From Hyphomonadaceae bacterium (GTDB taxonomy: Bacteria; Pseudomonadota; Alphaproteobacteria; Caulobacterales; Hyphomonadaceae): a DNA stretch of 64,000 bases. The notes under the pieces are model-generated. The model ran no database searches and had not been told where the DNA came from. It saw only the letters and a program-made list of their open reading frames with translations. Below, piece after piece: positions 1 through 64,000 of this stretch; position 1 is the stretch's first letter; the number at the start of each line of letters is the position of its first letter. The position numbers and the translations under genes are program-made. The DNA is taken from the NCBI GenBank assembly GCA_024743315.1, contig JANSWU010000005.1, positions 248,001 to 312,000 of the forward strand, given 5' to 3'.

Positions 1-269
1 GTCGTCGTCTCGACCCCGAACACATCAGGCCGGGTCGCCAGGAATTGGCCAAGCTTGATATAGGCCGGCCCAAGCTTTTCGAGCGCGGTGGCGAGCCTTT
101 GCCCCGGGCGGCCTTTGGCGCCGCCGCCGAACAGGCGCAGCGTCTTACCGGCAATCTTGGCCGGGACCGGCAGGCGGTCATGATATTCGCCCGGCAGAAT
201 CACATCATGACGGGCGAGCGCCGTGCCAGCACGCAAAAGCCGAGCATAGTCTGCAAGCGCCTTCAACAT
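1..269 (-). CDS. ubiB: UbiB family kinase-like ubiquinone biosynthesis protein (N-terminal part)
   Basis: The complement encodes about 89 residues starting at an ATG at 269 and running off the left edge. The segment LGPAYIKLGQFLATRPD matches the conserved KxGQ region of the UbiB/ABC1/ADCK atypical kinase family, which supports ubiquinone biosynthesis at the inner membrane through an ATPase-type activity. The catalytic half lies outside the window. The gene starts only three bases after the ubiE stop, so the two are almost certainly cotranscribed and perhaps translationally coupled. The ubiE-ubiB order is widely conserved in proteobacteria and supports the call. Confidence 0.88.
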   Translation of the reverse strand, partial: MLKALADYARLLRAGTALARHDVILPGEYHDRLPVPAKIAGKTLRLFGGGAKGRPGQRLATALEKLGPAYIKLGQFLATRPDVFGVETT

Positions 270-272
270 GGA

Positions 273-1058
273 TCAGATCGCCCAGCCAAAGTGCAGGGCC
301 GCAATGCCGCCCGAGAAATTCGTAACCGAGACATTCGAGAACCCAGCAGATTCGACCTCGGCCTTGAAAGCATCCTGGTCGGGGAATTGGCGAATGCTCT
401 CGACCAGGTATTGATAGCTATCGCGATCACCGGTGACCAGCTTGCCGACTTCCGGGATGACGTTGAAGCTGTACGTGTCATAGGCCTTTTGCAGCATTGG
501 CGCGGTCATCTGGCTGAATTCCAGCACCGCGACGCGGCCGCCCGGCTTCAGCACGCGGCGAAACTCTTTCAGGCCAGCGACGCGATCGGCAAAATTGCGA
601 ATGCCAAAGCTGATCGTCACCGCGTCGAAGCTGCGATCAGGGTAGGGCAAGGCGGTGCCATCGGCGCAAACCCAACTCAACCGGTCGCCCCATTTGGCAT
701 TGTCATCGCGGGCCTTGCCGGCTTCCAGCATGGCATCATTGATGTCGCAGACAATCGCGGTCGCTTTACGGCCGTCGCCGCGGCGTTTTCCGGCCGCATC
801 GGCCAAAGTCAGGAACGCGCGGGCGAGTTCGCCAGTCCCTCCCGCGACATCCAGATGCCGCTCGCCCGGCTGCGGGTTTACCCGGTTCATTGTGTCGTGT
901 TTCCAAAGGCGGTGAATGCCGGCCGACATGAAATCATTCATCACATCATATTTCGATGCGACCGAGCGGAAGACGCCTTTCACCCGGTCGACTTTCTCGT
1001 CCGGGCTAACCTGTTCAAATCCAAAAGAAACTGTGTCTTGCTCACTCATGAGGTTCAT
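273..1058 (-). CDS. ubiE: Demethylmenaquinol/2-methoxy-6-polyprenyl-1,4-benzoquinol methyltransferase
   Basis: A 261-residue class I SAM-dependent methyltransferase, normal in length for UbiE. SAM motif I is LDVAGGTGE at residues 69-77. The early FRSVASKYDVMND segment and the late ISFGIRNFADR segment are family signatures. It performs the C-methylation step in ubiquinone (and menaquinone) synthesis at the cytoplasmic face of the membrane. Met1 or Met4 could be the start; the longer form is given. It lies directly upstream of ubiB with a three-base gap. In many alphaproteobacteria mutM sits next to ubiE; here two extra genes and a palindrome-rich spacer separate them. Confidence 0.95.
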   Translation of the reverse strand: MNLMSEQDTVSFGFEQVSPDEKVDRVKGVFRSVASKYDVMNDFMSAGIHRLWKHDTMNRVNPQPGERHLDVAGGTGELARAFLTLADAAGKRRGDGRKATAIVCDINDAMLEAGKARDDNAKWGDRLSWVCADGTALPYPDRSFDAVTISFGIRNFADRVAGLKEFRRVLKPGGRVAVLEFSQMTAPMLQKAYDTYSFNVIPEVGKLVTGDRDSYQYLVESIRQFPDQDAFKAEVESAGFSNVSVTNFSGGIAALHFGWAI

Positions 1059-1141
1059 CTAAGCCGATAAGTCTTAAAGGGCTATGGTCGTGTGTGTCGC
1101 GGCGAGAACTGTAGGTTGCCTCCAACCACTATCGAGACGCT

Positions 1142-1418
1142 CTGCCCAGCTTGTCTGGGCAGCCCAGCACGGGATGTTTCCGCAAGATCGAGAGAGAATG
1201 GAGTACTCCCGATCTTTGCCGCGAGATCGGGTGCTGGACCCCACGGACAAGCCGTGAGGAGCGGTATAGTTGGCGTCTCAAGGTCCGACGATACCGGCGG
1301 GGGAAGAGAGAGCATACGCATCTCGTCCGCCTTGCCGATGCAAGTCGGCATCCATGGCGGCTGGCTGAGCAATGCAACACTCGATCTCAACCGCCATAGG
1401 TCCTGACATGCGTCAGGA
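1142..1418. repeat. Palindrome-rich intergenic element (REP-like)
   Basis: The 430-base gap between ubiE and the next gene holds no convincing gene but several perfect inverted repeats. CTGCCCAG pairs at 1142-1149/1155-1162. CCAGCAC/GTGCTGG at 1164-1170/1231-1237 encloses AAGATCG/CGATCTT at 1184-1190/1210-1216. CACGG/CCGTG pairs at 1242-1246/1252-1256, TGCCGA/TCGGCA at 1333-1338/1345-1350, and TCCTGAC/GTCAGGA at 1401-1407/1412-1418. None is followed by a T-run, so they do not look like ordinary terminators. GGCATCCATGG at 1347-1357 recurs (as one orientation of an element) in the 29.7 kb gap, which suggests a dispersed family. Function unknown. Confidence 0.6.
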
Positions 1419-1513
1419 ACACGGACGCGGACTTCAACTTAGCCGCCATCGCAATTCGACTTCCGCCCGATCGCGCCCTATTTCGCCCGCATTTGGTGTG
1501 TTCTATTCCCGGC

Positions 1514-2485
1514 ATGGGTGTGAGGACGAAGACGATAAAGCTGTTTAAAGCAATCCATCAGGATGCCCGGCATTGGCAGATCCTGGCGCTCTCCGGTCTG
1601 TTCTCTATCTCTCTCACCACCAGTGATTTCGGCGCCCGTCCCAAGGCGCTGCTGGCGGCGATTGTCGGCGCGATGTTTGCGCAAGTGGCCGGTACGGTTT
1701 GGGTCAATGCGCGCAAAGCCAAGCGCGATCCAGACTCCGGCAATTATTGGCGCGCTTCAACGCTACAGGCTGGATTCATCGGCTGGTTCGCCGGGTTCCA
1801 GTGGAAGTCAGCGCTGATCACATGCCTGTCTTTGTCCATTCTCCTGCGCGCCAATTCGCTCTGGTTCTGGCTCGCTGCCGGGTTCATCGGGATCACCGCT
1901 AAATTTCTGATCCGATATCGCGGCAAACACATTTTCAACCCGGCCTGTATTGGCATCGTGACCGTCAGCCTGATTGGCGGCAGCGCTGCCTGGGTGTCAC
2001 CTGGCCAATGGGGGCAGGCCCCGATCTTTGCCGCCTTTGCGATCGGTTTTGCGGCCCTCGTCTTGTCCAGCGCCAAGCGGCTCGATATCGCGCTTGGCTT
2101 CCTCGCAGGGTTCGCGGCGATGCTGTTCGGACGCGCCCTCTATCTTGGCGACCCGATGACGATCCCGATCCATCAGCTGCAATCAGGCGCGCTGCTGGTC
2201 TTTGCCTTTTTCATGATTACCGACCCGCGCTCGACTCCGGACTCGCGGATCGCGCGGCTGGTCTTTGCTTTCGCCGTCGCCGCCTTCGCCGCCTGGTTGG
2301 GCTGGGAATATCATATTCGCGGGGCCATGCTCTATGCCTTGGCGGGGCTCGCCATCCTGTCTCCAATCCTCGACCATTTGCTGCCGGCAAAACGGTTTGA
2401 ATGGACATCCACAAAGGGAAAACACCATGAACCTGAAACACCTCGCGGGGGCGTGCGCCCTCGGCCTCAGCTCGTTCGCTCTTAG
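1514..2485 (+). CDS. Orphan NQR2/RnfD-like membrane protein
   Basis: An integral membrane protein of about 323 residues with roughly eight to ten hydrophobic segments. The FNPACIGIV segment and the late SGALLVFAFFMITDPRSTP segment resemble the NqrB/RnfD/RnfE family, whose members carry electrons across the membrane in Na+-pumping NADH:quinone reductase and Rnf complexes. I do not see the SGAT-type motif used for covalent FMN attachment, and no other Rnf or Nqr subunit is nearby. A TTG at 1493 could extend it; the ATG at 1514 is preferred. The 3' end overlaps the signal-peptide codons of the DUF2330 gene by 59 bases in another frame, so the pair is probably cotranscribed. Its electron partner is unknown. 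Confidence 0.72.
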   Translation: MGVRTKTIKLFKAIHQDARHWQILALSGLFSISLTTSDFGARPKALLAAIVGAMFAQVAGTVWVNARKAKRDPDSGNYWRASTLQAGFIGWFAGFQWKSALITCLSLSILLRANSLWFWLAAGFIGITAKFLIRYRGKHIFNPACIGIVTVSLIGGSAAWVSPGQWGQAPIFAAFAIGFAALVLSSAKRLDIALGFLAGFAAMLFGRALYLGDPMTIPIHQLQSGALLVFAFFMITDPRSTPDSRIARLVFAFAVAAFAAWLGWEYHIRGAMLYALAGLAILSPILDHLLPAKRFEWTSTKGKHHEPETPRGGVRPRPQLVRS

Positions 2486-3824
2486 CGCGCCAGCGGCCTC
2501 GGCCTTTTGCGGTTTCTATGTCGCCAAAGCCGATACGGATCTCTTCAATGACGCCTCGAAAGTCGTGCTCGTGCGAGATGATGAGCGCACCGTGATCACC
2601 ATGGCGTCGGACTATCGCGGCGAGGTCAGCGAGTTCGCCATGGTCATCCCTGTGGTGGATATCCCGGAACGCGAACAGATCAATGTCGCCAATCCTGGCT
2701 TGGTCGATCATCTCGATGAGTATACGGCCCCGCGCCTGGTTGAATATTATGATGAGAATCCATGTGATCTCAGGCGCTATCGGATGGAAAGCGTCGCCAT
2801 GTCGGCACCGCCGGAAATGGCCATGATGGAAGATGCCGAGATGGCACCGGAAGATCTCGGCGTCACGATCGAGGCTGAATACGAGGTCGGGGAGTATGAC
2901 ATCCTGATCCTGTCGGCTGAAGAGAGCGATGGCCTGATCACCTGGCTGAACCAGGAGAATTATCGCATTCCGGACGGCGCGGAAGAGGTGGTTGGCGCTT
3001 ACCTGAAGCGCGGGATGAAATTCTTCGTCGCCAAAGTGAATCTCGAACGCCATGATGGCTCGGCTATGCTGCGCCCGATCCAGGTCGCTTATGAAGATGA
3101 GGATTTCATGTTGCCGATCCGGCTCGGCACCGTGAACGCAGACGGCAAGCAAGAGCTGTTCGTATTCGCGATCACGCGCCAGGGCCGGGTCGAAACGACC
3201 AATTACAAGACTGTGAAACTGCCTTCCAACATGGATGTGCCAATCTTCGTCAAAGACGAGTTTGGTGAGTTCTATAAAGCCATGTTCGAGCACCAGACCG
3301 AGAAAGAAAACGGTAAGGCCGTGTTTATGGAATATGCCTGGGACATGTCCTGGTGCGATCCCTGCGCAGCCAATCCATTATCGCGATCAGAGCTGCGCGA
3401 GCTGGGCGTGATGTGGCTCGATGAGGGCCCCGGCAATGATATTCAGCCGATGCCGCGCCCGGGGTTTGGCGGCCCGCAACCGGTCGATGCCTTCGTCACG
3501 CGTCTGCATGTGCGCTATGATGGTGAAACGTTTCCGGAAGACCTGAATTTCCAGGTCACGGGCGACCGTGAAAATTATCAGGGTCGCTATGTTTTGCGTC
3601 ACCCCTGGCGCGGCGACTACGGTCAGTGTGAAGCGGCCGGCGAATATGCTGAGCAATTGGTCGAACGCTGGGATGAAGAGGCGGAGAGCCTCGCCAAGCT
3701 GACCGGTTGGGAGCTGGATGAGATCAAACAGAAAATGGCCGATGGCGGTTTTTCCGCCAGCGCGGTTGGGGTGTCCAATCCGAAACCGAAGCGCAAATGG
3801 TGGCAGCGTCTCTGGGGGAATTAG
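2427..3824 (+). CDS. Secreted DUF2330 domain protein
   Basis: A 465-residue protein with a clear Sec signal peptide (residues 1-24, ending APAASA). The mature start FCGFYVAKADTDLFND and the following region rich in acidic residues and VVLVRD/FAMVIPV segments match DUF2330, a family of unknown function in envelope proteins. The start at 2427 follows AAAGGGA. A longer open frame from 2265 lies inside the upstream gene and would bury the signal peptide, so it is rejected. The C-terminus is basic (KPKRKWWQRLW). It pairs with the RnfD-like gene. Its stop TAG interlocks with the mutM stop on the other strand in a four-base overlap. Confidence 0.8.
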   Translation: MNLKHLAGACALGLSSFALSAPAASAFCGFYVAKADTDLFNDASKVVLVRDDERTVITMASDYRGEVSEFAMVIPVVDIPEREQINVANPGLVDHLDEYTAPRLVEYYDENPCDLRRYRMESVAMSAPPEMAMMEDAEMAPEDLGVTIEAEYEVGEYDILILSAEESDGLITWLNQENYRIPDGAEEVVGAYLKRGMKFFVAKVNLERHDGSAMLRPIQVAYEDEDFMLPIRLGTVNADGKQELFVFAITRQGRVETTNYKTVKLPSNMDVPIFVKDEFGEFYKAMFEHQTEKENGKAVFMEYAWDMSWCDPCAANPLSRSELRELGVMWLDEGPGNDIQPMPRPGFGGPQPVDAFVTRLHVRYDGETFPEDLNFQVTGDRENYQGRYVLRHPWRGDYGQCEAAGEYAEQLVERWDEEAESLAKLTGWELDEIKQKMADGGFSASAVGVSNPKPKRKWWQRLWGN

Positions 3825-4666
3825 CGCTGGCAGGAGCCACAGAAAAAGGTGGAGCGCCCGGATTGCACAATGCGTTTGATCGGGGCGCCGCAGCCTTTGC
3901 AGGGGGCGCCTTCGCGGTCATAGACATCGAACTGTTTCTGGAAATAGCCAAGCTCGCCGCTGGCGCTGGCAAAATCTGAAATCGACGATCCACCGGCGGC
4001 AATCGCTTCGGCGATGACCTCATTGATCGCCGGGGTGAGCCGCTCCGCCCGTTTGCCGGCCACAGACTGGGCTTTGCGACGCGGGCTGATGCCAGAGCGA
4101 TACAAAGCCTCACAGACATAGATATTGCCGAGCCCGGCAATCACCGCCTGGTCCAGCAAAGCCGCCTTGATCGGTGCCGCCTTGCCGCGCAAGGCACTGT
4201 TCAAATAGTCTGAGTTAAAATGATTGGAGAGCGGTTCCGGCCCGAGATGTTCAATCCTTGGATAGCGTGCGAGCTGATCGATCGGCCACAGCTCCATGAA
4301 GCCAAAACGGCGCGGATCATTATAGGTTACGGTCGCCCCGCCTTGCATGTGAAACACGACATGATCATGCGCCGGATTGGTACCTGGATCATGGTGGAAG
4401 TCCGCCGTCACTGCGCTGTTCACGGTGAACCGCCCGGACATGCCGAGATGCATGATCAGCGCTTCGCCGGTTGATAGCTCGGTGACCAGGAATTTTGCCC
4501 GGCGTCCCATCCGCGTGATCGTCGCGCCTTCGACGCGGGTCTGGAATTGGTCCGGAAATGGAAATCGCAAATCGGCCCGATTGACCTCTAACCGTTCGAT
4601 CACCTGACCTTCCATGGCAGGGGACAGACCACGGCGAACGGTCTCGACTTCGGGCAGTTCTGGCAT
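3821..4666 (-). CDS. mutM: Formamidopyrimidine-DNA glycosylase
   Basis: A 281-residue Fpg/MutM enzyme that excises 8-oxoguanine and FaPy lesions. The N-terminus MPELPEVETVRRGL supplies the catalytic Pro2 and Glu3; the conserved lysine is in GRRAKFLV. The H2TH region includes ALLDQAVIAGLGNIYVCEAL. The C-terminus carries the zinc finger C-x2-C-x16-C-x2-C and ends two residues after it, as usual. All key residues are intact. It converges on the DUF2330 gene with interlocked stops. Its upstream neighbour on the same strand is the TonB receptor, separated by a terminator, so it is likely expressed from its own promoter in 4667-4743. Confidence 0.97.
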   Translation of the reverse strand: MPELPEVETVRRGLSPAMEGQVIERLEVNRADLRFPFPDQFQTRVEGATITRMGRRAKFLVTELSTGEALIMHLGMSGRFTVNSAVTADFHHDPGTNPAHDHVVFHMQGGATVTYNDPRRFGFMELWPIDQLARYPRIEHLGPEPLSNHFNSDYLNSALRGKAAPIKAALLDQAVIAGLGNIYVCEALYRSGISPRRKAQSVAGKRAERLTPAINEVIAEAIAAGGSSISDFASASGELGYFQKQFDVYDREGAPCKGCGAPIKRIVQSGRSTFFCGSCQR

Positions 4667-4743
4667 GGCCGAGCAAGTAGGTCCCTTTCACGTCCGCGGC
4701 AAGCTTTGCTGCTGACAAGAAACGGCAGGAAGTGGCGAGACAT

Positions 4744-4770
4744 GAAAACGGGCAGATCGAAGTCTGCCCG
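4744..4770 (-). terminator. Rho-independent terminator of the TonB receptor gene
   Basis: Perfect 8-bp stem CGGGCAGA (4749-4756) / TCTGCCCG (4763-4770) with a 6-nt loop. Read on the minus strand it is followed by TTTTC, about 30 bases after the receptor's stop. Confidence 0.75.
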
Positions 4771-4799
4771 CCTCGTTGGTTTATCGTTTAGGCGGCTGC

Positions 4800-7313
4800 C
4801 TATTCGCCAAACTTATAATTCAGACGCACACCGATCGCACGCGGCGCGCCAAGCGTGGCATAATGGGTCCGGACCGTGACCGGATCTCCATTAACGTCGG
4901 AGACAATCTGATTGCTCAGCGGCGTGCCAACAAATCCGGTCTCGATATACTCATCGAACAGATTGTTGACATAGAGCGACGCCGACCAATTGCCGGCATC
5001 ATAGGTGCCGGAAACATTGGCCACACCGAAGGAATCCAGAGTCACGGACGATCCGCGACCGCCGGTTCGGGTCAGCACGTCACCTTGCCAAGCATATCCC
5101 CCATTGAAGATGAGATCATTGCCATTGCTGAGCGGCATCGTGTAATCGGCAAAGACCGAGAATTGCGTCTCCGGCGAGCCCGGCAGGCGGTCGCCGGCAA
5201 GACCATCTTCGAACGCTGTGCCGAACCCAGGCGGGGTGATCGTCCGGACCAGGAAGGGCACATCTTCGGTCAATTCCGTTTCCGTGTGCGAGAACGCCCC
5301 ACGGACATTGAAATCATCCGTCACCGCCCAGGAGCCCTGAAGCTCGATCCCGGTGGATTCAGCGCCGGCGGCGTTGATTGTGATCGGGATATTCGCATTC
5401 ACTGTGGCGGAATCGACTTGCGGATCCGTCCATTCGACAAAGAAGATCGCGCCATTCAAGGTCAAAGCCCCATCGAGCCAGGTGGTCTTGGCGCCAATCT
5501 CGTAATTGGTCGTCTGATCTGGGCCGTATTGGCGTTCATCGAACTGGGCAATATCGCCCGGGTTTGGACCAAATTGCTGACCGGGCGCGAGTGCACATGA
5601 GCCTTGGGTGGCGTTCGGATCGAAATCCGGACAGGGGCCTAGCCCGTTAGAATTGCCGATCCGATAGCCCTCACTGATGGTGAAGTAGCCAAGCAGGTCT
5701 GGATTGAACTGATACGAGGCGTTGAACTTGTAGAGGAAGCCATCATCGGCTTGCCCAAGATCCGGATCGAAGGGTTGCGCGGCAATCTCATCAAGGCTGC
5801 TTGGCACGAAGCCAAGATCAAACAGCGGGAAGTCGACCGCGCTGAATTCTTTCAGCTCATAATCATAATACCGCGCGCCAACCGTAACGGTCAGGCGGTC
5901 GGTCAGATCATACCCGACCTCGCCGAAGATCGCCGACTCAGTGAGCTCACTGTTGCTCTGCGAAAAATATTCGAGGTCGTCGGGACGATCGACCAGGAAG
6001 GTGAAGCCGAGCTCATTGATCGCATAGGTGTCATAGTTCGGTGTGAACTCTGAAGACGATCCCACGGATTCATTTTGCGAGTAAAAACCGCCGACAATCC
6101 ATTGCAGTGGACCAGTTGAGCTCGAGACTAGCCTGACCTCTTGAGTGAACGTTTCCTCTTCGCCAACTTCCCGCGTGAGCGATGCGAAGGCCGGGAACAG
6201 CTCGTAAGAATACTCCAATGAAATCAAAAGATCGTTCTGATCCCGCTGGCCATCATCCTCGAAGGTCGAATAGCCGGTCGCAGAGGTCAGCTCGGCAAAG
6301 CCGAGATCGGCGGTGACTTCCAAAGCGATCAGGTCATTGGTGATCTCGTTCGGCTCGGCAATGCGTTTGGCATTGTCAAACGCGCCGGCGCGGAAGATCT
6401 CCGGACCTGCGCCCGGATAGACGGCGCGCTGCGAGGAAATCCGGCGGCCGCCAATATCGACTTGCTGATAATAATAGGTCAGCGTGCCATCAAGCCAGTC
6501 CGTCGGCGTCCAGCGGGCCGCGATCCGGCCTGACACGGCCTCTTCTGAATCGACATCATTGGCGCTGCGCAGATTGGCCGCCACGTCTGCCGGATCGGAA
6601 AAGTCCGGATCAGGATTGGAAACGCCAGGATCGATCAGCAAAAACGGCTGGTCGACAAAGCCGGTATCATTCAGGAAGTCTAGCGAGCCGCGGATCGCGA
6701 ACGTGTCGCTGAATTGCTTGTTGAAAGTAAACCCGATGTCCGACGAAATGTCATCGGCCTCGGAGTATTGATAGGCTTCGGCCCGCACTTCGAACGTATC
6801 GGCGTCAAAGTCCGGACGTTTTGGAATATAGCGGATCGCTCCGGCCAGGGTGCCCGCCCCATACAGTGTGCCTTGCGGCCCGAGCAGGACTTCGACCCGT
6901 TCAATGTCATTGAGCTTCAAGTCAATGAAAAGCGGGATCTCGCCGAGATAGGTGGCGACGGTACCGCCGCCATCATTATTGCCGTCGCCCGATCCGATCG
7001 GATTGGCATTCAGGCCGCGAACGACAATCGGGTTGCCTTGCCGGCCACCTCGGTCGACGACATTGATGCCGGGCACATAAGCCAGCGTATCGGCAAGCTC
7101 GGTGAAGCCTTGCTTTTCAATTTGGTCAGAACTGACCGCGGCGATGTTGAGGGGGACATCCTGGACGCTCTCGGCGCGCCGGGTTGCGGTGATAATGACT
7201 GTTTCCTGACGCGCTTCAGTTTCCTCTTCAGTGCCTGAATCTTGCGCCATCGCAGGCACAGTCAATGACAGTGCGAGCACAGCGCTCGCACTGGTCAAGA
7301 GATGTGATTTCAT
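4800..7313 (-). CDS. TonB-dependent outer-membrane receptor
   Basis: An 837-residue outer-membrane receptor. A signal peptide ends at PAMAQ near residue 24. A TonB-box-like segment (ETVIITATRR) follows, then a plug domain to roughly residue 170 with the typical RVEVLLGPQGTLYGAGTLAGAIRYI block, then a 22-strand-type barrel. The C-terminus INYKFGE-like (RLNYKFGE) is the usual final strand without a terminal Phe. Substrate cannot be read from the sequence; the family in Caulobacterales takes up many carbohydrates and chelates. It is divergent from a TPR-sulfotransferase gene across a 153-base spacer that has two GTTGTAAC copies, so the two may share regulation. Confidence 0.93.
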   Translation of the reverse strand: MKSHLLTSASAVLALSLTVPAMAQDSGTEEETEARQETVIITATRRAESVQDVPLNIAAVSSDQIEKQGFTELADTLAYVPGINVVDRGGRQGNPIVVRGLNANPIGSGDGNNDGGGTVATYLGEIPLFIDLKLNDIERVEVLLGPQGTLYGAGTLAGAIRYIPKRPDFDADTFEVRAEAYQYSEADDISSDIGFTFNKQFSDTFAIRGSLDFLNDTGFVDQPFLLIDPGVSNPDPDFSDPADVAANLRSANDVDSEEAVSGRIAARWTPTDWLDGTLTYYYQQVDIGGRRISSQRAVYPGAGPEIFRAGAFDNAKRIAEPNEITNDLIALEVTADLGFAELTSATGYSTFEDDGQRDQNDLLISLEYSYELFPAFASLTREVGEEETFTQEVRLVSSSTGPLQWIVGGFYSQNESVGSSSEFTPNYDTYAINELGFTFLVDRPDDLEYFSQSNSELTESAIFGEVGYDLTDRLTVTVGARYYDYELKEFSAVDFPLFDLGFVPSSLDEIAAQPFDPDLGQADDGFLYKFNASYQFNPDLLGYFTISEGYRIGNSNGLGPCPDFDPNATQGSCALAPGQQFGPNPGDIAQFDERQYGPDQTTNYEIGAKTTWLDGALTLNGAIFFVEWTDPQVDSATVNANIPITINAAGAESTGIELQGSWAVTDDFNVRGAFSHTETELTEDVPFLVRTITPPGFGTAFEDGLAGDRLPGSPETQFSVFADYTMPLSNGNDLIFNGGYAWQGDVLTRTGGRGSSVTLDSFGVANVSGTYDAGNWSASLYVNNLFDEYIETGFVGTPLSNQIVSDVNGDPVTVRTHYATLGAPRAIGVRLNYKFGE

Positions 7314-7391
7314 ACTTCGTCTCCATCACTCTCCCCTAGATTTTGTACTCACTTGTCTTGCATGAAACAGAGTGCCGGCTAGGTTGGTCAA

Positions 7392-7436
7392 GTTACGGTT
7401 GTAACCGAGCGGCAATTGAATCGATTGCGTTGTAAC
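7392..7436. promoter_or_regulatory. Repeated GTTGTAAC sites between divergent genes
   Basis: GTTGTAAC occurs at 7398-7405 and 7429-7436, 31 bases apart (about three helical turns). The first copy is also the right arm of an inverted repeat GTTAC-GGTT-GTAAC (7392-7405). The position between the receptor and sulfotransferase starts suggests an operator; the binding protein is unknown. Confidence 0.35.
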
Positions 7437-7466
7437 TGGGCAACATTTGCGCGAAGTGGATAATTC

Positions 7467-9053
7467 ATGGACATAGCTTCCTCTGACCTGGCCCGGGCGC
7501 GATCCTTATTGCAGCAGAAAGCCTATCGCGATGCCCATGCCATTTGCCTCGAAGCGCTAAAGCGAGACCCCCAAAACGGAGAAGCCTTCTTCCTCTTGGG
7601 CGTTCTCACCGCGAACCATCAGAACCATGCCAAAGCGATTGAGCTGTTTGATCGAGCCATCGCTTCCGGGTTCCAAACTGGCGAGGCTGAAGCGCAAGCG
7701 GCGCGATCCTTGATCGCGCTCAATCGCAAAGACGAAGCGGTCGCGAGGATCGAAAAAGCGATTTCACGGCAACCGGAAAACGCTTTTGTTCTCGACACGA
7801 TCGGTGTCGTGCTGAGCCGGTCAGGGCATCATCAGCGCGCCGTCGCATTCTATCAAGATGCCGTGGCACGCGCGCCTGACACGGCGAGCTATCATTATAA
7901 TCTCGGGGCCGCTCTGCAATTTCTCGGGCGATTTGGCGACGCAACGGAAGCGTTTCGTACCTGTTTGAACCTTGATTCGGGCGATAGCCGCGCCCTGGTC
8001 GCGCTGGCGACACTTGGCGCAAAACACACTCAAGAAGATCTCGTTCCCGCGCTGATCGCGGCCTGGGCGTCCCGTCCAAAAGATGATCCAGACCGCGCCT
8101 TGCAGATCGCCCACGCCTTGGCGCGGGGATATGAGGATCGCGAAGACCCTGCCGAGGCCATGGTCTGGTTGGAAAAGGGGAAGGCGGAAAAGCGGGCGAC
8201 CTTAAACGCGCGCGAGGGAGAGGATGCCGCTTGTTTCGAGGCGGCGATGGCACTGGCCAAGACTCTCCCGATTTCCGAAACGCCTGACCCGGTGGGTCCC
8301 ATTTTCATCGTTGGTATGCCCCGCACTGGGACCACGCTAACCGATCGCATCCTGTCTAGCCACCCGGACGTCACCTCGGCCGGGGAGCTGAGTGATTTCA
8401 GCATCGCGCTGAAACGCCTGGTGCAGACCCCGGGCCCCCTTGTGCTTGACCCGGACACTCTAAACGGTGCGACGCAAATTGATCTGTCCGAACTCGGGGA
8501 AGGATACTTGCGCATTGTCGCAGATACGCTCGGAGTTTCGGGCCGCTTTACTGACAAGATGCCACTCAATGCATTCTTCGCTCCGATCATCCTTGCCGCC
8601 TTGCCTCAAGCGCAAGTCATCTGTCTGCGGCGGCATCCAGCGGACACTGTGCTCAGCAATTACCGCCAGCTCTTTGCAACCTCGTTCTCGTATTATGCTT
8701 ATGCGTATAACCTCGAAGCGACGGCGCGCTATACCGCGCAGTTCTTCAAGCTCATCGACGCCTATCAGTCTCATTTGCCGCCAAGCCGGTTCAAAGTGCT
8801 CGACTATGAAAACTTGGTGCGCAACCAGGAAGAAGAGACGCGGGATCTCCTCGCCTTTGCGGGGTTGTCATTCGACCCGGCCTGTTTGAACTTCCACGAA
8901 AATGCCGCGCCGGTCGCGACCGCGAGCGCAACACAAGTCCGACAACCGATCTATTCCGGGTCGATGGGGCGGTGGCGAAAGTATCGCCCCGCCTTGGACC
9001 CAGCCCTGGAGATCCTGAAGGCGGCCAATGTGTTGCCGCCTGAAGATCTCTAA
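7467..9053 (+). CDS. TPR-repeat sulfotransferase family protein
   Basis: A 528-residue protein in two parts. Residues 1-240 form tetratricopeptide repeats (for example AFFLLGVLTANHQNHAKAIEL and SYHYNLGAALQFLGRFGDATEAF). From about 275 comes a PAPS-dependent sulfotransferase fold: the 5'-phosphosulfate loop GMPRTGTTL is at 283-291, and RRHPADTVLSNY matches the 3'-phosphate-binding region. It would transfer sulfate from PAPS to an unknown acceptor in the cytoplasm. No signal peptide is seen. This architecture is often found near TonB receptors in Caulobacterales, as here. Its stop interlocks with that of the convergent oxidoreductase gene. Confidence 0.87.
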   Translation: MDIASSDLARARSLLQQKAYRDAHAICLEALKRDPQNGEAFFLLGVLTANHQNHAKAIELFDRAIASGFQTGEAEAQAARSLIALNRKDEAVARIEKAISRQPENAFVLDTIGVVLSRSGHHQRAVAFYQDAVARAPDTASYHYNLGAALQFLGRFGDATEAFRTCLNLDSGDSRALVALATLGAKHTQEDLVPALIAAWASRPKDDPDRALQIAHALARGYEDREDPAEAMVWLEKGKAEKRATLNAREGEDAACFEAAMALAKTLPISETPDPVGPIFIVGMPRTGTTLTDRILSSHPDVTSAGELSDFSIALKRLVQTPGPLVLDPDTLNGATQIDLSELGEGYLRIVADTLGVSGRFTDKMPLNAFFAPIILAALPQAQVICLRRHPADTVLSNYRQLFATSFSYYAYAYNLEATARYTAQFFKLIDAYQSHLPPSRFKVLDYENLVRNQEEETRDLLAFAGLSFDPACLNFHENAAPVATASATQVRQPIYSGSMGRWRKYRPALDPALEILKAANVLPPEDL

Positions 9054-10042
9054 ACTGTTACAACCACTTTCCCGAGGGCTTTGCGGTCGATCAGGTATTG
9101 GATCGCCTCGCCGCCGCGTTCCAGCGAGAAGGTTTCCGATACGTGGGGCTTGATCTTGCCTTCCTGATACATGGCGAACATCTCAGCCAGGTTCTTCTGA
9201 TTGGCCGCCGGATCACGGGCCACCGCAGCGCCCCAGAACACGCCGCGTATGTCGCAGGATTTGAGCAGCGTCAGATTGAGTGGGATTTTGGGGATACCAG
9301 CTGGGAACCCGATCACCAGGAAGCGGCCTTCCCAGTTCATGGCTCGCACCGCCGGTTCAGCATAATTCCCGCCAACGCCATCATAAATGATATCGACTCC
9401 GCCGCCGCTGACCTCTTTGATCTGATTGGAGAAGGCTTTTTGTTGCGCCCGGTCGAGCTCGCCGCGTTCATAGACAAGGCCTTTATCAGCGCCCTTGGAG
9501 AGACAGAAATCGACTTTTTCCTGGGTCGAGCACGCTGCAATGACTTCCAGACCCATGGCTTTGCCGAGTTCCACCGCGGCAATGCCGACGCCGCCCGCCG
9601 CGCCAAGGACGAGCAGTTTCTCGCCCGGCTTTGGGTCGGCGCGATCCTTCAATGCGTAATAAGATGTGCCATAGGTCATGACGAAAGCCGCCGCTTCGTC
9701 GAACGGCACGCTGTCCGGGATCGGGATGCAGCGCCCGGCCTCCAGCGCCATTTCTTCGCGCATGCCGCCCCAGCCACAAGAGCCGATCACCCGTTGGCCG
9801 ACTTGTAGATTTGTCACGCCCTCGCCGACCTCTTTGACCACGCCAGAAACCTCGCCGCCAGGACTGAATGGGCGCTCGGGTTTGAACTGATAAAGATCCT
9901 GAATGATCAGCGTGTCCGGGAAATTGACGCCGATGGCTTTGACCTCAATTACCACTTCGCCTTTGCCGGCGGTGGGACTTTCAATCTCTTCGAGCACCAA
10001 TGTATCGGTGCCACCAGGGGCCTTGGAGAGCAGCGCTTTCAT
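9050..10042 (-). CDS. NADPH:quinone oxidoreductase (medium-chain MDR family)
   Basis: A 330-residue zinc-independent medium-chain dehydrogenase/reductase of the quinone oxidoreductase group. The N-terminal GroES-like domain contains GVNFPDTLIIQ and PFSPGGEVSGVV. The Rossmann domain has LVLGAAGGVGIAAVELGKAMG. The zinc ligands of alcohol dehydrogenases are absent. It likely reduces quinones or enones with NADPH in the cytosol; related proteins include acrylyl-CoA reductases, so the substrate is open. Monocistronic on the minus strand, divergent from the small membrane protein gene at 10131. Confidence 0.87.
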   Translation of the reverse strand: MKALLSKAPGGTDTLVLEEIESPTAGKGEVVIEVKAIGVNFPDTLIIQDLYQFKPERPFSPGGEVSGVVKEVGEGVTNLQVGQRVIGSCGWGGMREEMALEAGRCIPIPDSVPFDEAAAFVMTYGTSYYALKDRADPKPGEKLLVLGAAGGVGIAAVELGKAMGLEVIAACSTQEKVDFCLSKGADKGLVYERGELDRAQQKAFSNQIKEVSGGGVDIIYDGVGGNYAEPAVRAMNWEGRFLVIGFPAGIPKIPLNLTLLKSCDIRGVFWGAAVARDPAANQKNLAEMFAMYQEGKIKPHVSETFSLERGGEAIQYLIDRKALGKVVVTV

Positions 10043-10130
10043 CAGGGTTTCCTCATCTCATTCGTTGACGGAGCTTTGGTAGACATGGCAACCGGCGCTG
10101 TGAAGGTCTGACGTAGCGGAGATGTGAGGC

Positions 10131-10481
10131 GTGGAGACAATCGTGATCTTCTGGATTCTGTTCGGGGTGCTGGGCTTTGCCTTCGCACTCGCCGTTCAAA
10201 TGCGAATGATGATTGCCTTGGTTTTGCGCCGCGCGCTGAAGGCGTGGCGGGCGAGTTTTGAAGACCGTGGGAAGGCGAACCGGGCGGTTGTTTTGGCAGC
10301 TGGCGCGGCGCCCCTAACCAGTGAGTTGGAAGGGGACCTGAGCGAGGCAGTTGAGCATTTGCGCGAGACCTATCCAAAGCCCTTGGGGCACTTGCGGACC
10401 GCGCGGCGCTATAGCCTGGTCACGCCGGTCCTATTATTGGCGCTTCTGGCGCTCGGGCGCACGGTTTTGGGAGTGATCTGA
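10131..10481 (+). CDS. Small membrane protein of unknown function
   Basis: A 116-residue protein I do not recognise. It has an N-terminal membrane helix (IVIFWILFGVLGFAFALAV), a central cytoplasmic or periplasmic stretch with a helical DLSEAVEHLRETY segment, and a C-terminal helix (SLVTPVLLLALLALGRTVLGVI). The GTG start at 10131 has a weak GAGG upstream. Its stop TGA overlaps the start of the methyltransferase gene by one base (TGATG), so translation of the two is probably coupled. No function can be assigned beyond that linkage. Confidence 0.62.
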   Translation: METIVIFWILFGVLGFAFALAVQMRMMIALVLRRALKAWRASFEDRGKANRAVVLAAGAAPLTSELEGDLSEAVEHLRETYPKPLGHLRTARRYSLVTPVLLLALLALGRTVLGVI

Positions 10482-10963
10482 TGAAAGGCTATTTTGCGAT
10501 CGGCGCTGAAGGCATTTCAAAACCGATGAATCTCGGGGCCTTGATGCGCACCGCCAACGCCTTCGGGGCGAGTTTCGTGTTTTCGGTCCAGGCCGCCGAC
10601 CGGACCAAGATCGCCAACTTGTCTGACACCTCGCGGACGTTCAAGAACGTCCCGTACTATGCCTGGGAATCGATGGACGAGATGGTTTTTCCAAAAGGCT
10701 GCCAATTGGTCGGGATTGAATTGACCGAAGATGCGGTTGAGCTGCCTGAGTTTAAACATCCCCGTATGGCGGCCTATGTGCTCGGACCGGAGCGTGGGAA
10801 CCTTTCCGACGCGATGGTCGAACGCTGTGATCATATTGTGAAGATCCCGACCAAGTTCTGTATCAATGTCAGCTTGGCCGGGGCCTTGGTCATGTATGAC
10901 CGAGTGCGCAGTCTGGGCGCCTGGCGCGATCGTCCGATTATGCCAGGAGGGCCGAAAGCTTAA
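10481..10963 (+). CDS. TrmH/SpoU family RNA 2'-O-methyltransferase
   Basis: A 160-residue SPOUT-class methyltransferase with the three family motifs: NLGALMRTANAFGA (motif 1), VLGPERGNLS (motif 2) and INVSLAGALVMYD (motif 3), which form the SAM-binding trefoil knot. The length fits the minimal, catalytic-domain-only forms such as TrmL-like proteins, so a tRNA or rRNA ribose is the likely target, but the specific nucleotide is not determinable. Translationally linked to the upstream small membrane protein. Stops interlock with the BLUF photoreceptor gene on the opposite strand. Confidence 0.9.
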   Translation: MKGYFAIGAEGISKPMNLGALMRTANAFGASFVFSVQAADRTKIANLSDTSRTFKNVPYYAWESMDEMVFPKGCQLVGIELTEDAVELPEFKHPRMAAYVLGPERGNLSDAMVERCDHIVKIPTKFCINVSLAGALVMYDRVRSLGAWRDRPIMPGGPKA

Positions 10964-12288
10964 ACGGGTCCGGCGGTTGCCGGTGAACTCCGCCGCGCGC
11001 GCAGCGCATCAGATATGGCCCATTCAATATCATTTGCAGATAGGACCAATCTGTCTGCCCCAGTGTCGAGCAGTCGTCCAACATCGCCGTGGAATGTACG
11101 CCCGCCGATAGTGACCGCAATTTTCGGGTTCTTAGAATGCGCGCGGATGGAGCTCACAGTCTGCGCCACATGACTTAAGTCTGTTCTCCGCCGAAACACA
11201 TTGCTCAAGGAAATGTCGATGGCGTCATACCAGTCTTGCTCGACCAGGGCGTTGAGAGCGCCGTCGCTTTGTGGAAAGTCGAGCCGGGGGGTCCAACCTT
11301 GTTGAGACAAGACTTCCGCATCGAGTAAGGCGGGGAGCATATGAAGCTCGCCGGGTTGCGATATGACCAGCACGGATGGTGGAGTATCAGAAGCGATTGG
11401 CTTAATTGGGGATCGCACGCGCACAGCGCGTAAGGCTTTGATCAGCTCCACCAAGCCGAGCAGAATGTCGGTTTCTGAACATTGATCGGCTTGCCACATA
11501 TCGCCGAGTTGGCGCTCGGCTTGTTCAATCAGCGACACTTGCGCTGTGATCGTGGTTGCACCGGCAGAGGCGGATTGGGTCAGGATTGAGCGGATCGTCG
11601 CTGTGTCTCGCTTCAGCGCCATATGCGCCAGTGTCGTCGCCAAAAGCGGAGCGGTGTCGTGATTGGCGCGAGCAATCTTGCGGCGATAGGCTGGCACAAA
11701 GTGTTTGCGCACGAAGTGTTCGACCGGTCCTGCCGTAAGCGTCCCATCGAAGTCTGCCGCGTGTCCGTCCTCAAGGCTGTCAGGATCATACACGGCATCC
11801 GCCCCATGCGTGGTCTCGGCAAGTCCGGAAAACGCAGCATCAACATCCCCGCCTTGCTTAAGTTCCCTGATCAAGTTTGAGGACTGGCTCAGCATCGGGG
11901 ACCGTTGGACCTGGGCCTGACGCATCTCATCGGCGAGGAGCATGGACCACCCTGCAAACAGGCGGCGATGAATGGGTCCTGTTTCGAGCAAGGTAACATG
12001 GGTATGTCGCGGATCGGTAGAAATCCGATCCATCACGGACTTCACTGCGTCCTCAGGGCCTTCCAGCCACTGTACGAAATCCTCATCTCCGACCACCAAC
12101 AGGCCGGAAACGTCCTGGCGTTGATTATTGGTTTGAGCTTGTAATAGGAGTCGCTGGAGCGCGTTTTGAGTCAAAGGGTCAGTCTGGCGACTGTGATAAG
12201 AAATCGCCCAAAGCCCGGTACCACCCTCCGAGTCACTCGGACTCGAAACTGAAACAGCCCGGTCAAACACAGACCCACTTTCCAGCAT
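10960..12288 (-). CDS. AppA-like BLUF photoreceptor with C-terminal B12/heme-binding-like (SCHIC) domain
   Basis: A 442-residue protein. Residues 25-118 are a BLUF domain that binds FAD and senses blue light. Tyr31, Asn55, Gln73, Trp114 and Met116 correspond to AppA Tyr21, Asn45, Gln63, Trp104 and Met106 of Rhodobacter with a constant offset of ten. Residues 190-290 form a helical bundle with LGDMW at 261-265. Residues 305-430 look like a B12-binding-type Rossmann domain with PGELHMLPA, whose His316 is a candidate for the AppA heme-ligand position. The cysteine-rich AppA tail is missing. In AppA these domains link light and redox to antirepression of PpsR. No photosynthesis gene is visible here, so the partner is unknown. 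Stops interlock with the TrmH-like gene. Confidence 0.85.
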   Translation of the reverse strand: MLESGSVFDRAVSVSSPSDSEGGTGLWAISYHSRQTDPLTQNALQRLLLQAQTNNQRQDVSGLLVVGDEDFVQWLEGPEDAVKSVMDRISTDPRHTHVTLLETGPIHRRLFAGWSMLLADEMRQAQVQRSPMLSQSSNLIRELKQGGDVDAAFSGLAETTHGADAVYDPDSLEDGHAADFDGTLTAGPVEHFVRKHFVPAYRRKIARANHDTAPLLATTLAHMALKRDTATIRSILTQSASAGATTITAQVSLIEQAERQLGDMWQADQCSETDILLGLVELIKALRAVRVRSPIKPIASDTPPSVLVISQPGELHMLPALLDAEVLSQQGWTPRLDFPQSDGALNALVEQDWYDAIDISLSNVFRRRTDLSHVAQTVSSIRAHSKNPKIAVTIGGRTFHGDVGRLLDTGADRLVLSANDIEWAISDALRARRSSPATAGPV

Positions 12289-12329
12289 AATTTCAATACA
12301 ACCAATGAGATGAAAAGATCAACATGACG

Positions 12330-12395
12330 CACTCAATACGAGTATTTTGAGGCAATGTCACTCGTTGATTGAGTGTGTCAGGCTTTGTGGCCTGA
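12330..12395. promoter_or_regulatory. Inverted repeats upstream of the BLUF gene
   Basis: Within the 217-base gap upstream of the photoreceptor lie CACTCAAT (12330-12337) / ATTGAGTG (12368-12375), the palindrome AATACGAGTATT (12335-12346), and TCAGGC/GCCTGA (12378-12383/12390-12395). They may be operator sites or an mRNA leader structure; no regulator can be named. Confidence 0.4.
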
Positions 12396-12505
12396 GACTC
12401 CTTGGATTTGCAAGGTGTTTGCAGTGTTTGCTAGGCCCAGATCAGAAAGACTTGAACGGGCACACGTGTCCGGTTTCGGTTATTCCGGGAGGTGGCGCGC
12501 TCAGT

Positions 12506-12619
12506 TTATCCAGCGAATAGCGACGCGCTTGGGGCAAAGGCGACGAGAAAAAGCGCTGCGGCGGTGGCGCCGGTAAAGATTACGGTCAGGCTGCGGGATA
12601 GGATGTGATTGTTGCTCAT
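12506..12619 (-). CDS. Possible 37-residue membrane peptide
   Basis: A short open frame encodes MSNNHILSRSLTVIFTGA followed by a hydrophobic stretch ending FAPSASLFAG, 37 residues in all. It has a positively charged start and a single hydrophobic segment like a signal anchor. The ribosome-binding site is weak (GAAAG about ten bases upstream). It sits alone between the BLUF and LytTR genes, on their strand. The composition looks protein-like, but without homologues I cannot confirm that it is translated. A longer frame from 12700 has no better start. Confidence 0.4.
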   Translation of the reverse strand: MSNNHILSRSLTVIFTGATAAALFLVAFAPSASLFAG

Positions 12620-12751
12620 CGTCTTGCTTTCGTCATTCTGGCGATCTCGCCGTTGTCTTTCGTTAACGACCAAATGGGGACGAGCGTCCTTGATGAACAC
12701 TGTGTATCCGGAATAGGGGCTATGCGTGTTTTGAATATGGCAATTTGAAGG

Positions 12752-13486
12752 TTAACGGATCAGGCCCGCTTCCTTCGCCTTGGCCTTGTAACTGCGCGAT
12801 ACTGGCACCTCGGTCCCGGACGGCAAGATTAAGAGGCTGCGGCCATCGACTTTTTTCTCGTCCGTAATCCCGGCCTTGGCGATCCACCAGGAGCGGTGCA
12901 CTTGTAGGCCGTCTGCGCCAGCAAGCTCGCGTACGGCATCAGCAAGGCGCATCAGGATCAGTTCTTCGCCGAGGCTGGTATGCACCCTAAGATAGTGGTC
13001 TTCTGACGAAATGGCATGCAAGTCTGCGGTTCGGAACTTCATTGGCAGGCGTTCCATGAAGGTTGAAACCGGGTCCCCAGTCTGCTCCGGCGCGTCGGAC
13101 TTTGCTTCCAATGTGTCTTTCACGAAAGCGGCCGTGGTCACGATGAGAGAGATGACCAGCACGTAAGTGTATTGAACAAGGTATTTAGACGGCGACCACG
13201 GATCCACGCTGAAGAATATCATTAATGTCAGGGTGACCGGCACGGAGATGATCGCCGCTGCCACACCGATTTTGAAGATCGCGGCGATATGCTCGAACCG
13301 CGGTCCCCAGACAATTGGGGCGATGAAGACGGATGTCCCGGCCCCGACCGCCATGGTCGACGTCCAGAAGATGAAACTCTGATAGAAAGGCAGGCGCCCG
13401 GTATTATAGACGCCGAGCCAGGCAAAGATCAGCCCAAGTCCAATAACGATCACGCAAAAGCGGATGATGTCATTCGCGATACGCAA
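12752..13486 (-). CDS. Membrane-anchored LytTR-family transcription regulator
   Basis: A 244-residue protein with four predicted membrane helices in residues 8-125 and a LytTR DNA-binding domain in residues 145-244 (FRTADLHAISSEDHYLRVHT and VHRSWWIA are family hallmarks). No receiver domain is present, so the membrane part probably senses the signal directly, as in other LytTR-plus-transmembrane regulators. The start is a TTG at 13486 preceded by AGGGG; an in-frame stop lies just upstream and no ATG is usable. Three TTCGCGAA-like sites cover its own start and the promoter of the divergent DUF2141-carotenoid oxygenase operon, suggesting autoregulation and control of that operon. Confidence 0.87.
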   Translation of the reverse strand: MRIANDIIRFCVIVIGLGLIFAWLGVYNTGRLPFYQSFIFWTSTMAVGAGTSVFIAPIVWGPRFEHIAAIFKIGVAAAIISVPVTLTLMIFFSVDPWSPSKYLVQYTYVLVISLIVTTAAFVKDTLEAKSDAPEQTGDPVSTFMERLPMKFRTADLHAISSEDHYLRVHTSLGEELILMRLADAVRELAGADGLQVHRSWWIAKAGITDEKKVDGRSLLILPSGTEVPVSRSYKAKAKEAGLIR

Positions 13487-13542
13487 ACTGCAGGGCCCCT
13501 TTTATTCACGTTTCGCGAATGACATTGGCGGCATTTCGCGAA
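13473..13542. promoter_or_regulatory. Putative LytTR operator: repeated TTCGCGAA sites
   Basis: The 8-bp palindrome TTCGCGAA occurs at 13512-13519 and 13535-13542, spaced 23 bases; a degenerate TTCGCGAT is at 13473-13480 inside the start of the LytTR gene. LytTR proteins typically bind repeats about two helical turns apart, so control of both divergent transcripts is plausible but unproven. Confidence 0.5.
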
Positions 13543-13654
13543 GGATTCCAGTCCTCAGACGTAGAACGAGCTGAAGCCAATTCCAATCCCTGTCATGTCT
13601 CCTCTCACAGCAGGCCCGACCTGCTTTGAAGCCCGTCACAAGGAGACAAATAGA

Positions 13655-14077
13655 ATGACCCGCACGACTTCGCTCGCCGCCCTGATCACCACCGCCCTGA
13701 TCACCGCCCCAATGGCGCTAGCGGCAGACCTGACCGTGACCGTTCAGGGCATCGAAAAACCTCAAGGCACCATCATGCTGGGTCTGTTCGATGCGGCGAC
13801 TTATGAAGATGCTGGCTCGATCCAGGGAGCAAACCTGAAAGTCGAGGGCGACCAGGTCAGCGTCACTTTTGAAGGCCTTGAGCCAGGCGAGTACGCCGTG
13901 AAACTCTATCACGACGTCAATGATGATGGCGAAATGGACACCAATCCTTTTGGCATGCCGACTGAACCCTTCGCCTTCTCGAATGATGCCAGAGGCCGAT
14001 TCGGCCCGGCCAAATGGGACGCGGCCAAGTTTGAGGTCAGCGCCGACGGCACCACGCACACAATCACAATGAACTAA
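13655..14077 (+). CDS. DUF2141 domain secreted protein
   Basis: A 140-residue protein with a signal peptide (residues 1-23, ending MALAA). The mature part matches DUF2141: GTIMLGLFDAATYE, then FEGLEPGEYAVKLYHDVNDDGEMDTNPFGMPTE, including the calcium-site-like DVNDDGEMD. The role of the family is not established; it is a small beta-sandwich exported protein. The ATG at 13655 follows AAGGAGA; an ATG at 13595 lacks this and would precede the signal peptide. It is the first gene of an operon with the carotenoid oxygenase 31 bases downstream. Confidence 0.83.
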   Translation: MTRTTSLAALITTALITAPMALAADLTVTVQGIEKPQGTIMLGLFDAATYEDAGSIQGANLKVEGDQVSVTFEGLEPGEYAVKLYHDVNDDGEMDTNPFGMPTEPFAFSNDARGRFGPAKWDAAKFEVSADGTTHTITMN

Positions 14078-14108
14078 GGCCCGGACCTCGGCGCATCAGG
14101 AGAAGATC

Positions 14109-15581
14109 ATGGATTTCACACGTCGACATTTCATGGAAACCGGCATCGGCTTAGGGGTCGCAGGCAGTGTGTTAAGCGCTGGCACTGCGGCTGCCAGCCC
14201 GGCAAAGACACCCGCCTGGCACCTTGGCTATCAAAACGCCCCGATCAACGGCTTTGAGGCGGCCGAGATGCAGCTGGCTTATGGGCAGCCGCCCGCAGAT
14301 CTGAACGGCGCGCTTTTTCGCAATGGCCCGGCCCAGTTTCAATATGGGGATCAATATGCCAGCCATTGGTTTGATGGCGATGGCCTGGTCCACCGGATCG
14401 CGATTGACGACGGCAAAGCGGTGCACAAGGCGCGCTTTGTCGAGACCAAGAAACGCCGCGAGGAGCTCGCCGCGAATGCTTTCCTGGCGCCCGGCTTCGG
14501 CACGCTCGGCGATGAAAGATTCTCGGTCGAAGGCCCGGATGATGTGAATGCGGCGAACACCTCGGTGCTGATGATCAATGGCGAGCTGCACGCGCTCTGG
14601 GAAGCCGGATCGGCCTTCGCCATGAATGCCGATACGCTCGAAACCAAAGGCCCGAAAACCTGGCGGGATGACCTCAAAGGCATGCCTTTCCTGGCCCACC
14701 CAAAGGTCGAGCCGGATGGCCGCATCTGGAACTTGGCTGTCGGTGGCTCGCGGGTCGGTATCTATCGGATTTCGGCCAGTGGTACGCTGGAGGATTTCGG
14801 CCTGGTGGACATTGGCCGGGCTGCCTACATCCATGATTGGACGATGAGTGCGCGGCACCTGATCATCCTGGTCCAGCCCTGGATCAATGAAAACCTGCGC
14901 CCACCCGTGGTGGCAGGCTTTGAGTGGCAACCCCAGCACGGTCTGCAAATGCTGATCGTCGACAAGGATGATTTCACCAATCAACGCTGGGCGCAGGCGC
15001 CCGCCCGGATGTTTTTCCATACCGGGTCGGCCTGGGAAGAGGCGGACGGCACGCTCAAATTTGATGCGGTCTTGTACAAGCGGCCCGTCCTCGGCGTCGG
15101 CGGTGGCGCGGATGAAATCCGCGGCGAATGGGCGGGACGCCAATCCGCCGAAGACGGCGTGCTCACCCAAATCGTGATCCCAACACGCGGCGATGCAAGC
15201 CTGATCGAAACCGGACTGATTGGTGAATTCCCGCAAGTTGACCCGCGCTTTAGGGGCAAAGCGCGGCATCTGACGGCGATGGTCAGCGGTCCGTCGCAGA
15301 TCCAGCCCGGCAGCACCGGCCTTGCCGTGCAGGATTGGAGGTCTGGGCGTAGCGATGTTTTCGATTTCGGCGATCAGCGCATGGTCGAAGAGTTTCTGTT
15401 CGTTCCGAAAAGAGGTGGCAGCTCAGACAAGGACGCCTGGCTGGTCGGCACCGTCTTGAATTTGAAAGCCGGCAAAAGCGAGGTCTGCGTGTTCGACGCC
15501 GCGCGTGTCAGCGATGGCCCTGTTTGCATCTGGCAGGCCGATTATTCCTGGCCGCTCGGCTTTCACGGCACTTGGGCGTGA
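14109..15581 (+). CDS. Carotenoid oxygenase family protein with Tat-type signal
   Basis: A 490-residue member of the carotenoid cleavage oxygenase/RPE65 family: a seven-bladed propeller with a non-heme Fe(II) held by four histidines. These are visible in FLAHPKV, YIHDWTM, MFFHTGSAWEE and the C-terminal GFHGTW; FRNGPAQF and HWFDGDGLVH near residues 70-100 are further signatures. The N-terminus TRRHFMETG followed by a hydrophobic segment and ASPAKT looks like a twin-arginine signal, implying a folded, metal-loaded periplasmic enzyme. The substrate could be a carotenoid (yielding apocarotenals or retinal) or a stilbene-like compound. Start preceded by AGGAGAAG. Followed 11 bases later by the DUF2306 gene. 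Confidence 0.9.
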   Translation: MDFTRRHFMETGIGLGVAGSVLSAGTAAASPAKTPAWHLGYQNAPINGFEAAEMQLAYGQPPADLNGALFRNGPAQFQYGDQYASHWFDGDGLVHRIAIDDGKAVHKARFVETKKRREELAANAFLAPGFGTLGDERFSVEGPDDVNAANTSVLMINGELHALWEAGSAFAMNADTLETKGPKTWRDDLKGMPFLAHPKVEPDGRIWNLAVGGSRVGIYRISASGTLEDFGLVDIGRAAYIHDWTMSARHLIILVQPWINENLRPPVVAGFEWQPQHGLQMLIVDKDDFTNQRWAQAPARMFFHTGSAWEEADGTLKFDAVLYKRPVLGVGGGADEIRGEWAGRQSAEDGVLTQIVIPTRGDASLIETGLIGEFPQVDPRFRGKARHLTAMVSGPSQIQPGSTGLAVQDWRSGRSDVFDFGDQRMVEEFLFVPKRGGSSDKDAWLVGTVLNLKAGKSEVCVFDAARVSDGPVCIWQADYSWPLGFHGTWA

Positions 15582-15592
15582 GGAGAGAGATA

Positions 15593-16147
15593 ATGACAGC
15601 AAAAACAGCGTTTCCTCCGACTTTCTCTCCTCACGCTCTTGTTCGCCGGGTTCCGGGTTGGGGCTGGCAACTTGTTATCGCGCTCGGCATCTATGCCGTG
15701 GTCAGCCACTTCATTCTGCGCGCCTATGAAAATCCCGATATCCGGTTCCGGATCGATCTTGCGCCATACTTCGCCGAGCCATCGGCCGTGCAGATCCATG
15801 TCATCGCGGCGCTCAGCGCTTTCTTCATCGGTCTGGTCCTGCTGCTCGCGCCAAAAGGTTTCGGGCTACATAGGACGCTGGGATGGAGCTGGGTGCTGGC
15901 CATGGCGGTGACCGCCACGTCGTCTTTTTTCATCACCGGCATCATGGGCGATGTCTATAGTCCGATCCATGCCATCTCTGCCTGGACGCTCCTAGGCTTG
16001 CCGTTTGGGGTTGCAGCGGCGCGCCGACGCGACATCAAAAAGCACCGGCAGCAGATGACCGGCATGTTTCTCGGCGCCATGGTGATTGCAGGCTTGTTCA
16101 CCTTCCTGCCCGGGCGTCTCATGTGGCAGATCTTTTTCACCGCCTAG
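15593..16147 (+). CDS. DUF2306 family membrane protein
   Basis: A 184-residue membrane protein with four to five hydrophobic helices; the HRTLGWSWVLAMAVTATSSF segment, IHAISAWTLL and KKHRQQMTGMFLGAMVIAG match the DUF2306 family, whose conserved histidines hint at heme or metal binding. No function is established. The start at 15593 follows AGGAGAGAG; a longer frame from 15524 overlaps the preceding gene and is not used. It is the third gene of the DUF2141-carotenoid oxygenase operon. A membrane electron or ligand partner of the periplasmic oxygenase is possible but is only inference. Confidence 0.82.
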   Translation: MTAKTAFPPTFSPHALVRRVPGWGWQLVIALGIYAVVSHFILRAYENPDIRFRIDLAPYFAEPSAVQIHVIAALSAFFIGLVLLLAPKGFGLHRTLGWSWVLAMAVTATSSFFITGIMGDVYSPIHAISAWTLLGLPFGVAAARRRDIKKHRQQMTGMFLGAMVIAGLFTFLPGRLMWQIFFTA

Positions 16148-16223
16148 GACAGCAGAATCTTGTTACATACTTGTCGTCCTTCCCGCATAAGGAAGGGCGA
16201 CCATGTTTGAGCAGGAGAGACGC

Positions 16224-17408
16224 ATGAAACGGGGATTGATGGCAGGGGCCGTCCTATTTGCATTGGCTGGATGTGCGACAGAAACGGGCGGAATTACCTT
16301 ATTCACCCCAAAACCCGACTCGGCCGAAGCCGCGTTGGAGCTGTATTATAACACGATCCCGGACAGCGCCTTGCCGAAAGCACCCGCTGGAAAGCCTCTA
16401 CCCGCAGACGATGCGGTGATCACAAAAGTGCTGCTCGGGTCTTGTCTGGATGAAGAAAAGGGACCGTCCGCCGCAATGATGAGCCTGGCCAGCGAGGGCG
16501 CGGATCTGTTCCTGATGGTCGGTGACAATGTCTATGGCGACCGCGATGGACGCGCCTATACCAATAATCAGCCAGATCTTGATGAAGTCAAAGAGTCCTT
16601 TGCCGATCTCGCCGCGCGTGAAGACTTCCAAAAAGTCCGCGCCAGCGTGCCGATGATGGTGGCTTGGGACGATCATGATTTTGGCGCCAATGATGCCGGC
16701 AAGGAATTTCCATTCCGCGGCCTAGCCGAGCGGATCCATGAAGTGTTCTGGGGCCTTGAAGATCAGGATGTCGGGCAATGGCCGGGCACGTATTATGCCC
16801 GCAGTTTCGGTCCGGAAGGCCAACGCACGCAGGTGATTATGCTGGATACCCGTTTCTTCCGGTCTGGCCTGACCCCCACGGATGAGTGGGGCGCGCAAGG
16901 CAAGGAGCGCTATCTGCCAGCGCCAACCGGATCAATGCAGGATATGCTCGGCGCCGCGCAATGGACCTGGCTCGAGAATCAATTGCAGCAGCCGGCTGAT
17001 ATTCGCCTGATCGCGTCCTCGATCCAGGTTATGCCGACCACGCACGGCTGGGAGGCTTGGTCGACCATGCCGGATGAGCGCGCGCGTCTGTTCAACCTGA
17101 TCAAGAAGACGGATGCCAATGGTGTCGTGTTCCTGTCCGGCGATCGCCACACAGCGTTCATTTATGAGGAAGACGGTGTGCTGCCCTATGCAGCGAATGA
17201 GCTCACCTCATCTTCCTTGAATGTCAGTTTCCGAGACGAATCAGACGAGGTCGACTCCCGTCAGATCGGGGCTGGGTTCGCGCCGGAGAATTATGGCACG
17301 GTCGAGATTGATTGGGAGGCGCGCAGCCTGGCCTTGAAAGTGAAGGACAATTCTGGCGCAACGGTCCGCGAGAATACGGTCAGCTTTTCCGAAATAGGGG
17401 TAAATTAG
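16224..17408 (+). CDS. PhoD-like metallophosphatase lipoprotein
   Basis: A 394-residue lipoprotein: the signal FALAGC sets the lipid-bearing Cys near residue 17. The body is a PhoD/purple-phosphatase-type metallophosphoesterase with LLGSCLDE, GDNVYGD, WDDHDFGAND and LSGDRHTAF, which supply the Fe/Ca-type metal ligands. It would hydrolyse phosphodiesters or monoesters in the periplasm or on the outer membrane. The start at 16224 is chosen because AGGAGAG lies just upstream; an ATG seven codons earlier would lengthen the signal peptide. It stands 76 bases after the DUF2306 gene and may be read through from it. No Pho box was identified. Confidence 0.87.
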   Translation: MKRGLMAGAVLFALAGCATETGGITLFTPKPDSAEAALELYYNTIPDSALPKAPAGKPLPADDAVITKVLLGSCLDEEKGPSAAMMSLASEGADLFLMVGDNVYGDRDGRAYTNNQPDLDEVKESFADLAAREDFQKVRASVPMMVAWDDHDFGANDAGKEFPFRGLAERIHEVFWGLEDQDVGQWPGTYYARSFGPEGQRTQVIMLDTRFFRSGLTPTDEWGAQGKERYLPAPTGSMQDMLGAAQWTWLENQLQQPADIRLIASSIQVMPTTHGWEAWSTMPDERARLFNLIKKTDANGVVFLSGDRHTAFIYEEDGVLPYAANELTSSSLNVSFRDESDEVDSRQIGAGFAPENYGTVEIDWEARSLALKVKDNSGATVRENTVSFSEIGVN

Positions 17409-17492
17409 TCTGCGTATACTCGCAATACGGGTGTATGGAGGGGTCTGAGTTTCCTATCCGAATTCAGGGTGCGGATTTCCGGTTGCAGGCGG

Positions 17493-17520
17493 TTGTCAGG
17501 GCATATGGCGGTGCTATAAG
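17493..17520 (+). promoter_or_regulatory. Sigma-70-like promoter of the suc operon
   Basis: TTGTCA at 17493-17498 and TATAAG at 17515-17520 are separated by 16 bases and lie about 60 bases before the sucC start, on its strand. Confidence 0.55.
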
Positions 17521-17581
17521 GCGCGCGACTTTTGGGGATGCAGTTGTGCATTCCTAACCGCTGCAAAAGGCTGAAATCCTC

Positions 17582-18778
17582 ATGAACATTCACGAATACC
17601 AAGCCAAGGCTGTCCTGAAAGAATTCGGAGCGCCGGTGGCTGATGGCGTCCCGATTCTCACACTCGACGATGTGCAAACCGCCGTCGACACGCTTCCAGG
17701 GCCGCTTTGGGTTGTGAAAAGTCAAATCCATGCCGGCGGTCGCGGCAAGGGCAAATTCATCGAGGCCGAAGCCGGCGAAAAGGGCGGCGTTCGTCTCGCC
17801 TTCTCGAAAGAAGAAGTGATGGCGCATGCCAAAGCCATGCTCGGCAATCATTTGGTGACGGCGCAGACCTCGGCCGAAGGCAAGCAGGTCAATCGCCTTT
17901 ATGTCGAAGATGGCGCCGACATCGCCACCGAGCTTTATCTCTCACTGCTCGTGGACCGCGAGACCGGACGTCCGGCTTTTGTCGCCTCGACTGAAGGCGG
18001 CATGAACATCGAAGAGGTGGCGCACGACACGCCGGACAAGATCCTGACCCTGCCAATCGATCCGGAAGAAGGTGTGACCGAGGCCGCCGCGGCGCAGCTG
18101 TGCGACGCTCTGGCGCTCGATGGGGCGGCGCGCGAAGACGGCATGAACCTGTTCCCGATCCTCTACAAAGCCTTTGTCGAAAAAGACATGTCCATGCTGG
18201 AGATCAATCCTCTGATTGTCATGGAAGACGGCCATTTGCGGGTGCTCGACGCCAAGGTCAGCTTCGACGGCAATGCGCTGTTCCGTCATCCCGACATCAT
18301 GGAACTGCGTGACACGACCGAAGAAGACGAAAAAGAAATCGAAGCGTCTGAATGGGATCTTGCCTATATCGCGCTCGACGGCACGATTGGCTGTATGGTC
18401 AACGGCGCAGGTCTCGCCATGGCGACCATGGACATCATCAAACTGTATGGCGAAGAGCCAGCCAATTTCTGTGATGTTGGCGGCGGCGCCGATGCCGAGA
18501 AAGTCGCGGCCGCGTTCAAGATCATCATGAAAGACCCGAACGTGAAGGGCATTCTGGTCAATATTTTTGGTGGCATCATGAAGTGCGATGTCATTGCCGA
18601 AGGCGTCATTCAGGCGGTGAAAGAAACCTCACTCGCTGTGCCACTCGTGGTGCGCCTGGAAGGCACGAACGTCGAAAAGGGCAAGGAGATCCTGGCCCAG
18701 AGCGGAATGAACATCATTCCAGCTGATGATCTCGACGACGCCGCCCAGAAAATTGTTGCAGCCGTGAAAGGCGCGTAA
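17582..18778 (+). CDS. sucC: Succinate-CoA ligase, beta subunit
   Basis: A 398-residue ATP-grasp subunit of succinyl-CoA synthetase (TCA cycle, substrate-level phosphorylation). The N-terminus [16 protein letters not shown] and the segment [16 protein letters not shown] are diagnostic; [14 protein letters not shown] and [15 protein letters not shown] are the metal and phosphate regions. Length is normal. First gene of a four-gene operon, with sucD five bases downstream, then sucA and sucB. Malate dehydrogenase, often first in alphaproteobacterial versions of this operon, is absent at this place; the preceding gene is the unrelated PhoD-like lipoprotein. Confidence 0.98.
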
Positions 18779-18783
18779 GACAC

Positions 18784-19686
18784 ATGTCCATTCTTATCGA
18801 TTCAAACACCAAAGTTATCGTCCAGGGCCTGACCGGGAAAACCGGCTCCTTCCACACCAATCAGGCGCTCGACTATTTCGGCACGCAAATGGTCGCGGGC
18901 ACGCATCCACGCAAAGCCGGCGAAAGCTGGACCGCAGATAATGGTGCGCAATTGCCAATCTATGCCAACGCGGCCGATGCCAAGGATGCGACCGGCGCCA
19001 ACGCCTCTGTGATCTATGTTCCCCCGGCCGGCGCGGCCGCGGCGATCGAAGAAGCGATTGATGCCGAAATCCCGTTGATCGTGTGCATCACCGAAGGTGT
19101 GCCGGTGCTCGACATGGTGCGCGTCAAAGCCAAGCTCGATAAATCAAACTCCCGCCTGATCGGACCGAACTGCCCGGGGCTCCTGACGCCCGAGCAGTGC
19201 AAGATCGGCATTATGCCTGGCAAGATCTTCAAGAAGGGCTCGGTCGGGGTTGTCTCTCGCTCTGGCACACTGACCTATGAAGCCGTCTACCAGACTTCGG
19301 TCGAAGGTCTCGGCCAGACCTCTGCGGTCGGCATTGGCGGCGACCCGGTCAAAGGCACGGAATTTATCGACGTGTTGGAAATGTTCCTTGCAGATGACGA
19401 AACAGAAAGCATCGTTATGATTGGGGAGATTGGTGGCTCAGCAGAAGAAGAAGCCGCGCAATTCCTGATCGATGAGGCCAAGAAAGGTCGCAAGAAGCCG
19501 ATGGTGGGCTTCATCGCAGGCCGGACGGCGCCAAAAGGCCGAACCATGGGGCACGCAGGTGCCATTGTTTCGGGCGGAAAAGGCGACGCGGAGTCTAAAA
19601 TCGCAGCTATGGAAGCTGCTGGCATCAGAGTTTCGCCAAGTCCTGCTCGTCTGGGCACGACTATGGTAGAGGTTTTGAAAGGCTAG
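18784..19686 (+). CDS. sucD: Succinate-CoA ligase, alpha subunit
   Basis: A 300-residue CoA-binding subunit. It contains [12 protein letters not shown] at the N-terminus (CoA-binding Rossmann fold), [20 protein letters not shown], and the phosphohistidine loop [12 protein letters not shown] near residue 255, so the catalytic His is intact. It forms the alpha-beta enzyme with SucC and couples succinyl-CoA to nucleoside triphosphate formation. Start is five bases after the sucC stop. An 82-base spacer to sucA contains two GGCCAGAC copies. Confidence 0.98.
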
Positions 19687-19768
19687 CGCTTCACTATATT
19701 AGGCAAAGGGCGGCCAGACGAGGCCAGACATGACCCCGCCGGGCCGTCCACAACAAGGACGGTAAGCT

Positions 19769-22700
19769 ATGGCAGACGACGGATCCCCAGTTGAAGGTGG
19801 TCGCAGCGCACAGAATGCGGCGATGCTCGATACCTTGTTTTTGTATGGGGGAAGCGCGGTTTGGATCGAGCAGATGCAGGCCCAATATGCCGCCAATCCA
19901 AACTCCGTGCCGGAGAGCTGGCGCGCGTTTTTCGAAGAAGTGGGCGACGGTAGCGCCGACGCGACCCGCAATGCGGATGGTGCGAGTTGGAAACGCCGGG
20001 AATGGCCAAAACCATCTTCGCCTGAAGAGGTCGCAGCGTTTGACGGCAACTGGACCTTGCTCGAGCCGAAGCTCGAGAAGAAGATCAAATCGGCGACACC
20101 GGCGGCGACTGAGGCTGACATCGCACAGGCGGTGAAAGACTCGGTGAAAGCCCTAATGATGATCCGCGCCTATCGGATGCGCGGACACTTGCAGGCGCAG
20201 CTCGATCCACTCGGGCTCGACAAGCCTGACTATCAGCCAGAACTCGATCCGAAGAGCTATGGTTTTGAAGACGCGGATATGGACCGCGACATCTTCATTG
20301 ATGGTGTGCTTGGTCTGGAACATGCCAGCGTGCGCCAGATCCTCGACATTGTCCGCCGCACCTATTGCTCGACCATGGGTATCGAGTTTCAGCACATCTC
20401 CGATCCGGAAGAAAAAAGCTGGCTGCAGGAGCGGATGGAAGGCCCAGACAAGGGTGTCGCGTTTACGCCGGAGGGCAAGAAAGCCATCCTCGCCAAGCTG
20501 ATCGAAGCGGAGACATTTGAGCGCTTCCTGCATAAGCGCTATCCCGGCACCAAGCGCTTTGGTCTCGATGGTGGTGAAGCGGCGGTCCCGGCGCTTGAAC
20601 AGATCATCAAGCGCGGCGGCGCGCTCGGGGTTGACGAGATTATTGTTGGTATGCCGCATCGGGGCCGCCTCAACATGCTCGCCGCGGTGATGGGCAAGGA
20701 TTACGAAAAAATCTTCCATGAATTCATGGGTGGTTCGACCCAGGGTGCCGAGGAGTTTGGGTCTGGCGATGTGAAATACCATCTCGGCGCCTCTTCCGAC
20801 CGTGAGTTTGATGGCAATCAGGTCCACCTGACCATGAACGCCAACCCGTCCCACCTCGAGGCGGTAGACCCGGTCGTGCTGGGCCGGACCCGGGCCAAGC
20901 AATTCATGCAATTTGAAGATTCCGGCATTCTCGATCGCTCGAAAAAGCTGCCCCTGCTCCTGCATGGCGATGCAGCCTTTGCCGGCCAGGGCGTGGTTGC
21001 GGAGTGTTTTGCACTGTCTGGCCTGCAAGGCTATCGCACAGGCGGGACCATCCATTTCATCATCAACAATCAGATCGGCTTCACGACCAGCCCGATGTAT
21101 TCGCGCTCATCGCCGTATCCGTCTGATGTCGCGCTGATGGTCCAGGCGCCGATCTTCCACGTCAATGGCGATGATCCGGAGGCCGTGGTCTATGCGGCCA
21201 AGGTGGCAACCGAGTATCGCCAGAAGTTCGGCAAGGACGTGGTCATCGACATGTTCTGTTATCGCCGGTTTGGGCACAATGAGGGCGATGAGCCCATGTT
21301 CACCCAGCCGGTCATGTACACGACCATCAAATCACACAAGTCGACGCGTGAGCTGTACGGTGAACGCCTCGTTTCCGAAGGCCTGATGACGGCGGATGAA
21401 GTGGCCGCTGAGGTCAAGGCGTTCGAAGACTATCTCGACAAGGCGTTCGAGGCCGGCAAGACGGTTGAGACCAGCAAGGCGGATTGGCTCGAAGGTGAAT
21501 GGGAAGGCCTTGGTCTGCCCGAAGATGATGATCGCCGCGGCAAGACCGGTGTGTCCAAAGCCAAGCTGAAAGAGCTCGGCGAAAAGATCACGACCATTCC
21601 GGAAAATGTAAACGTGCACCGCACGCTCGGCCGCGTCATTAAAGGCCGCGCCGAAGCCATCAGTTCCGGCAAGGGCTTGGACTGGGCAACCGCTGAGCAT
21701 CTGGCCTTCGCCACCCTGCTTGATGAAGGCTTCCATGTCCGCTTGTCGGGGCAGGATTGCGGCCGCGGCACCTTCTCCCAACGCCATAGCCATATGGTCG
21801 ATCAGAAGACGGGCGAACGCTATACGCCGCTCAACAATCTCGGCACCGGCCAAGCCGAATATGAAGTGATTGACTCGCTCCTCTCAGAAGAAGCGGTGCT
21901 CGGCTATGAATATGGCTATTCGCTTGCCAATCCGAACGCGCTGGTCATGTGGGAAGCCCAGTTTGGCGACTTCTCCAATGGCGCGCAGGTCTTCTTCGAC
22001 CAGTTCATTTCCTCGGCCGAGCGCAAATGGCTGCGTATGTCCGGCCTGACCATGCTGTTGCCGCATGGCTATGAAGGCCAGGGGCCAGAGCACTCATCGG
22101 CACGGCTGGAGCGCTTCCTGCAAATGTGCGCCGAAGACAATTGGCAGGTCTGTAATCTGACCACGCCGGCCAATTATTTCCATGCGCTGCGCCGGCAGAT
22201 CCACCGTGATTTCCGCAAGCCTCTGGTGATCATGACGCCGAAATCCTTGCTGCGCCACAAGCTGGCGACGAGCACGTTTGATGACATGAACACCAAGTCC
22301 TCTTTCCACCGGGTGCTTTGGGATGATGCTGAGACGCCGGGCCGCCAGGGTAAGGTGAAACTGGTCGATGATGAAAAGATCCGCCGCGTCGTCGCTTGTT
22401 CCGGTAAGGTCTATTACGACTTGTTTGAAGCCCGCGAAGAAAGCGGTGCGGACGATATTTATTTGCTGCGCGTGGAACAATTCTACCCGGTGCCGCGTAA
22501 AGCTCTTATGGAAGAGTTGAAACGGTTCCCGCAGGCCGAGCTGGTCTGGTGTCAGGAAGAGCCTCGAAATATGGGCGGTTGGACTTTCATCCGAGACGAG
22601 CTCGAATGGGCAGCCAACCGCGTCGGTATCAAAAACCCGCGTCCAAAATATACAGGCCGACCTCCGGCTGCTGCAACAGCCACCGGCTTGCTCTCAACCC

Positions 22701-22774
22701 ATAATCGCGAGAAGGATGAGTTCCTCTCAGCCGCCCTCGGCGACAAGCCTGTAGAAGACAGTCTGGTTACCTAA
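19769..22774 (+). CDS. sucA: 2-oxoglutarate dehydrogenase E1 component
   Basis: A 1001-residue thiamine-diphosphate enzyme that decarboxylates 2-oxoglutarate and transfers succinyl to the lipoyl groups of SucB. The N-terminal [20 protein letters not shown] segment is the E2-binding arm. [11 protein letters not shown], the [10 protein letters not shown] region, and [13 protein letters not shown] belong to the ThDP half; ERYTPLNNL and GYEYGYSL belong to the pyrimidine-binding half. Length is typical for alphaproteobacteria. Third in the suc operon; the dihydrolipoamide dehydrogenase gene is not in the window. Confidence 0.98.
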
Positions 22775-22808
22775 TCCAATACGAAAAAGACGAAGACAGA
22801 GACCAAAT

Positions 22809-24320
22809 ATGACCGATATCGTAGTCCCGACCCTGGGCGAAAGCGTTACCGAGGCGACGGTTGGAAAATGGCTGAAAGCCGCAGGTGACAGCGTCGCAAA
22901 AGACGATGTGCTCGTCGAGCTTGAGACAGACAAAGTGGCTGTCGAAGTGTCCGCCGAAGAGGCTGGCACGCTCAGCGAGATCGTTGCCAATGAAGGCGAT
23001 ACGGTTGAGATCGGTGCGCTGCTCGGGCGCCTCGGCGGTGCCAATGGCGCGGCCACGTCCAGTTCGGCTCCAAAAGCCGAGAAAAATGCCGAATCGGCCC
23101 CGGCCCCGGCGGCCAGCTCTGGCGGAGAAGCGGTTGATGTGACCGTGCCGAGCATGGGCGAGAGTGTCGCTGAGGGCACGATTTCGACGTTTCTCAAGCA
23201 AGTTGGTGACAGTGTCTCGAAAGACGAGACGATTGCTGAGATCGAGACCGATAAGGTCGCGCTTGAAGTTCCAGCGACGGCGGATGGCGTGATCGCGGAA
23301 TGGCTCGTCGCCGAAGGCGATGGCGTGACCCCGGGGGCGGTTATCGCGCGGATTTCTGCGGGGGCAGGCGCGAGCGCACCCGCCGCATCAAGCCCGGCGC
23401 CCGCCGCAGCACCGGCGCAAACCAGCGCGCCGGCCGCGACCGGAGACCGCCCGGTAGCCCCCTCTGTCCGTCGGATTTCGGCCGAAGCCGGCGTCAACCC
23501 AGCCGACATTCCTGGCACTGGTCGCGATGGCCGGGCGACAAAGGCGGACGCTTTGGCCTATGTAAACCAGCCCAAATCGCAAAGCGCTCCGGCGCAAGCC
23601 AAACCGCAGCGCGAGCTTGGTCCGCGCGAAGAGCGCGTGCGCATGACGCGTTTGCGTCAGACCATCGCGCGCCGCCTGAAAGAGGCGCAAGACACGGCGG
23701 CGATGCTGACCACGTTCAATGATGTGGACATGAGCGCGGTCATGGAGCTGCGCAAAACCTACAAGGATGCCTTCTTCGAAAAGCATGGCGTCAAGCTTGG
23801 CTTTATGGGCTTTTTCACCAAGGCGGTCGTGTCCGCCCTGAAAGAGATTCCCGCTGTTAATGCGGAGATCGATGGCACCGACATTATTTACAAGAACCAT
23901 TATGATGTGGGCATGGCGGTCGGCACTGATCGTGGCCTGGTTGTGCCGGTCATTCGCGATTGTGACCAGCTGTCCCTGGCAGGCATTGAGGCCGAGCTCG
24001 GCAATGTCGCCAAGAAGGCGCGCGATGGCACGCTTTCAATTGAAGACATGCAGGGCGGGACGTTTACGATTACCAATGGCGGCGTTTATGGCTCGTTGAT
24101 GTCAACGCCAATCCTCAACCCTCCACAATCGGGTGTGCTCGGCATGCACCGGATCGAGCAGCGCCCAGTCGCCGTTGATGGCCAGGTCGTGATCCGTCCG
24201 ATGATGTATCTCGCCCTGTCTTATGATCACCGGATCGTCGATGGCAAAGAGGCCGTGACCTTCCTCGTCCGGGTCAAAGAGGCGCTGGAAGATCCAGAGA
24301 GGATGCTGCTCGACGTTTAG
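22809..24320 (+). CDS. sucB: 2-oxoglutarate dehydrogenase E2 (dihydrolipoyl succinyltransferase) with two lipoyl domains
   Basis: A 503-residue E2 enzyme. Two lipoyl domains are evident: residues 2-77 with Lys42 in ETDKVAVE, and residues 108-183 with Lys149 in ETDKVALE. Ala/Pro-rich linkers follow each. A peripheral-subunit-binding domain spans about 223-260 ([24 protein letters not shown]). The catalytic domain ends with [13 protein letters not shown], including the active His. Typical SucB (such as in E. coli) has one lipoyl domain, so the duplication makes this about 90 residues longer. The C-terminal domain matches SucB rather than pyruvate E2, and operon position agrees. Confidence 0.97.
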
Positions 24321-24345
24321 GTCTCAATTCAGTTTCAAATTCAGA

Positions 24346-24375
24346 ACGCCTCGCAAATCTGCGGGGCGTTTTGCG
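24346..24375 (+). terminator. Rho-independent terminator of the suc operon
   Basis: A 10-bp stem ACGCCTCGCA (24346-24355) / TGCGGGGCGT (24360-24369), one G-T pair, loop AATC, running into TTTTGCGTTT. It lies 25 bases after the sucB stop. Confidence 0.85.
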
Positions 24376-24448
24376 TTTCCTGAGCGTTAATGCAGAGGTC
24401 AGAATTGAACTTTCGGTTTCAATGCTTCCGTTCCGATTTCGACATAGT

Positions 24449-26815
24449 ATGGCCAGCATCAACGTGTGGGACGTGTGGGACATGTTAGCGATTTTGGAAC
24501 CGGTGCGCGGTGGCGCGCCTTCGACGTCTGTCAAATCAGACCTTCAACGCGCGCGCGAGATCGCGTTTGTCTCGCTCATCGTGCCGGTTCTTTTCATGGC
24601 CAGTCTGGTCAGCGCCTCGGTGCTGATGATGAGCGACCTTGGCAGCGCGCTGTTCAATTATTGGCTGACCGGACAAGTGTTGATTTGTGGCGTGTTCTTC
24701 CTGCTGAGCACCCGAGAGAAATCCGAATTGTTTGAAGGCGAGCGAGACGCAAACTCGCTGATCAAGAGTTTTCCCTTGGTCATTTTGGCCGTCGCCTGGG
24801 GCGTGGTGCCAGGCATTCTGGCTTTGGTTGAACCCTTGGAAATGCATTTTGTGTTCGGGGCGATCCTGTCAGGTGCGATGCTCGCTTCCGCCGTGCTGCT
24901 ACAGTTCACTCCTCAATTAGGGCGGATTGTGTTGGCGGCGACCGTAGGGGGTTTCCTGGCCAATACAATGCTGCAGCCCCAACTGGTCTCAGCGCTGATT
25001 TCAATGGTGATCCTGGCCTATTTCAGTGGCCTGGCGATTTGTACGCGCTGGTATTTTTCACAATACAATAAAAGGCTCACGGAAGTCGAAACCGCTGCCG
25101 CACGCACGCGTGAGATCAATAGCGTATTGCGTGATGTCGGCTTCGCTACGGACACATTCTTCTGGTCGATCGAGGCCGATGGTGAAGTGATAGAAATTAA
25201 TTCAGATGCACTGCCAACCGCTCCCGTTTTGGATACGATCAAAGGCCGAGACTGGTTATCATTGTTTCGTGCATCCCCTGAGCGGGACCTGCTGCGCGCG
25301 AGAATCTCTCGCGGGTCGGAAATTGTCGCGCTCGAATTGGAGCTGGCCGACGATATCGAGGCGAGCTCGCGTTTTTGGAAACTCTCCGCGCGACCGGTTT
25401 TTGAAAGTGGCAAATTTGTCGGATATCGTGGCTCTGCGACCGATATTACCCAGCTTCGTTTGAGCGAAAATCGTGCCGCGTTCCTAACCGAGTATGACTC
25501 GCTGACCGGCCTGCTCAACCGCAACTCATTTAAAGAGGCTGTGAGCGCGCATCTGGACAGCGAAGTGCGCGCGAGTTCGGACAGTGCTCTGATCTGGATT
25601 GATCTCGACAATTTTAAATGGATCAATGACACATTCGGACACGCTGGCGGCGATGATATTATCAAACTGGTGGCCAAGCGCCTGGAGCTGCTGTGTGAAC
25701 CCATGGACCTGCTTTGCCGCTATGGCGGCGATGAGTTCGCGCTGCTGATCACACGCTCACAAATGAGCGGGCGCCTGTTGAAGTTTGTCGACGATCTGAC
25801 CTATGCGCTGCAGCAGCCTTTCACCTATGCCAAGACCGACCTGCAGGTCGGCGCTAGTGTCGGGGTCCGCCGCATTGAGCCGGGCGCCGATGATGTCTCG
25901 ACCTTAATGAAAGAAGCTGACCTCGCGCTTCTCTCGGCCAAGTCGAGCGGCGGCGGCGTCTGGAAAGAGTATTCAGAGGGTTTCAAAGCCCGCGTGCGCG
26001 GCCAACGTGAACTGGCGCAGGATCTTGCCAAGGCGATCGATAGCAATGCCTTAAACCTGCAATTTCAGCCCATCGTCGATGCCAAGACGGGCGCTGTGAC
26101 CGCGGTTGAAGCCCTGTCGCGCTGGTACCATCCGGTGCGCGGAACCGTCTCGCCCTCGGAATTTATCCCGATTGCTGAAGACAATGGGATCATCATTGCC
26201 CTTGGCGACCGCGTGATCGAAAACGTCATCCTCGCCGCAATGGAGATGCCAGCAGACACCAAGGTCGGCATCAATGTCTCGCCGCTGCAATTGCATAGCA
26301 GCCGGATCTTGTCGCTGATCAGCCAGAAGATTGAAGAGACCGGGATCGACCCGCAGCGGATTGAGCTCGAGATCACCGAGAGCGTCTTCCTGTCAGACAA
26401 TGCCTTTATTCTCGATCGCCTGCACAAGCTGAAAGATCTTGGGGTGCGGATCGCCATGGATGATTTTGGCACTGGCTTTTCATCTCTCGCTTACTTGCAG
26501 CGTTTTCCGTTCGACAAACTCAAGCTCGATCAGGCTTTTGTGCGCGGCCTTGAGACCAGTGAACAAAGTCAGGCGATTGCCCGGGCGACCATATCCATGG
26601 CGCACGCGCTCAATCTGACGGTGACGGCTGAGGGCGTAGAAAGCGATGCGCAGGCCCGCTTCCTGCGCGAACAGGGCTGCGATGAACTGCAGGGCTTCTT
26701 GTATAGCCGGCCCCAGGATCAGGCGGCCCTGATCCCGTATTTGCGCAGCATGAACCTGCTGCACGAAGCCAAAGGTCAGCCCGGCGGCAATGTGGTTGAG
26801 ATGAAACGCAGCTAA
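24449..26815 (+). CDS. Membrane GGDEF-EAL cyclic-di-GMP signalling protein
   Basis: About 788 residues. The N-terminus (to about 200) has five or six membrane helices, followed by a PAS-like domain (about 225-345), a GGDEF domain and an EAL domain. The diguanylate cyclase motif is intact (RYGGDEFALL). The phosphodiesterase residues also look intact: VEALSRW, INVSPLQL, ELEITES, MDDFGTGFSS, LKLDQAF and TAEGVES. Both making and breaking c-di-GMP are therefore possible; which dominates is unknown. ATGs at 24449 and 24482 are both possible starts, neither with a strong ribosome-binding site; the earlier TTG at 24371 lies in the terminator. Stops interlock with the convergent TetR gene. Confidence 0.9.
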   Translation: MASINVWDVWDMLAILEPVRGGAPSTSVKSDLQRAREIAFVSLIVPVLFMASLVSASVLMMSDLGSALFNYWLTGQVLICGVFFLLSTREKSELFEGERDANSLIKSFPLVILAVAWGVVPGILALVEPLEMHFVFGAILSGAMLASAVLLQFTPQLGRIVLAATVGGFLANTMLQPQLVSALISMVILAYFSGLAICTRWYFSQYNKRLTEVETAAARTREINSVLRDVGFATDTFFWSIEADGEVIEINSDALPTAPVLDTIKGRDWLSLFRASPERDLLRARISRGSEIVALELELADDIEASSRFWKLSARPVFESGKFVGYRGSATDITQLRLSENRAAFLTEYDSLTGLLNRNSFKEAVSAHLDSEVRASSDSALIWIDLDNFKWINDTFGHAGGDDIIKLVAKRLELLCEPMDLLCRYGGDEFALLITRSQMSGRLLKFVDDLTYALQQPFTYAKTDLQVGASVGVRRIEPGADDVSTLMKEADLALLSAKSSGGGVWKEYSEGFKARVRGQRELAQDLAKAIDSNALNLQFQPIVDAKTGAVTAVEALSRWYHPVRGTVSPSEFIPIAEDNGIIIALGDRVIENVILAAMEMPADTKVGINVSPLQLHSSRILSLISQKIEETGIDPQRIELEITESVFLSDNAFILDRLHKLKDLGVRIAMDDFGTGFSSLAYLQRFPFDKLKLDQAFVRGLETSEQSQAIARATISMAHALNLTVTAEGVESDAQARFLREQGCDELQGFLYSRPQDQAALIPYLRSMNLLHEAKGQPGGNVVEMKRS

Positions 26816-27408
26816 TCGCGGATCAGGCTGGCGCGGATCAGTTTTTCCAATTGGCGTCCAAACACTGCATCCAAATCGCGATAAGCGGATGCGCCAAAGA
26901 TGCCGGTCAAGGTTGGCTCTGAAATATTGTAATAATTGATCGCGCCGAGCCATTGATAGACCAATGCCAGCGCCTCAGCGTCGCGCGCCGATTGCCAGCC
27001 TGGGATCGCTTTGACCAAGGCGATCAATCTTTCCAGGAATGACTTCAAATACCATGTGCTGGCGGTATCGGCGCGGCGTTTATTATCGAGCAGTTCACGC
27101 ATCAGGACACGGGTAGCGTCGCGGTTCGGGATGGCAGGTGCCAATAACTCCAACATATAGGAGACAAGCTTTTCTACTGAATTTGCGTCCTCGGTCGATC
27201 GGTCTTGCTCGAGCGCGGCGAACTGTTCGGAAATCCGTTTCAGGACTTCGCCATACAGCTTTTCCTTGCTGCCGAAATGATGCAGCAGCGCCTGTTTGGT
27301 GAGGCCCAGCTCATTGGCAATTGCGGCGATAGAAACGCCATAAAAGCCGCGCTCGGCGAACAGGGATTCGGCCTGATCCAATAAGCGTTCGCGTGTGTCT
27401 TGGGCCAT
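26812..27408 (-). CDS. TetR/AcrR family repressor of the adjacent Rieske operon
   Basis: A 198-residue TetR-family protein. The helix-turn-helix is in residues 8-52 (LFAERGFYGVSIAAIANELGLTKQALLHHFGSKEKL is the recognisable block, split here across helices 2-4). The C-terminal ligand domain has no recognised specificity. It is divergent from a Rieske oxygenase gene, and the 96-base spacer holds two palindromes of the CTTACC-n4-GGTAAG type typical of TetR operators. It therefore likely represses both itself and the oxygenase, with an aromatic or steroid-like substrate as inducer (inference). Confidence 0.9.
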   Translation of the reverse strand: MAQDTRERLLDQAESLFAERGFYGVSIAAIANELGLTKQALLHHFGSKEKLYGEVLKRISEQFAALEQDRSTEDANSVEKLVSYMLELLAPAIPNRDATRVLMRELLDNKRRADTASTWYLKSFLERLIALVKAIPGWQSARDAEALALVYQWLGAINYYNISEPTLTGIFGASAYRDLDAVFGRQLEKLIRASLIRD

Positions 27409-27431
27409 TCGGGTCTCTCTTAACTTGACAA

Positions 27432-27476
27432 CCTACCATATGGTAAGTAATCAAACTTACCAAGCGGTAAGTTTGA
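27432..27476. promoter_or_regulatory. Tandem TetR-type operators
   Basis: Site 1 is CCTACCAT-ATGGTAAG (27432-27447, 7 of 8 pairs). Site 2 is a perfect 11-bp inverted repeat, TCAAACTTACC (27451-27461) / GGTAAGTTTGA (27466-27476) around AAGC. Centres are 24 bases apart, between the divergent TetR and Rieske genes. Confidence 0.8.
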
Positions 27477-27504
27477 AATATCGCAGATCGACTGGGAGGC
27501 CGAT

Positions 27505-28659
27505 ATGGATCGAGATACCGAACTACAACTGATTGATGAGCTATTGGCGATCAAAGCCGAGAAGACCTTCTTTCTTGACGAGACGGTCGCCCGAAGCCCG
27601 GTTGAACATTACACGAGCCAGGATCGCTTTGATCAGGAGCGCGCGCAAATCTTCCGGAAGCTGCCAATGATGGTCGCGCATGCGAGCGAAATCGCTAACC
27701 CGGGCGATTTCATCCGGCGTGACCTGGCCGGGCTGCCGCTTCTGATCACGCGCGATAAGGCTGGGAATGTGAATGCGCTCTTGAATGCGTGTCGCCATCG
27801 CGGAACACGCCTGGTCGATGATGAGGCGGGTTGCAAACATCGCTTCACCTGTCCCTACCATGCCTGGACTTATGCCAATTCCGGCGAGCTGCTCGCTGCC
27901 CCGCATTTCGATCAGGGCTTTACCGGGCTTAAGAAAAGTGACCTTGGCCTGACCCGACTTGCCTGCCAGGAGCGGTTCGGCTTTATCTGGGTCAGCGCTG
28001 AGGGCGGTTTGGATCTAGATGACTTCATCGGCCCGCTCGCCGAAGAGCTCGATGCCTTGCATATGGACGATCTGATTGTCACCCACCAAGACTTGCCGGA
28101 GCATGCGGCCAATTGGAAGATCCTGGTCGAAGGCGGGATTGAGGCCTATCATTTCAAGGTCGCGCACCGGACCACGATTGGCCCGCATTTCGAGGATAAT
28201 CTATCTTCCTATCGCATGTTCGGCGCGCATATGCGCTCCATTCTCATGCGCACGAGCATGGCCAAACTGGCGCCGGAAACACGTGAGACGTGGCGGCTGC
28301 GCGATCATGCCCAAGTGCTCTACACGCTGTTTCCGGGCGCGTCGCTTCTGGTCCAATCAGACCATATTTCCTGGATACAGTCCGAACCCATCGGTCCTGG
28401 CCGCACCCGTCTGCGCCTGAGTACCCTGGCCCCCAAGGCCGAGGCCGAAAACGCTGAGCATTGGCAGCGCAATCACCAGATTACGCGGACCACGCTCGAC
28501 GAAGATTTTGTCATCGGCGAGAGCATGCAGAGCACGCTCGAATCTGGGGCCAATACGCATATGCTGTTCGGGCGGTTTGAGGGCGCGTTGGACGCCTTTA
28601 ACCGCACGGTCGACGCGCATCTGACTCCCACTGGGCCGCAGGCTGTGGCAGCAGAATAG
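27505..28659 (+). CDS. Rieske [2Fe-2S] aromatic-ring-hydroxylating oxygenase, alpha subunit
   Basis: A 384-residue oxygenase component. The Rieske cluster ligands are C96-R-H98 and C116-P-Y-H119. The mononuclear iron site is in EGGIEAYHFKVAHRTTIG (about residues 206-223). These proteins hydroxylate aromatic rings, sterols or carnitine-like compounds using electrons from a separate reductase, none of which is adjacent. The ATG at 27505 has GGGAGG upstream. The gene is followed two bases later by an unknown gene and is preceded by tandem TetR operators, so it is inducible in all likelihood. Substrate not determinable from the sequence. Confidence 0.92.
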   Translation: MDRDTELQLIDELLAIKAEKTFFLDETVARSPVEHYTSQDRFDQERAQIFRKLPMMVAHASEIANPGDFIRRDLAGLPLLITRDKAGNVNALLNACRHRGTRLVDDEAGCKHRFTCPYHAWTYANSGELLAAPHFDQGFTGLKKSDLGLTRLACQERFGFIWVSAEGGLDLDDFIGPLAEELDALHMDDLIVTHQDLPEHAANWKILVEGGIEAYHFKVAHRTTIGPHFEDNLSSYRMFGAHMRSILMRTSMAKLAPETRETWRLRDHAQVLYTLFPGASLLVQSDHISWIQSEPIGPGRTRLRLSTLAPKAEAENAEHWQRNHQITRTTLDEDFVIGESMQSTLESGANTHMLFGRFEGALDAFNRTVDAHLTPTGPQAVAAE

Positions 28660-28661
28660 AC

Positions 28662-29687
28662 ATGACCTCAAATGCCATCGCCGCGCAGGCGGAACTCCAT
28701 CATCAATATTTTCTCGGCCTGCAGCTCATGGTCGCGGTCGAGGAGACCAAGCAGACCGTCTATGACTGGATGTTCCGCCTGTTCCGGCGCCAGCATGAGG
28801 ACAAATTCCTGTCGAGTTTTGAGAAGCTCGGCCTCATCGGACAGCCGCATGCGGTGGCCTGTGCTAAATATCATGTCCTGTCGAATGGCATGGGCGGCGT
28901 CGCGGTTGAATATATGGAGGAGACCGAGACCAAGGCCTGGGTGCGGTTTCGCTATCCGCGCTGGATGTATGCCGGGCCGGCCATTTGCGGCATCCCGGTC
29001 GAGGCCAGCCGCGGCTTTCTCCATGGCTGGTACGCCCAGAATGGCGTGAGCCTCGGCAACCCCCGGCTCGGCTATGTCTGTGTCTCTGAAGATGTCACGG
29101 GGCAGTTTGGCCTGTGCGGCTATTTCAAGGAATATGATCACGATCTCCCGGATGAAGAACGCCTGGTCTTTGCCCCTGACGAGCGCCCGCCTGCCTTTGA
29201 TCCTGCTGCCCAACCGGCCCCGCCTGCGTCCGAATGGAGCGAAGAACGCCTCGCCAAAGCCAATCGAAACTATGCCATGGAATATGTCCGCAATGGCTTG
29301 CGGGCTTTGCGGGAGGTGGTCGGGCCTGACCGGGCCATGGAGCTTGCCAAACGCGCGGCGCGGCTGACCGGGTTGCAGAATTATGCCCGCATGGCGGCAG
29401 CGGTCGGGGCAGAGGATGGCGGACCCGCTTCAGCGGCGCATTTCCTCGTCAGTCTGCTCACCGGCATGGGCGATGATTGCCGGATCGAACCGGTAGAGGC
29501 AGGTGGTTACCGCGTTCAACAATCTGGATTGCGGATCATCCGCGGGCTTGAAGATGAATTGCAGGCCGATTTGCTCGCGTGCTGGAATGAGTTATGGCGC
29601 GGCACCATTCACGCCCAACGCGCGTTTCTTCAGGTGGCGTGCGCGCGATCTGCGGAAGGCCAAGTCTGGGAAATTCATTCGGTTTGA
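28662..29687 (+). CDS. Unknown protein linked to the Rieske oxygenase
   Basis: A 341-residue protein I cannot assign to a family. It has no signal peptide or membrane helix and looks soluble. The first 190 residues contain many aromatic and cysteine residues (AVACAKYHVLSNG, RYPRWMYAGPAICGIPVEA, YVCVSEDVTGQFGLCGYF); the C-terminal half is helical (LRALREVVGPDRAMELAKRAARL) and ends with an IRGLEDELQADLLACWNELW block. It starts two bases after the Rieske gene stop and shares its regulation. It could be an accessory, substrate-binding or hydrolase protein of the same catabolic step; this is inference from position alone. Confidence 0.72.
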   Translation: MTSNAIAAQAELHHQYFLGLQLMVAVEETKQTVYDWMFRLFRRQHEDKFLSSFEKLGLIGQPHAVACAKYHVLSNGMGGVAVEYMEETETKAWVRFRYPRWMYAGPAICGIPVEASRGFLHGWYAQNGVSLGNPRLGYVCVSEDVTGQFGLCGYFKEYDHDLPDEERLVFAPDERPPAFDPAAQPAPPASEWSEERLAKANRNYAMEYVRNGLRALREVVGPDRAMELAKRAARLTGLQNYARMAAAVGAEDGGPASAAHFLVSLLTGMGDDCRIEPVEAGGYRVQQSGLRIIRGLEDELQADLLACWNELWRGTIHAQRAFLQVACARSAEGQVWEIHSV

Positions 29688-29699
29688 GAATAACATCCT

Positions 29700-29800
29700 C
29701 CGACGACGCCAGCGCAGGCTGGTGTCCAGGGACCATATTCAACACTGCTTGCAATAGGAGCCTATTGCCCATGGATGCCAGCCGGCGCTGGCATCTACGG
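29700..29800. repeat. Inverted pair of REP-like palindromic elements
   Basis: Two 33-base elements (29700-29732 and, inverted, 29768-29800) agree at about 25 positions and each folds into a 9-bp hairpin: GACGCCAGC/GCTGGTGTC (29705-29713/29718-29726) and GATGCCAGC/GCTGGCATC (29774-29782/29787-29795). Between them is the palindrome GCAATAGG-AG-CCTATTGC (29751-29768). The arrangement resembles the BIME class of paired REP elements. It sits between two convergent genes. Confidence 0.65.
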
Positions 29801-29877
29801 TTATGTAACTTGGAAAATCAGAGGTCTCACCTCTTCACATCTGGTTCCGGCATCAATTCAAATGCCACGTAACGCTT

Positions 29878-30765
29878 TCAGGCGGCGGAGACGCCTTGTT
29901 CCCAGAAGGATTTGGGCTGCATGGCTTCCATCGGTTCATCGAGGAAGCCGGTGATCTCACCAACGGTTTCTTCGGCTTGCGTCACCAGGAAGAGATGCCC
30001 ACCGTCTTCGACGACGTGAAGCCGGGCATTGGGCAGCGCGAAATTCAGGATGTGGGCATTGGCCATCGGCACGATCGCATCTCGGTCGCCCGCCATGACC
30101 AGAGTTGGCATCCGCAAGAAACGAATGAAAGGCAGGGAAGACCAGCCAAGGAAGGCGGTGAGCTGGTAGACATAACCCATTGGAGCGGGCGGACGCAGAT
30201 TTTCGATATGCTGGCCTGCGCCTTCGTCGGCCGCTTCGCCATAAAGCCTCTGGAAATTCTCGCGCATATAATCAGGATCGGTATAGCGCCGCGCATCCGC
30301 CATTTTCGAGATCGCGCTGATTTTGCCCGGTACCATGGTCATGCCGGCCGTGGTTGCGCAGAGAATCAGCTTGCCAACCGAGTTGCGATACTGAAACGCG
30401 TATTGTTGCGCCATTGCGCCGCCCCAGGACACGCCCATGACGTCAACATCGCCCATATCAAACTGGTCGCACAGTTTGCGGGCCAACCGCGCCATCATCC
30501 AGGGGCGATAGGGAAAGCGCGCCGCCGGGCTTTCGCCGACGCCCGGCATGTCGAACGTGATGATCTCGCGGTCCCGGATCCATTCACCGAGCCCGAAGGC
30601 GAGTTCCATATTCGCGCCAATGCCATTGAAGAACAGCAAGGGACGTTTGTTCGATGGACGCTCGGCTTGCCAATAGCCGACCCGCACCGTAAAGGCGCCA
30701 ATCGTTTCCATTGAGATTTCTGGCAGGCGTGGTGACGCTTTGCCGGCAGCTTTCCTGGTGGCCAT
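29878..30765 (-). CDS. phaZ: Intracellular polyhydroxyalkanoate depolymerase (medium-chain type)
   Basis: A 295-residue alpha/beta hydrolase. The nucleophile elbow is GVSWGGAMAQ, the acid is probably in AGDRDAIVP, and the base His in EDGGHLFLV. PLLFFNGIGANMELAFGL and TFDMPGVGES agree with the Pseudomonas PhaZ group, which mobilises medium-chain PHA granules. GGAGG lies upstream of the ATG. It starts 47 bases after the phaC stop on the same strand, giving the phaC-phaZ order of the pseudomonad cluster. Length matches (about 283 in Pseudomonas). Other alpha/beta hydrolase roles are possible, but the context supports PhaZ. Confidence 0.85.
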   Translation of the reverse strand: MATRKAAGKASPRLPEISMETIGAFTVRVGYWQAERPSNKRPLLFFNGIGANMELAFGLGEWIRDREIITFDMPGVGESPAARFPYRPWMMARLARKLCDQFDMGDVDVMGVSWGGAMAQQYAFQYRNSVGKLILCATTAGMTMVPGKISAISKMADARRYTDPDYMRENFQRLYGEAADEGAGQHIENLRPPAPMGYVYQLTAFLGWSSLPFIRFLRMPTLVMAGDRDAIVPMANAHILNFALPNARLHVVEDGGHLFLVTQAEETVGEITGFLDEPMEAMQPKSFWEQGVSAA

Positions 30766-30812
30766 CTAAAGCCTCCTTCTCCTGTCAGTGCCGCGCGAAG
30801 GTCTTGCTGCCT

Positions 30813-32498
30813 TTAGTCGAACACATATTTCCCCGGCGAATCATAGAGCGGTGGAAATTGCTCTGATCCGCCTTCTTTTGGCGCTGGCTTCATGTCGCCA
30901 GAGCGTTCATGCAGCCACTCTGCCCAACGAGTCCACCAAGAGCCAGCAACTTCTTCAGCTCCCGCTGCCCATTCATCCGCCGTTGGCTCAATACTCGGAT
31001 TACGAAAGTATTTGGCTTTTGGATTAACCGGGGGGTTGAGTAGGGACTGAATGTGTCCGGAATTCGAAAGGATGAATTCCTTATTTTTCGAGCCGAGCAA
31101 GTGCAGGGTCCGGTAAGCGGCTTTCCACGGTGTGATGTGATCGGTCACGCCGGCGACGACAAACGCATCCACTTCAACTTTGGTGAGATCGGCGAGGTGC
31201 CCGGCAATCTCGACCTGGCCCGGATTGCTGAACGGCTTCTGCAGACCAAAATCGAGATAATCGGAATGCAGCTGTGCCGGCAGATTGGTCGAGTCATCAT
31301 TCCAGAACAGGACATTATAAGGGGGCGGATCTTCACCCATTAGGTAATTGTTGACAACATAGTTCCAAACCAGATCGTTCGGGCGCATCCAGGCAAACAT
31401 GCGGGCGAGATCATCGCCTTTCAGAATGCCTTTGCGGCGCGAATAGCGGCGCGCGATTTCGAGACTGCGCTCCGATACCATTTGTCCAAGCTCGCTATCA
31501 TCTTGCTCCGGGTCGAGAATACAGACCTGGAAGGTCAGCGAGTTGATCCGATCATCGCCCGCGGCCGAGAGCAGGCTGGCAAAGGTCGCCGTCGTGATCC
31601 CGCCAGAGCAGGCGCCAGACACGTTGATCTTGTCTGAGCCGGTGATTTCCTTGATCACTTCGGTGCACTGGATCAGGCTATCGACATAGTCAGACAGGCC
31701 CCAATCCTTGTGTTCCTTGGTCGGGTTGCGCCAGGAAATGATAAAGGTCTGGAAGCCTTCTTTCAGCAGGAACTGAACGATGCTGGTGATCGGATCGAGA
31801 TCACTGGCATAGAATTTATTGATCTGTGGCGGGATGTTGAGGAACGGAATCTCGCGCACGGTTTCCGTCGTCGGCGTGTACTGAATGAGTTCCATCATCT
31901 CATTCTTCCAGACGACCTTGCCGGGCGTGATCGCCACATTCTCACCGATCACGAACGGGGACTTGTCGACCCGGCTCGGCATGCCGCCATTCTTGGTCAG
32001 GTCTTCATAAGCATTTTGCAGGCCTTTGATCAGGGACAAGCCACCACTATCAATCGCGCGTTTCTTTGCGGCCGGGTTGGTGACGAAGGCATTGGTTGGC
32101 GCGATCGCATCGGTGATCATGTTCATCACGAACGTGGCGCGGGCATGCTCCATTTCACCGAGCTTGAGATCACCGACCCAGTCTTCCAGGTGCTCTTGCA
32201 TCGCCAGATAAGTCTGCATGCCGCGCTTGTAGAATGGATTATTGGCCCAGGCCGGATCCCGGAAACGTTTATCCTTGCGATCGGGGGCGCGCTCAGACTT
32301 CCCGGTGGCAATCTCGTAGGATTCTTTCGCCATCTTGCCGGCAAACTTGGCATTGGCCATTGGCGAGATACTGGTGCGACGCAACATCATCGCGACCGAT
32401 CCGAGCAGCTCCTGCCGGTTCAGTCCGCCCAGAAGCGGGTTCAAAGCGTTGGTTGAGTCAGCTGCAGCCTGACCAATATAGTCTGACGTTTTGCTCAT
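30813..32498 (-). CDS. phaC: Poly(3-hydroxyalkanoate) synthase, class II-like
   Basis: A 561-residue PHA synthase. The catalytic Cys297 lies in SGACSGG, the box seen in Pseudomonas class II enzymes (class I usually has GFCVGG). The Asp is in VAGVTDHITPW and the His in SNSGHIQSLL. It polymerises (R)-3-hydroxyacyl-CoA at granule surfaces. The ATG at 32498 has TTGGAGG upstream and starts MSKTSDYIG; an open frame to 32546 lacks this. It is divergent from phaD across 178 bases and cotranscribed with phaZ. Substrate chain length is inferred from the box and the cluster, not proven. Confidence 0.93.
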   Translation of the reverse strand: MSKTSDYIGQAAADSTNALNPLLGGLNRQELLGSVAMMLRRTSISPMANAKFAGKMAKESYEIATGKSERAPDRKDKRFRDPAWANNPFYKRGMQTYLAMQEHLEDWVGDLKLGEMEHARATFVMNMITDAIAPTNAFVTNPAAKKRAIDSGGLSLIKGLQNAYEDLTKNGGMPSRVDKSPFVIGENVAITPGKVVWKNEMMELIQYTPTTETVREIPFLNIPPQINKFYASDLDPITSIVQFLLKEGFQTFIISWRNPTKEHKDWGLSDYVDSLIQCTEVIKEITGSDKINVSGACSGGITTATFASLLSAAGDDRINSLTFQVCILDPEQDDSELGQMVSERSLEIARRYSRRKGILKGDDLARMFAWMRPNDLVWNYVVNNYLMGEDPPPYNVLFWNDDSTNLPAQLHSDYLDFGLQKPFSNPGQVEIAGHLADLTKVEVDAFVVAGVTDHITPWKAAYRTLHLLGSKNKEFILSNSGHIQSLLNPPVNPKAKYFRNPSIEPTADEWAAGAEEVAGSWWTRWAEWLHERSGDMKPAPKEGGSEQFPPLYDSPGKYVFD

Positions 32499-32676
32499 AA
32501 ATGGCCTCCAAATTCCTCCGAGAACGAGGCGCCCCTCGTCCGGCACAAGGCTTGCTCTTATGGTTAAGAGTCTAAATTAGAATAACCTTGGCCGATCAAA
32601 TTCGTTTCATATTGACCTTTTACTGTCAAATAGACTGCAGAAACAGCCATTTCAGCCGAGACGCGAACTGTTAAAG

Positions 32677-33312
32677 ATGAAGACACGCGATCGTATTCTT
32701 GATGTCAGCCTGGAGCTCTTCAATGCTGAGGGCGAGGCCAAGCAGACGGCTGTCGATATCGCCAATGCGCTCGATATGTCGCCGGGCAATCTCTACTATC
32801 ACTTCAAGGGCAAGGAACCGATCATCGAAGCCTTGTTTGATCGCTTCGAAGAAGAGATGCAAATCATCCTCGGCGGCTCGCATGGCGCCGTCACCTCGAT
32901 CGAGGATAATTGGATCTTCGTCTATATCGTGCTCGAAGAGATTTACGATTTCCGTTTCTTCTATCGCAATGTCGGGGACATGATGGAGCGCTATCCAGGA
33001 CTCGCGCATCGGTTCCGGAAGATCCTCGCGATGAAACGCCAGGCGATTGATAATGTCCTCAGCCAGCTGGAAAAGCGCGGCTTTGTCGACATTGACCGGC
33101 GCCTGCGCCCGGCCTTGGTGCAACAAATGCTGTCGACGCTGACCTTCTGGCTTAGCCATGATCTGATTGAAGGCAGTGATCGTGATGGCCCGTCTCTTAT
33201 TCATGACACGGTCCTGCAATTCATGTTGCTGGTCGTGCCTTATATGGGCGAGGCCGGAGCCGATGCGCTGGATGGCATGCTGGAACGCCGCCGCGATTTG
33301 ATGAAAGCTTAA
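32677..33312 (+). CDS. phaD: TetR-family PHA regulator PhaD
   Basis: A 211-residue TetR protein. The start MKTRDRILDVSLELFN and the block MSPGNLYYHFKGKEPII closely match Pseudomonas PhaD, which activates or modulates pha genes on sensing a fatty acid derivative. The first 55 residues form the helix-turn-helix domain. It is divergent from phaC-phaZ, so the 178-base spacer is the likely binding region; I saw no perfect long palindrome in it. Its stop lies six bases from that of the convergent DMT transporter gene. Confidence 0.87.
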   Translation: MKTRDRILDVSLELFNAEGEAKQTAVDIANALDMSPGNLYYHFKGKEPIIEALFDRFEEEMQIILGGSHGAVTSIEDNWIFVYIVLEEIYDFRFFYRNVGDMMERYPGLAHRFRKILAMKRQAIDNVLSQLEKRGFVDIDRRLRPALVQQMLSTLTFWLSHDLIEGSDRDGPSLIHDTVLQFMLLVVPYMGEAGADALDGMLERRRDLMKA

Positions 33313-33318
33313 GCTCGC

Positions 33319-34233
33319 TTATTCCGGCAGGTCGCTGACCGGCATGCCGGTTTCCTTGCGCGTGGTGAACCTTTCCTCAAACGCGACGATCAAACAGGCC
33401 CCGATAATGATCAACGCGCCGACCCAGGTCTGCCAGCCCGGATATTCCTGAAAGAAGACCGATCCGAACAGACCGCTCCAGATCAGGGCAGAATATTCAA
33501 GCGGTGCGAGGCGCCGGGCTGGAGCGCGAGCATAAGCCACGGTCATCAGATACCATGTGGCAAAACCGAGGACGCCGAACATCAGGAAAAGCGGGATATC
33601 GTTCCAGTCAGGCTGCCCGAACAGGCCGATGGTCACCGGCAGCATGGCCAGGGCCGGGACCACATTGGTAAACATGGCGATCGTTGTCGCATCTTCGTGG
33701 GTCGCGCGCATGCGCAGCAGCACCAGGCCGAGGGCATACAGAAACGCCGACAGGAAACAGCTGGCGACACCCAACATCCAGAGCTCGCTCGCCGCGCCAT
33801 TCTGAGGCCGCCCAATGATTGCAAGCACGGCCCCGAGAAATCCGATTCCGGTCGCGATCAGCGCCACGGGCGTGATCTTTTCGTGCAATAAGAGCCGGGC
33901 CACGAATGGCACCATGAGTGCCGCTGTGAAACCAATGATGGTGGCTACGGCGAGGGGTAAGTGAATCAAGGCGAAGAAGAAAGTAAAGGCGCAGGCGAGT
34001 TGGATTAGGCCTCGCCCGGTATGAAATCGGATCGCCTCGGTGCTGGGGAACGGTCGTTTCTGTGCCCGAAACACGGCCAGCGCGATCAAGCCGCCAAACA
34101 GGAATCGCCAGGCGATCAAATGATGCAGACCCGCATTCGGCGCAATCGCTTTGACCAATGCATCAATGCCAGAGCCCATGGCGATCGCGAATACTGCGAT
34201 CAGAACCGCCGGAGGAGTAAAACGCTGGGCCAT
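33319..34233 (-). CDS. DMT-family (EamA) transporter
   Basis: A 304-residue membrane protein with ten hydrophobic helices in two EamA repeats (residues about 10-145 and 155-290), the standard drug/metabolite transporter layout. GWRFLFGGLIALAV-like (AWRFLFGGLIALAVF) and LLHEKITPVALIATGIGFLGAVL are typical segments. It likely exports a small metabolite or amino acid derivative; the substrate is unknown. It stands alone, convergent with phaD and upstream of an unknown small gene on the same strand. Confidence 0.87.
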   Translation of the reverse strand: MAQRFTPPAVLIAVFAIAMGSGIDALVKAIAPNAGLHHLIAWRFLFGGLIALAVFRAQKRPFPSTEAIRFHTGRGLIQLACAFTFFFALIHLPLAVATIIGFTAALMVPFVARLLLHEKITPVALIATGIGFLGAVLAIIGRPQNGAASELWMLGVASCFLSAFLYALGLVLLRMRATHEDATTIAMFTNVVPALAMLPVTIGLFGQPDWNDIPLFLMFGVLGFATWYLMTVAYARAPARRLAPLEYSALIWSGLFGSVFFQEYPGWQTWVGALIIIGACLIVAFEERFTTRKETGMPVSDLPE

Positions 34234-34299
34234 GGCCGCGCTCTACGGCGTCTCACCTGGTTTTGCTAGTCCGGAAATCCTGGGTGCGCCAACTTTGGA

Positions 34300-34716
34300 T
34301 TAGAAGTGCGTTTTGGCTGCGGGCTCTTGTGCATCTGTCGCAACTTGGTCCTTGGTGCTGCGGGTCATCTCGAACGGACCGGTCCACTCGTGCGGCCAAC
34401 CAAAATACCACTGACCTTCAACCCGGCGACGATCTTCTGACAGCTCACCCTCAAAATAGACCGGCTCATGTTCGAACGCCCGATAAGATTTCAGGAATGC
34501 GATTTCATCATCGGCGACGTGTCCGCGTATGGTCGCATCGAGCTGTTCGTCAGTAATCAGGGCAAACTTGTTGGGCTCCAGCGTTGACCCATTCAAGCGG
34601 CCATCCTTGATCGTAAACCAAACCGAAAAGGGTACGCCCTCGCGATTGCGGTCCTTGAGCCAAAAGCGGCCCGCCCAGACGCCGTCCAGGCTGGTAGAGT
34701 CCAGTTTCATCCCCAT
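34300..34716 (-). CDS. Conserved-looking small soluble protein, function unknown
   Basis: About 138 residues without signal peptide or membrane helix. Alternating hydrophobic strands (LDGVWAGRFWLKDRNREGVPFSVWFTIKDGRLNGS and FEGELSEDRRRVEGQWYFGW, listed as separate blocks) suggest an antiparallel beta-barrel of lipocalin-like type. ATGs at 34716 and 34710 are both possible; GGGG before the second is too close to be a clear ribosome-binding site. It is upstream of nothing obvious and 66 bases from the DMT gene start. I do not recognise the family. Confidence 0.55.
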   Translation of the reverse strand: MGMKLDSTSLDGVWAGRFWLKDRNREGVPFSVWFTIKDGRLNGSTLEPNKFALITDEQLDATIRGHVADDEIAFLKSYRAFEHEPVYFEGELSEDRRRVEGQWYFGWPHEWTGPFEMTRSTKDQVATDAQEPAAKTHF

Positions 34717-34895
34717 AATGGGTGCATATGCCAATAGTTTCTTCGAGCCCGCAAGAGCAATTCTTCTCCAAGTTCACGATCGCATAAAAGAAATATTTCT
34801 GCATTCAAAGTAAGGAAAGCAGAATTGCATGTTTTACATTTACGGTCTGTACCTCAATAAAGGGACATCATTAGACGGTGAAAGGGAGGGGGAAC

Positions 34896-35243
34896 ATGCC
34901 TGCACCTATTGTATTTTTCGATATTGCTGGCCCGGATGCGGGCGCACTCCGAAGATTTTATGCTGACGTCTTCGATTGGCCGAGCGATCAGGGCCCGACT
35001 TTTGCTCCGGGCAATGCGGCCAATCTTGACGCTGCCATCCGCCAGGATCCGGCTGACAAAGTCATCTATATCGGTGTGCCGGACGTAACCGCGACGCTAG
35101 ACGCCGTCATTGCGGCGGGTGGGCAAATCGACGTGCCCCGTTTCGAGACCCCGGGCGTGGTTGTGCTCGGCCTGTTCTTCGATCCAGCCGGGAATCGTAT
35201 GGGACTTGTCGAAATGGACGGGGATAGCCCTGTCATTCCCTGA
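34896..35243 (+). CDS. VOC (glyoxalase/bleomycin-resistance) family protein
   Basis: A 115-residue single VOC fold protein. It starts MPAPIVFFDIAGPDAGALRRFYADVFDW, the usual betaalphabetabetabeta opening (given here as PAPIVFFDIAG and ALRRFYADVFDW), and ends with FFDPAGNRMGLVE, where the Glu is the typical metal ligand. Function ranges from glyoxalase to ring-cleavage or resistance proteins and cannot be specified. The ATG at 34896 has AGGGAGGGGG upstream; a GTG six codons earlier is rejected. Six bases separate its stop from the gyrB stop on the other strand. Confidence 0.82.
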   Translation: MPAPIVFFDIAGPDAGALRRFYADVFDWPSDQGPTFAPGNAANLDAAIRQDPADKVIYIGVPDVTATLDAVIAAGGQIDVPRFETPGVVVLGLFFDPAGNRMGLVEMDGDSPVIP

Positions 35244-35249
35244 CTGGGA

Positions 35250-37829
<2,580 letters not shown>

Positions 37830-37887
37830 TTAACCCTGCGAAAACCGGCTAAAACGACCCGAAACAGAGTGGATTCGGGAGTGATAA

Positions 37888-38826
37888 ATGGTCTGGGTGC
37901 TGCGGCTGATCAGCTTGATTATTCTGGCCTTTCTGGGGTCTTATCTGGTGGTTGATCTCAAACTGAAGCCGCTCGATGCAGAGGCGCGCGTCGCGGCGCC
38001 CGGGGTGTTTGCAGACCTAAGTGATGGAAAGCTTCATTATCGCTGGGATGGACCGGAGGACGGACCGGTTCTCGTTCTGGTGCATGGTTTCTCCACGCCG
38101 AATTTCATTTATCAGCAAAATGTCGAGGCCTTGAACGCGGCCGGGTTTCGCACGCTTCGCTTCGATCATTTTGGTCGCGGCTGGTCTGATCGCCCCCGCA
38201 CCCGATACGATATTGAGTTCTATGACCGGACATTGAACGAGCTTTTATCCGCGGCGGGTGTCAGCCAGCCATTCGGCCTGGTTGGGCTGTCCATGGGTGG
38301 TCCCATCGTGGCGGAATTCACAGCGCGCTACCCAGAGCGCGTGGACCGCCTGGCCCTCCTAGTGCCTGCCGGATTGGACACGGCGGGAGCAGACGGCGCA
38401 TCCGCCGCGCTTTTGCGGACACCCCTGATCGGTGATTGGGTCTGGCGCATGTTCGGAAAATCCATCCTGCTCGGCGATCCGCAATATGATGAGGCCAGCC
38501 GGGCGCCTGAATACCATTTGCAAGGCGATGTCGCGGAGCAATTTGAGTATCGCGGTTATTTGCAGGCGCTGCTCTCGACATTTCGCCATATGCCCATGGC
38601 GGGTCGCGAAGAGACGTACGCAAGCTTGGCCGTGACCGGCGTGCCGGTATTGGCGATTTACGGTGACGCCGATCCGACTGTTTTGATCTCGAGTGCGGCG
38701 CGATTGGAATCATTGATGCCGGAGGCCGACATTCGCATTGTCGAGGGTGGCGCGCACGGTCTCAATTATCAGCGGCACGATCTGGTCAATCCATGGCTCG
38801 TGGATTGGTTTTCGAGCGATCAATAA
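37888..38826 (+). CDS. Membrane-anchored alpha/beta hydrolase
   Basis: A 312-residue alpha/beta-fold hydrolase with an N-terminal membrane anchor (WVLRLISLIILAFLGSYLVV). The oxyanion segment VLVHGFSTPNF, the nucleophile elbow GLSMGGP, the acid in IYGDADPTV and the His in EGGAHGLNY form the expected triad. It probably faces the periplasm; substrate unknown (esterase, epoxide hydrolase or haloalkane dehalogenase relatives are possible). It lies in the gap between gyrB and recF. Its 3' end overlaps the PBP4 gene by seven bases. Confidence 0.84.
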   Translation: MVWVLRLISLIILAFLGSYLVVDLKLKPLDAEARVAAPGVFADLSDGKLHYRWDGPEDGPVLVLVHGFSTPNFIYQQNVEALNAAGFRTLRFDHFGRGWSDRPRTRYDIEFYDRTLNELLSAAGVSQPFGLVGLSMGGPIVAEFTARYPERVDRLALLVPAGLDTAGADGASAALLRTPLIGDWVWRMFGKSILLGDPQYDEASRAPEYHLQGDVAEQFEYRGYLQALLSTFRHMPMAGREETYASLAVTGVPVLAIYGDADPTVLISSAARLESLMPEADIRIVEGGAHGLNYQRHDLVNPWLVDWFSSDQ

Positions 38827-40304
38827 GCCGCAGCGATCAAATTCAGCGCGGCGTCCATTTCCGCAATTGCGGAGCTGGTTGTACCGGGGCGATCATTGGC
38901 GAGGATCGAGAAAAGCAGCCGCTTTCCGCTCTTGGCCACCATGACCCCAGACAGCGCATTGGCGCCATTCAGCGTGCCGGTCTTGGCGAAGATCTGACCT
39001 TCAAGCGGGGTGCCGACAAATCGCCGCTCCAGCGAGCCGTCAACCCCGCCAATCGGTTGATCGGCCAACCAGGCCTCGAACCAGGGCTGGCGCGCGGCAA
39101 AGGCGAGGAGCTGCACCATGCTGCGCGGGCTGATCCGATTATAGACAGACATGCCAGAACCCCCGTTCAGTGCATATCCGGTTTCCGCGATGCCAGCGTC
39201 TTCCATGAAGGCTTCGAGTTTCGCCACACCAAAGGCCCGCGACCCGGTGCCCTCAATTAGGCCAAGTCGGCGCAAGGCGAGGTCGGCATGCAGGTTCTCG
39301 CTATCCTTGGAAATTCGTTTCAGGCTTTCCGGTAGCGGAGCAGATGCCAATGATGCGATGGGTGTGATCGGCGCCTTTGGCGTATCCGTCCGCACTAGAA
39401 CCGCTTCCGCGTCCGCATCCGGTTCAAGCGGAATATCACCTAATTCTAGCGGGCGGTGGCGGGTCGCAATCCCTGCGACAGAGATCTCGCGCATTTCGAG
39501 AAGGCGTTGCAGCCTGTGCGCTGCAAATTCAGCAGGATTGTCGATCGCCAGCGGAAAGCGAATGGGGGCGTTCTCAATCGAAACATGTCCATAGATCCGA
39601 ACTGTGTCGGCGCCAGGATACCGCTCGACGCCAAAATCCGTTTCGGTCTCTGCATCAACGGTGGCCAGGGTCGCGTCGAGCTTGAGATAAGCGTCGCCCT
39701 CCTGCCATTGAACCCGAGCCGGATCGCCGATTTCGGAACCCGGCATGATCTCGATCCAGACCAGATTATCATTGACGCTGAGCGCCGAGATCGCCGTGCC
39801 ATAGTAGAATTGTAGATCCTCAACACTCCAGCCGAGCCCCCAGCGCTCAAATGGGAGATGCGTGTCATCGCCGATGATCAGGTTGATCTCTGTCAGTCCT
39901 GTCGCGGCGATTTGATCCGCGAGATCCGCCAAGCAATGGATCTCGCAATCCGGCGTGTCGGAGAGCATCGCATCTGCGCCACCGATCAGGACCAGATTAG
40001 GCGGATTGTCCGGATCAGTCTCCTCAAGATAAGCGCGTGTGCCCGGCGCCAAGGCCTCGGTCTCGAGTCTGTCGAGATGATGGTAAGCGGCCATGGTGGT
40101 GATGATTTTCGTATTTGAGGCTGGCGTGAAACGATCGTCCGGCTTAAGGGCGATCAGCTCTGTGCCATCCATCTCCGCCACGACCAGGCCCCAGCGTATG
40201 CCCGTCTGCTCCGGGTTTTCCAGGGTCGCTTGCACGCGTGTTGATAGGGACGCCTGACAAGCCACGCAAAAAACGATCAAGCCCAAAGCCAATATGCGTC
40301 GCAT
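38820..40304 (-). CDS. dacB: D-alanyl-D-alanine carboxypeptidase/endopeptidase (PBP4 family)
   Basis: A 494-residue peptidase S13 protein. After an N-terminal signal (ALGLIVFCVACQA, possibly lipidated), the catalytic SxxK is S63-N-T-K66. NGGSGMSVYN corresponds to the second active-site motif, and AKTGTLNGAN carries the KTG motif. It trims peptidoglycan side chains or cross-links in the periplasm. The S13 fold is interrupted by the usual insert domains (residues about 90-320). It sits between gyrB and recF, 26 bases before recF's end, on the same strand. Confidence 0.9.
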   Translation of the reverse strand: MRRILALGLIVFCVACQASLSTRVQATLENPEQTGIRWGLVVAEMDGTELIALKPDDRFTPASNTKIITTMAAYHHLDRLETEALAPGTRAYLEETDPDNPPNLVLIGGADAMLSDTPDCEIHCLADLADQIAATGLTEINLIIGDDTHLPFERWGLGWSVEDLQFYYGTAISALSVNDNLVWIEIMPGSEIGDPARVQWQEGDAYLKLDATLATVDAETETDFGVERYPGADTVRIYGHVSIENAPIRFPLAIDNPAEFAAHRLQRLLEMREISVAGIATRHRPLELGDIPLEPDADAEAVLVRTDTPKAPITPIASLASAPLPESLKRISKDSENLHADLALRRLGLIEGTGSRAFGVAKLEAFMEDAGIAETGYALNGGSGMSVYNRISPRSMVQLLAFAARQPWFEAWLADQPIGGVDGSLERRFVGTPLEGQIFAKTGTLNGANALSGVMVAKSGKRLLFSILANDRPGTTSSAIAEMDAALNLIAAAY

Positions 40305-40330
40305 GTCCTGTCTCCTCTCGGGCTGTGATT

Positions 40331-41446
40331 CTAGGCTGTCGCCGCGTCTGCGTCAGCTTTTATCTCAACCCGTTGCGCCCGGTCGCCAAAGGCTTCGAAG
40401 AGAAACTCTTCCGTGCCCGTCAGCCAGGCCTGTCCGCCAATCTCGATCAGCTCGTCAAACAAGGCGCTGCGGCGATCGCGATCGAGATGCGCGGCCGCCT
40501 CATCGAGTAGGATGAGCGGGCTCGGGCCGTCACCATCTTCGCTCAAGGCCCGGGCGCTGGCGAGGATCAAGCCGATCAGAAGCGCTTTTTGTTGCCCGGT
40601 TGAGGCTTCGCCAGCCGGCGCGCCGGTGGGCCGATGAATAACGATGAGATCACTGCGATGCGGTCCAGACAGCGTGCGCCCGGCGGCCTGGTCACGGTAG
40701 CGACCCTTGGCCAAATCTTCTGCAATCTGATCCTGAATGTCGAACAGGCTGGCCCCGTCGATCGCGGCCTGTTCGGCCGTGCCGTCGAGCGACAGATCGC
40801 CCTTCGGAAAAAAACCGTCCGGGCGCGCATTGATGGCCGCCTGAAGCGTCATCAAGATGCGCGCGCGATTGCTAGCCATCAGCGCCCCGGCCTCGGCCAT
40901 CCGGCCTTCAATCGCGTCTGCCCAGGCCGGATCGACCCGTCCGCGCTCGAGCAAGGCATTGCGCTCGCGCATGGCTTTTTCGTAACGGCTGGCCACGCTG
41001 CCATGGCTTGGAATATGCGCCATGACTTGGCGATCAAAGAATCGGCGACGTTCGCTGGCACCGCCGCGAAACACACTGTCCATGGCGGGCGTGAGCCAGA
41101 CAATCCGAATCAAGTCAGCAAGATCAGAAGCGGTGGCGGGCGCGCCGTCCAATCGGATCGAACGTTTGTGGCCATGGCCGCTGGAATCCAGTCCGACCCC
41201 GATTTTCTGATCATCATCGAGCGTCGCTGAGACCGTCCAGCCAGTGTCTGCATCGTGGCGGGTCATGTCGGGAAGCGACGCCGCGCGCAGGCCGCGTCCA
41301 GGCCCAAGCTGACTAATGGCTTCGAGGACATTGGTCTTGCCCGCGCCATTTGCCCCCCACAGACAAACAGGACGGCTGTCGAGTTTTAGATCGAGGTTCG
41401 CATGGCTGCGAAAATTCGTAAGGCGAAGGCGGGTAAGGGCGGTCAC
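40331..41446 (-). CDS. recF: DNA replication and repair protein RecF
   Basis: A 371-residue SMC-like ATPase that helps load RecA at gaps. The N-terminal RLTNFRSHANLDLKL and Walker A GANGAGKTNVLEAIS are visible, as is the signature STGQQKALLIG and Walker B ILLDEAAAHLD. All are intact. The start is GTG at 41446, which overlaps the dnaN stop by one base, so it is translated in coupling with dnaN. Confidence 0.96.
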   Translation of the reverse strand: MTALTRLRLTNFRSHANLDLKLDSRPVCLWGANGAGKTNVLEAISQLGPGRGLRAASLPDMTRHDADTGWTVSATLDDDQKIGVGLDSSGHGHKRSIRLDGAPATASDLADLIRIVWLTPAMDSVFRGGASERRRFFDRQVMAHIPSHGSVASRYEKAMRERNALLERGRVDPAWADAIEGRMAEAGALMASNRARILMTLQAAINARPDGFFPKGDLSLDGTAEQAAIDGASLFDIQDQIAEDLAKGRYRDQAAGRTLSGPHRSDLIVIHRPTGAPAGEASTGQQKALLIGLILASARALSEDGDGPSPLILLDEAAAHLDRDRRSALFDELIEIGGQAWLTGTEEFLFEAFGDRAQRVEIKADADAATA

Positions 41447-42564
41447 TAGACCCGGAGCGGCATCAACACGTATTGCGCGCTTTCATCACCCGGATCGAGC
41501 ACCAGCGCCGGCGAGGCCGGATCATTGAACAGGAAGCGCGCATCTTCGGCTTCGATCTGTGCCGTAACATCGAGCAGGTATTTGGCATTGAAGCCAATAT
41601 CCATTTCGCCATCCTGATAATCGCACTCAATCTCTTCATGACCCTGACCGGTCTCGGCGCTATTCACGGCCAGCGTCAAGCGACCTTCAGCGAGCGACAA
41701 TTTTACAGAGCGCGAGCGTTCCGCGGAAACGGTGGCGACGCGGTCCACAGCCGCCTCGAACAGCTTATTGTCGATGATCATTGCCTTGGCATTGCCCTTC
41801 GGAATAACGCGCGCATAGTCCGGGAAGGACCCATCGATGAGCTTTGATGTCAGCTGCGCGCGGCCAGATTTGAAGACGACTTTGGTGTCGGACACCGATA
41901 CCGAGACATCGCCATCTTCATTATCAATCAGGCGACGAACTTCGCCGACCGCCTTGCGCGGGACAATCACCCCTTCCAGCGTTTCCGCGCCGCTCGGCGC
42001 ATCAACTTCTGACAGGGCCAGGCGGTGGCCATCGGTCGCGACCGTGCGCAGTTTTTTGCCGGCATCCGTATCGGCCGTGTGCAGATAGACCCCGTTCAAA
42101 TAATAGCGGGTTTCTTCGGTGGATATGGCGAAACGCGTTTTGTCGATGAGACGACGCAAGTCTGCCGCTTCGATCACAAACTCGGTGGCATCCTCATCGG
42201 GCACCATAGTCTGGAAATCACCCGCCGGCAGGGTTGGCAGCGAGAATTTCGAGCGCCCGGAGCGGATCGCCAACTGGCGGTTTTCCGAGTTCAGTTCGAG
42301 TTCGATATCGGCCCCGGCCGGAAGTTTCCGCACCACGTCAAACAAGGTCCCGGCGGGCGCTGTGACGGCGCCATCGGCATCGATCTTGGCATCGGCATGG
42401 TCAACCGCTTCAATGTCGAGATCGGTCGCGGTGAAGCGCACTTCGCCATCCTTGGCATCGATCAGGATGTTGGACAGGATCGGAATGGTATTGCGACGTT
42501 CCACGACATTTTGGACATGTCCCAGCGCATTCAATAGCGCACCACGTTCAATCGTCAGTTTCAT
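41446..42564 (-). CDS. dnaN: DNA polymerase III sliding clamp (beta subunit)
   Basis: A 372-residue beta clamp with the three-domain layout and typical segments MKLTIERGALLNALGHVQNVVERRNTIPIL (start given as MKLTIERGALL and RRNTIPILSN) and VPRKAVGEVRRL. The C-terminus YVLMPLRV is the conserved end of the protein and forms part of the binding cleft. The ATG at 42564 is chosen; a frame to 42603 has no ribosome-binding site. It is downstream of dnaA on the same strand, with a strong hairpin between, and upstream of recF. Confidence 0.97.
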   Translation of the reverse strand: MKLTIERGALLNALGHVQNVVERRNTIPILSNILIDAKDGEVRFTATDLDIEAVDHADAKIDADGAVTAPAGTLFDVVRKLPAGADIELELNSENRQLAIRSGRSKFSLPTLPAGDFQTMVPDEDATEFVIEAADLRRLIDKTRFAISTEETRYYLNGVYLHTADTDAGKKLRTVATDGHRLALSEVDAPSGAETLEGVIVPRKAVGEVRRLIDNEDGDVSVSVSDTKVVFKSGRAQLTSKLIDGSFPDYARVIPKGNAKAMIIDNKLFEAAVDRVATVSAERSRSVKLSLAEGRLTLAVNSAETGQGHEEIECDYQDGEMDIGFNAKYLLDVTAQIEAEDARFLFNDPASPALVLDPGDESAQYVLMPLRV

Positions 42565-42627
42565 CTCATCATCCCTTTGCCGGTGCTCCGGTCTTGCCCA
42601 CAAAATCCAGTCGCCATTGACGAATCA

Positions 42628-42651
42628 GCCCGCTCCTTTTCGGGAGCGGGC
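42628..42651 (-). other. Strong hairpin between dnaA and dnaN
   Basis: A perfect 9-bp GC-rich stem, GCCCGCTCC (42628-42636) / GGAGCGGGC (42643-42651), with a six-base loop and no T-run after it on either strand. A GAATC site lies at 42622-42626. It may slow or process the dnaA-dnaN transcript or mark a dnaN promoter region. Confidence 0.6.
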
Positions 42652-42708
42652 CGCTAACGTCACGAATTTCGTGTGAATTGCAAGTCTTAGTGCTGTTTGG
42701 CTTGTGGA

Positions 42709-44172
42709 TCAGGCCTGGTTATGGCCTGCGAGCCGGTCAAACACAGCGTTTTTGACACGCTCAATCTCGTCACTCATGTCGCGGTCGCCTTTATCCAGCG
42801 CCTGTTTGATCTTGCGATAGGCATGAAGCACCGTGGTGTGGTCCTTCTTTTTGTAAGCGGTCGCGATTTGCGGGAAGGACTTGTCCGTCATTACCCGGGA
42901 CAGATACATCGCCACCTGGCGCGGATGGCAGATGGTGCGGACCTTGCTCGCGCTCTCTATGTCAGACTTAGAAATCCGGTACAGATCCATGCAGGTCCGC
43001 TTGATATCGTCGAGCGTTGGCGTGCGCGGCTCGCCTGCGATCCGTCGGATCACCGTCTCCAGCATTTCCGGGGTCGGCGCAAGCTCGCCATAACCGGTTT
43101 CAAGCTGCAGGCTCCAAAGTACCCCGCATAGCTCTCGACCAGCGCCGCGCACGGTCGCAACAATCCGATCGACCATGGCCTCGCTGAGGACAAAATTTGG
43201 TGTGTCCTTGGCAATCAAGTCCGCATGGCGACGGATAATCGCTTTGCGCATTTCATTGTCGGGTGCCGCGACTTCCACCGACGCCGCGCCTTTGATCTCG
43301 CCGGCCAATTCCTTGGACAGGCCGACCATGTCACCTGGAGCTGCATCGGCGGTGATGATCACATGACCCCCCATGGAGGTCACCGCGCGCAAGGCGCCGA
43401 AAAAAGCTTTGTCGGTCTTGGCTTTGCCGGCAATCCAGTGAAGGTCATCGATCATCAACAGATCATTCTGTTTCACATAGGCTTGTAGCGCGCTGGTGTC
43501 GCCGGCTCGGGAGTCGGTCACGAACCGGGTCATAAACTCTTCTGCCGAAATATAAGCAAGGCGGCGTGTATCGCCGCGCAAGGCGGCTTCGGCTTCAATG
43601 GCTTTCAGAATGTGAGTCTTGCCGGTGCCGGGTTGGCCATAGATGACGATAACGCCCGCCGGGATTGGTGCCCCTTTGGCGACACGTTTGCCCAAACCAA
43701 CCGCGCGCGCATTTGACGGGCCGGACACTAAAGTTGCGAACGTCATTGTGTGATCAAGCTCAAGCGCCGCATAATCGGGCTGCTCATCCGCCGGCTCATG
43801 CGCGGCTTCATCACTCTCTGCGAGCCAGGGATCACCCACCATCTCCCGGACATCGTCCGGCACGCGATCCCAACGCTCAAACTTCAAGCGGCGTTGTTTC
43901 TTGTCGAGTTTCAACCAAGCTTGTTGCAAAGGACGTGCGAAATCGGTCGTCACTCGGTCCAGCGTGAGCTGATCCGGTGCCGCGATCACAATCGACTTAT
44001 TGACTTCAGCGACAAACCGAATGGCTGTCAGCCATTGCTGAGAGTTGTCTGGCTTTGCTTCGGCCTCGACTGATTTCAAAGATTTCGACCACAGTGCCTT
44101 GGCGCCTAATTGATCCCCTTGAACTGTCTTGGTTGAAGCTTTCTGCCCATCAACCCCATACGTCAGCCCCAT
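42709..44172 (-). CDS. dnaA: Chromosomal replication initiator DnaA, highly divergent
   Basis: A 487-residue DnaA. Walker A is GQPGTGKTH (residues 179-187), Walker B LLMIDDLHWIAGK (238-250), and sensor II has Arg346 in GAGRELCGVL. Domain IV keeps HPRQVAMYLSR (416-426) and DHTTVLHAYRKI (444-455). Two features differ from the family. The SRF arginine-finger segment reads AGEIKG, placing Glu292 where E. coli Arg285 would be, and KKKDHTTV replaces the usual GGRDHTTV. Its place before dnaN and recF and after rpsT fits DnaA. It may use a modified oligomer interface or DNA-binding mode; sequence error is less likely because the frame is intact. Confidence 0.9.
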   Translation of the reverse strand: MGLTYGVDGQKASTKTVQGDQLGAKALWSKSLKSVEAEAKPDNSQQWLTAIRFVAEVNKSIVIAAPDQLTLDRVTTDFARPLQQAWLKLDKKQRRLKFERWDRVPDDVREMVGDPWLAESDEAAHEPADEQPDYAALELDHTMTFATLVSGPSNARAVGLGKRVAKGAPIPAGVIVIYGQPGTGKTHILKAIEAEAALRGDTRRLAYISAEEFMTRFVTDSRAGDTSALQAYVKQNDLLMIDDLHWIAGKAKTDKAFFGALRAVTSMGGHVIITADAAPGDMVGLSKELAGEIKGAASVEVAAPDNEMRKAIIRRHADLIAKDTPNFVLSEAMVDRIVATVRGAGRELCGVLWSLQLETGYGELAPTPEMLETVIRRIAGEPRTPTLDDIKRTCMDLYRISKSDIESASKVRTICHPRQVAMYLSRVMTDKSFPQIATAYKKKDHTTVLHAYRKIKQALDKGDRDMSDEIERVKNAVFDRLAGHNQA

Positions 44173-44549
44173 CAGATGTTCCTTTCTTTTTATTCTTGCA
44201 TCAGTTCATCATGGCGACCGAACGGAAGAGACACACACCCTCTGCTCAGACTAGAAAAGTCTGACCCCAAAATACGCTGTACACAGAGGACATTCCGTCG
44301 ATGGGTTTAGTTAATCAGAGACAGTTTTGGGTTGCAACTGAAGAAAGTTTACATGGCTCGGAAAAGGGCCGGTTGACTCGTGAAAAACCCTTGAAGAATC
44401 ACGCAAAAAAAAAGAAAAAATTCTGCACTTGACAGGTTTCAACCTATCGCCGCCATTGGGTATTCGAGCTTTGTTCTGTCAACGCTAAAAGCGCCGTTTC
44501 TCTGTGGATTTTGAAGATCTAAGACACTGCGATAATTTTGTCATATTAA
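44173..44549. other. dnaA upstream and leader region
   Basis: AT-rich, no gene. A leader hairpin TCAGACT/AGTCTGA is at 44246-44252/44258-44264. GANTC sites at 44375-44379 and 44396-44400 could be targets of CcrM-type methylation as in Caulobacter. One degenerate DnaA-box-like TGTGGATTT is at 44503-44511, and an A-rich run is at 44405-44420. There is not enough to call an origin. Confidence 0.4.
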
Positions 44550-44584
44550 GAAAAATAAAGCCCGCATGGCGAGGCCAGCGGGCT
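44550..44584 (-). terminator. Rho-independent terminator of rpsT
   Basis: Outer stem AGCCCGC (44559-44565) / GCGGGCT (44578-44584), inner stem TGGC/GCCA with GAG loop and one bulged base. On the minus strand it is followed by TTTATTTTTC. It isolates rpsT from dnaA. Confidence 0.88.
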
Positions 44585-44621
44585 ATGCAAATTTATCAGT
44601 GTCCGGACAGGATCCGAGCGC

Positions 44622-44885
44622 TTAGCTCATCGCTTTGACACGGGCTGACAGGCGCGAAACTTTACGCGCAGATGTGTTCTTGTGAATGACGCCTTTGCCT
44701 GCAGCGCGCATGATTTCCGGTTGCGCGGCTTTCAGAGCTTCAGCGGCGGCAGACTTGTCACCGGCTTCGATCGCTTCTTCGACTTTCCGGACAAAGGTGC
44801 GCATACGAGAGCGGCGCGCTTTGTTCACTTCGGTGCGCGTTGCGATCTTACGCACCATCTTTTTGGCTGATTTCGTGTTCGCCAT
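44622..44885 (-). CDS. rpsT: 30S ribosomal protein S20
   Basis: An 87-residue basic protein beginning [17 protein letters not shown], the standard S20 start, and rich in Lys and Arg throughout (helical). It binds 16S rRNA during 30S assembly. The ATG at 44885 has AAAGGAG upstream; a TTG one codon earlier is rejected. Position just upstream of dnaA on the same strand matches Caulobacter. A strong terminator follows. Confidence 0.98.
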
Positions 44886-45019
44886 CAAAAACTCCTTTGG
44901 TCGCCCTATCTGGCGAAGAGGCGGTAAGTACAGAATGCACCCCGGCGCGTCAACCGCCGGAAGGGCGCTAAGATGCAGATTCTGCAGACCCGACCGCTAA
45001 GCCTCTGCCCGCCCTTAAT

Positions 45020-45796
45020 TTATTGGTTTTTGAAGTGGGCCTGACGTTTTTCCACAAACGCCGCCATGCCCTCTTTCTGATCTTCGGTTGCGAACAGGGA
45101 ATGGAATAGCCGGCGCTCGAACATGACCCCCTGGCTGAGCGGTGTTTCATAGGCCGCATTGACCATTTCCTTGGTCAGCATCGCCGCAGCGCGGGGCATG
45201 GCGGCGATCTTCTTGGCCACCGCCTTGGCCTCTTCGACGAGATCATCGACTGGCACAATGCGCGAGACCAGACCGCAACGCTCGGCCTCTTCGGCCTCCA
45301 TCATACGTCCGGTCAGGCACATCTCCATGGCTTTCGATTTGCCGGCAAAACGGGTCAGACGCTGGGTGCCACCGGCACCTGGGGACACGCCAATAGTGAT
45401 TTCGGGCTGGCCGAACTTGGCTTTTTCACCGGCGAGGATGAAGTCACACATCATGGCCAGCTCACACCCGCCGCCAAGCGCATAGCCATTGACCGCTGCG
45501 ATCAGGGGTTTGCGGGTGCGCGCCGCGCGTTCCCAATTGCGGGTTATGAAGTCCTTATAATAGGCCTCCATATAAGACTGTTCGCGCATCTCTTTAATGT
45601 CGGCGCCAGCGGCGAATGCTTTCTTGGAGCCAGTAATCACAATGCAGCCAATTTCAGGATCTTCGTCGAAGCGATCGAGCGCCGCGGTCAGTTCATCCAT
45701 CAGCTGGTTGTTAAACGCATTCAATGCATCAGGACGGTTCAGCGTAATCACGGCAACCGCGCCATCCACTTCCGTCAACAGTGTTTCATAAGCCAT
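45020..45796 (-). CDS. Enoyl-CoA hydratase/isomerase
   Basis: A 258-residue crotonase-family hydratase. [11 protein letters not shown] (oxyanion region), [15 protein letters not shown] and [19 protein letters not shown] contain the two catalytic Glu residues, so it is likely a true short-chain enoyl-CoA hydratase in fatty acid beta-oxidation. The ATG at 45796 has AAGGAAAG upstream. An open frame extends 29 codons further but lacks a family match. Its location upstream of rpsT-dnaA is shared with Caulobacter. Confidence 0.94.
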
Positions 45797-45899
45797 GGGA
45801 GTCCCAGCTTTCCTTATCTTGCCCAGTCGCACCTTCTGTGGACGCGACCCATCACGAAGAAGCTGTAAAATATATTGCGGCACGCGTCGATAGCGCGCC

Positions 45900-48578
45900 T
45901 CAGGTCTGATCTTTGAGCTTGTAGATCAAGTCCAGGGCTTCGCGTGGTGACAAACTGTCTGGATCGATCGATTGCAGGAATTCTAAGGCCGGATGCGGCG
46001 CGTCTGTCGTGACGATCTCTTCCTCTTCTGCAGCCGCTGCGAACAGGGGCAGTGTATCGACCGCGTCCGGGGCCGCCTCGAGTTTCTTGAGCACTTGTTC
46101 TGCACGGCGAACCGCTTTGCCTGGCAGTCCGGCAAGTTTCGCGACTTGAACTCCATAAGAGCGATCCGCGGCACCCGGTTGGACATCATGCAAGAAAACC
46201 AGATCGTCCTTCCATTCCTTGGCCCGCAAGGAGAGATTGGTCGCCGACGGCAAGTCATCAGCGAGATTGGTCAGCTCATGATAATGAGTCGCGAACAGCG
46301 CGCGACACTTATTGGTATTATGCAAATGCTCGACAGCCGCCCAGGCAATGGCCAGGCCATCATAAGTTGAGGTGCCGCGTCCGACTTCATCCAGAATGAC
46401 GAACGAGTTTTGCGTGGCCTGGGTCAGGATGGCGGCGGTTTCGACCATTTCCACCATGAAGGTCGACCGTCCGCGCGACAGGTCATCACTGGCTCCGACC
46501 CGCGAGAAGACCCGATCGGCGAGCCCCAGTGTCAAGCGACGGGCCGGGACAAAAAGACCTGCTTGCGCCAGGATCACGGCCAGGCAAGCCTGCCGCAAAT
46601 AGGTGGATTTACCCGCCATGTTCGGGCCGGTGACGAGCGCCAGGCGAGGTGCTTGCTCACCGCTGGCATCGAGCTCCGTATCATTGGCGGTGAAGCCATC
46701 ACCTTGTTTGCGCAAAGCGGCCTCGACAACCGGATGGCGCAAGCCTTTGGCGGTGAAAACTGGGTCCTCAGAGAGATGCGGACGTGTCGCCGCGGTTTCG
46801 CTCGCCCATTCAGCATTGGCGCTCGCCGTGTCCAGCTCCGCCAGTGCCTCGGCGGCCTCGCTCAACGGCATCGACAGGGTTTCGACGCGGGCACAAAAAG
46901 TTTCGAAAATCGCCAGCTCGCGGCCCTTGGCAATATCATCCGCGCGCGAGATCTTGCCGGCTAGCTCCGACAGGTCTGATGTCGAGAAGCGAACATTCGA
47001 GGCCAGCGTTTGCCGGTGAATGAATGTCTCGGCCAGCGGTGCCTTCATCATCGGGTCGGCATGGCGTGCCGGGACATCAATGAAATAGCCAAGAACATTG
47101 TTGAATTTGATCTTGAGCGCGCTGATCCCGGTTTGGTCGGCATAACGCGTTTGCAGCTCGGCAATGATCCGGCGGCTGTCTGATTTGAGGTTTCGCGCTT
47201 CGTCAAGCGCGGCGTCCCAACCGGGCGCAATGAAGCCGCCATCTCGGGCAAGGGTCGGCAATTCATCACTCAAGGCGCGTCCGAGGTCTGAGACCAGGGC
47301 AGCGACATCCGGTTGGTTGGATAAGGTCAGCGCTTGTAAGGTCGCTTCGATCAGATGTGGTGGGTTGGTTTGCGCCCGCGCGGCTTCTGCGACCGCTTCT
47401 TCACCGGCCTTCAACGCGGCGCCAATCGCGGCAAGGTCACGCGGCCCACCTCGACCTAAACGAATGCGCGAGCGCGCACGCTCGAGGTCCGGCGCACTTT
47501 TTAAGCGGGCACGAATGGCCTCGCGCAAATGCTCATTGGCCAGGAAATACTCGATCGCGTCATAGCGCGCTGTGATTGTATCGGCATCGGTTTCGGGGCG
47601 GGCCAGCCGCGCGGCGAGCATGCGGGCACCCGGCGAGGTCAGAGTGCGGTCAACCGTCGCCAAAAGCGTGCCGTGTCGGGCACCATTCAGACCCACATCA
47701 ATCTCTAGACTGGCCCGCGTCGCTGGATCGATGCTGAGCGCACTTCCGCCCGCAGAACGCTTTGGAGGATCGAGGCGGATCTCGGCCCCGGCCTGGGTCA
47801 GCGAAAGGTAATCGAGCAATAAGCCACAGGCCGCCAATTCAGTCTTGGAAAACAGGCCGAACGCGTCCAGCGCAGCGACCTGAAACGTCTCTTTCAGCAT
47901 GCGTTCGCCGGATTTCGCATTGGCGGCGCTATTCGGGCGATAAGTGATCGGCAGCTTCAATGCATCTTCGGCGAGACTGACCAGCGGGCGCTCGGCGTCG
48001 CGTTCCGTCACCAGGCATTCCTTGATCGGCAAGGCGCTGAGCGTTTCGGACAAGGCTTCGGGTGCAAATCCGCGTACTTCGAAATAGCCGGTTGAGACAT
48101 CGCAGGCGGCGAAGGCGGCTTCAGCCCCGCCGGCGCCGAATGCAATGGCGATGAGGGCCTGTCCCTGGCGGGCTGGCAGCAAACTGTCTTCGGTGATCGT
48201 GCCCGGCGTGACAATGCGCACAATCTCGCGATTGACGATCGCCTTGGAGCCGCGCTTTTTCGCTTCCGCAGGACTTTCCGTCTGTTCGCACACCGCGACG
48301 CGCTCACCCGCCTTGATCAAGCGGGCGAGATAGCCTTCGGCGGCATGATATGGCACGCCCGCCATCGGAATCGGTTCGCCATCATGTTCGCCGCGAGCGG
48401 TCAGGGTGATGTCGAGGATTTCGGCGGCGCGGACAGCGTCTTCAAAGAACAGCTCGTAAAAATCGCCCATGCGAAAAAACAGGAGCGCATCTTCATGCTG
48501 CGCCTTGATCGCCAGATATTGCGCCATGAATGGGGTCGGCGCTTTTGGCTTTTTTATCTTTCCGGCACTGTCTGGCAC
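45900..48578 (-). CDS. mutS: DNA mismatch repair protein MutS
   Basis: An 892-residue MutS. The mismatch-binding [10 protein letters not shown] (Phe-x-Glu motif) is near residue 37. The ATPase domain has Walker [14 protein letters not shown], the ABC signature area [14 protein letters not shown], Walker [16 protein letters not shown] and the helix-turn-helix end. The GTG at 48578 ([10 protein letters not shown]) is taken; Met18 is an alternative. It is divergent from maeB across 120 bases that contain two GANTC sites in a GAATCC/GGATTC hairpin (48587-48592/48602-48607). The mutL partner is not in the window. Confidence 0.97.
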
Positions 48579-48698
48579 TGGCTTGCGAATCCTTCAGAAG
48601 GGGATTCAAATAATGCAATCACAACCGCTTGTCCCCCCTTGCGGACAGGCTTATGAGGCAGCAGAAATTTTGAAAAGCCTCGAAAGGCGGACTCATAG

Positions 48699-50981
48699 AT
48701 GACCAATAAGCGTCCCAGCTTCACCGATCAGGAAGCCCTCGATTTCCATGCCAAGCCGACGCCGGGCAAGATTTCGATGATGCCGACCAAGCCGATGCAG
48801 ACCCAGCGCGACCTGTCTTTGGCCTACAGCCCAGGCGTCGCCGTACCGGTTGAAGCGATCGGTCGGGACGAGGATTTGGCGTATGATTACACGGCGAAGG
48901 GCAATACGGTTGCGGTGATTTCAAACGGCACGGCAATCCTCGGACTCGGCGATCTCGGCGCGATGGCCTCGAAGCCCGTGATGGAAGGCAAATCCGTCCT
49001 GTTCAAACGCTTTGCCGACATTGATAGTTTTGATGTCGAGGTCCAGACCAAGGATGTCGACGAGTTCTGCACCGTGGTGCGCAATATCGGCGCGACCTGG
49101 GGCGGCATTAATCTCGAGGACATTGCTTCGCCGGACGCCTTCATCATTGAGCAGCGCCTGCGCGATGAGCTTGATATTCCCGTCTTCCACGACGACCAGC
49201 ATGGCACGGCGATTATTGCCGCAGCCGGGATCATCAATGCCTGCGCGATTACAGGGCGGCGGTTGGAAGACCTGAAAGTTGCCGTTTCGGGCGCCGGCGC
49301 GGCCGGCTTGTCAGTCGCCGGTCTGATCCGTCACCTTGGGGTCAAGGCTGAGAATATCTTGATGGCCGACAGCGCCGGGATCCTGTTCGAAGGTCGGACA
49401 GAAAAGATGGATCAGTTTAAATCGGCTTTCACCGTTAAAACCGACAAACGCACGCTTGCCGAAGCCATGGAGGGCGCAGACTGTTTTCTCGGCCTCTCGG
49501 TCAAAGGGGCCGTCAATCAGGACATGGTCAAATCCATGGCCAAGGACCCGATCATTTTCGCTATGGCCAATCCCGATCCTGAAATCACCCCGGAAGAGAT
49601 CAAGGCGGTCCGCGGCGATGCGATTATCGCCACCGGGCGCTCCGATTATCCGAACCAGGTCAACAATGTCCTCGGCTTTCCTTATATCTTCCGCGGGGCG
49701 CTGGATGTTCGGGCACGCGGGATCAACGAAGAAATGAAAGTCGCGGCCGCTCGAGCCCTGGCCGAGCTGGCGCGTGAAGACGTGCCGGATGAAGTGGCGG
49801 CTGCCTATCATGGCGCGCGCCCGCAATTTGGCCGCGACTATATCATTCCGACTCCATTCGACCCGCGCCTGATCAGCTTCATTCCGCCTTTTGTGGCGCA
49901 GGCCGCCATGGATACTGGCGTCGCCCGCAAACCGATCGAGGATATGGAAGAGTATCGCCATTCCCTGGCGCGTCGCCTCGATCCGACCGCCTCCTTCCTG
50001 CAAGGCATTCAGTCGTTTGTGCGCCGGCGTCAGAAGCGAATTGTCTTTGCTGAGGGCGAAGAGCCGCAAGTCGTGCGCGCCGCCTGGACGTTCAAGCAAC
50101 AGGGCCTCGGGCACCCGATCCTGATCGGTCGCGAGGCTCAGGTCGAACGCACGATGAAACAGATGGGCGTCCCGGAAGGCGCTCTGGAAATCGTCAATGC
50201 GCGCCTCTCGGACCGGAATGCCGATTATACTGATTATCTCTATGATCGCTTGCAGCGCCGCGGCTATCTCAAGCGCGACGCCCAGCGCCTGGTCAATCAG
50301 GACCGGAACGTGTTTGGCTGCTGTATGCTGGCGCATGGCGATGCCGATGGCATGGTTACCGGCGTAACCCGGAATTATGATGTCTGTCTCACCGATGTCC
50401 GTCTGTCGCTCGATCCGCTGCCGGATGCCGACGTGATCGGCATGTCCATGGTGATCAATCGCGGCAAGACGATTTTTATCGCCGATACCAGCGTCAATGA
50501 ATTGCCAGACGGCGAACAATTGGCGGGCATTGCCAAGGAAGCGGCGATGGCGGTGAAACGCCTCGGTTTCACCCCACGCGTGGCCTTCCTGTCCTATTCG
50601 ACCTTCGGTAATCCGATGGGTGAACGCGCAGAGAAAGTCCGGGAAGCGGTCTCGATCCTCGATGAATGCTCAGATTGCGATTTCGAGTATGAGGGCGATA
50701 TCGCCGCCGATGTCGCGCTCAATCCGATGCACAAGGTGATCTACCCGTTCTCGCGTCTGTCCGGCGAAGCCAATGTTCTTGTCATGCCAGCCATTCACTC
50801 GGCGTCGATTTCGACCAAGCTCTTGGAAGGCATGTCACGCGCGACCGTGATTGGCCCAGTGCTGCTCGGCATGTCCAAATCGGTCCAGATTGCCTCGCTC
50901 GGCGCCACCGTGAACGATATCGTCAATCTCGCCACCGTGGCCGCATTCGATATTGACCGGGTGGGGTCTTCAGCGACCTAG
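48699..50981 (+). CDS. maeB: NADP-dependent malic enzyme (malic-PTA fusion)
   Basis: A 760-residue enzyme: malic enzyme domain in residues 15-425 and a phosphotransacetylase-like domain in 430-760. Key segments are LAYSPGVAVPVEAI, VFHDDQHGTAI (divalent metal and malate), AVSGAGAAGLSVAGL (cofactor) and IFAMANPDPEI. It decarboxylates malate to pyruvate with NADP reduction; the C-terminal domain regulates rather than makes acetyl phosphate in characterised members. Its stop interlocks with the AmpG-like gene stop. Confidence 0.96.
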   Translation: MTNKRPSFTDQEALDFHAKPTPGKISMMPTKPMQTQRDLSLAYSPGVAVPVEAIGRDEDLAYDYTAKGNTVAVISNGTAILGLGDLGAMASKPVMEGKSVLFKRFADIDSFDVEVQTKDVDEFCTVVRNIGATWGGINLEDIASPDAFIIEQRLRDELDIPVFHDDQHGTAIIAAAGIINACAITGRRLEDLKVAVSGAGAAGLSVAGLIRHLGVKAENILMADSAGILFEGRTEKMDQFKSAFTVKTDKRTLAEAMEGADCFLGLSVKGAVNQDMVKSMAKDPIIFAMANPDPEITPEEIKAVRGDAIIATGRSDYPNQVNNVLGFPYIFRGALDVRARGINEEMKVAAARALAELAREDVPDEVAAAYHGARPQFGRDYIIPTPFDPRLISFIPPFVAQAAMDTGVARKPIEDMEEYRHSLARRLDPTASFLQGIQSFVRRRQKRIVFAEGEEPQVVRAAWTFKQQGLGHPILIGREAQVERTMKQMGVPEGALEIVNARLSDRNADYTDYLYDRLQRRGYLKRDAQRLVNQDRNVFGCCMLAHGDADGMVTGVTRNYDVCLTDVRLSLDPLPDADVIGMSMVINRGKTIFIADTSVNELPDGEQLAGIAKEAAMAVKRLGFTPRVAFLSYSTFGNPMGERAEKVREAVSILDECSDCDFEYEGDIAADVALNPMHKVIYPFSRLSGEANVLVMPAIHSASISTKLLEGMSRATVIGPVLLGMSKSVQIASLGATVNDIVNLATVAAFDIDRVGSSAT

Positions 50982-52750
50982 TTTTTCGAAGCGATCTGTT
51001 GATTCAGGATGAGGTTCTCTGAATTCTCGCCCGTCCGGGCTTGGCGCCACCATTCAAGGACGCAAAGGACAACTGCAATCCCACCCAACCAGAACGTCAG
51101 GACGAAGACATAGTAGAAGCCTTGGGTCTCCATTAATTCGCCGAGCCAGGCGCGCCCAAGTGTGCCCAAAAGCATGGTGAGTGAAACGAGCAGAGCGTAT
51201 TGCATGGTCGCAAAGCGCGGGTTCACAATACCGGTCAGGTAGGCGGTAATCGCGACGAGGGCTAATCCGCCTGCGATGTTCTCAGCAAAAATTGTCAACA
51301 TCAGCCGCGCCATGCGTTGTCCCTGATCTGGCGGAATCGTCACCTGTTCCGGTTGCATGGAAGCCGCCCACTCTGCGAACGCGATCAAGGGAATATCGAG
51401 GCGCGTCATCGCGAGGAAGGCGTCAACATTGGCGCCGCCGACGGCGAGATCCGCATATAAAAGATTGGTAACAGCCGCGACGATGGCCCCAATGAAAAGG
51501 ATGGGCATCCGGCCCAAAAGCGTAATCAGCGTCGCTCCCAGAAAGGCACCGAAAATGGTCGCGATGACGCCGGAAAACTTGGAAGCGATCGCGACATCGT
51601 CGAGGGAATGCCCGAGTGCGCCATAGTTTTCACCGAGGTAGAAGGCATAAGCTAGGGAACCCCACACAGCATCTGTGAAACGATACATTAGCGCCAGACC
51701 GAGTACCAGAATGATGCCCCAGCGAAGACGCACCAAAAGGTCCATCAATGGGTCGAAAATGGCGCGGAACAGCACGCCTGTAATCGCTTTCTGCCGATCA
51801 GGTTCGGCGGCACCGATCCGGATCGAGCTGGGTTTCCCGTTTTGTGAGAAGACCAGCCAAGCGGACGTGATGGTCGGTACTATGACGGTCAAGGAAACGA
51901 TCAGCCAGCCCTGATTGCGGACAAAAACGCGCGCGCTAGAGCCTTCAGGATCGTTGATGAAGGAAATCAGGAAGTTGCCAATCAAAGCGAAGGCCACCAA
52001 CCAGCTCAACGCTACAATCATGACCCCCAGATTGACTTTGTCCGCTGGCAGACTGGGTTGAAAGCTGACATGGTCATAACTGCCGTCTTCCGCGGTTTCG
52101 GTCGCTTTGGGTTCAGGCGCAAGAAGACTGCCAATCACGCACAGCGCCATGAAGACTGCAATCATGACATAAACACCGACCCAGCCGATCCTTGCCGCCA
52201 AAATCAGCGCGACAAAGCCGCTAATGAAGCCGCCAAACTTGTATCCAAACTGATACAAGGCCGACATCAGGTCCTTGTCTTCCTCTGACTCAGCAACCTC
52301 GATCCGCCAGGCGTCCAAGATCAAGTCATGTGTTGGCGACAGCAAAGTGGTCACAAAAGCGATGATTGTGACCATGCCGATATTCTCAGCCGGGTTGGAG
52401 AATGCCAAAACCAGCAAGGCGATCGAAATCGCAACTTGCAAGGATACCAGCCAGGATCGTCGCCCGCCGATCTTTAAGAATGGCAGATTCTTGGCGCGCT
52501 GAAACGCAGGCGCCCACAAATACTTGAAGGCGTAGCCCATGGTGCCAAGGCCGATCGCGCCGATGATCGCTGGCCCGACCCCTTCTTCTGTGAGCCAGGC
52601 TGTGAGCACGCCGAGGACGGCGCCATAGGGGAGGCTGGCTGCAAATGATAAAATTACCATCGCCGCCATTTTACGATCGTTCAGGGACTTGAACGCCCGC
52701 ATTAAGCGAGATTCGGTGGGGGCCGTATCGCCGGTCAGATCAGTGCTCAC
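50978..52750 (-). CDS. AmpG-like MFS permease
   Basis: A 590-residue membrane protein with about twelve helices plus an insert of loops (residues 200-260 and 300-335). FAASLPYGAVLGVLTAWL, PTHDLILDAWRIEVAE and GRRSWLVSLQ match the AmpG muropeptide permease family, which imports GlcNAc-anhydroMurNAc peptides for recycling and beta-lactam sensing. It is longer than E. coli AmpG (491). The GTG at 52750 overlaps the upstream kinase stop (GTGA), so translation is coupled; Met at 52702 is an alternative. Substrate is inferred by family. Confidence 0.85.
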   Translation of the reverse strand: MSTDLTGDTAPTESRLMRAFKSLNDRKMAAMVILSFAASLPYGAVLGVLTAWLTEEGVGPAIIGAIGLGTMGYAFKYLWAPAFQRAKNLPFLKIGGRRSWLVSLQVAISIALLVLAFSNPAENIGMVTIIAFVTTLLSPTHDLILDAWRIEVAESEEDKDLMSALYQFGYKFGGFISGFVALILAARIGWVGVYVMIAVFMALCVIGSLLAPEPKATETAEDGSYDHVSFQPSLPADKVNLGVMIVALSWLVAFALIGNFLISFINDPEGSSARVFVRNQGWLIVSLTVIVPTITSAWLVFSQNGKPSSIRIGAAEPDRQKAITGVLFRAIFDPLMDLLVRLRWGIILVLGLALMYRFTDAVWGSLAYAFYLGENYGALGHSLDDVAIASKFSGVIATIFGAFLGATLITLLGRMPILFIGAIVAAVTNLLYADLAVGGANVDAFLAMTRLDIPLIAFAEWAASMQPEQVTIPPDQGQRMARLMLTIFAENIAGGLALVAITAYLTGIVNPRFATMQYALLVSLTMLLGTLGRAWLGELMETQGFYYVFVLTFWLGGIAVVLCVLEWWRQARTGENSENLILNQQIASKN

Positions 52751-54225
52751 GCAGCACCTGCCTGGGAGTGCAGCCCGACCCATTTAAAGGCGAGCTGGCG
52801 CAGCGCTTCCGCTTCCAACGGTTTGGCCGCAACGCCATCGGCGCCGGCTTGACGCGCGCGTTTTTCGATTTCCGGATTGATCTCGGCCGAGACCGCGATC
52901 ACCGGCACCGTGCGGCCCTGGGCGCGCAAGGCCTTGATTGCTTCAAATCCGTCCATGATCGGCATTCTCAAATCCATCAAGATCAAGTCTGGACTGATTT
53001 GCTCCGTCGCGTCGAGCGCTTCGCGTCCAGTCGAAGCGACCGTGACCGCAAATCCTGACGATTCCAAGGCACGCCTGGCAATCAGCGTGTTGATCGGATT
53101 GTCATCCGCGATCAGGATGCGCCCATGGCCCGCATCCGGTGCCTCCTCTTCGCTGGCGTGGCCGCCTGAAATCGCCAGGCCGGCGCGTTCGATCACAGAT
53201 GCCGCGCGCAAGGGTCGGACCAGCCAACCTGCCGCTCCCATGGATCGGAAACGCGGCATTTCGGTCCGGTCTTCGTGGCGTAAGACGATCAGCACCGGGG
53301 CTGCGGCGCATAGGGATTTGAGCTTGGATTTCGGCAGGTCGGCGCTGGCGAGGATCAAGTCGACCTCATCTGCGCGCGTGGACTGCCGCGGTGCTACACT
53401 GATCACGCTTGCGCCGGCTTGCGTCAGGGTCTGGGCGGCGGCCAGCGCCGTTGCATTTGGCAAGCCGACCAGTGCAACGCGGCCTTGAATTGGATCATTG
53501 GCTGGCACCGGATCCGCGGTTTTGGCGAGCGGCAAAGGCAAGGTGACCCGGAACCGTGTGCCAAGTCCAGGTCCGCTGGTCACTGAAACTTGGCCGCCCA
53601 TGGCCTCGCAGATGCGGCTGACAATGGCCAGGCCAAGGCCAACGCCGCCATCCTTCTGGGCGTCTTCCTGATGCACTTGCTGGAAGGCTTTGAACAATTC
53701 CGCCTGGCCCTCTTCCGAGATGCCTGGACCGGTATCGATTATATCGAAAACCAGCTGATCATCCTGGTATTGAAGATCGATCAGGACAGCGCCGGATTCA
53801 GTGAATTTCAGCGCATTGCCGACCAGGTTGAATAGGATTTGCCGGGTTTTTCCGGAATCACCTTTCACCGTCAGAGCTCGATCGGTTTGCGTCCGAAGGG
53901 CAATGTCGAGTCCATTGGCATGGGCGCGTGGCGACAGAAGTTCAATCACTTCACGGGCCAGCGCTGTGGGTCGGAATACATCTTCGGAGAGTTCGATATT
54001 GCCCATATCCAGGCGCGCGAAATCGAGCACATTATTGAGCAAGTCGAGCAGTCGCTCGCCGGAATTCTTGATCGCGTCGGCATATTCGCGCTGCGATGGG
54101 TTGAGCTTGGTTTCAAGCAACAGAGATACGGTGCCCAGAATGCCATTCAGGGGGGTGCGGATCTCATGGCTCGCAGTCGCGAGGAAAGCCTGTTCGGGGC
54201 TCAGCTTACTGTTTTGGTCGCTCAT
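52747..54225 (-). CDS. Hybrid sensor histidine kinase without sensor domain
   Basis: A 492-residue soluble kinase: HisKA with the phosphorylated His20 in ATASHEIRTPLNG, HATPase with LVGNALKFTESG, DTGPGISEEG and GVGLGLAIV, a degenerate receiver-like linker (about 250-350), and a C-terminal receiver domain (ILIADDNPINTLIARR, DLILMDLRMP, AKPLEAE). There is no N-terminal sensor, so the input must be through a partner. Coupled by GTGA overlap to the AmpG-like permease gene, which suggests a cell-wall-related signal. Upstream neighbour on the same strand is comM (47-base gap). Confidence 0.9.
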   Translation of the reverse strand: MSDQNSKLSPEQAFLATASHEIRTPLNGILGTVSLLLETKLNPSQREYADAIKNSGERLLDLLNNVLDFARLDMGNIELSEDVFRPTALAREVIELLSPRAHANGLDIALRTQTDRALTVKGDSGKTRQILFNLVGNALKFTESGAVLIDLQYQDDQLVFDIIDTGPGISEEGQAELFKAFQQVHQEDAQKDGGVGLGLAIVSRICEAMGGQVSVTSGPGLGTRFRVTLPLPLAKTADPVPANDPIQGRVALVGLPNATALAAAQTLTQAGASVISVAPRQSTRADEVDLILASADLPKSKLKSLCAAAPVLIVLRHEDRTEMPRFRSMGAAGWLVRPLRAASVIERAGLAISGGHASEEEAPDAGHGRILIADDNPINTLIARRALESSGFAVTVASTGREALDATEQISPDLILMDLRMPIMDGFEAIKALRAQGRTVPVIAVSAEINPEIEKRARQAGADGVAAKPLEAEALRQLAFKWVGLHSQAGAA

Positions 54226-54272
54226 GCTTCAGCGCTATCACATGGCGCTGAGGAATTGCTTAATGAAACTGT

Positions 54273-55826
54273 TTATTGCGCCAGGGCATCCACGCGGGCC
54301 GTACTGGCCTGATTGGGCGGGCGTCGGCGATAGGATAAGGCTTCGGCAATATGCAGCCGGCGCACCGCATCTGTGCCTTCCAGATCCGCAATCGTGCGTG
54401 CGACTTTGAGAACGCGGTGATAGGCCCTGGCCGACAGGGAAAGTTTGGTCGCCGCATCCGCCAGCAGGGCGTGCCCAGCCTGATCTGGCGCGGCGAGATC
54501 ATTCAGTTGAGCCGCATCAGCGTCGACATTCAGTAAGCGGTGGGCGGCGCCGCGCGCAGTTTCAGCATAACGCGCAGCTTGCACGTCACGCGCGGCGGCG
54601 ACCCGCGTTGCAATGTCGGCGCTGCCTTCGGCGGCGGGTGGCAGGGTCAGATCGATCGCGGTCACCGCTGGGGTATCGAAAAACAGGTCGATGCGATCCA
54701 AGAATGGGCCCGACAGGCGCGCTTGATAGGATTCTGCGCATTTCGGACCCTTTCGACACAAGCCGTCGCCGCGACCGCCGCCGCATCGGCACGGGTTCAT
54801 GGCCGCGATCAATTGAAACCGCGCGGGGTAACTGACATGGCGATTGGCGCGTGAAATCGTGACGTGGCCATCTTCCAGAGGCTGACGCAGACTGTCGAGC
54901 ACCTGGGCTGAAAATTCTGGCAGCTCATCAAGGAACAGCACGCCATGATGGGCGAGGGAGATTTCCCCTGGCCGGGCGCGGACACCGCCGCCAACCAGGG
55001 CCGCCATGGACGCCGAATGGTGCGGCGCGCGAAACGGGCGTGTGCGCGACAATTGTCCACGTTCGAGCAGTCCGGCGACCGATTGAATCTGGGACACTTC
55101 GAGCAATTCTGTCGCCGATAAAGGCGGCAACAAGCCTGGCAAGCGCTTGGCCAACATGGATTTGCCGGATCCGGGCGGACCGCAGAATAACAGATTATGC
55201 CCGCCAGCCGCCGCGATTTCGAGCACGCGTTTGGCGCCATCCTGGCCCCTGACATCACGAAGATCGACGGCTGAGTCCGGGACCGCCATTTCACCTGGCG
55301 GCGGGCAGGAGAGCGGGGCGCGACCGACAAAATGGTTGATCAGGCTGATCAGGTTGGGCGCGGCCAGATTGCCATCGCCCGCCCAAGCGGCCTCTGATCC
55401 GCAGACTTCAGGGCAGATCAGTTTGAGATCGAGCTCCAGGGCCTTGATTGCTGCGGGCAGAATTCCGAGGCAGGGTCCGAGTTTGCCATCGAGCGACAAT
55501 TCCCCCAGCGCCGCGTGGCCGTCCAACGCGTCGCTGGAGATCAGTCCCATCACCGCCATCACACCAAGCGCGATGGCCAGGTCATAATGACTGCCTTCCT
55601 TGGGCAGATCGGCCGGGGCCAAATTGACCGTGATCCGTTTCGACGGCAGTGCCAGACCGATTGCGCTGAACGCTGCGCGAACCCGCTCTCGGCTCTCGGC
55701 AACGGCTTTGTCCGGTAAGCCGACAATCATGAAGGCGGGCTGATTGCCGCCGGCCATGTGAACCTGAACATCGACCGGCTTGGCGTCGATGCCCTCAAAG
55801 GAAAATGTTGTAATACGTGCGACCAT
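54273..55826 (-). CDS. comM: Mg-chelatase-like AAA ATPase, YifB/ComM family
   Basis: A 517-residue protein: N-terminal Lon-protease-like fold domain, then an AAA+ core with Walker A GPPGSGKSMLAKRLPG and Walker B GVLFLDELPEF, and a C-terminal Mg-chelatase domain (PCRCGGG zinc-like cluster and SARAYHRVLKVARTIADLEG). ComM is a helicase that promotes branch migration in natural transformation, but many non-competent bacteria carry it. GTG and ATG starts are possible; the ATG at 55826 follows GGGAGC. Confidence 0.92.
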   Translation of the reverse strand: MVARITTFSFEGIDAKPVDVQVHMAGGNQPAFMIVGLPDKAVAESRERVRAAFSAIGLALPSKRITVNLAPADLPKEGSHYDLAIALGVMAVMGLISSDALDGHAALGELSLDGKLGPCLGILPAAIKALELDLKLICPEVCGSEAAWAGDGNLAAPNLISLINHFVGRAPLSCPPPGEMAVPDSAVDLRDVRGQDGAKRVLEIAAAGGHNLLFCGPPGSGKSMLAKRLPGLLPPLSATELLEVSQIQSVAGLLERGQLSRTRPFRAPHHSASMAALVGGGVRARPGEISLAHHGVLFLDELPEFSAQVLDSLRQPLEDGHVTISRANRHVSYPARFQLIAAMNPCRCGGGRGDGLCRKGPKCAESYQARLSGPFLDRIDLFFDTPAVTAIDLTLPPAAEGSADIATRVAAARDVQAARYAETARGAAHRLLNVDADAAQLNDLAAPDQAGHALLADAATKLSLSARAYHRVLKVARTIADLEGTDAVRRLHIAEALSYRRRPPNQASTARVDALAQ

Positions 55827-55893
55827 ATTTGCTCCCACCCCCTGAATACTGTGTATCAGAAGATCTGGAACAAATAAAGAACAGATTTAAACT

Positions 55894-56277
55894 TTATTCG
55901 AGGCGAATAATCGGCTCGTCGTCAGTCTCTTCTGTTTGTGGCAATTCGAGTTCAAGCGCATCCGCGTCTTCAGCCAGCGGGGTTGCGATCTCGGGCAAGT
56001 CGGCCAGACCCGATGAGGCTGCGACGTCGGTGCCGAGATTGAACCCGTCCGTATTGGCCGTCTCGGTGCCGGGCAGGGCGAGGTTGAAGCCATCGCTGGC
56101 CGGTGCGCTGGCGGTTTCGAGATTTGCAGGCAAACCGAGATTAAAGCTGCCGCCGACATCCTCGGCTTGGGCACTGGTTTGCGTGGCAGGCGGGGTATCT
56201 TCGGCGTCGCTGGTCTGCGAACAGGCCGTGCCGGCGAGGCTGAGCGCGAAGAGTGAGGCGATAGAAAGAGCTTTCAT
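55894..56277 (-). CDS. Small acidic lipoprotein with GFNLxLP repeats
   Basis: A 127-residue protein with a lipoprotein signal (SIASLFALSLAGTAC). The mature part is acidic, Ala/Thr-rich and low in complexity. It contains three related motifs, SFNLGLP, GFNLALP and GFNLGTD, spaced about 22 residues apart, and ends EIATPL/LELELPQTEETDDEPIIRLE (given in two blocks). ATG at 56277 has GGAG eight bases upstream; the Met two codons before is possible. Between gshB and comM on the same strand. I do not recognise a family; the repeats could be short docking motifs. Confidence 0.62.
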   Translation of the reverse strand: MKALSIASLFALSLAGTACSQTSDAEDTPPATQTSAQAEDVGGSFNLGLPANLETASAPASDGFNLALPGTETANTDGFNLGTDVAASSGLADLPEIATPLAEDADALELELPQTEETDDEPIIRLE

Positions 56278-56305
56278 GTTCATGGCTCCATGTTTGACCA
56301 TCGGT

Positions 56306-57256
56306 CTAGGCGTTTGCAAGCTTGTCTTGCACAACGTCCCAAAACATCGCCGCTGGATCGCGTCCTGTAAAGTCCCGCACCTGCTGAACCCCGGTCGGCG
56401 ACGTATTGTTGACCTCTGTCAGCAAGCCGCCAATCACATCAATACCGACGAGGACCTGCCCGCGGGCCTTGAGATCCGGGCCAATGGCGGCGCAAATGGC
56501 AAGATCGGCCTCGCTCAATTCACTGGCTTCCGCGGTGCCGCCAACCGCCAGGTTCGAGCGCGCATGGCCCTTCAGCGGTACGCGATTAAAGCCGCCAACC
56601 GGTTCGCCATCGATCAGGATGATTCGCTTATCGCCCTCGGCCACGGCCGGCAGGAAGCCTTGCACGATGAGCGGCTCTCGAGTGCGGCCAAGAAACAGAT
56701 CAATCAATGGACCGAAATTGCTGTCTTCGGGTTTGACGCGGAATACATCGCCGCCGCCAAAACCATAGAGCGGCTTAACGATCACATCCTGATGATCGGT
56801 GCGAAAGGCTTCGATTTCGGCTTTGTCGCGCGAAATCAGGGTCGGCGGCATGAAATCCGGGATGAGAAGCGGGTACAATTTTTCAGGGCCAGAGCGAACA
56901 TGTTCCGGGTCATTCAGAACCAGCGTCTCCGGCTTGAGCAGCTCAAGAATATGGCAGGCCGTGATATAGGCCATGTCAAAGGGCGGGTCCTGACGCATCA
57001 GGACAACATCAATATCGGTGCGCAGATCAATCGTGACCCGGTCTTCAAACAGAGCCGGCGTGCCCGGCACGCGCTGCACTTTCAGCGGCCGCGCAAAGGC
57101 AGTGATCCGGCCTTCGCGATAAGACAGGTCCTGGGGCTGATATTCGTACAGCGTCGCGCCAATCTTCTGGGCGGCTTCAGCTAAAGCAAAGGTCGTGTTC
57201 GATTCGACTTTCGCGGTTTCCAGCGGATCGGTCTGGATCGCAACACGCAGGCTCAT
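56306..57256 (-). CDS. gshB: Glutathione synthase
   Basis: A 316-residue ATP-grasp ligase that joins gamma-glutamylcysteine and glycine. The start MSLRVAIQTDPLE, the LMRQDPPFDMAYIT block, VVKPLYGFGGGDVFRV-type segment (VIVKPLYGFGGGDVFRV) and IDGEPVGGFNRVP are characteristic. All expected for GshB; length normal. Downstream of the BON protein gene (77 bases) and upstream of the small lipoprotein gene (28 bases), so probably in an operon. Confidence 0.95.
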   Translation of the reverse strand: MSLRVAIQTDPLETAKVESNTTFALAEAAQKIGATLYEYQPQDLSYREGRITAFARPLKVQRVPGTPALFEDRVTIDLRTDIDVVLMRQDPPFDMAYITACHILELLKPETLVLNDPEHVRSGPEKLYPLLIPDFMPPTLISRDKAEIEAFRTDHQDVIVKPLYGFGGGDVFRVKPEDSNFGPLIDLFLGRTREPLIVQGFLPAVAEGDKRIILIDGEPVGGFNRVPLKGHARSNLAVGGTAEASELSEADLAICAAIGPDLKARGQVLVGIDVIGGLLTEVNNTSPTGVQQVRDFTGRDPAAMFWDVVQDKLANA

Positions 57257-57333
57257 GACAGCTCCTCACTCTGGCCGACGCCTATATGAGGATGATCGAC
57301 CTGATTGCAAAGAACTTCTTGTCGGGCAGAGGC

Positions 57334-57984
57334 TTAGCTGCCGGGACCGCCGAGCAATTCGCCTTCATTATATTCGGCGGGCGCAGCGGGCGTATAGGGC
57401 ACAACTTCGCCGCGCTCATTGCGCAGGCGGACATAAGACACGACCTGATTGACGCCGCCAACCTTGCTCGCCTCTTCGGCGGCTTTTTCGAGCTCTTCGG
57501 CCGAGCGGGCAATGCCGAGCAGATAGACGGTGCCGCCATAAGTCTCGACATTGAAATTGTTCGCCTGCACGCTCGACGACCCGAGCAAACGCGCGCGCAC
57601 GCGGGTTGAAATCAGCTCATCCGAGGCGTTGGCAAAAAAGCCGCCCGGCGACTCAATGCGGATCTCCTTGGCGACATCATCGGCGCGCTTAACCGACCAG
57701 GCAATGCTTTCGGCTTTCAGGCGCAGTTCCGGGGTCTGAACCCGGCCGGACAATAAGACCAGGCCTGCGGCAACCTCGACATCGACCTCGCCGAGGCCGC
57801 CATTGGCGATCAGTTTCGACTTGATCTCGCTCGACACCGCAGCGTCATCAATCGCTTCCCCGAATGAGCGTTCCTGGGTCGCGGTGACCGCGGTCGCGCC
57901 GGCGGCGCCAATGATGGCGGTGGCGCACCCGCTTACGGTCGGGAGCAGGGCGAGGAGGCTGAGGCTGGCAACAAGTCGGGACAT
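57334..57984 (-). CDS. Lipoprotein with two BON domains (DolP/OsmY-like)
   Basis: A 216-residue protein with lipobox LPTVSGC, followed by a GAAGATAVTATQE stretch and two BON domains (about residues 45-115 and 120-190; each with KLIANGGLGEVDVEVAAGLVLLSG-type and VETYGGTVYLLGIARSAEE-type strands). Related DolP proteins of E. coli sit in the outer membrane and preserve envelope integrity. A final Gly/Glu-rich tail ends LLGGPGS. Upstream of gshB on the same strand. Confidence 0.87.
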   Translation of the reverse strand: MSRLVASLSLLALLPTVSGCATAIIGAAGATAVTATQERSFGEAIDDAAVSSEIKSKLIANGGLGEVDVEVAAGLVLLSGRVQTPELRLKAESIAWSVKRADDVAKEIRIESPGGFFANASDELISTRVRARLLGSSSVQANNFNVETYGGTVYLLGIARSAEELEKAAEEASKVGGVNQVVSYVRLRNERGEVVPYTPAAPAEYNEGELLGGPGS

Positions 57985-58396
57985 AAGGAAAGCTCCTTCG
58001 GCAAAGGGTCAGCGGGCGTACCGCGTCGGCTTAAAAGAGGGATTGGGCGAGATTGCGGCGTGAATCAAGGGTGACCGCCTGGATGGCCTGCAAAGCGCTG
58101 TGGGTAGTTTTCTGCGCGAACGGTCAGACAAACAGACCCGTGCAACTTTTACTCGAAATGCATTGAATTCTTGTGTTTGGATGTGTGTGGTAAGTTTTGA
58201 AAAAGTATACTGAATCGGATTTTAAGACTTCGGGCTCCACCACCCAAATATAGAGATGCTCGGATAATGAGTTTTCGCCCGTGCCTGCGCACAGTCCAGC
58301 CTGTTCTTTCCTGGCCGATGCTGCGTGGCCCGCACTGCCAGGGCTCTCATGGGGGCCACGATCGCTTGCCGGGCGCAGGCGGCATGGAGCAGTTCT
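57985..58396. other. Gene-free stretch upstream of the autotransporter remnant
   Basis: No convincing gene. Bases 58140-58260 are clearly richer in A and T than the neighbours (TTTTGAAAAAGTATACTGAA is representative), which suggests foreign or promoter DNA. No palindrome or terminator stood out. Confidence 0.4.
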
Positions 58397-58560
58397 ATGG
58401 GCGGACCCGTTCGTTTGCGCGCGGAAGCAGATTTCATTCTCGCCACGTCAAAAGCAAAAGCCGTCGCGGCGCCCGCACGGGGCATGACAAGGCTGCTGGC
58501 GGCCGCCTCGATGGGCGCCCTGGCGGCGGCTTTGCCCGGGGCGATCGGCGCCTACGCGCG
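58397..58560 (+). pseudogene. Out-of-frame N-terminus/signal peptide of the autotransporter
   Basis: An ATG at 58397 with GGAG eight bases upstream encodes about 54 residues ending in a signal-peptide-like stretch (RLLAAASMGALAAALPGAIGAYA). The downstream autotransporter frame is shifted by one base at the GCGCGCGG run near 58559. Dropping one C there would give GAYA-GTNTTGMTVIATG, a natural signal/passenger junction. So this looks like one gene split by a frameshift, or a sequencing error. Confidence 0.5.
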
Positions 58561-58577
58561 GCACCAACACAACGGGC

Positions 58578-60002
58578 ATGACCGTGATCGCAACGGGATA
58601 TGTGGTCGGCGTGAATGAAGGCATAAACGCCAATCATCGTGGCACAGGCGAGCTTTCGGTTAGAGCGTTTGATGTGACTAGTGCATCAAGTGACGGGATC
58701 TTGGCGGAGACAAATGATATCGCCGAGGGTTTGAGCGTCATAGCAACCGGCACCATACGTGCTCAAAATATCGGGATTGACGCTGATCATCAAGGCTCGG
58801 GTATCCTGTTCGAGCGTCGGAGCCAGGGCTTGTTGTTTTCGGCCGACATTGAATTCGACTCGTCGACAAGCGATCTTTTCCTGGTCACGACTTTGACCAG
58901 CGCATCAGATTTGCAGGGCTTGAACCCCAACCAGGTGGCGCCGGGTGATGTCCTGACCGGCCTGTTCGGCGAACCCGGTCTTGCGCCAGGGTTGCGCGAG
59001 ACGATTTTCGATATCGCTTCCCTTGGCAATATCGATGATCTCGGATTTGTCTTTGATGAGCTCGGCCCGGACGGCCTCACCCCAGGGGCGCGCGTATTGA
59101 TGCAAACCCAGGATCGGTTCGGCGATATTGTGCTGGCGCAAGCAGCGGGGCCGCGCGAGCGGCGTGCCTGGGCGGTGCTGGATGCCTTTGCGATTGAGCA
59201 GGACGGTAATGGCAATTCGGCTGACTTTGACGGTGACAGCCGGATCCACGCGGTCGGCGTGTCGAACGTTGCGCTGGGACGGTTCGAAGTGTCAGCTGCG
59301 CTTGGCTATACGACGATGTTGGCCCGGCAGGAAAAAACGCTGGGAGACAAGTCTGAGAGCGATCTATTTCAAGTCGCCGGCACCCTCAGCACACAGGCGG
59401 ATTTCTCGGATGCGAAAATCCGAGTCGACACGTTGCTGAGTTATTCGACAGGTGATCATCAGGCGCGCGTCAGCACGCTCGACCTGGATACAGGCGACTA
59501 TTTCAAACGGACGTCGCAGTTCAATTTTTCCAGTGCTGAACTGGCGGCGCAAGCGACGCTGCAAGGCTGGGCCGGACAAGCCTGGCACTTGCAGCCGCAC
59601 CTCAAAGCGGGTGTGGATGTCTTCCTTCAGGAGTCCGCCCGTTTGAGCACCGGCAATGAAGCCGACATCATCGTGCAGGCCCGAGAACAGTCTCGTGGAT
59701 ATGTCACCCTCGGCGCGCAGCTTGATCGACAGATCATGGAGGGAATCGGCCTGCAGGCGCGCGCCGCTGGCACGCAATATTTCGGCGATACAGAGACGGC
59801 CTTTGTCTCGCACTTTGTCGGCGCACCAGCCGGCGCGCAAGGCTTCCGGACGCTTGGCGACGAGGTCGAGCAACAAGTGGAATTGGAAGCGAGTCTGGCC
59901 TTCGATTTGCCCATGCAATTTCATCTCACTGCGGGCGGATTTGCGGAGCTTGGCGATCTCGAGGCGCAAGGCGCCAAGATTGCACTGACCAAAGCGTTTT
60001 AA
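58578..60002 (+). CDS. Autotransporter beta-domain protein with short passenger (frameshifted start)
   Basis: A 474-residue open frame. Residues 1-80 hold passenger-type repeats (VVGVNEGINANHRGTGELSV and AQNIGIDADHQGSGIL), and from about residue 200 the sequence is a type V secretion beta-barrel (ALGRFEVSAALGYTTMLARQ, AGVDVFLQESARL, FAELGDLEAQGAKIALTKAF end). The barrel would sit in the outer membrane. The frame has an ATG without ribosome-binding site and no signal peptide, since its likely signal lies one frame upstream. It is opposite to the BON, gshB, yraN genes and splits that conserved series, so it may be an acquired insertion. Stops interlock with yraN. Confidence 0.78.
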   Translation: MTVIATGYVVGVNEGINANHRGTGELSVRAFDVTSASSDGILAETNDIAEGLSVIATGTIRAQNIGIDADHQGSGILFERRSQGLLFSADIEFDSSTSDLFLVTTLTSASDLQGLNPNQVAPGDVLTGLFGEPGLAPGLRETIFDIASLGNIDDLGFVFDELGPDGLTPGARVLMQTQDRFGDIVLAQAAGPRERRAWAVLDAFAIEQDGNGNSADFDGDSRIHAVGVSNVALGRFEVSAALGYTTMLARQEKTLGDKSESDLFQVAGTLSTQADFSDAKIRVDTLLSYSTGDHQARVSTLDLDTGDYFKRTSQFNFSSAELAAQATLQGWAGQAWHLQPHLKAGVDVFLQESARLSTGNEADIIVQAREQSRGYVTLGAQLDRQIMEGIGLQARAAGTQYFGDTETAFVSHFVGAPAGAQGFRTLGDEVEQQVELEASLAFDLPMQFHLTAGGFAELGDLEAQGAKIALTKAF

Positions 60003-60364
60003 GCCGGGCGCCAATAATCGGGGAAGTGACGCGGCACGTGAAACCGCGTCACTGCAACCAAGTCAAAACGCCAATCCAACTCTGCGGCAGGCGCGTAGCG
60101 TGCCGCCCAGATTTCTGCGGCGTGGGCGATGCGCTGCCAGTTTCTCACCGAGACGGCCTGGCGGGCTTGTTCAAGCGAGGGCCGTTGCTTCACCTCGACG
60201 AAAGTGAGCGTCTCGCCGCGCCGTGCAATCAGGTCAATCTCGCCGACCGGCAGTTTTACGCGTTCTGCGAGAATGGAATAGCCTTTCAGGCGCAGCCACC
60301 AGGCGGCTTGGAATTCTGCGAGACGTCCGCGTCTTTCTGCTCCCCGGCGATCCCGGTCAGCCAT
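59999..60364 (-). CDS. yraN: YraN family (UPF0102) endonuclease-like protein
   Basis: A 121-residue protein with the predicted endonuclease core GRLAEFQAAWWLRLKGY, PVGEIDLIARRG and LTFVEVKQR, where Glu, Asp and Glu-x-Lys form a restriction-like active site. Members are thought to act on branched DNA; function is not firmly established. Its start overlaps the rsmI stop by eight bases, giving an rsmI-yraN operon. Confidence 0.92.
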   Translation of the reverse strand: MADRDRRGAERRGRLAEFQAAWWLRLKGYSILAERVKLPVGEIDLIARRGETLTFVEVKQRPSLEQARQAVSVRNWQRIAHAAEIWAARYAPAAELDWRFDLVAVTRFHVPRHFPDYWRPA

Positions 60365-61283
60365 CCTTCAGGCGTAGCGCCCGTTGATAGACATCACGCT
60401 TTGGCAGGCTGTAAAGCTCTGCAATCTCAGCCGCCGCGTGTTTGACCGATTGTGATTTCAGGGCCTCGGTCAGGGCCTGATCGATCATCTCTGCGCTCGC
60501 GGTCGATTTTTCCGGCGGGCCGACCAGAACCACGATTTCACCCTTGGGCGGGCCGTGTTCGGCATAATGATCTGCGAGCGCGTCCAGGGTGCCGCGCCGA
60601 GTCTCTTCGAATAGTTTTGTGAGCTCACGCGCCACCGCTGCGTCACGACCACCGCCAAGCGCGCTCGCCAAATCACGCAGGCTGTCAGCGAGGCGCGGGC
60701 CGCTTTCATAAAACACCAAAGTCGCCGGTACCGTGGCAAGCTCTGCAGCAGCTTTGCGACGAGCGCCGGATTTTGGCGGCAGAAATCCGCAAAACATGAA
60801 CCGGTCGCTGGCCAGACCACTGGCGACCAATCCAGCCAATAGGGCGGATGGGCCGGGAACGGGATAGACTCTGTGTCCCGCTTCGAGTGCATCGCGCGAC
60901 AGTTTCCAGCCCGGATCAGACACGAGCGGAGTGCCGGCATCGCTGATCAAGGCAATCGTCGCGCCATCTGCCAGCTTTTTTAAGATTTCCGGCCGACGCT
61001 TCGCCCCATTATGGTCATGATAGGGACTGAGTTTGGCGGTGACATTGTAAGCGTCCAAAAGCCGCCGCGCCACGCGTGTGTCTTCGGCCAGGACCTCGTC
61101 CGCCGCGCGCAGTGTGTCCAAGGCACGCAGCGTTATATCGCGCAAATTCCCGATCGGGGTTGCGACGATGTAAAGACCCGCATCGAGCGCTTGCGCCGGG
61201 CTGGTCGCAGACGTAGGTTCGCCGGAAACGCGACTCGTGTCGCGGCCTTCGGGTGGATTTAAAGAAGGAATTCTTGATGACAT
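60357..61283 (-). CDS. rsmI: 16S rRNA (cytidine-1402-2'-O)-methyltransferase
   Basis: A 308-residue tetrapyrrole-methylase-fold enzyme. LYIVATPIGNLRDITLRAL, AEDTRVARRLL, ISDAGTPLVSDPG and VPGPSALLAGLVASGL are all diagnostic for RsmI, which makes Cm1402 in the decoding centre of 16S rRNA. The ATG at 61283 begins MSSRIPSLNPPEG; an ATG at 61295 is also possible. A frame reaching 61514 has no family match upstream and covers the divergent gene. The start overlaps the start of the divergent PBP activator gene, an unusual head-to-head overlap. Confidence 0.94.
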   Translation of the reverse strand: MSSRIPSLNPPEGRDTSRVSGEPTSATSPAQALDAGLYIVATPIGNLRDITLRALDTLRAADEVLAEDTRVARRLLDAYNVTAKLSPYHDHNGAKRRPEILKKLADGATIALISDAGTPLVSDPGWKLSRDALEAGHRVYPVPGPSALLAGLVASGLASDRFMFCGFLPPKSGARRKAAAELATVPATLVFYESGPRLADSLRDLASALGGGRDAAVARELTKLFEETRRGTLDALADHYAEHGPPKGEIVVLVGPPEKSTASAEMIDQALTEALKSQSVKHAAAEIAELYSLPKRDVYQRALRLKDG

Positions 61284-62635
61284 TGCCAGCAACATCGCGC
61301 GTCCATTCCTCCCTGCCAATCCTATTTTTTGCAGGATTCTTGGCTCTGGCAGGGTGCGCCACCCAATCCCCAGGGCCGGTCGGCCCGATTTCGACCGGAA
61401 ATCCGCGTGTTGACCCGGTTCCCGGCGGCGAGGGCGTAGAGACAGGGGATGTGGACAGCGAAGGCATGGAAGATCTGGAAACCGCAGAACCGTCGGGGCC
61501 TTATACGCCGCCACATATGGAAGGCCGCGAGCTGATCCGCGCTGGCGTCATGCTGCCTTTTTCCCACCCGAACGAGCGGGTGCGCCAGCAAGCGGAAGGC
61601 ATGTTGGCTGGGATCGAACTGGCTTTGTTTGATTTTGCCGATGAAAATATCGTTTTGATGCCCACTGATACGGGCGGATCGCTGAGCCAGGCGACAATGG
61701 CCGCAGAAACACTACGTGAGCAGGAGGTCGATGTTGTCCTCGGTCCGCTTTTCGGGGCGAATGTCCAGCCTGTCCGTGCGGCCCTGACGCCGGAGCAGGA
61801 ACAGACATTTTTCGGCATCAGCCAGGACCCGGTAGAAGAAGGCGCGCCGGTCATCGCCTTTTCCAATGACCGGTCCGCGGCGAGCTATGGTGCCTGGTTG
61901 GCGTCGATTGCGCCAGAAGAAGAGGTCAATGCGATCATCGAGTATGCCGCTTTACGCGGTTATGATCAGTTCGCTTTTTTCGGTCCGCAAAGCGATCTCG
62001 GAGTCAGTATTGAAGCGGCGATGCAAAACGCGGTGATGTTGAATGGTGGCTTCATGCTGACGTCTGCCTTCTATCCGGCTTCTTCCAACAATCCGAACAC
62101 AGAGGCGGAATATTTTGCGCAGACGATCGAGGCGGCCGTCGCAAATGGCGCCCGGATCGCGGTCCTCGTCCCAGAACGTGGCAATCGCCTGCGCCGGATC
62201 GCGCCGCTGCTCGCCTATTATGGCGTCGATACACGCCAGGTGAAAATGCTCGGCACGGGCGGCTGGAATGATCCGAATGTCTGGCGCGAGCCAAGTTTGC
62301 GCGGCGCCTGGTTCCCGACCGCGCCTTCGACCGATATTGCTGAATTCGAGGCGCGCTATGCGCGTATGTATGGGACCCCGCCAAGCTCTCTCGCGGCTGT
62401 GTCCTATGATGCGGCCGCCCTGGTCGCGGCCTTGTCAGCGGATGGTGAGCTGACCTCAGAGGAATTGATCAATCGTGATGGCTTTATGGGGGTCAATGGC
62501 CTGTTCCGGTTCCGCACCGATGGCACGGCTGAGCGGTCGCTTGCGATCATGGAAATTGATCCAACCGTCGCAGATGGCACGGGGGTGAAAGAGATCCTGC
62601 CAGTATCGCCGAGCTTCGACGAAACAATCGGCTAG
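61277..62635 (+). CDS. Penicillin-binding protein activator (LpoA/periplasmic-binding-like)
   Basis: A 452-residue lipoprotein (lipobox ALAGC) whose mature domain from about residue 80 has the type I periplasmic-binding-protein fold seen in LpoA C-terminal domains: GVMLPFSHPNERVRQQAEGMLAGIELAL, TAVA-like, VVLGPLFGANVQPVR, and FNSNDRS-like SNDRSAASYG. LpoA stimulates PBP1A in the outer membrane-peptidoglycan space. The ATG at 61277 has AAGGA upstream. The rsmI divergent partner is a classic neighbour. Stops interlock with the DUF1232 gene. Amino-acid-binding is another possible role. Confidence 0.87.
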   Translation: MTLPATSRVHSSLPILFFAGFLALAGCATQSPGPVGPISTGNPRVDPVPGGEGVETGDVDSEGMEDLETAEPSGPYTPPHMEGRELIRAGVMLPFSHPNERVRQQAEGMLAGIELALFDFADENIVLMPTDTGGSLSQATMAAETLREQEVDVVLGPLFGANVQPVRAALTPEQEQTFFGISQDPVEEGAPVIAFSNDRSAASYGAWLASIAPEEEVNAIIEYAALRGYDQFAFFGPQSDLGVSIEAAMQNAVMLNGGFMLTSAFYPASSNNPNTEAEYFAQTIEAAVANGARIAVLVPERGNRLRRIAPLLAYYGVDTRQVKMLGTGGWNDPNVWREPSLRGAWFPTAPSTDIAEFEARYARMYGTPPSSLAAVSYDAAALVAALSADGELTSEELINRDGFMGVNGLFRFRTDGTAERSLAIMEIDPTVADGTGVKEILPVSPSFDETIG

Positions 62636-63030
62636 GCGGACGGTCGCTCTGGCAGTCCGAGGAGACGGCGCGCCGCCAGGCGGTGATGTTCCTGAATATG
62701 AGAGCCGACCACGCCGAGCGCGGTGGCTAGCACCGTGGCATCATCCGTAAAGCCCAATCCGGTGACGAGATCCGGAATTGCATCGACCGGCAGGACAAAA
62801 TAGCTGATCGCCGCAAACAGCACCAATTTGACTTTCATCGGTGTATCTGGGTCGAGGGCGCAATAATAGGCTGAGGCGAGATCATCGGCGAATGGAATGC
62901 GTCCAGCGACGCGTAGGAGTTTCGGAACCAGCTTTCGCTTGGCCCGTTTTTGCTGACGTTCCGTCGGGATCGGCAATCGGGTCGGAACCGTTTCGCCGTT
63001 TTCTATGATGATTTCCGTGGGGTCAGACAT
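62632..63030 (-). CDS. DUF1232 (YkvA-like) membrane protein
   Basis: A 132-residue protein. The conserved core YFVLPVDAIPDLVTGLGFTDDATVL defines DUF1232 (the hairpin of two hydrophobic helices with a PxDxIPD loop). The N-terminus has many Arg and Lys (RQQKRAKRK). No function is established. It is divergent from the SDR gene and converges on the PBP activator gene with interlocked stops. Confidence 0.87.
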   Translation of the reverse strand: MSDPTEIIIENGETVPTRLPIPTERQQKRAKRKLVPKLLRVAGRIPFADDLASAYYCALDPDTPMKVKLVLFAAISYFVLPVDAIPDLVTGLGFTDDATVLATALGVVGSHIQEHHRLAARRLLGLPERPSA

Positions 63031-63059
63031 TGGCCGCTTGCCTACTTCCTTCTACATCG

Positions 63060-63081
63060 CCTCCAGAACATATATTGGAGG
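63060..63081 (+). promoter_or_regulatory. Hairpin covering the Shine-Dalgarno site of the SDR gene
   Basis: CCTCCA (63060-63065) can pair with TGGAGG (63076-63081) across a ten-base AU-rich loop. The right arm contains the ribosome-binding GGAGG, eight bases before the ATG at 63089. It could mask translation until melted or bound. Confidence 0.45.
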
Positions 63082-63088
63082 ATACCTG

Positions 63089-63868
63089 ATGGAACTCAAC
63101 TCAAACATTTCAGCCGTGATCACCGGCGGTGCTTCAGGCCTCGGCGCTGCAACCGCACGACTGCTCTCCAGTCATGGCGTTAAATGCGCCCTTTTCGATC
63201 TAAATGAGGAAAAAGGCGAAGCCGTGGCGAGCGAAATTGGCGGGGTGTTTTGCAACGTCAATGTCACTTCGGATGAGAGCGTTGATGCTGGCTTTGAAAA
63301 AGCGCGCGCCGCGATCGGCCAGGAACGGATCCTGATCAATTGTGCCGGCACCGGCAATGCGATCAAGACCGCAAGCCGCGATAAGCAGACGGGCGAAATC
63401 AAGCACTTTCCGCTCGATAAGTTTGACCTGATCATCCAGATCAACCTGGTTGGCACGTTCCGGTGCATCGCCAAGTCAGCGGCCGGCATGATGACGCTGG
63501 ACCCGATTGATGGCGAGCGCGGCGCGATCGTCAACACCGCCTCTGTGGCAGCGGAAGATGGCCAGATCGGACAGGCCTCTTATTCAGCCTCAAAAGGCGG
63601 GGTTGTCGGAATGACGCTGCCAATTGCCCGGGACCTGTCGCGCGAGCTGATCCGTGTGAACACGATCCTGCCCGGTATCTTTAATACGCCATTGCTGGCC
63701 GCGGCGCCAGAAAACGTCAAACAGGCCCTCGGTGCACAGGTGCCTAATCCTGCCCGGCTTGGCAATCCGGATGAGTTTGCCTCCCTCGCGGTTGAGATGT
63801 GTAAGAACGGCTATTTCAATGGCGAAGATGTGCGCCTTGATGGCGCCATCCGCATGGCGCCGCGCTAA
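63089..63868 (+). CDS. SDR-family dehydrogenase (3-hydroxyacyl-CoA dehydrogenase type II-like)
   Basis: A 259-residue short-chain dehydrogenase: GGASGLGAATA (cofactor loop), NCAGTG and the catalytic YSASKGG with Ser about 13 residues before. The DLSRELIRVNTILPGIFNTPLL segment and AVEMCKNGYFNGEDVRLDGAIRM end resemble 17beta-HSD10/3-hydroxy-2-methylbutyryl-CoA dehydrogenases of branched-chain and fatty acid breakdown. An ATG 28 codons earlier lies within the divergent gene's start and lacks a ribosome-binding site. A terminator follows. Confidence 0.91.
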   Translation: MELNSNISAVITGGASGLGAATARLLSSHGVKCALFDLNEEKGEAVASEIGGVFCNVNVTSDESVDAGFEKARAAIGQERILINCAGTGNAIKTASRDKQTGEIKHFPLDKFDLIIQINLVGTFRCIAKSAAGMMTLDPIDGERGAIVNTASVAAEDGQIGQASYSASKGGVVGMTLPIARDLSRELIRVNTILPGIFNTPLLAAAPENVKQALGAQVPNPARLGNPDEFASLAVEMCKNGYFNGEDVRLDGAIRMAPR

Positions 63869-63895
63869 CCCCGCTCCAAAGCCCTTAAACGGTCA

Positions 63896-63922
63896 AAGCC
63901 CGCCAGATTGGCGGGCTTTTTC
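63896..63922 (+). terminator. Rho-independent terminator after the SDR gene
   Basis: Perfect 9-bp stem AAGCCCGCC (63896-63904) / GGCGGGCTT (63910-63918), loop AGATT, then TTTTCC, 27 bases past the stop codon. Confidence 0.92.
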
Positions 63923-63923
63923 C

Positions 63924-63949
63924 ACTCTACAATACTCTACAAACTCTAC
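63924..63949. repeat. Three ACTCTAC direct repeats
   Basis: ACTCTAC at 63924-63930, 63934-63940 and 63943-63949 with spacers of three and two bases, just past the terminator. Too little sequence follows to say whether they are binding sites of the next gene. Confidence 0.5.
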
Positions 63950-64000
63950 TCAGTCGGGGCTCAGACGTCTGGACGTACAATGCGCCCGGCCAAGTTCATA

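Follow-up and report, generated by a model that had tools for sequence, protein, structure and literature searches.

The arginine finger in box VII of DnaA, Arg285 in Escherichia coli, is commonly invoked to explain why the initiation complex is assembled by ATP-DnaA alone, according to the accounts in PMC5043065 and PMC6727663. A dnaA gene whose product carries glutamate at this position raises the question of how such a protein could assemble at an origin, or whether it is still the initiator at all. The gene in question lies on the minus strand at 42709..44172 of a 64,000-nucleotide stretch of DNA (the window) and encodes a chromosomal replication initiator of 487 aa, identified from the ORF listing, Pfam, NCBIfam and alignment. 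Directly 3' of it stands dnaN, for the beta clamp (41446..42603, minus strand), whose listed start is the first TTG and whose real start is probably a later ATG; dnaN is followed by recF (40331..41446, minus strand), and rpsT, for ribosomal protein S20, lies 5' of dnaA (44622..44888, minus strand). The names dnaN, recF and rpsT are those that we take these adjoining ORFs to deserve from their translations, and with them the gene order dnaA-dnaN-recF is present. No Rfam match was found at 40000-47000.

The protein is recognizable as a divergent DnaA. In the Pfam search of the 487-aa sequence, Bac_DnaA (PF00308) scored 108.9 bits against a cut-off of 23, and Bac_DnaA_C (PF08299) 79.3 bits against 31.5, with the DHTT motif kept; DnaA domain I (PF11638) scored 23.5 bits, for a cut-off of 24.6. 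The NCBIfam DnaA equivalog TIGR00362 reached 300.5 bits, under its cut-off of 343.9, a value attained in only 14 of 105 genomes of the family, in two of them (G006 and G085) via extra copies. These extra copies encode a second, canonical DnaA with an arginine finger (G006:C13:69041-70330 and G085:C42:4-1272) and are probably contamination. The first-pass annotation had counted a second canonical dnaA against its own reading; the genome that holds the window (3.31 Mb, 8 contigs) contains a single PF00308 match, and no second full-length dnaA was found in it by the PF00308 and TIGR00362 searches, the second TIGR00362 match being short and covering domain IV only. Outside the window, the same genome encodes a 113-aa protein that resembles DnaA domain IV alone (G000:C3:112016-112255; L262 263-604), which, we presume, may be the HdaB-like protein of Caulobacter. 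Eight named relatives, all of them metagenome bins, have a DnaA 74-89% identical to the present one; six bear the label Henriciella, one Hyphomonas and one Hyphomonadaceae, and Henriciella is placed within Hyphomonadaceae by NCBI.

E. coli K-12 DnaA served as the reference for mapping residues in a multiple alignment. Between E. coli positions 228 and 300, neither protein requires a gap, and the correspondences are K185 to K178, R262 to N255, D276 to D269, E288 to R281, E292 to R285 and R346 to R334. By arithmetic from the ATG at 44172, the minus-strand codon of Glu292, at the place of the arginine finger, lies at 43297..43299, and that of Glu288, at the place of Arg281, at 43309..43311. Thus, Glu stands where a canonical finger has Arg285, and the gapless alignment bears out the earlier hand alignment, in which both box VII arginines were read as glutamate. 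The comparison with related genera and E. coli that had been proposed at that stage gives the same result, with Glu at 285 in 29 of 29 members of the genus. Arg281 is the equivalent of the arginine coupler of DnaC, where coupler (216) and finger (220) are four residues apart, as are 281 and 285 in DnaA (PMC8213410); both arginines are present in DnaC, whereas both are Glu in the present protein. As reported in PMC8213410, DnaA R281 is dispensable for ATP binding and oriC melting and is needed for a complex stable enough for helicase loading.

The rest of the ATP site is intact. Canonical DnaA proteins (E. coli, B. subtilis, Aquifex, Thermotoga) share the same AAA+ domain III, with Walker A and B and sensors 1 and 2, followed by domain IV, and in the alignment the Walker A lysine, Walker B aspartate, sensor 1 aspartate and sensor 2 arginine are all kept in the present protein. 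The codon of Asp276 (sensor 1, Asp269) is at 43345..43347 and that of Arg346 (sensor 2, Arg334) at 43135..43137, both by mapping and arithmetic on the minus strand. DnaA would therefore be expected still to bind ATP. The hydrolysis partner appears to be retained as well. The HdaA model NF051883 matched at E 0.001 or better in 59 of 61 genomes, although its curated cut-off was reached in none of the 61 and some matches were weak or fell on DnaA itself; among 39 aligned HdaA sequences of the order, that of the present genome included, the box VII arginine is kept in all. Genetics of RIDA with HdaA have been described in Caulobacter crescentus, where DnaA R357A, the equivalent of R334A, over-initiates (PMC3193534). 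Since both sensor 2 and the HdaA finger are kept, RIDA could go on, with HdaA supplying an arginine in trans and so triggering hydrolysis of the DnaA-bound ATP. As a separate observation, the Walker A lysine is absent from HdaA in 17 of 17 aligned members of the genus; the HdaA of this genome, encoded outside the window at G000:C8:457294-457941 (L243 277-957), has GTKGSGVTT at this site and keeps the box VII SRL. Judging by these motifs, HdaA of the genus is perhaps a nucleotide-free arginine donor.

To place the substitution among relatives, 269 DnaA sequences were aligned: 208 from the order (families f1 to f5), 60 from elsewhere in the class, and that of E. coli. Family f1 is that of the window, represented by 68 of the 105 family genomes searched, and the extra full-length copies of G006 and G085 were excluded. 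The class rows were drawn from 289 genomes, four of which belong to the order, as the 30 best-scoring and a further 30, hand-picked and mostly low-scoring; because of these picks, losses of Arg285 in the class sample are, if anything, over-represented. Arg285 is kept in 34 of 208 DnaA of the order, namely in 29/29 of f5 but only 5 of 179 in f1 to f4. Column 285 in f1 holds Glu in 62, Asp in two, Gln in two, Val in one and Ile in one, and is thus acidic in 64 of 68; f2 has His throughout (34/34), f3 has Arg in four, Lys in 12 and other residues in 22 of 38 rows, and f4 has Arg in a single one (G035) of 39. Outside the order, Arg was found in 56 of 60 and Leu in four, and E. coli has Arg. The four leucines occur in G311, G317, G330 and G449, the last two of which also have His at sensor 2.

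Two quick trees were computed, one without columns 281 and 285 (76 rows) and one without 255, 281 and 285 (85 rows). In each, f1 to f4 were grouped with support of 92 and f5 lay outside; several branches are long, and in the 76-row tree the long outside row G449 fell inside f1 to f4. The fewest changes between Arg and other residues were four on the 76 rows and six on the 85 rows. The simplest reading of these sequences is one old loss of Arg285 at the base of f1 to f4, with a few separate losses in other alphaproteobacteria, and with Arg285 regained or retained in one f3 genus (g23) and in one f4 genome (G035). Hence, the absence of the finger, which the first-pass annotation had attributed to this lineage, stands, but its restriction to the lineage does not, as almost every sampled member of a four-family clade shares it. 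Family f2 is probably that of Caulobacter, as judged from residue numbering only. Of the four f2 DnaA checked, two are 490 aa long, carry His302 in place of the finger and have R357 as their sensor 2 arginine, the number published for the C. crescentus counterpart of R334 (PMC3193534). A further difference concerns Arg342, after sensor 2, which is basic in 93% of the class sample and in no f1 row, with mostly Thr, Gln or Asn in f2 to f4; on the alignment, this is another change common to the finger-less clade.

A candidate for compensation emerged at position 255. A scan of a 143-row alignment for charge changes common to the family returned 285 and several other positions; among the latter, only 255 adjoins box VII in the fold. 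All 68 f1 sequences have Arg at 255; 54 of the 60 other alphaproteobacteria have Asn or Asp there, and the 29 sequences of f5 have Asp, Asn or Glu without exception. In the present protein the residue is Arg262 (codon at 43387..43389, minus strand, by mapping and arithmetic). The two columns vary together: among 91 sequences with Arg285, 86 have Asn, Asp or Glu at 255, and Lys or Arg stands at 255 in each of the 65 sequences whose 285 is acidic. In f4, G035 combines Asn255 with Arg285, and its sister G027 has Gly and His. There are exceptions in detail. Asn, Asp or Glu at 255 occurs without Arg285 in 14 sequences (as 255/285, eight D/V and one N/I in the order and two D/L outside it, together with three that have Lys285), and the four of 68 f1 sequences with Gln, Val or Ile at 285 still have Arg255. 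Furthermore, the HdaA counterpart of 255 (n=39) is Asn in 28, Ser in eight (that of the present genome included), Glu in two and Thr in one. HdaA thus combines a finger with other residues at this place, which shows that a finger can do without Asn beside it.

Corrected mutual information makes 255 and 285 mutual first partners; among 54,615 pairs they rank first with a 20-letter alphabet and 11th with a reduced one. Removal of f1, G126 and G241 lowers the pair to rank 979 of 54,946 and leaves 255 as no better than the 11th partner of 285; when f1 and f2 are removed, the rank is 375 of 54,615, and within f1 to f4 alone it is 1342. Beyond f1, Lys or Arg at 255 occurs within the order in G126 and G241 alone, and since both lie beside f1 in the DnaA tree, they are not independent of it. 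A tree-based test of the pair was not significant, being underpowered with only three independent pairs on starred branches and six on all branches. In terms of sequence covariation, the link between 255 and 285 is strong, yet a single origin of the Arg/Glu pair accounts for most of it.

Structural precedents give this position a possible meaning. AAA+ proteins pack against the ATP-binding face of their neighbour through a surface that includes both the Arg-finger helix and the helix that runs between Walker B and sensor 1; from the latter, the T4 clamp loader offers Arg122 in trans to the Walker B aspartate of the adjoining subunit, and DnaA is said to correspond in the junction between the two helices (PMC8121543). 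Because 255 sits on the Walker B-sensor 1 helix, it is plausible that Arg262 reaches the neighbour's nucleotide, by this analogy and from its place in the sequence. The likeness to the clamp loader is partial: its trans Arg122 occupies the same helix as Arg262, but it keeps a separate finger on the next helix, unlike the present DnaA. An AlphaFold run on nine sequences gave a low-confidence model (mean pLDDT 55.2), with a helix at residues 255-266 of the present protein. In an alignment read by eye, E. coli and three DnaA sequences from the PDB have the pair Asn255/Arg285, in contrast to Arg262/Glu292 here, where Arg281 is also lost. DnaA of C. crescentus is likewise without the box VII finger, provided that G232 and G196 belong, as their numbering suggests, to Caulobacter, and would differ from the present protein in having His at 285 and Thr at 255, with Arg at neither. 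At 281, His occurs in five of 34 f2 rows, G232 included.

The site of initiation bears on whether DnaA has kept its role. An origin at dnaA was considered and rejected. The gap between rpsT and dnaA (44173..44621) contains no DnaA box (TTATCCACA, up to one mismatch) and is therefore not an obvious oriC; the whole window is poor in one-mismatch boxes, with three against 6.46 in shuffles, fewer than expected, and GC skew across it shows no clear turn. Exact copies of TTATCCACA are not enriched genome-wide either, numbering 10, 9, 3 and 16 in G000 (the present genome), G044, G017 and G057, where the reversed control gives 17, 16, 21 and 14; in none of these four genomes does an exact box lie less than 5 kb from another. 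Upstream of hemE, six genomes of the genus have in common two adjacent DnaA-box cores, and more. The core TCCACA, a motif picked after viewing the alignment of these related genomes, occurs 17 times in the six 380-bp stretches against 1.47 in shuffles, with none of 500 as high. Over the 16-kb hemE stretch of the present genome as a whole, it is not enriched (7 vs 5.86), the enrichment lying in the 380 bases before hemE. In Hyphomonas neptunium, marker frequency placed initiation near hemE once predictions based on skew, dnaA and DnaA sites had failed to point clearly to an origin, as related in PMC6650430, and the DnaA-box consensus of Caulobacter is given as [TC][TCG][AG]TCCACA (PMC2877005). 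Because of H. neptunium, the stretch upstream of hemE is taken as the origin, which by analogy probably lies there and not at dnaA. The cores in turn support DnaA as the initiator, and the 5' half of its box is perhaps relaxed.

Altogether, with moderate confidence, these sequence comparisons favour a genuine, sole and working DnaA of a Henriciella-like alphaproteobacterium, whose finger was lost long ago in its lineage and whose ATP interface has been rewired. The protein would bind ATP and yield it to HdaA-triggered hydrolysis as before, and its assembly with other DnaA molecules at the origin would have been freed from dependence on an arginine at 285. In f1, the surface facing the ATP site of the neighbour would carry Arg262/Glu292 in place of Asn255/Arg285, with Arg262 either contacting the neighbour's gamma-phosphate or Walker B aspartate, or pairing with Glu292 to stabilize the assembly. 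Conservation and covariation thus name Arg262 as the candidate for the role of the finger. A more specific version, which is put forward as a tentative proposal and may well not hold, joins an ancestral loss of Arg285 in four families to a move of the trans arginine in f1 to the preceding helix, as Arg262, with Glu at the old site as its anchor, while related families, probably including C. crescentus, would assemble DnaA without any box VII finger.

It is possible, though rather unlikely, that selection has simply been relaxed, such that no trans arginine is needed at these origins, 285 has drifted with Glu tolerated, and Arg262 has a local structural role. Lineages with Arg at neither 255 nor 285 do live, as in all 34 f2 and 38 of 39 f4 sequences, and the absence of significance in the tree-based pair test points the same way. 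According to the review PMC6727663, the lethality of DnaA(R285A) in E. coli is suppressed by oriC-allADP, an origin without ATP-specific sites, so the loss of a finger can be survived if the origin changes; the T. maritima finger mutant R251A is described as virtually inactive in unwinding the native origin in vitro (PMC10316083). The f1 site, however, does not behave as if drifting, given its acidic residue in 64 of 68 sequences and the invariant Arg255, and an acidic 285 is without exception accompanied by a basic 255. Another basic residue of box VII might instead have become the finger, either Arg281 where it is kept or Lys/Arg at 280 or 287 (Lys287 and Lys294 in the present protein). Arg281 is kept in 50/68 of f1 and 39/39 of f4, and in the genus in 14 of 29 aligned members; in the remaining subclade of 15, to which the window belongs and which has Glu (14) or Gln (one) at 281, positions 280 and 287 are Lys or Arg in 15/15. 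This substitution of one box VII residue for another nevertheless seems improbable, as R281 of E. coli is reportedly not needed for ATP binding or oriC melting (PMC8213410), 287 is Met or Leu in 14/14 of the sister subclade, and 280, 281 and 287 are all outside the 12 best covariation partners of 285.

The two explanations that would deny the locus a finger-less initiator fare worse. That DnaA is no longer the initiator, another protein starting replication, would fit the divergence seen in the TIGR00362 score, the lack of a TTATCCACA-like box in the rpsT-dnaA gap and the lack of close exact boxes in four genomes. It is nonetheless highly improbable, as the only full dnaA stands beside dnaN and recF and keeps its ATP-site residues and DHTTV, HdaA is kept with its finger, and conserved DnaA-box cores precede hemE, near the replication start of H. 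neptunium; for these reasons DnaA is very likely still the initiator. Of the two options left by the first-pass annotation, a different interface or another initiator, a different DnaA-DnaA interface is accordingly retained as the best reading and the other initiator set aside. An artefact of misassembly, frameshift, contamination or misalignment has a negligible probability: the frame is intact, the aligned stretch is free of gaps, nothing was found in favour of an error, and the recurrence of Glu285 in 62 of 68 family DnaA and in every genus member excludes sequencing error and chance.

A rewired interface of this kind would have consequences beyond the locus. If a clade has replaced or dispensed with Arg285, the ATP gate of initiation can be rewired, and this clade probably includes the main model of alphaproteobacterial cell-cycle control. 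In addition, retention of the HdaA finger in 39/39 genomes, as opposed to its loss in DnaA, separates the use of DnaA-bound ATP in assembly from its use in switching off, so that each can be tested by itself. A literature search with limited coverage of subscription papers found no report of this loss of Arg285.

Two further sequence features had been singled out as unusual. The Walker A motif GQPGTGKT (residues 179-186; 43615..43638, minus strand, by translation and arithmetic) had been called atypical, a description that does not hold, as DnaA of Aquifex aeolicus (1L8Q) has a close counterpart, GSVGTGKTH, at the same place. The replacement of GGR in E. coli by Lys441-443 before the kept DHTTV (codons at 42844..42852, minus strand, from translation, alignment and arithmetic) is real, but it is not unusual: Aquifex has KRKDHTTV there, and the idea that KKKDHTTV might signal a change in how DNA is recognized was for this reason rejected as nothing special. 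Within the genus, 13 of the 29 rows have precisely KKK. Elsewhere in domain IV of f1, in E. coli numbering, R399 is replaced by Lys in several genera and R405 mostly by Tyr or His, and R432K is present in 28 of 29 genus members; going by sequence, the changes at 399, 405 and 432 might relax the requirement for the 5' half of the DnaA box.
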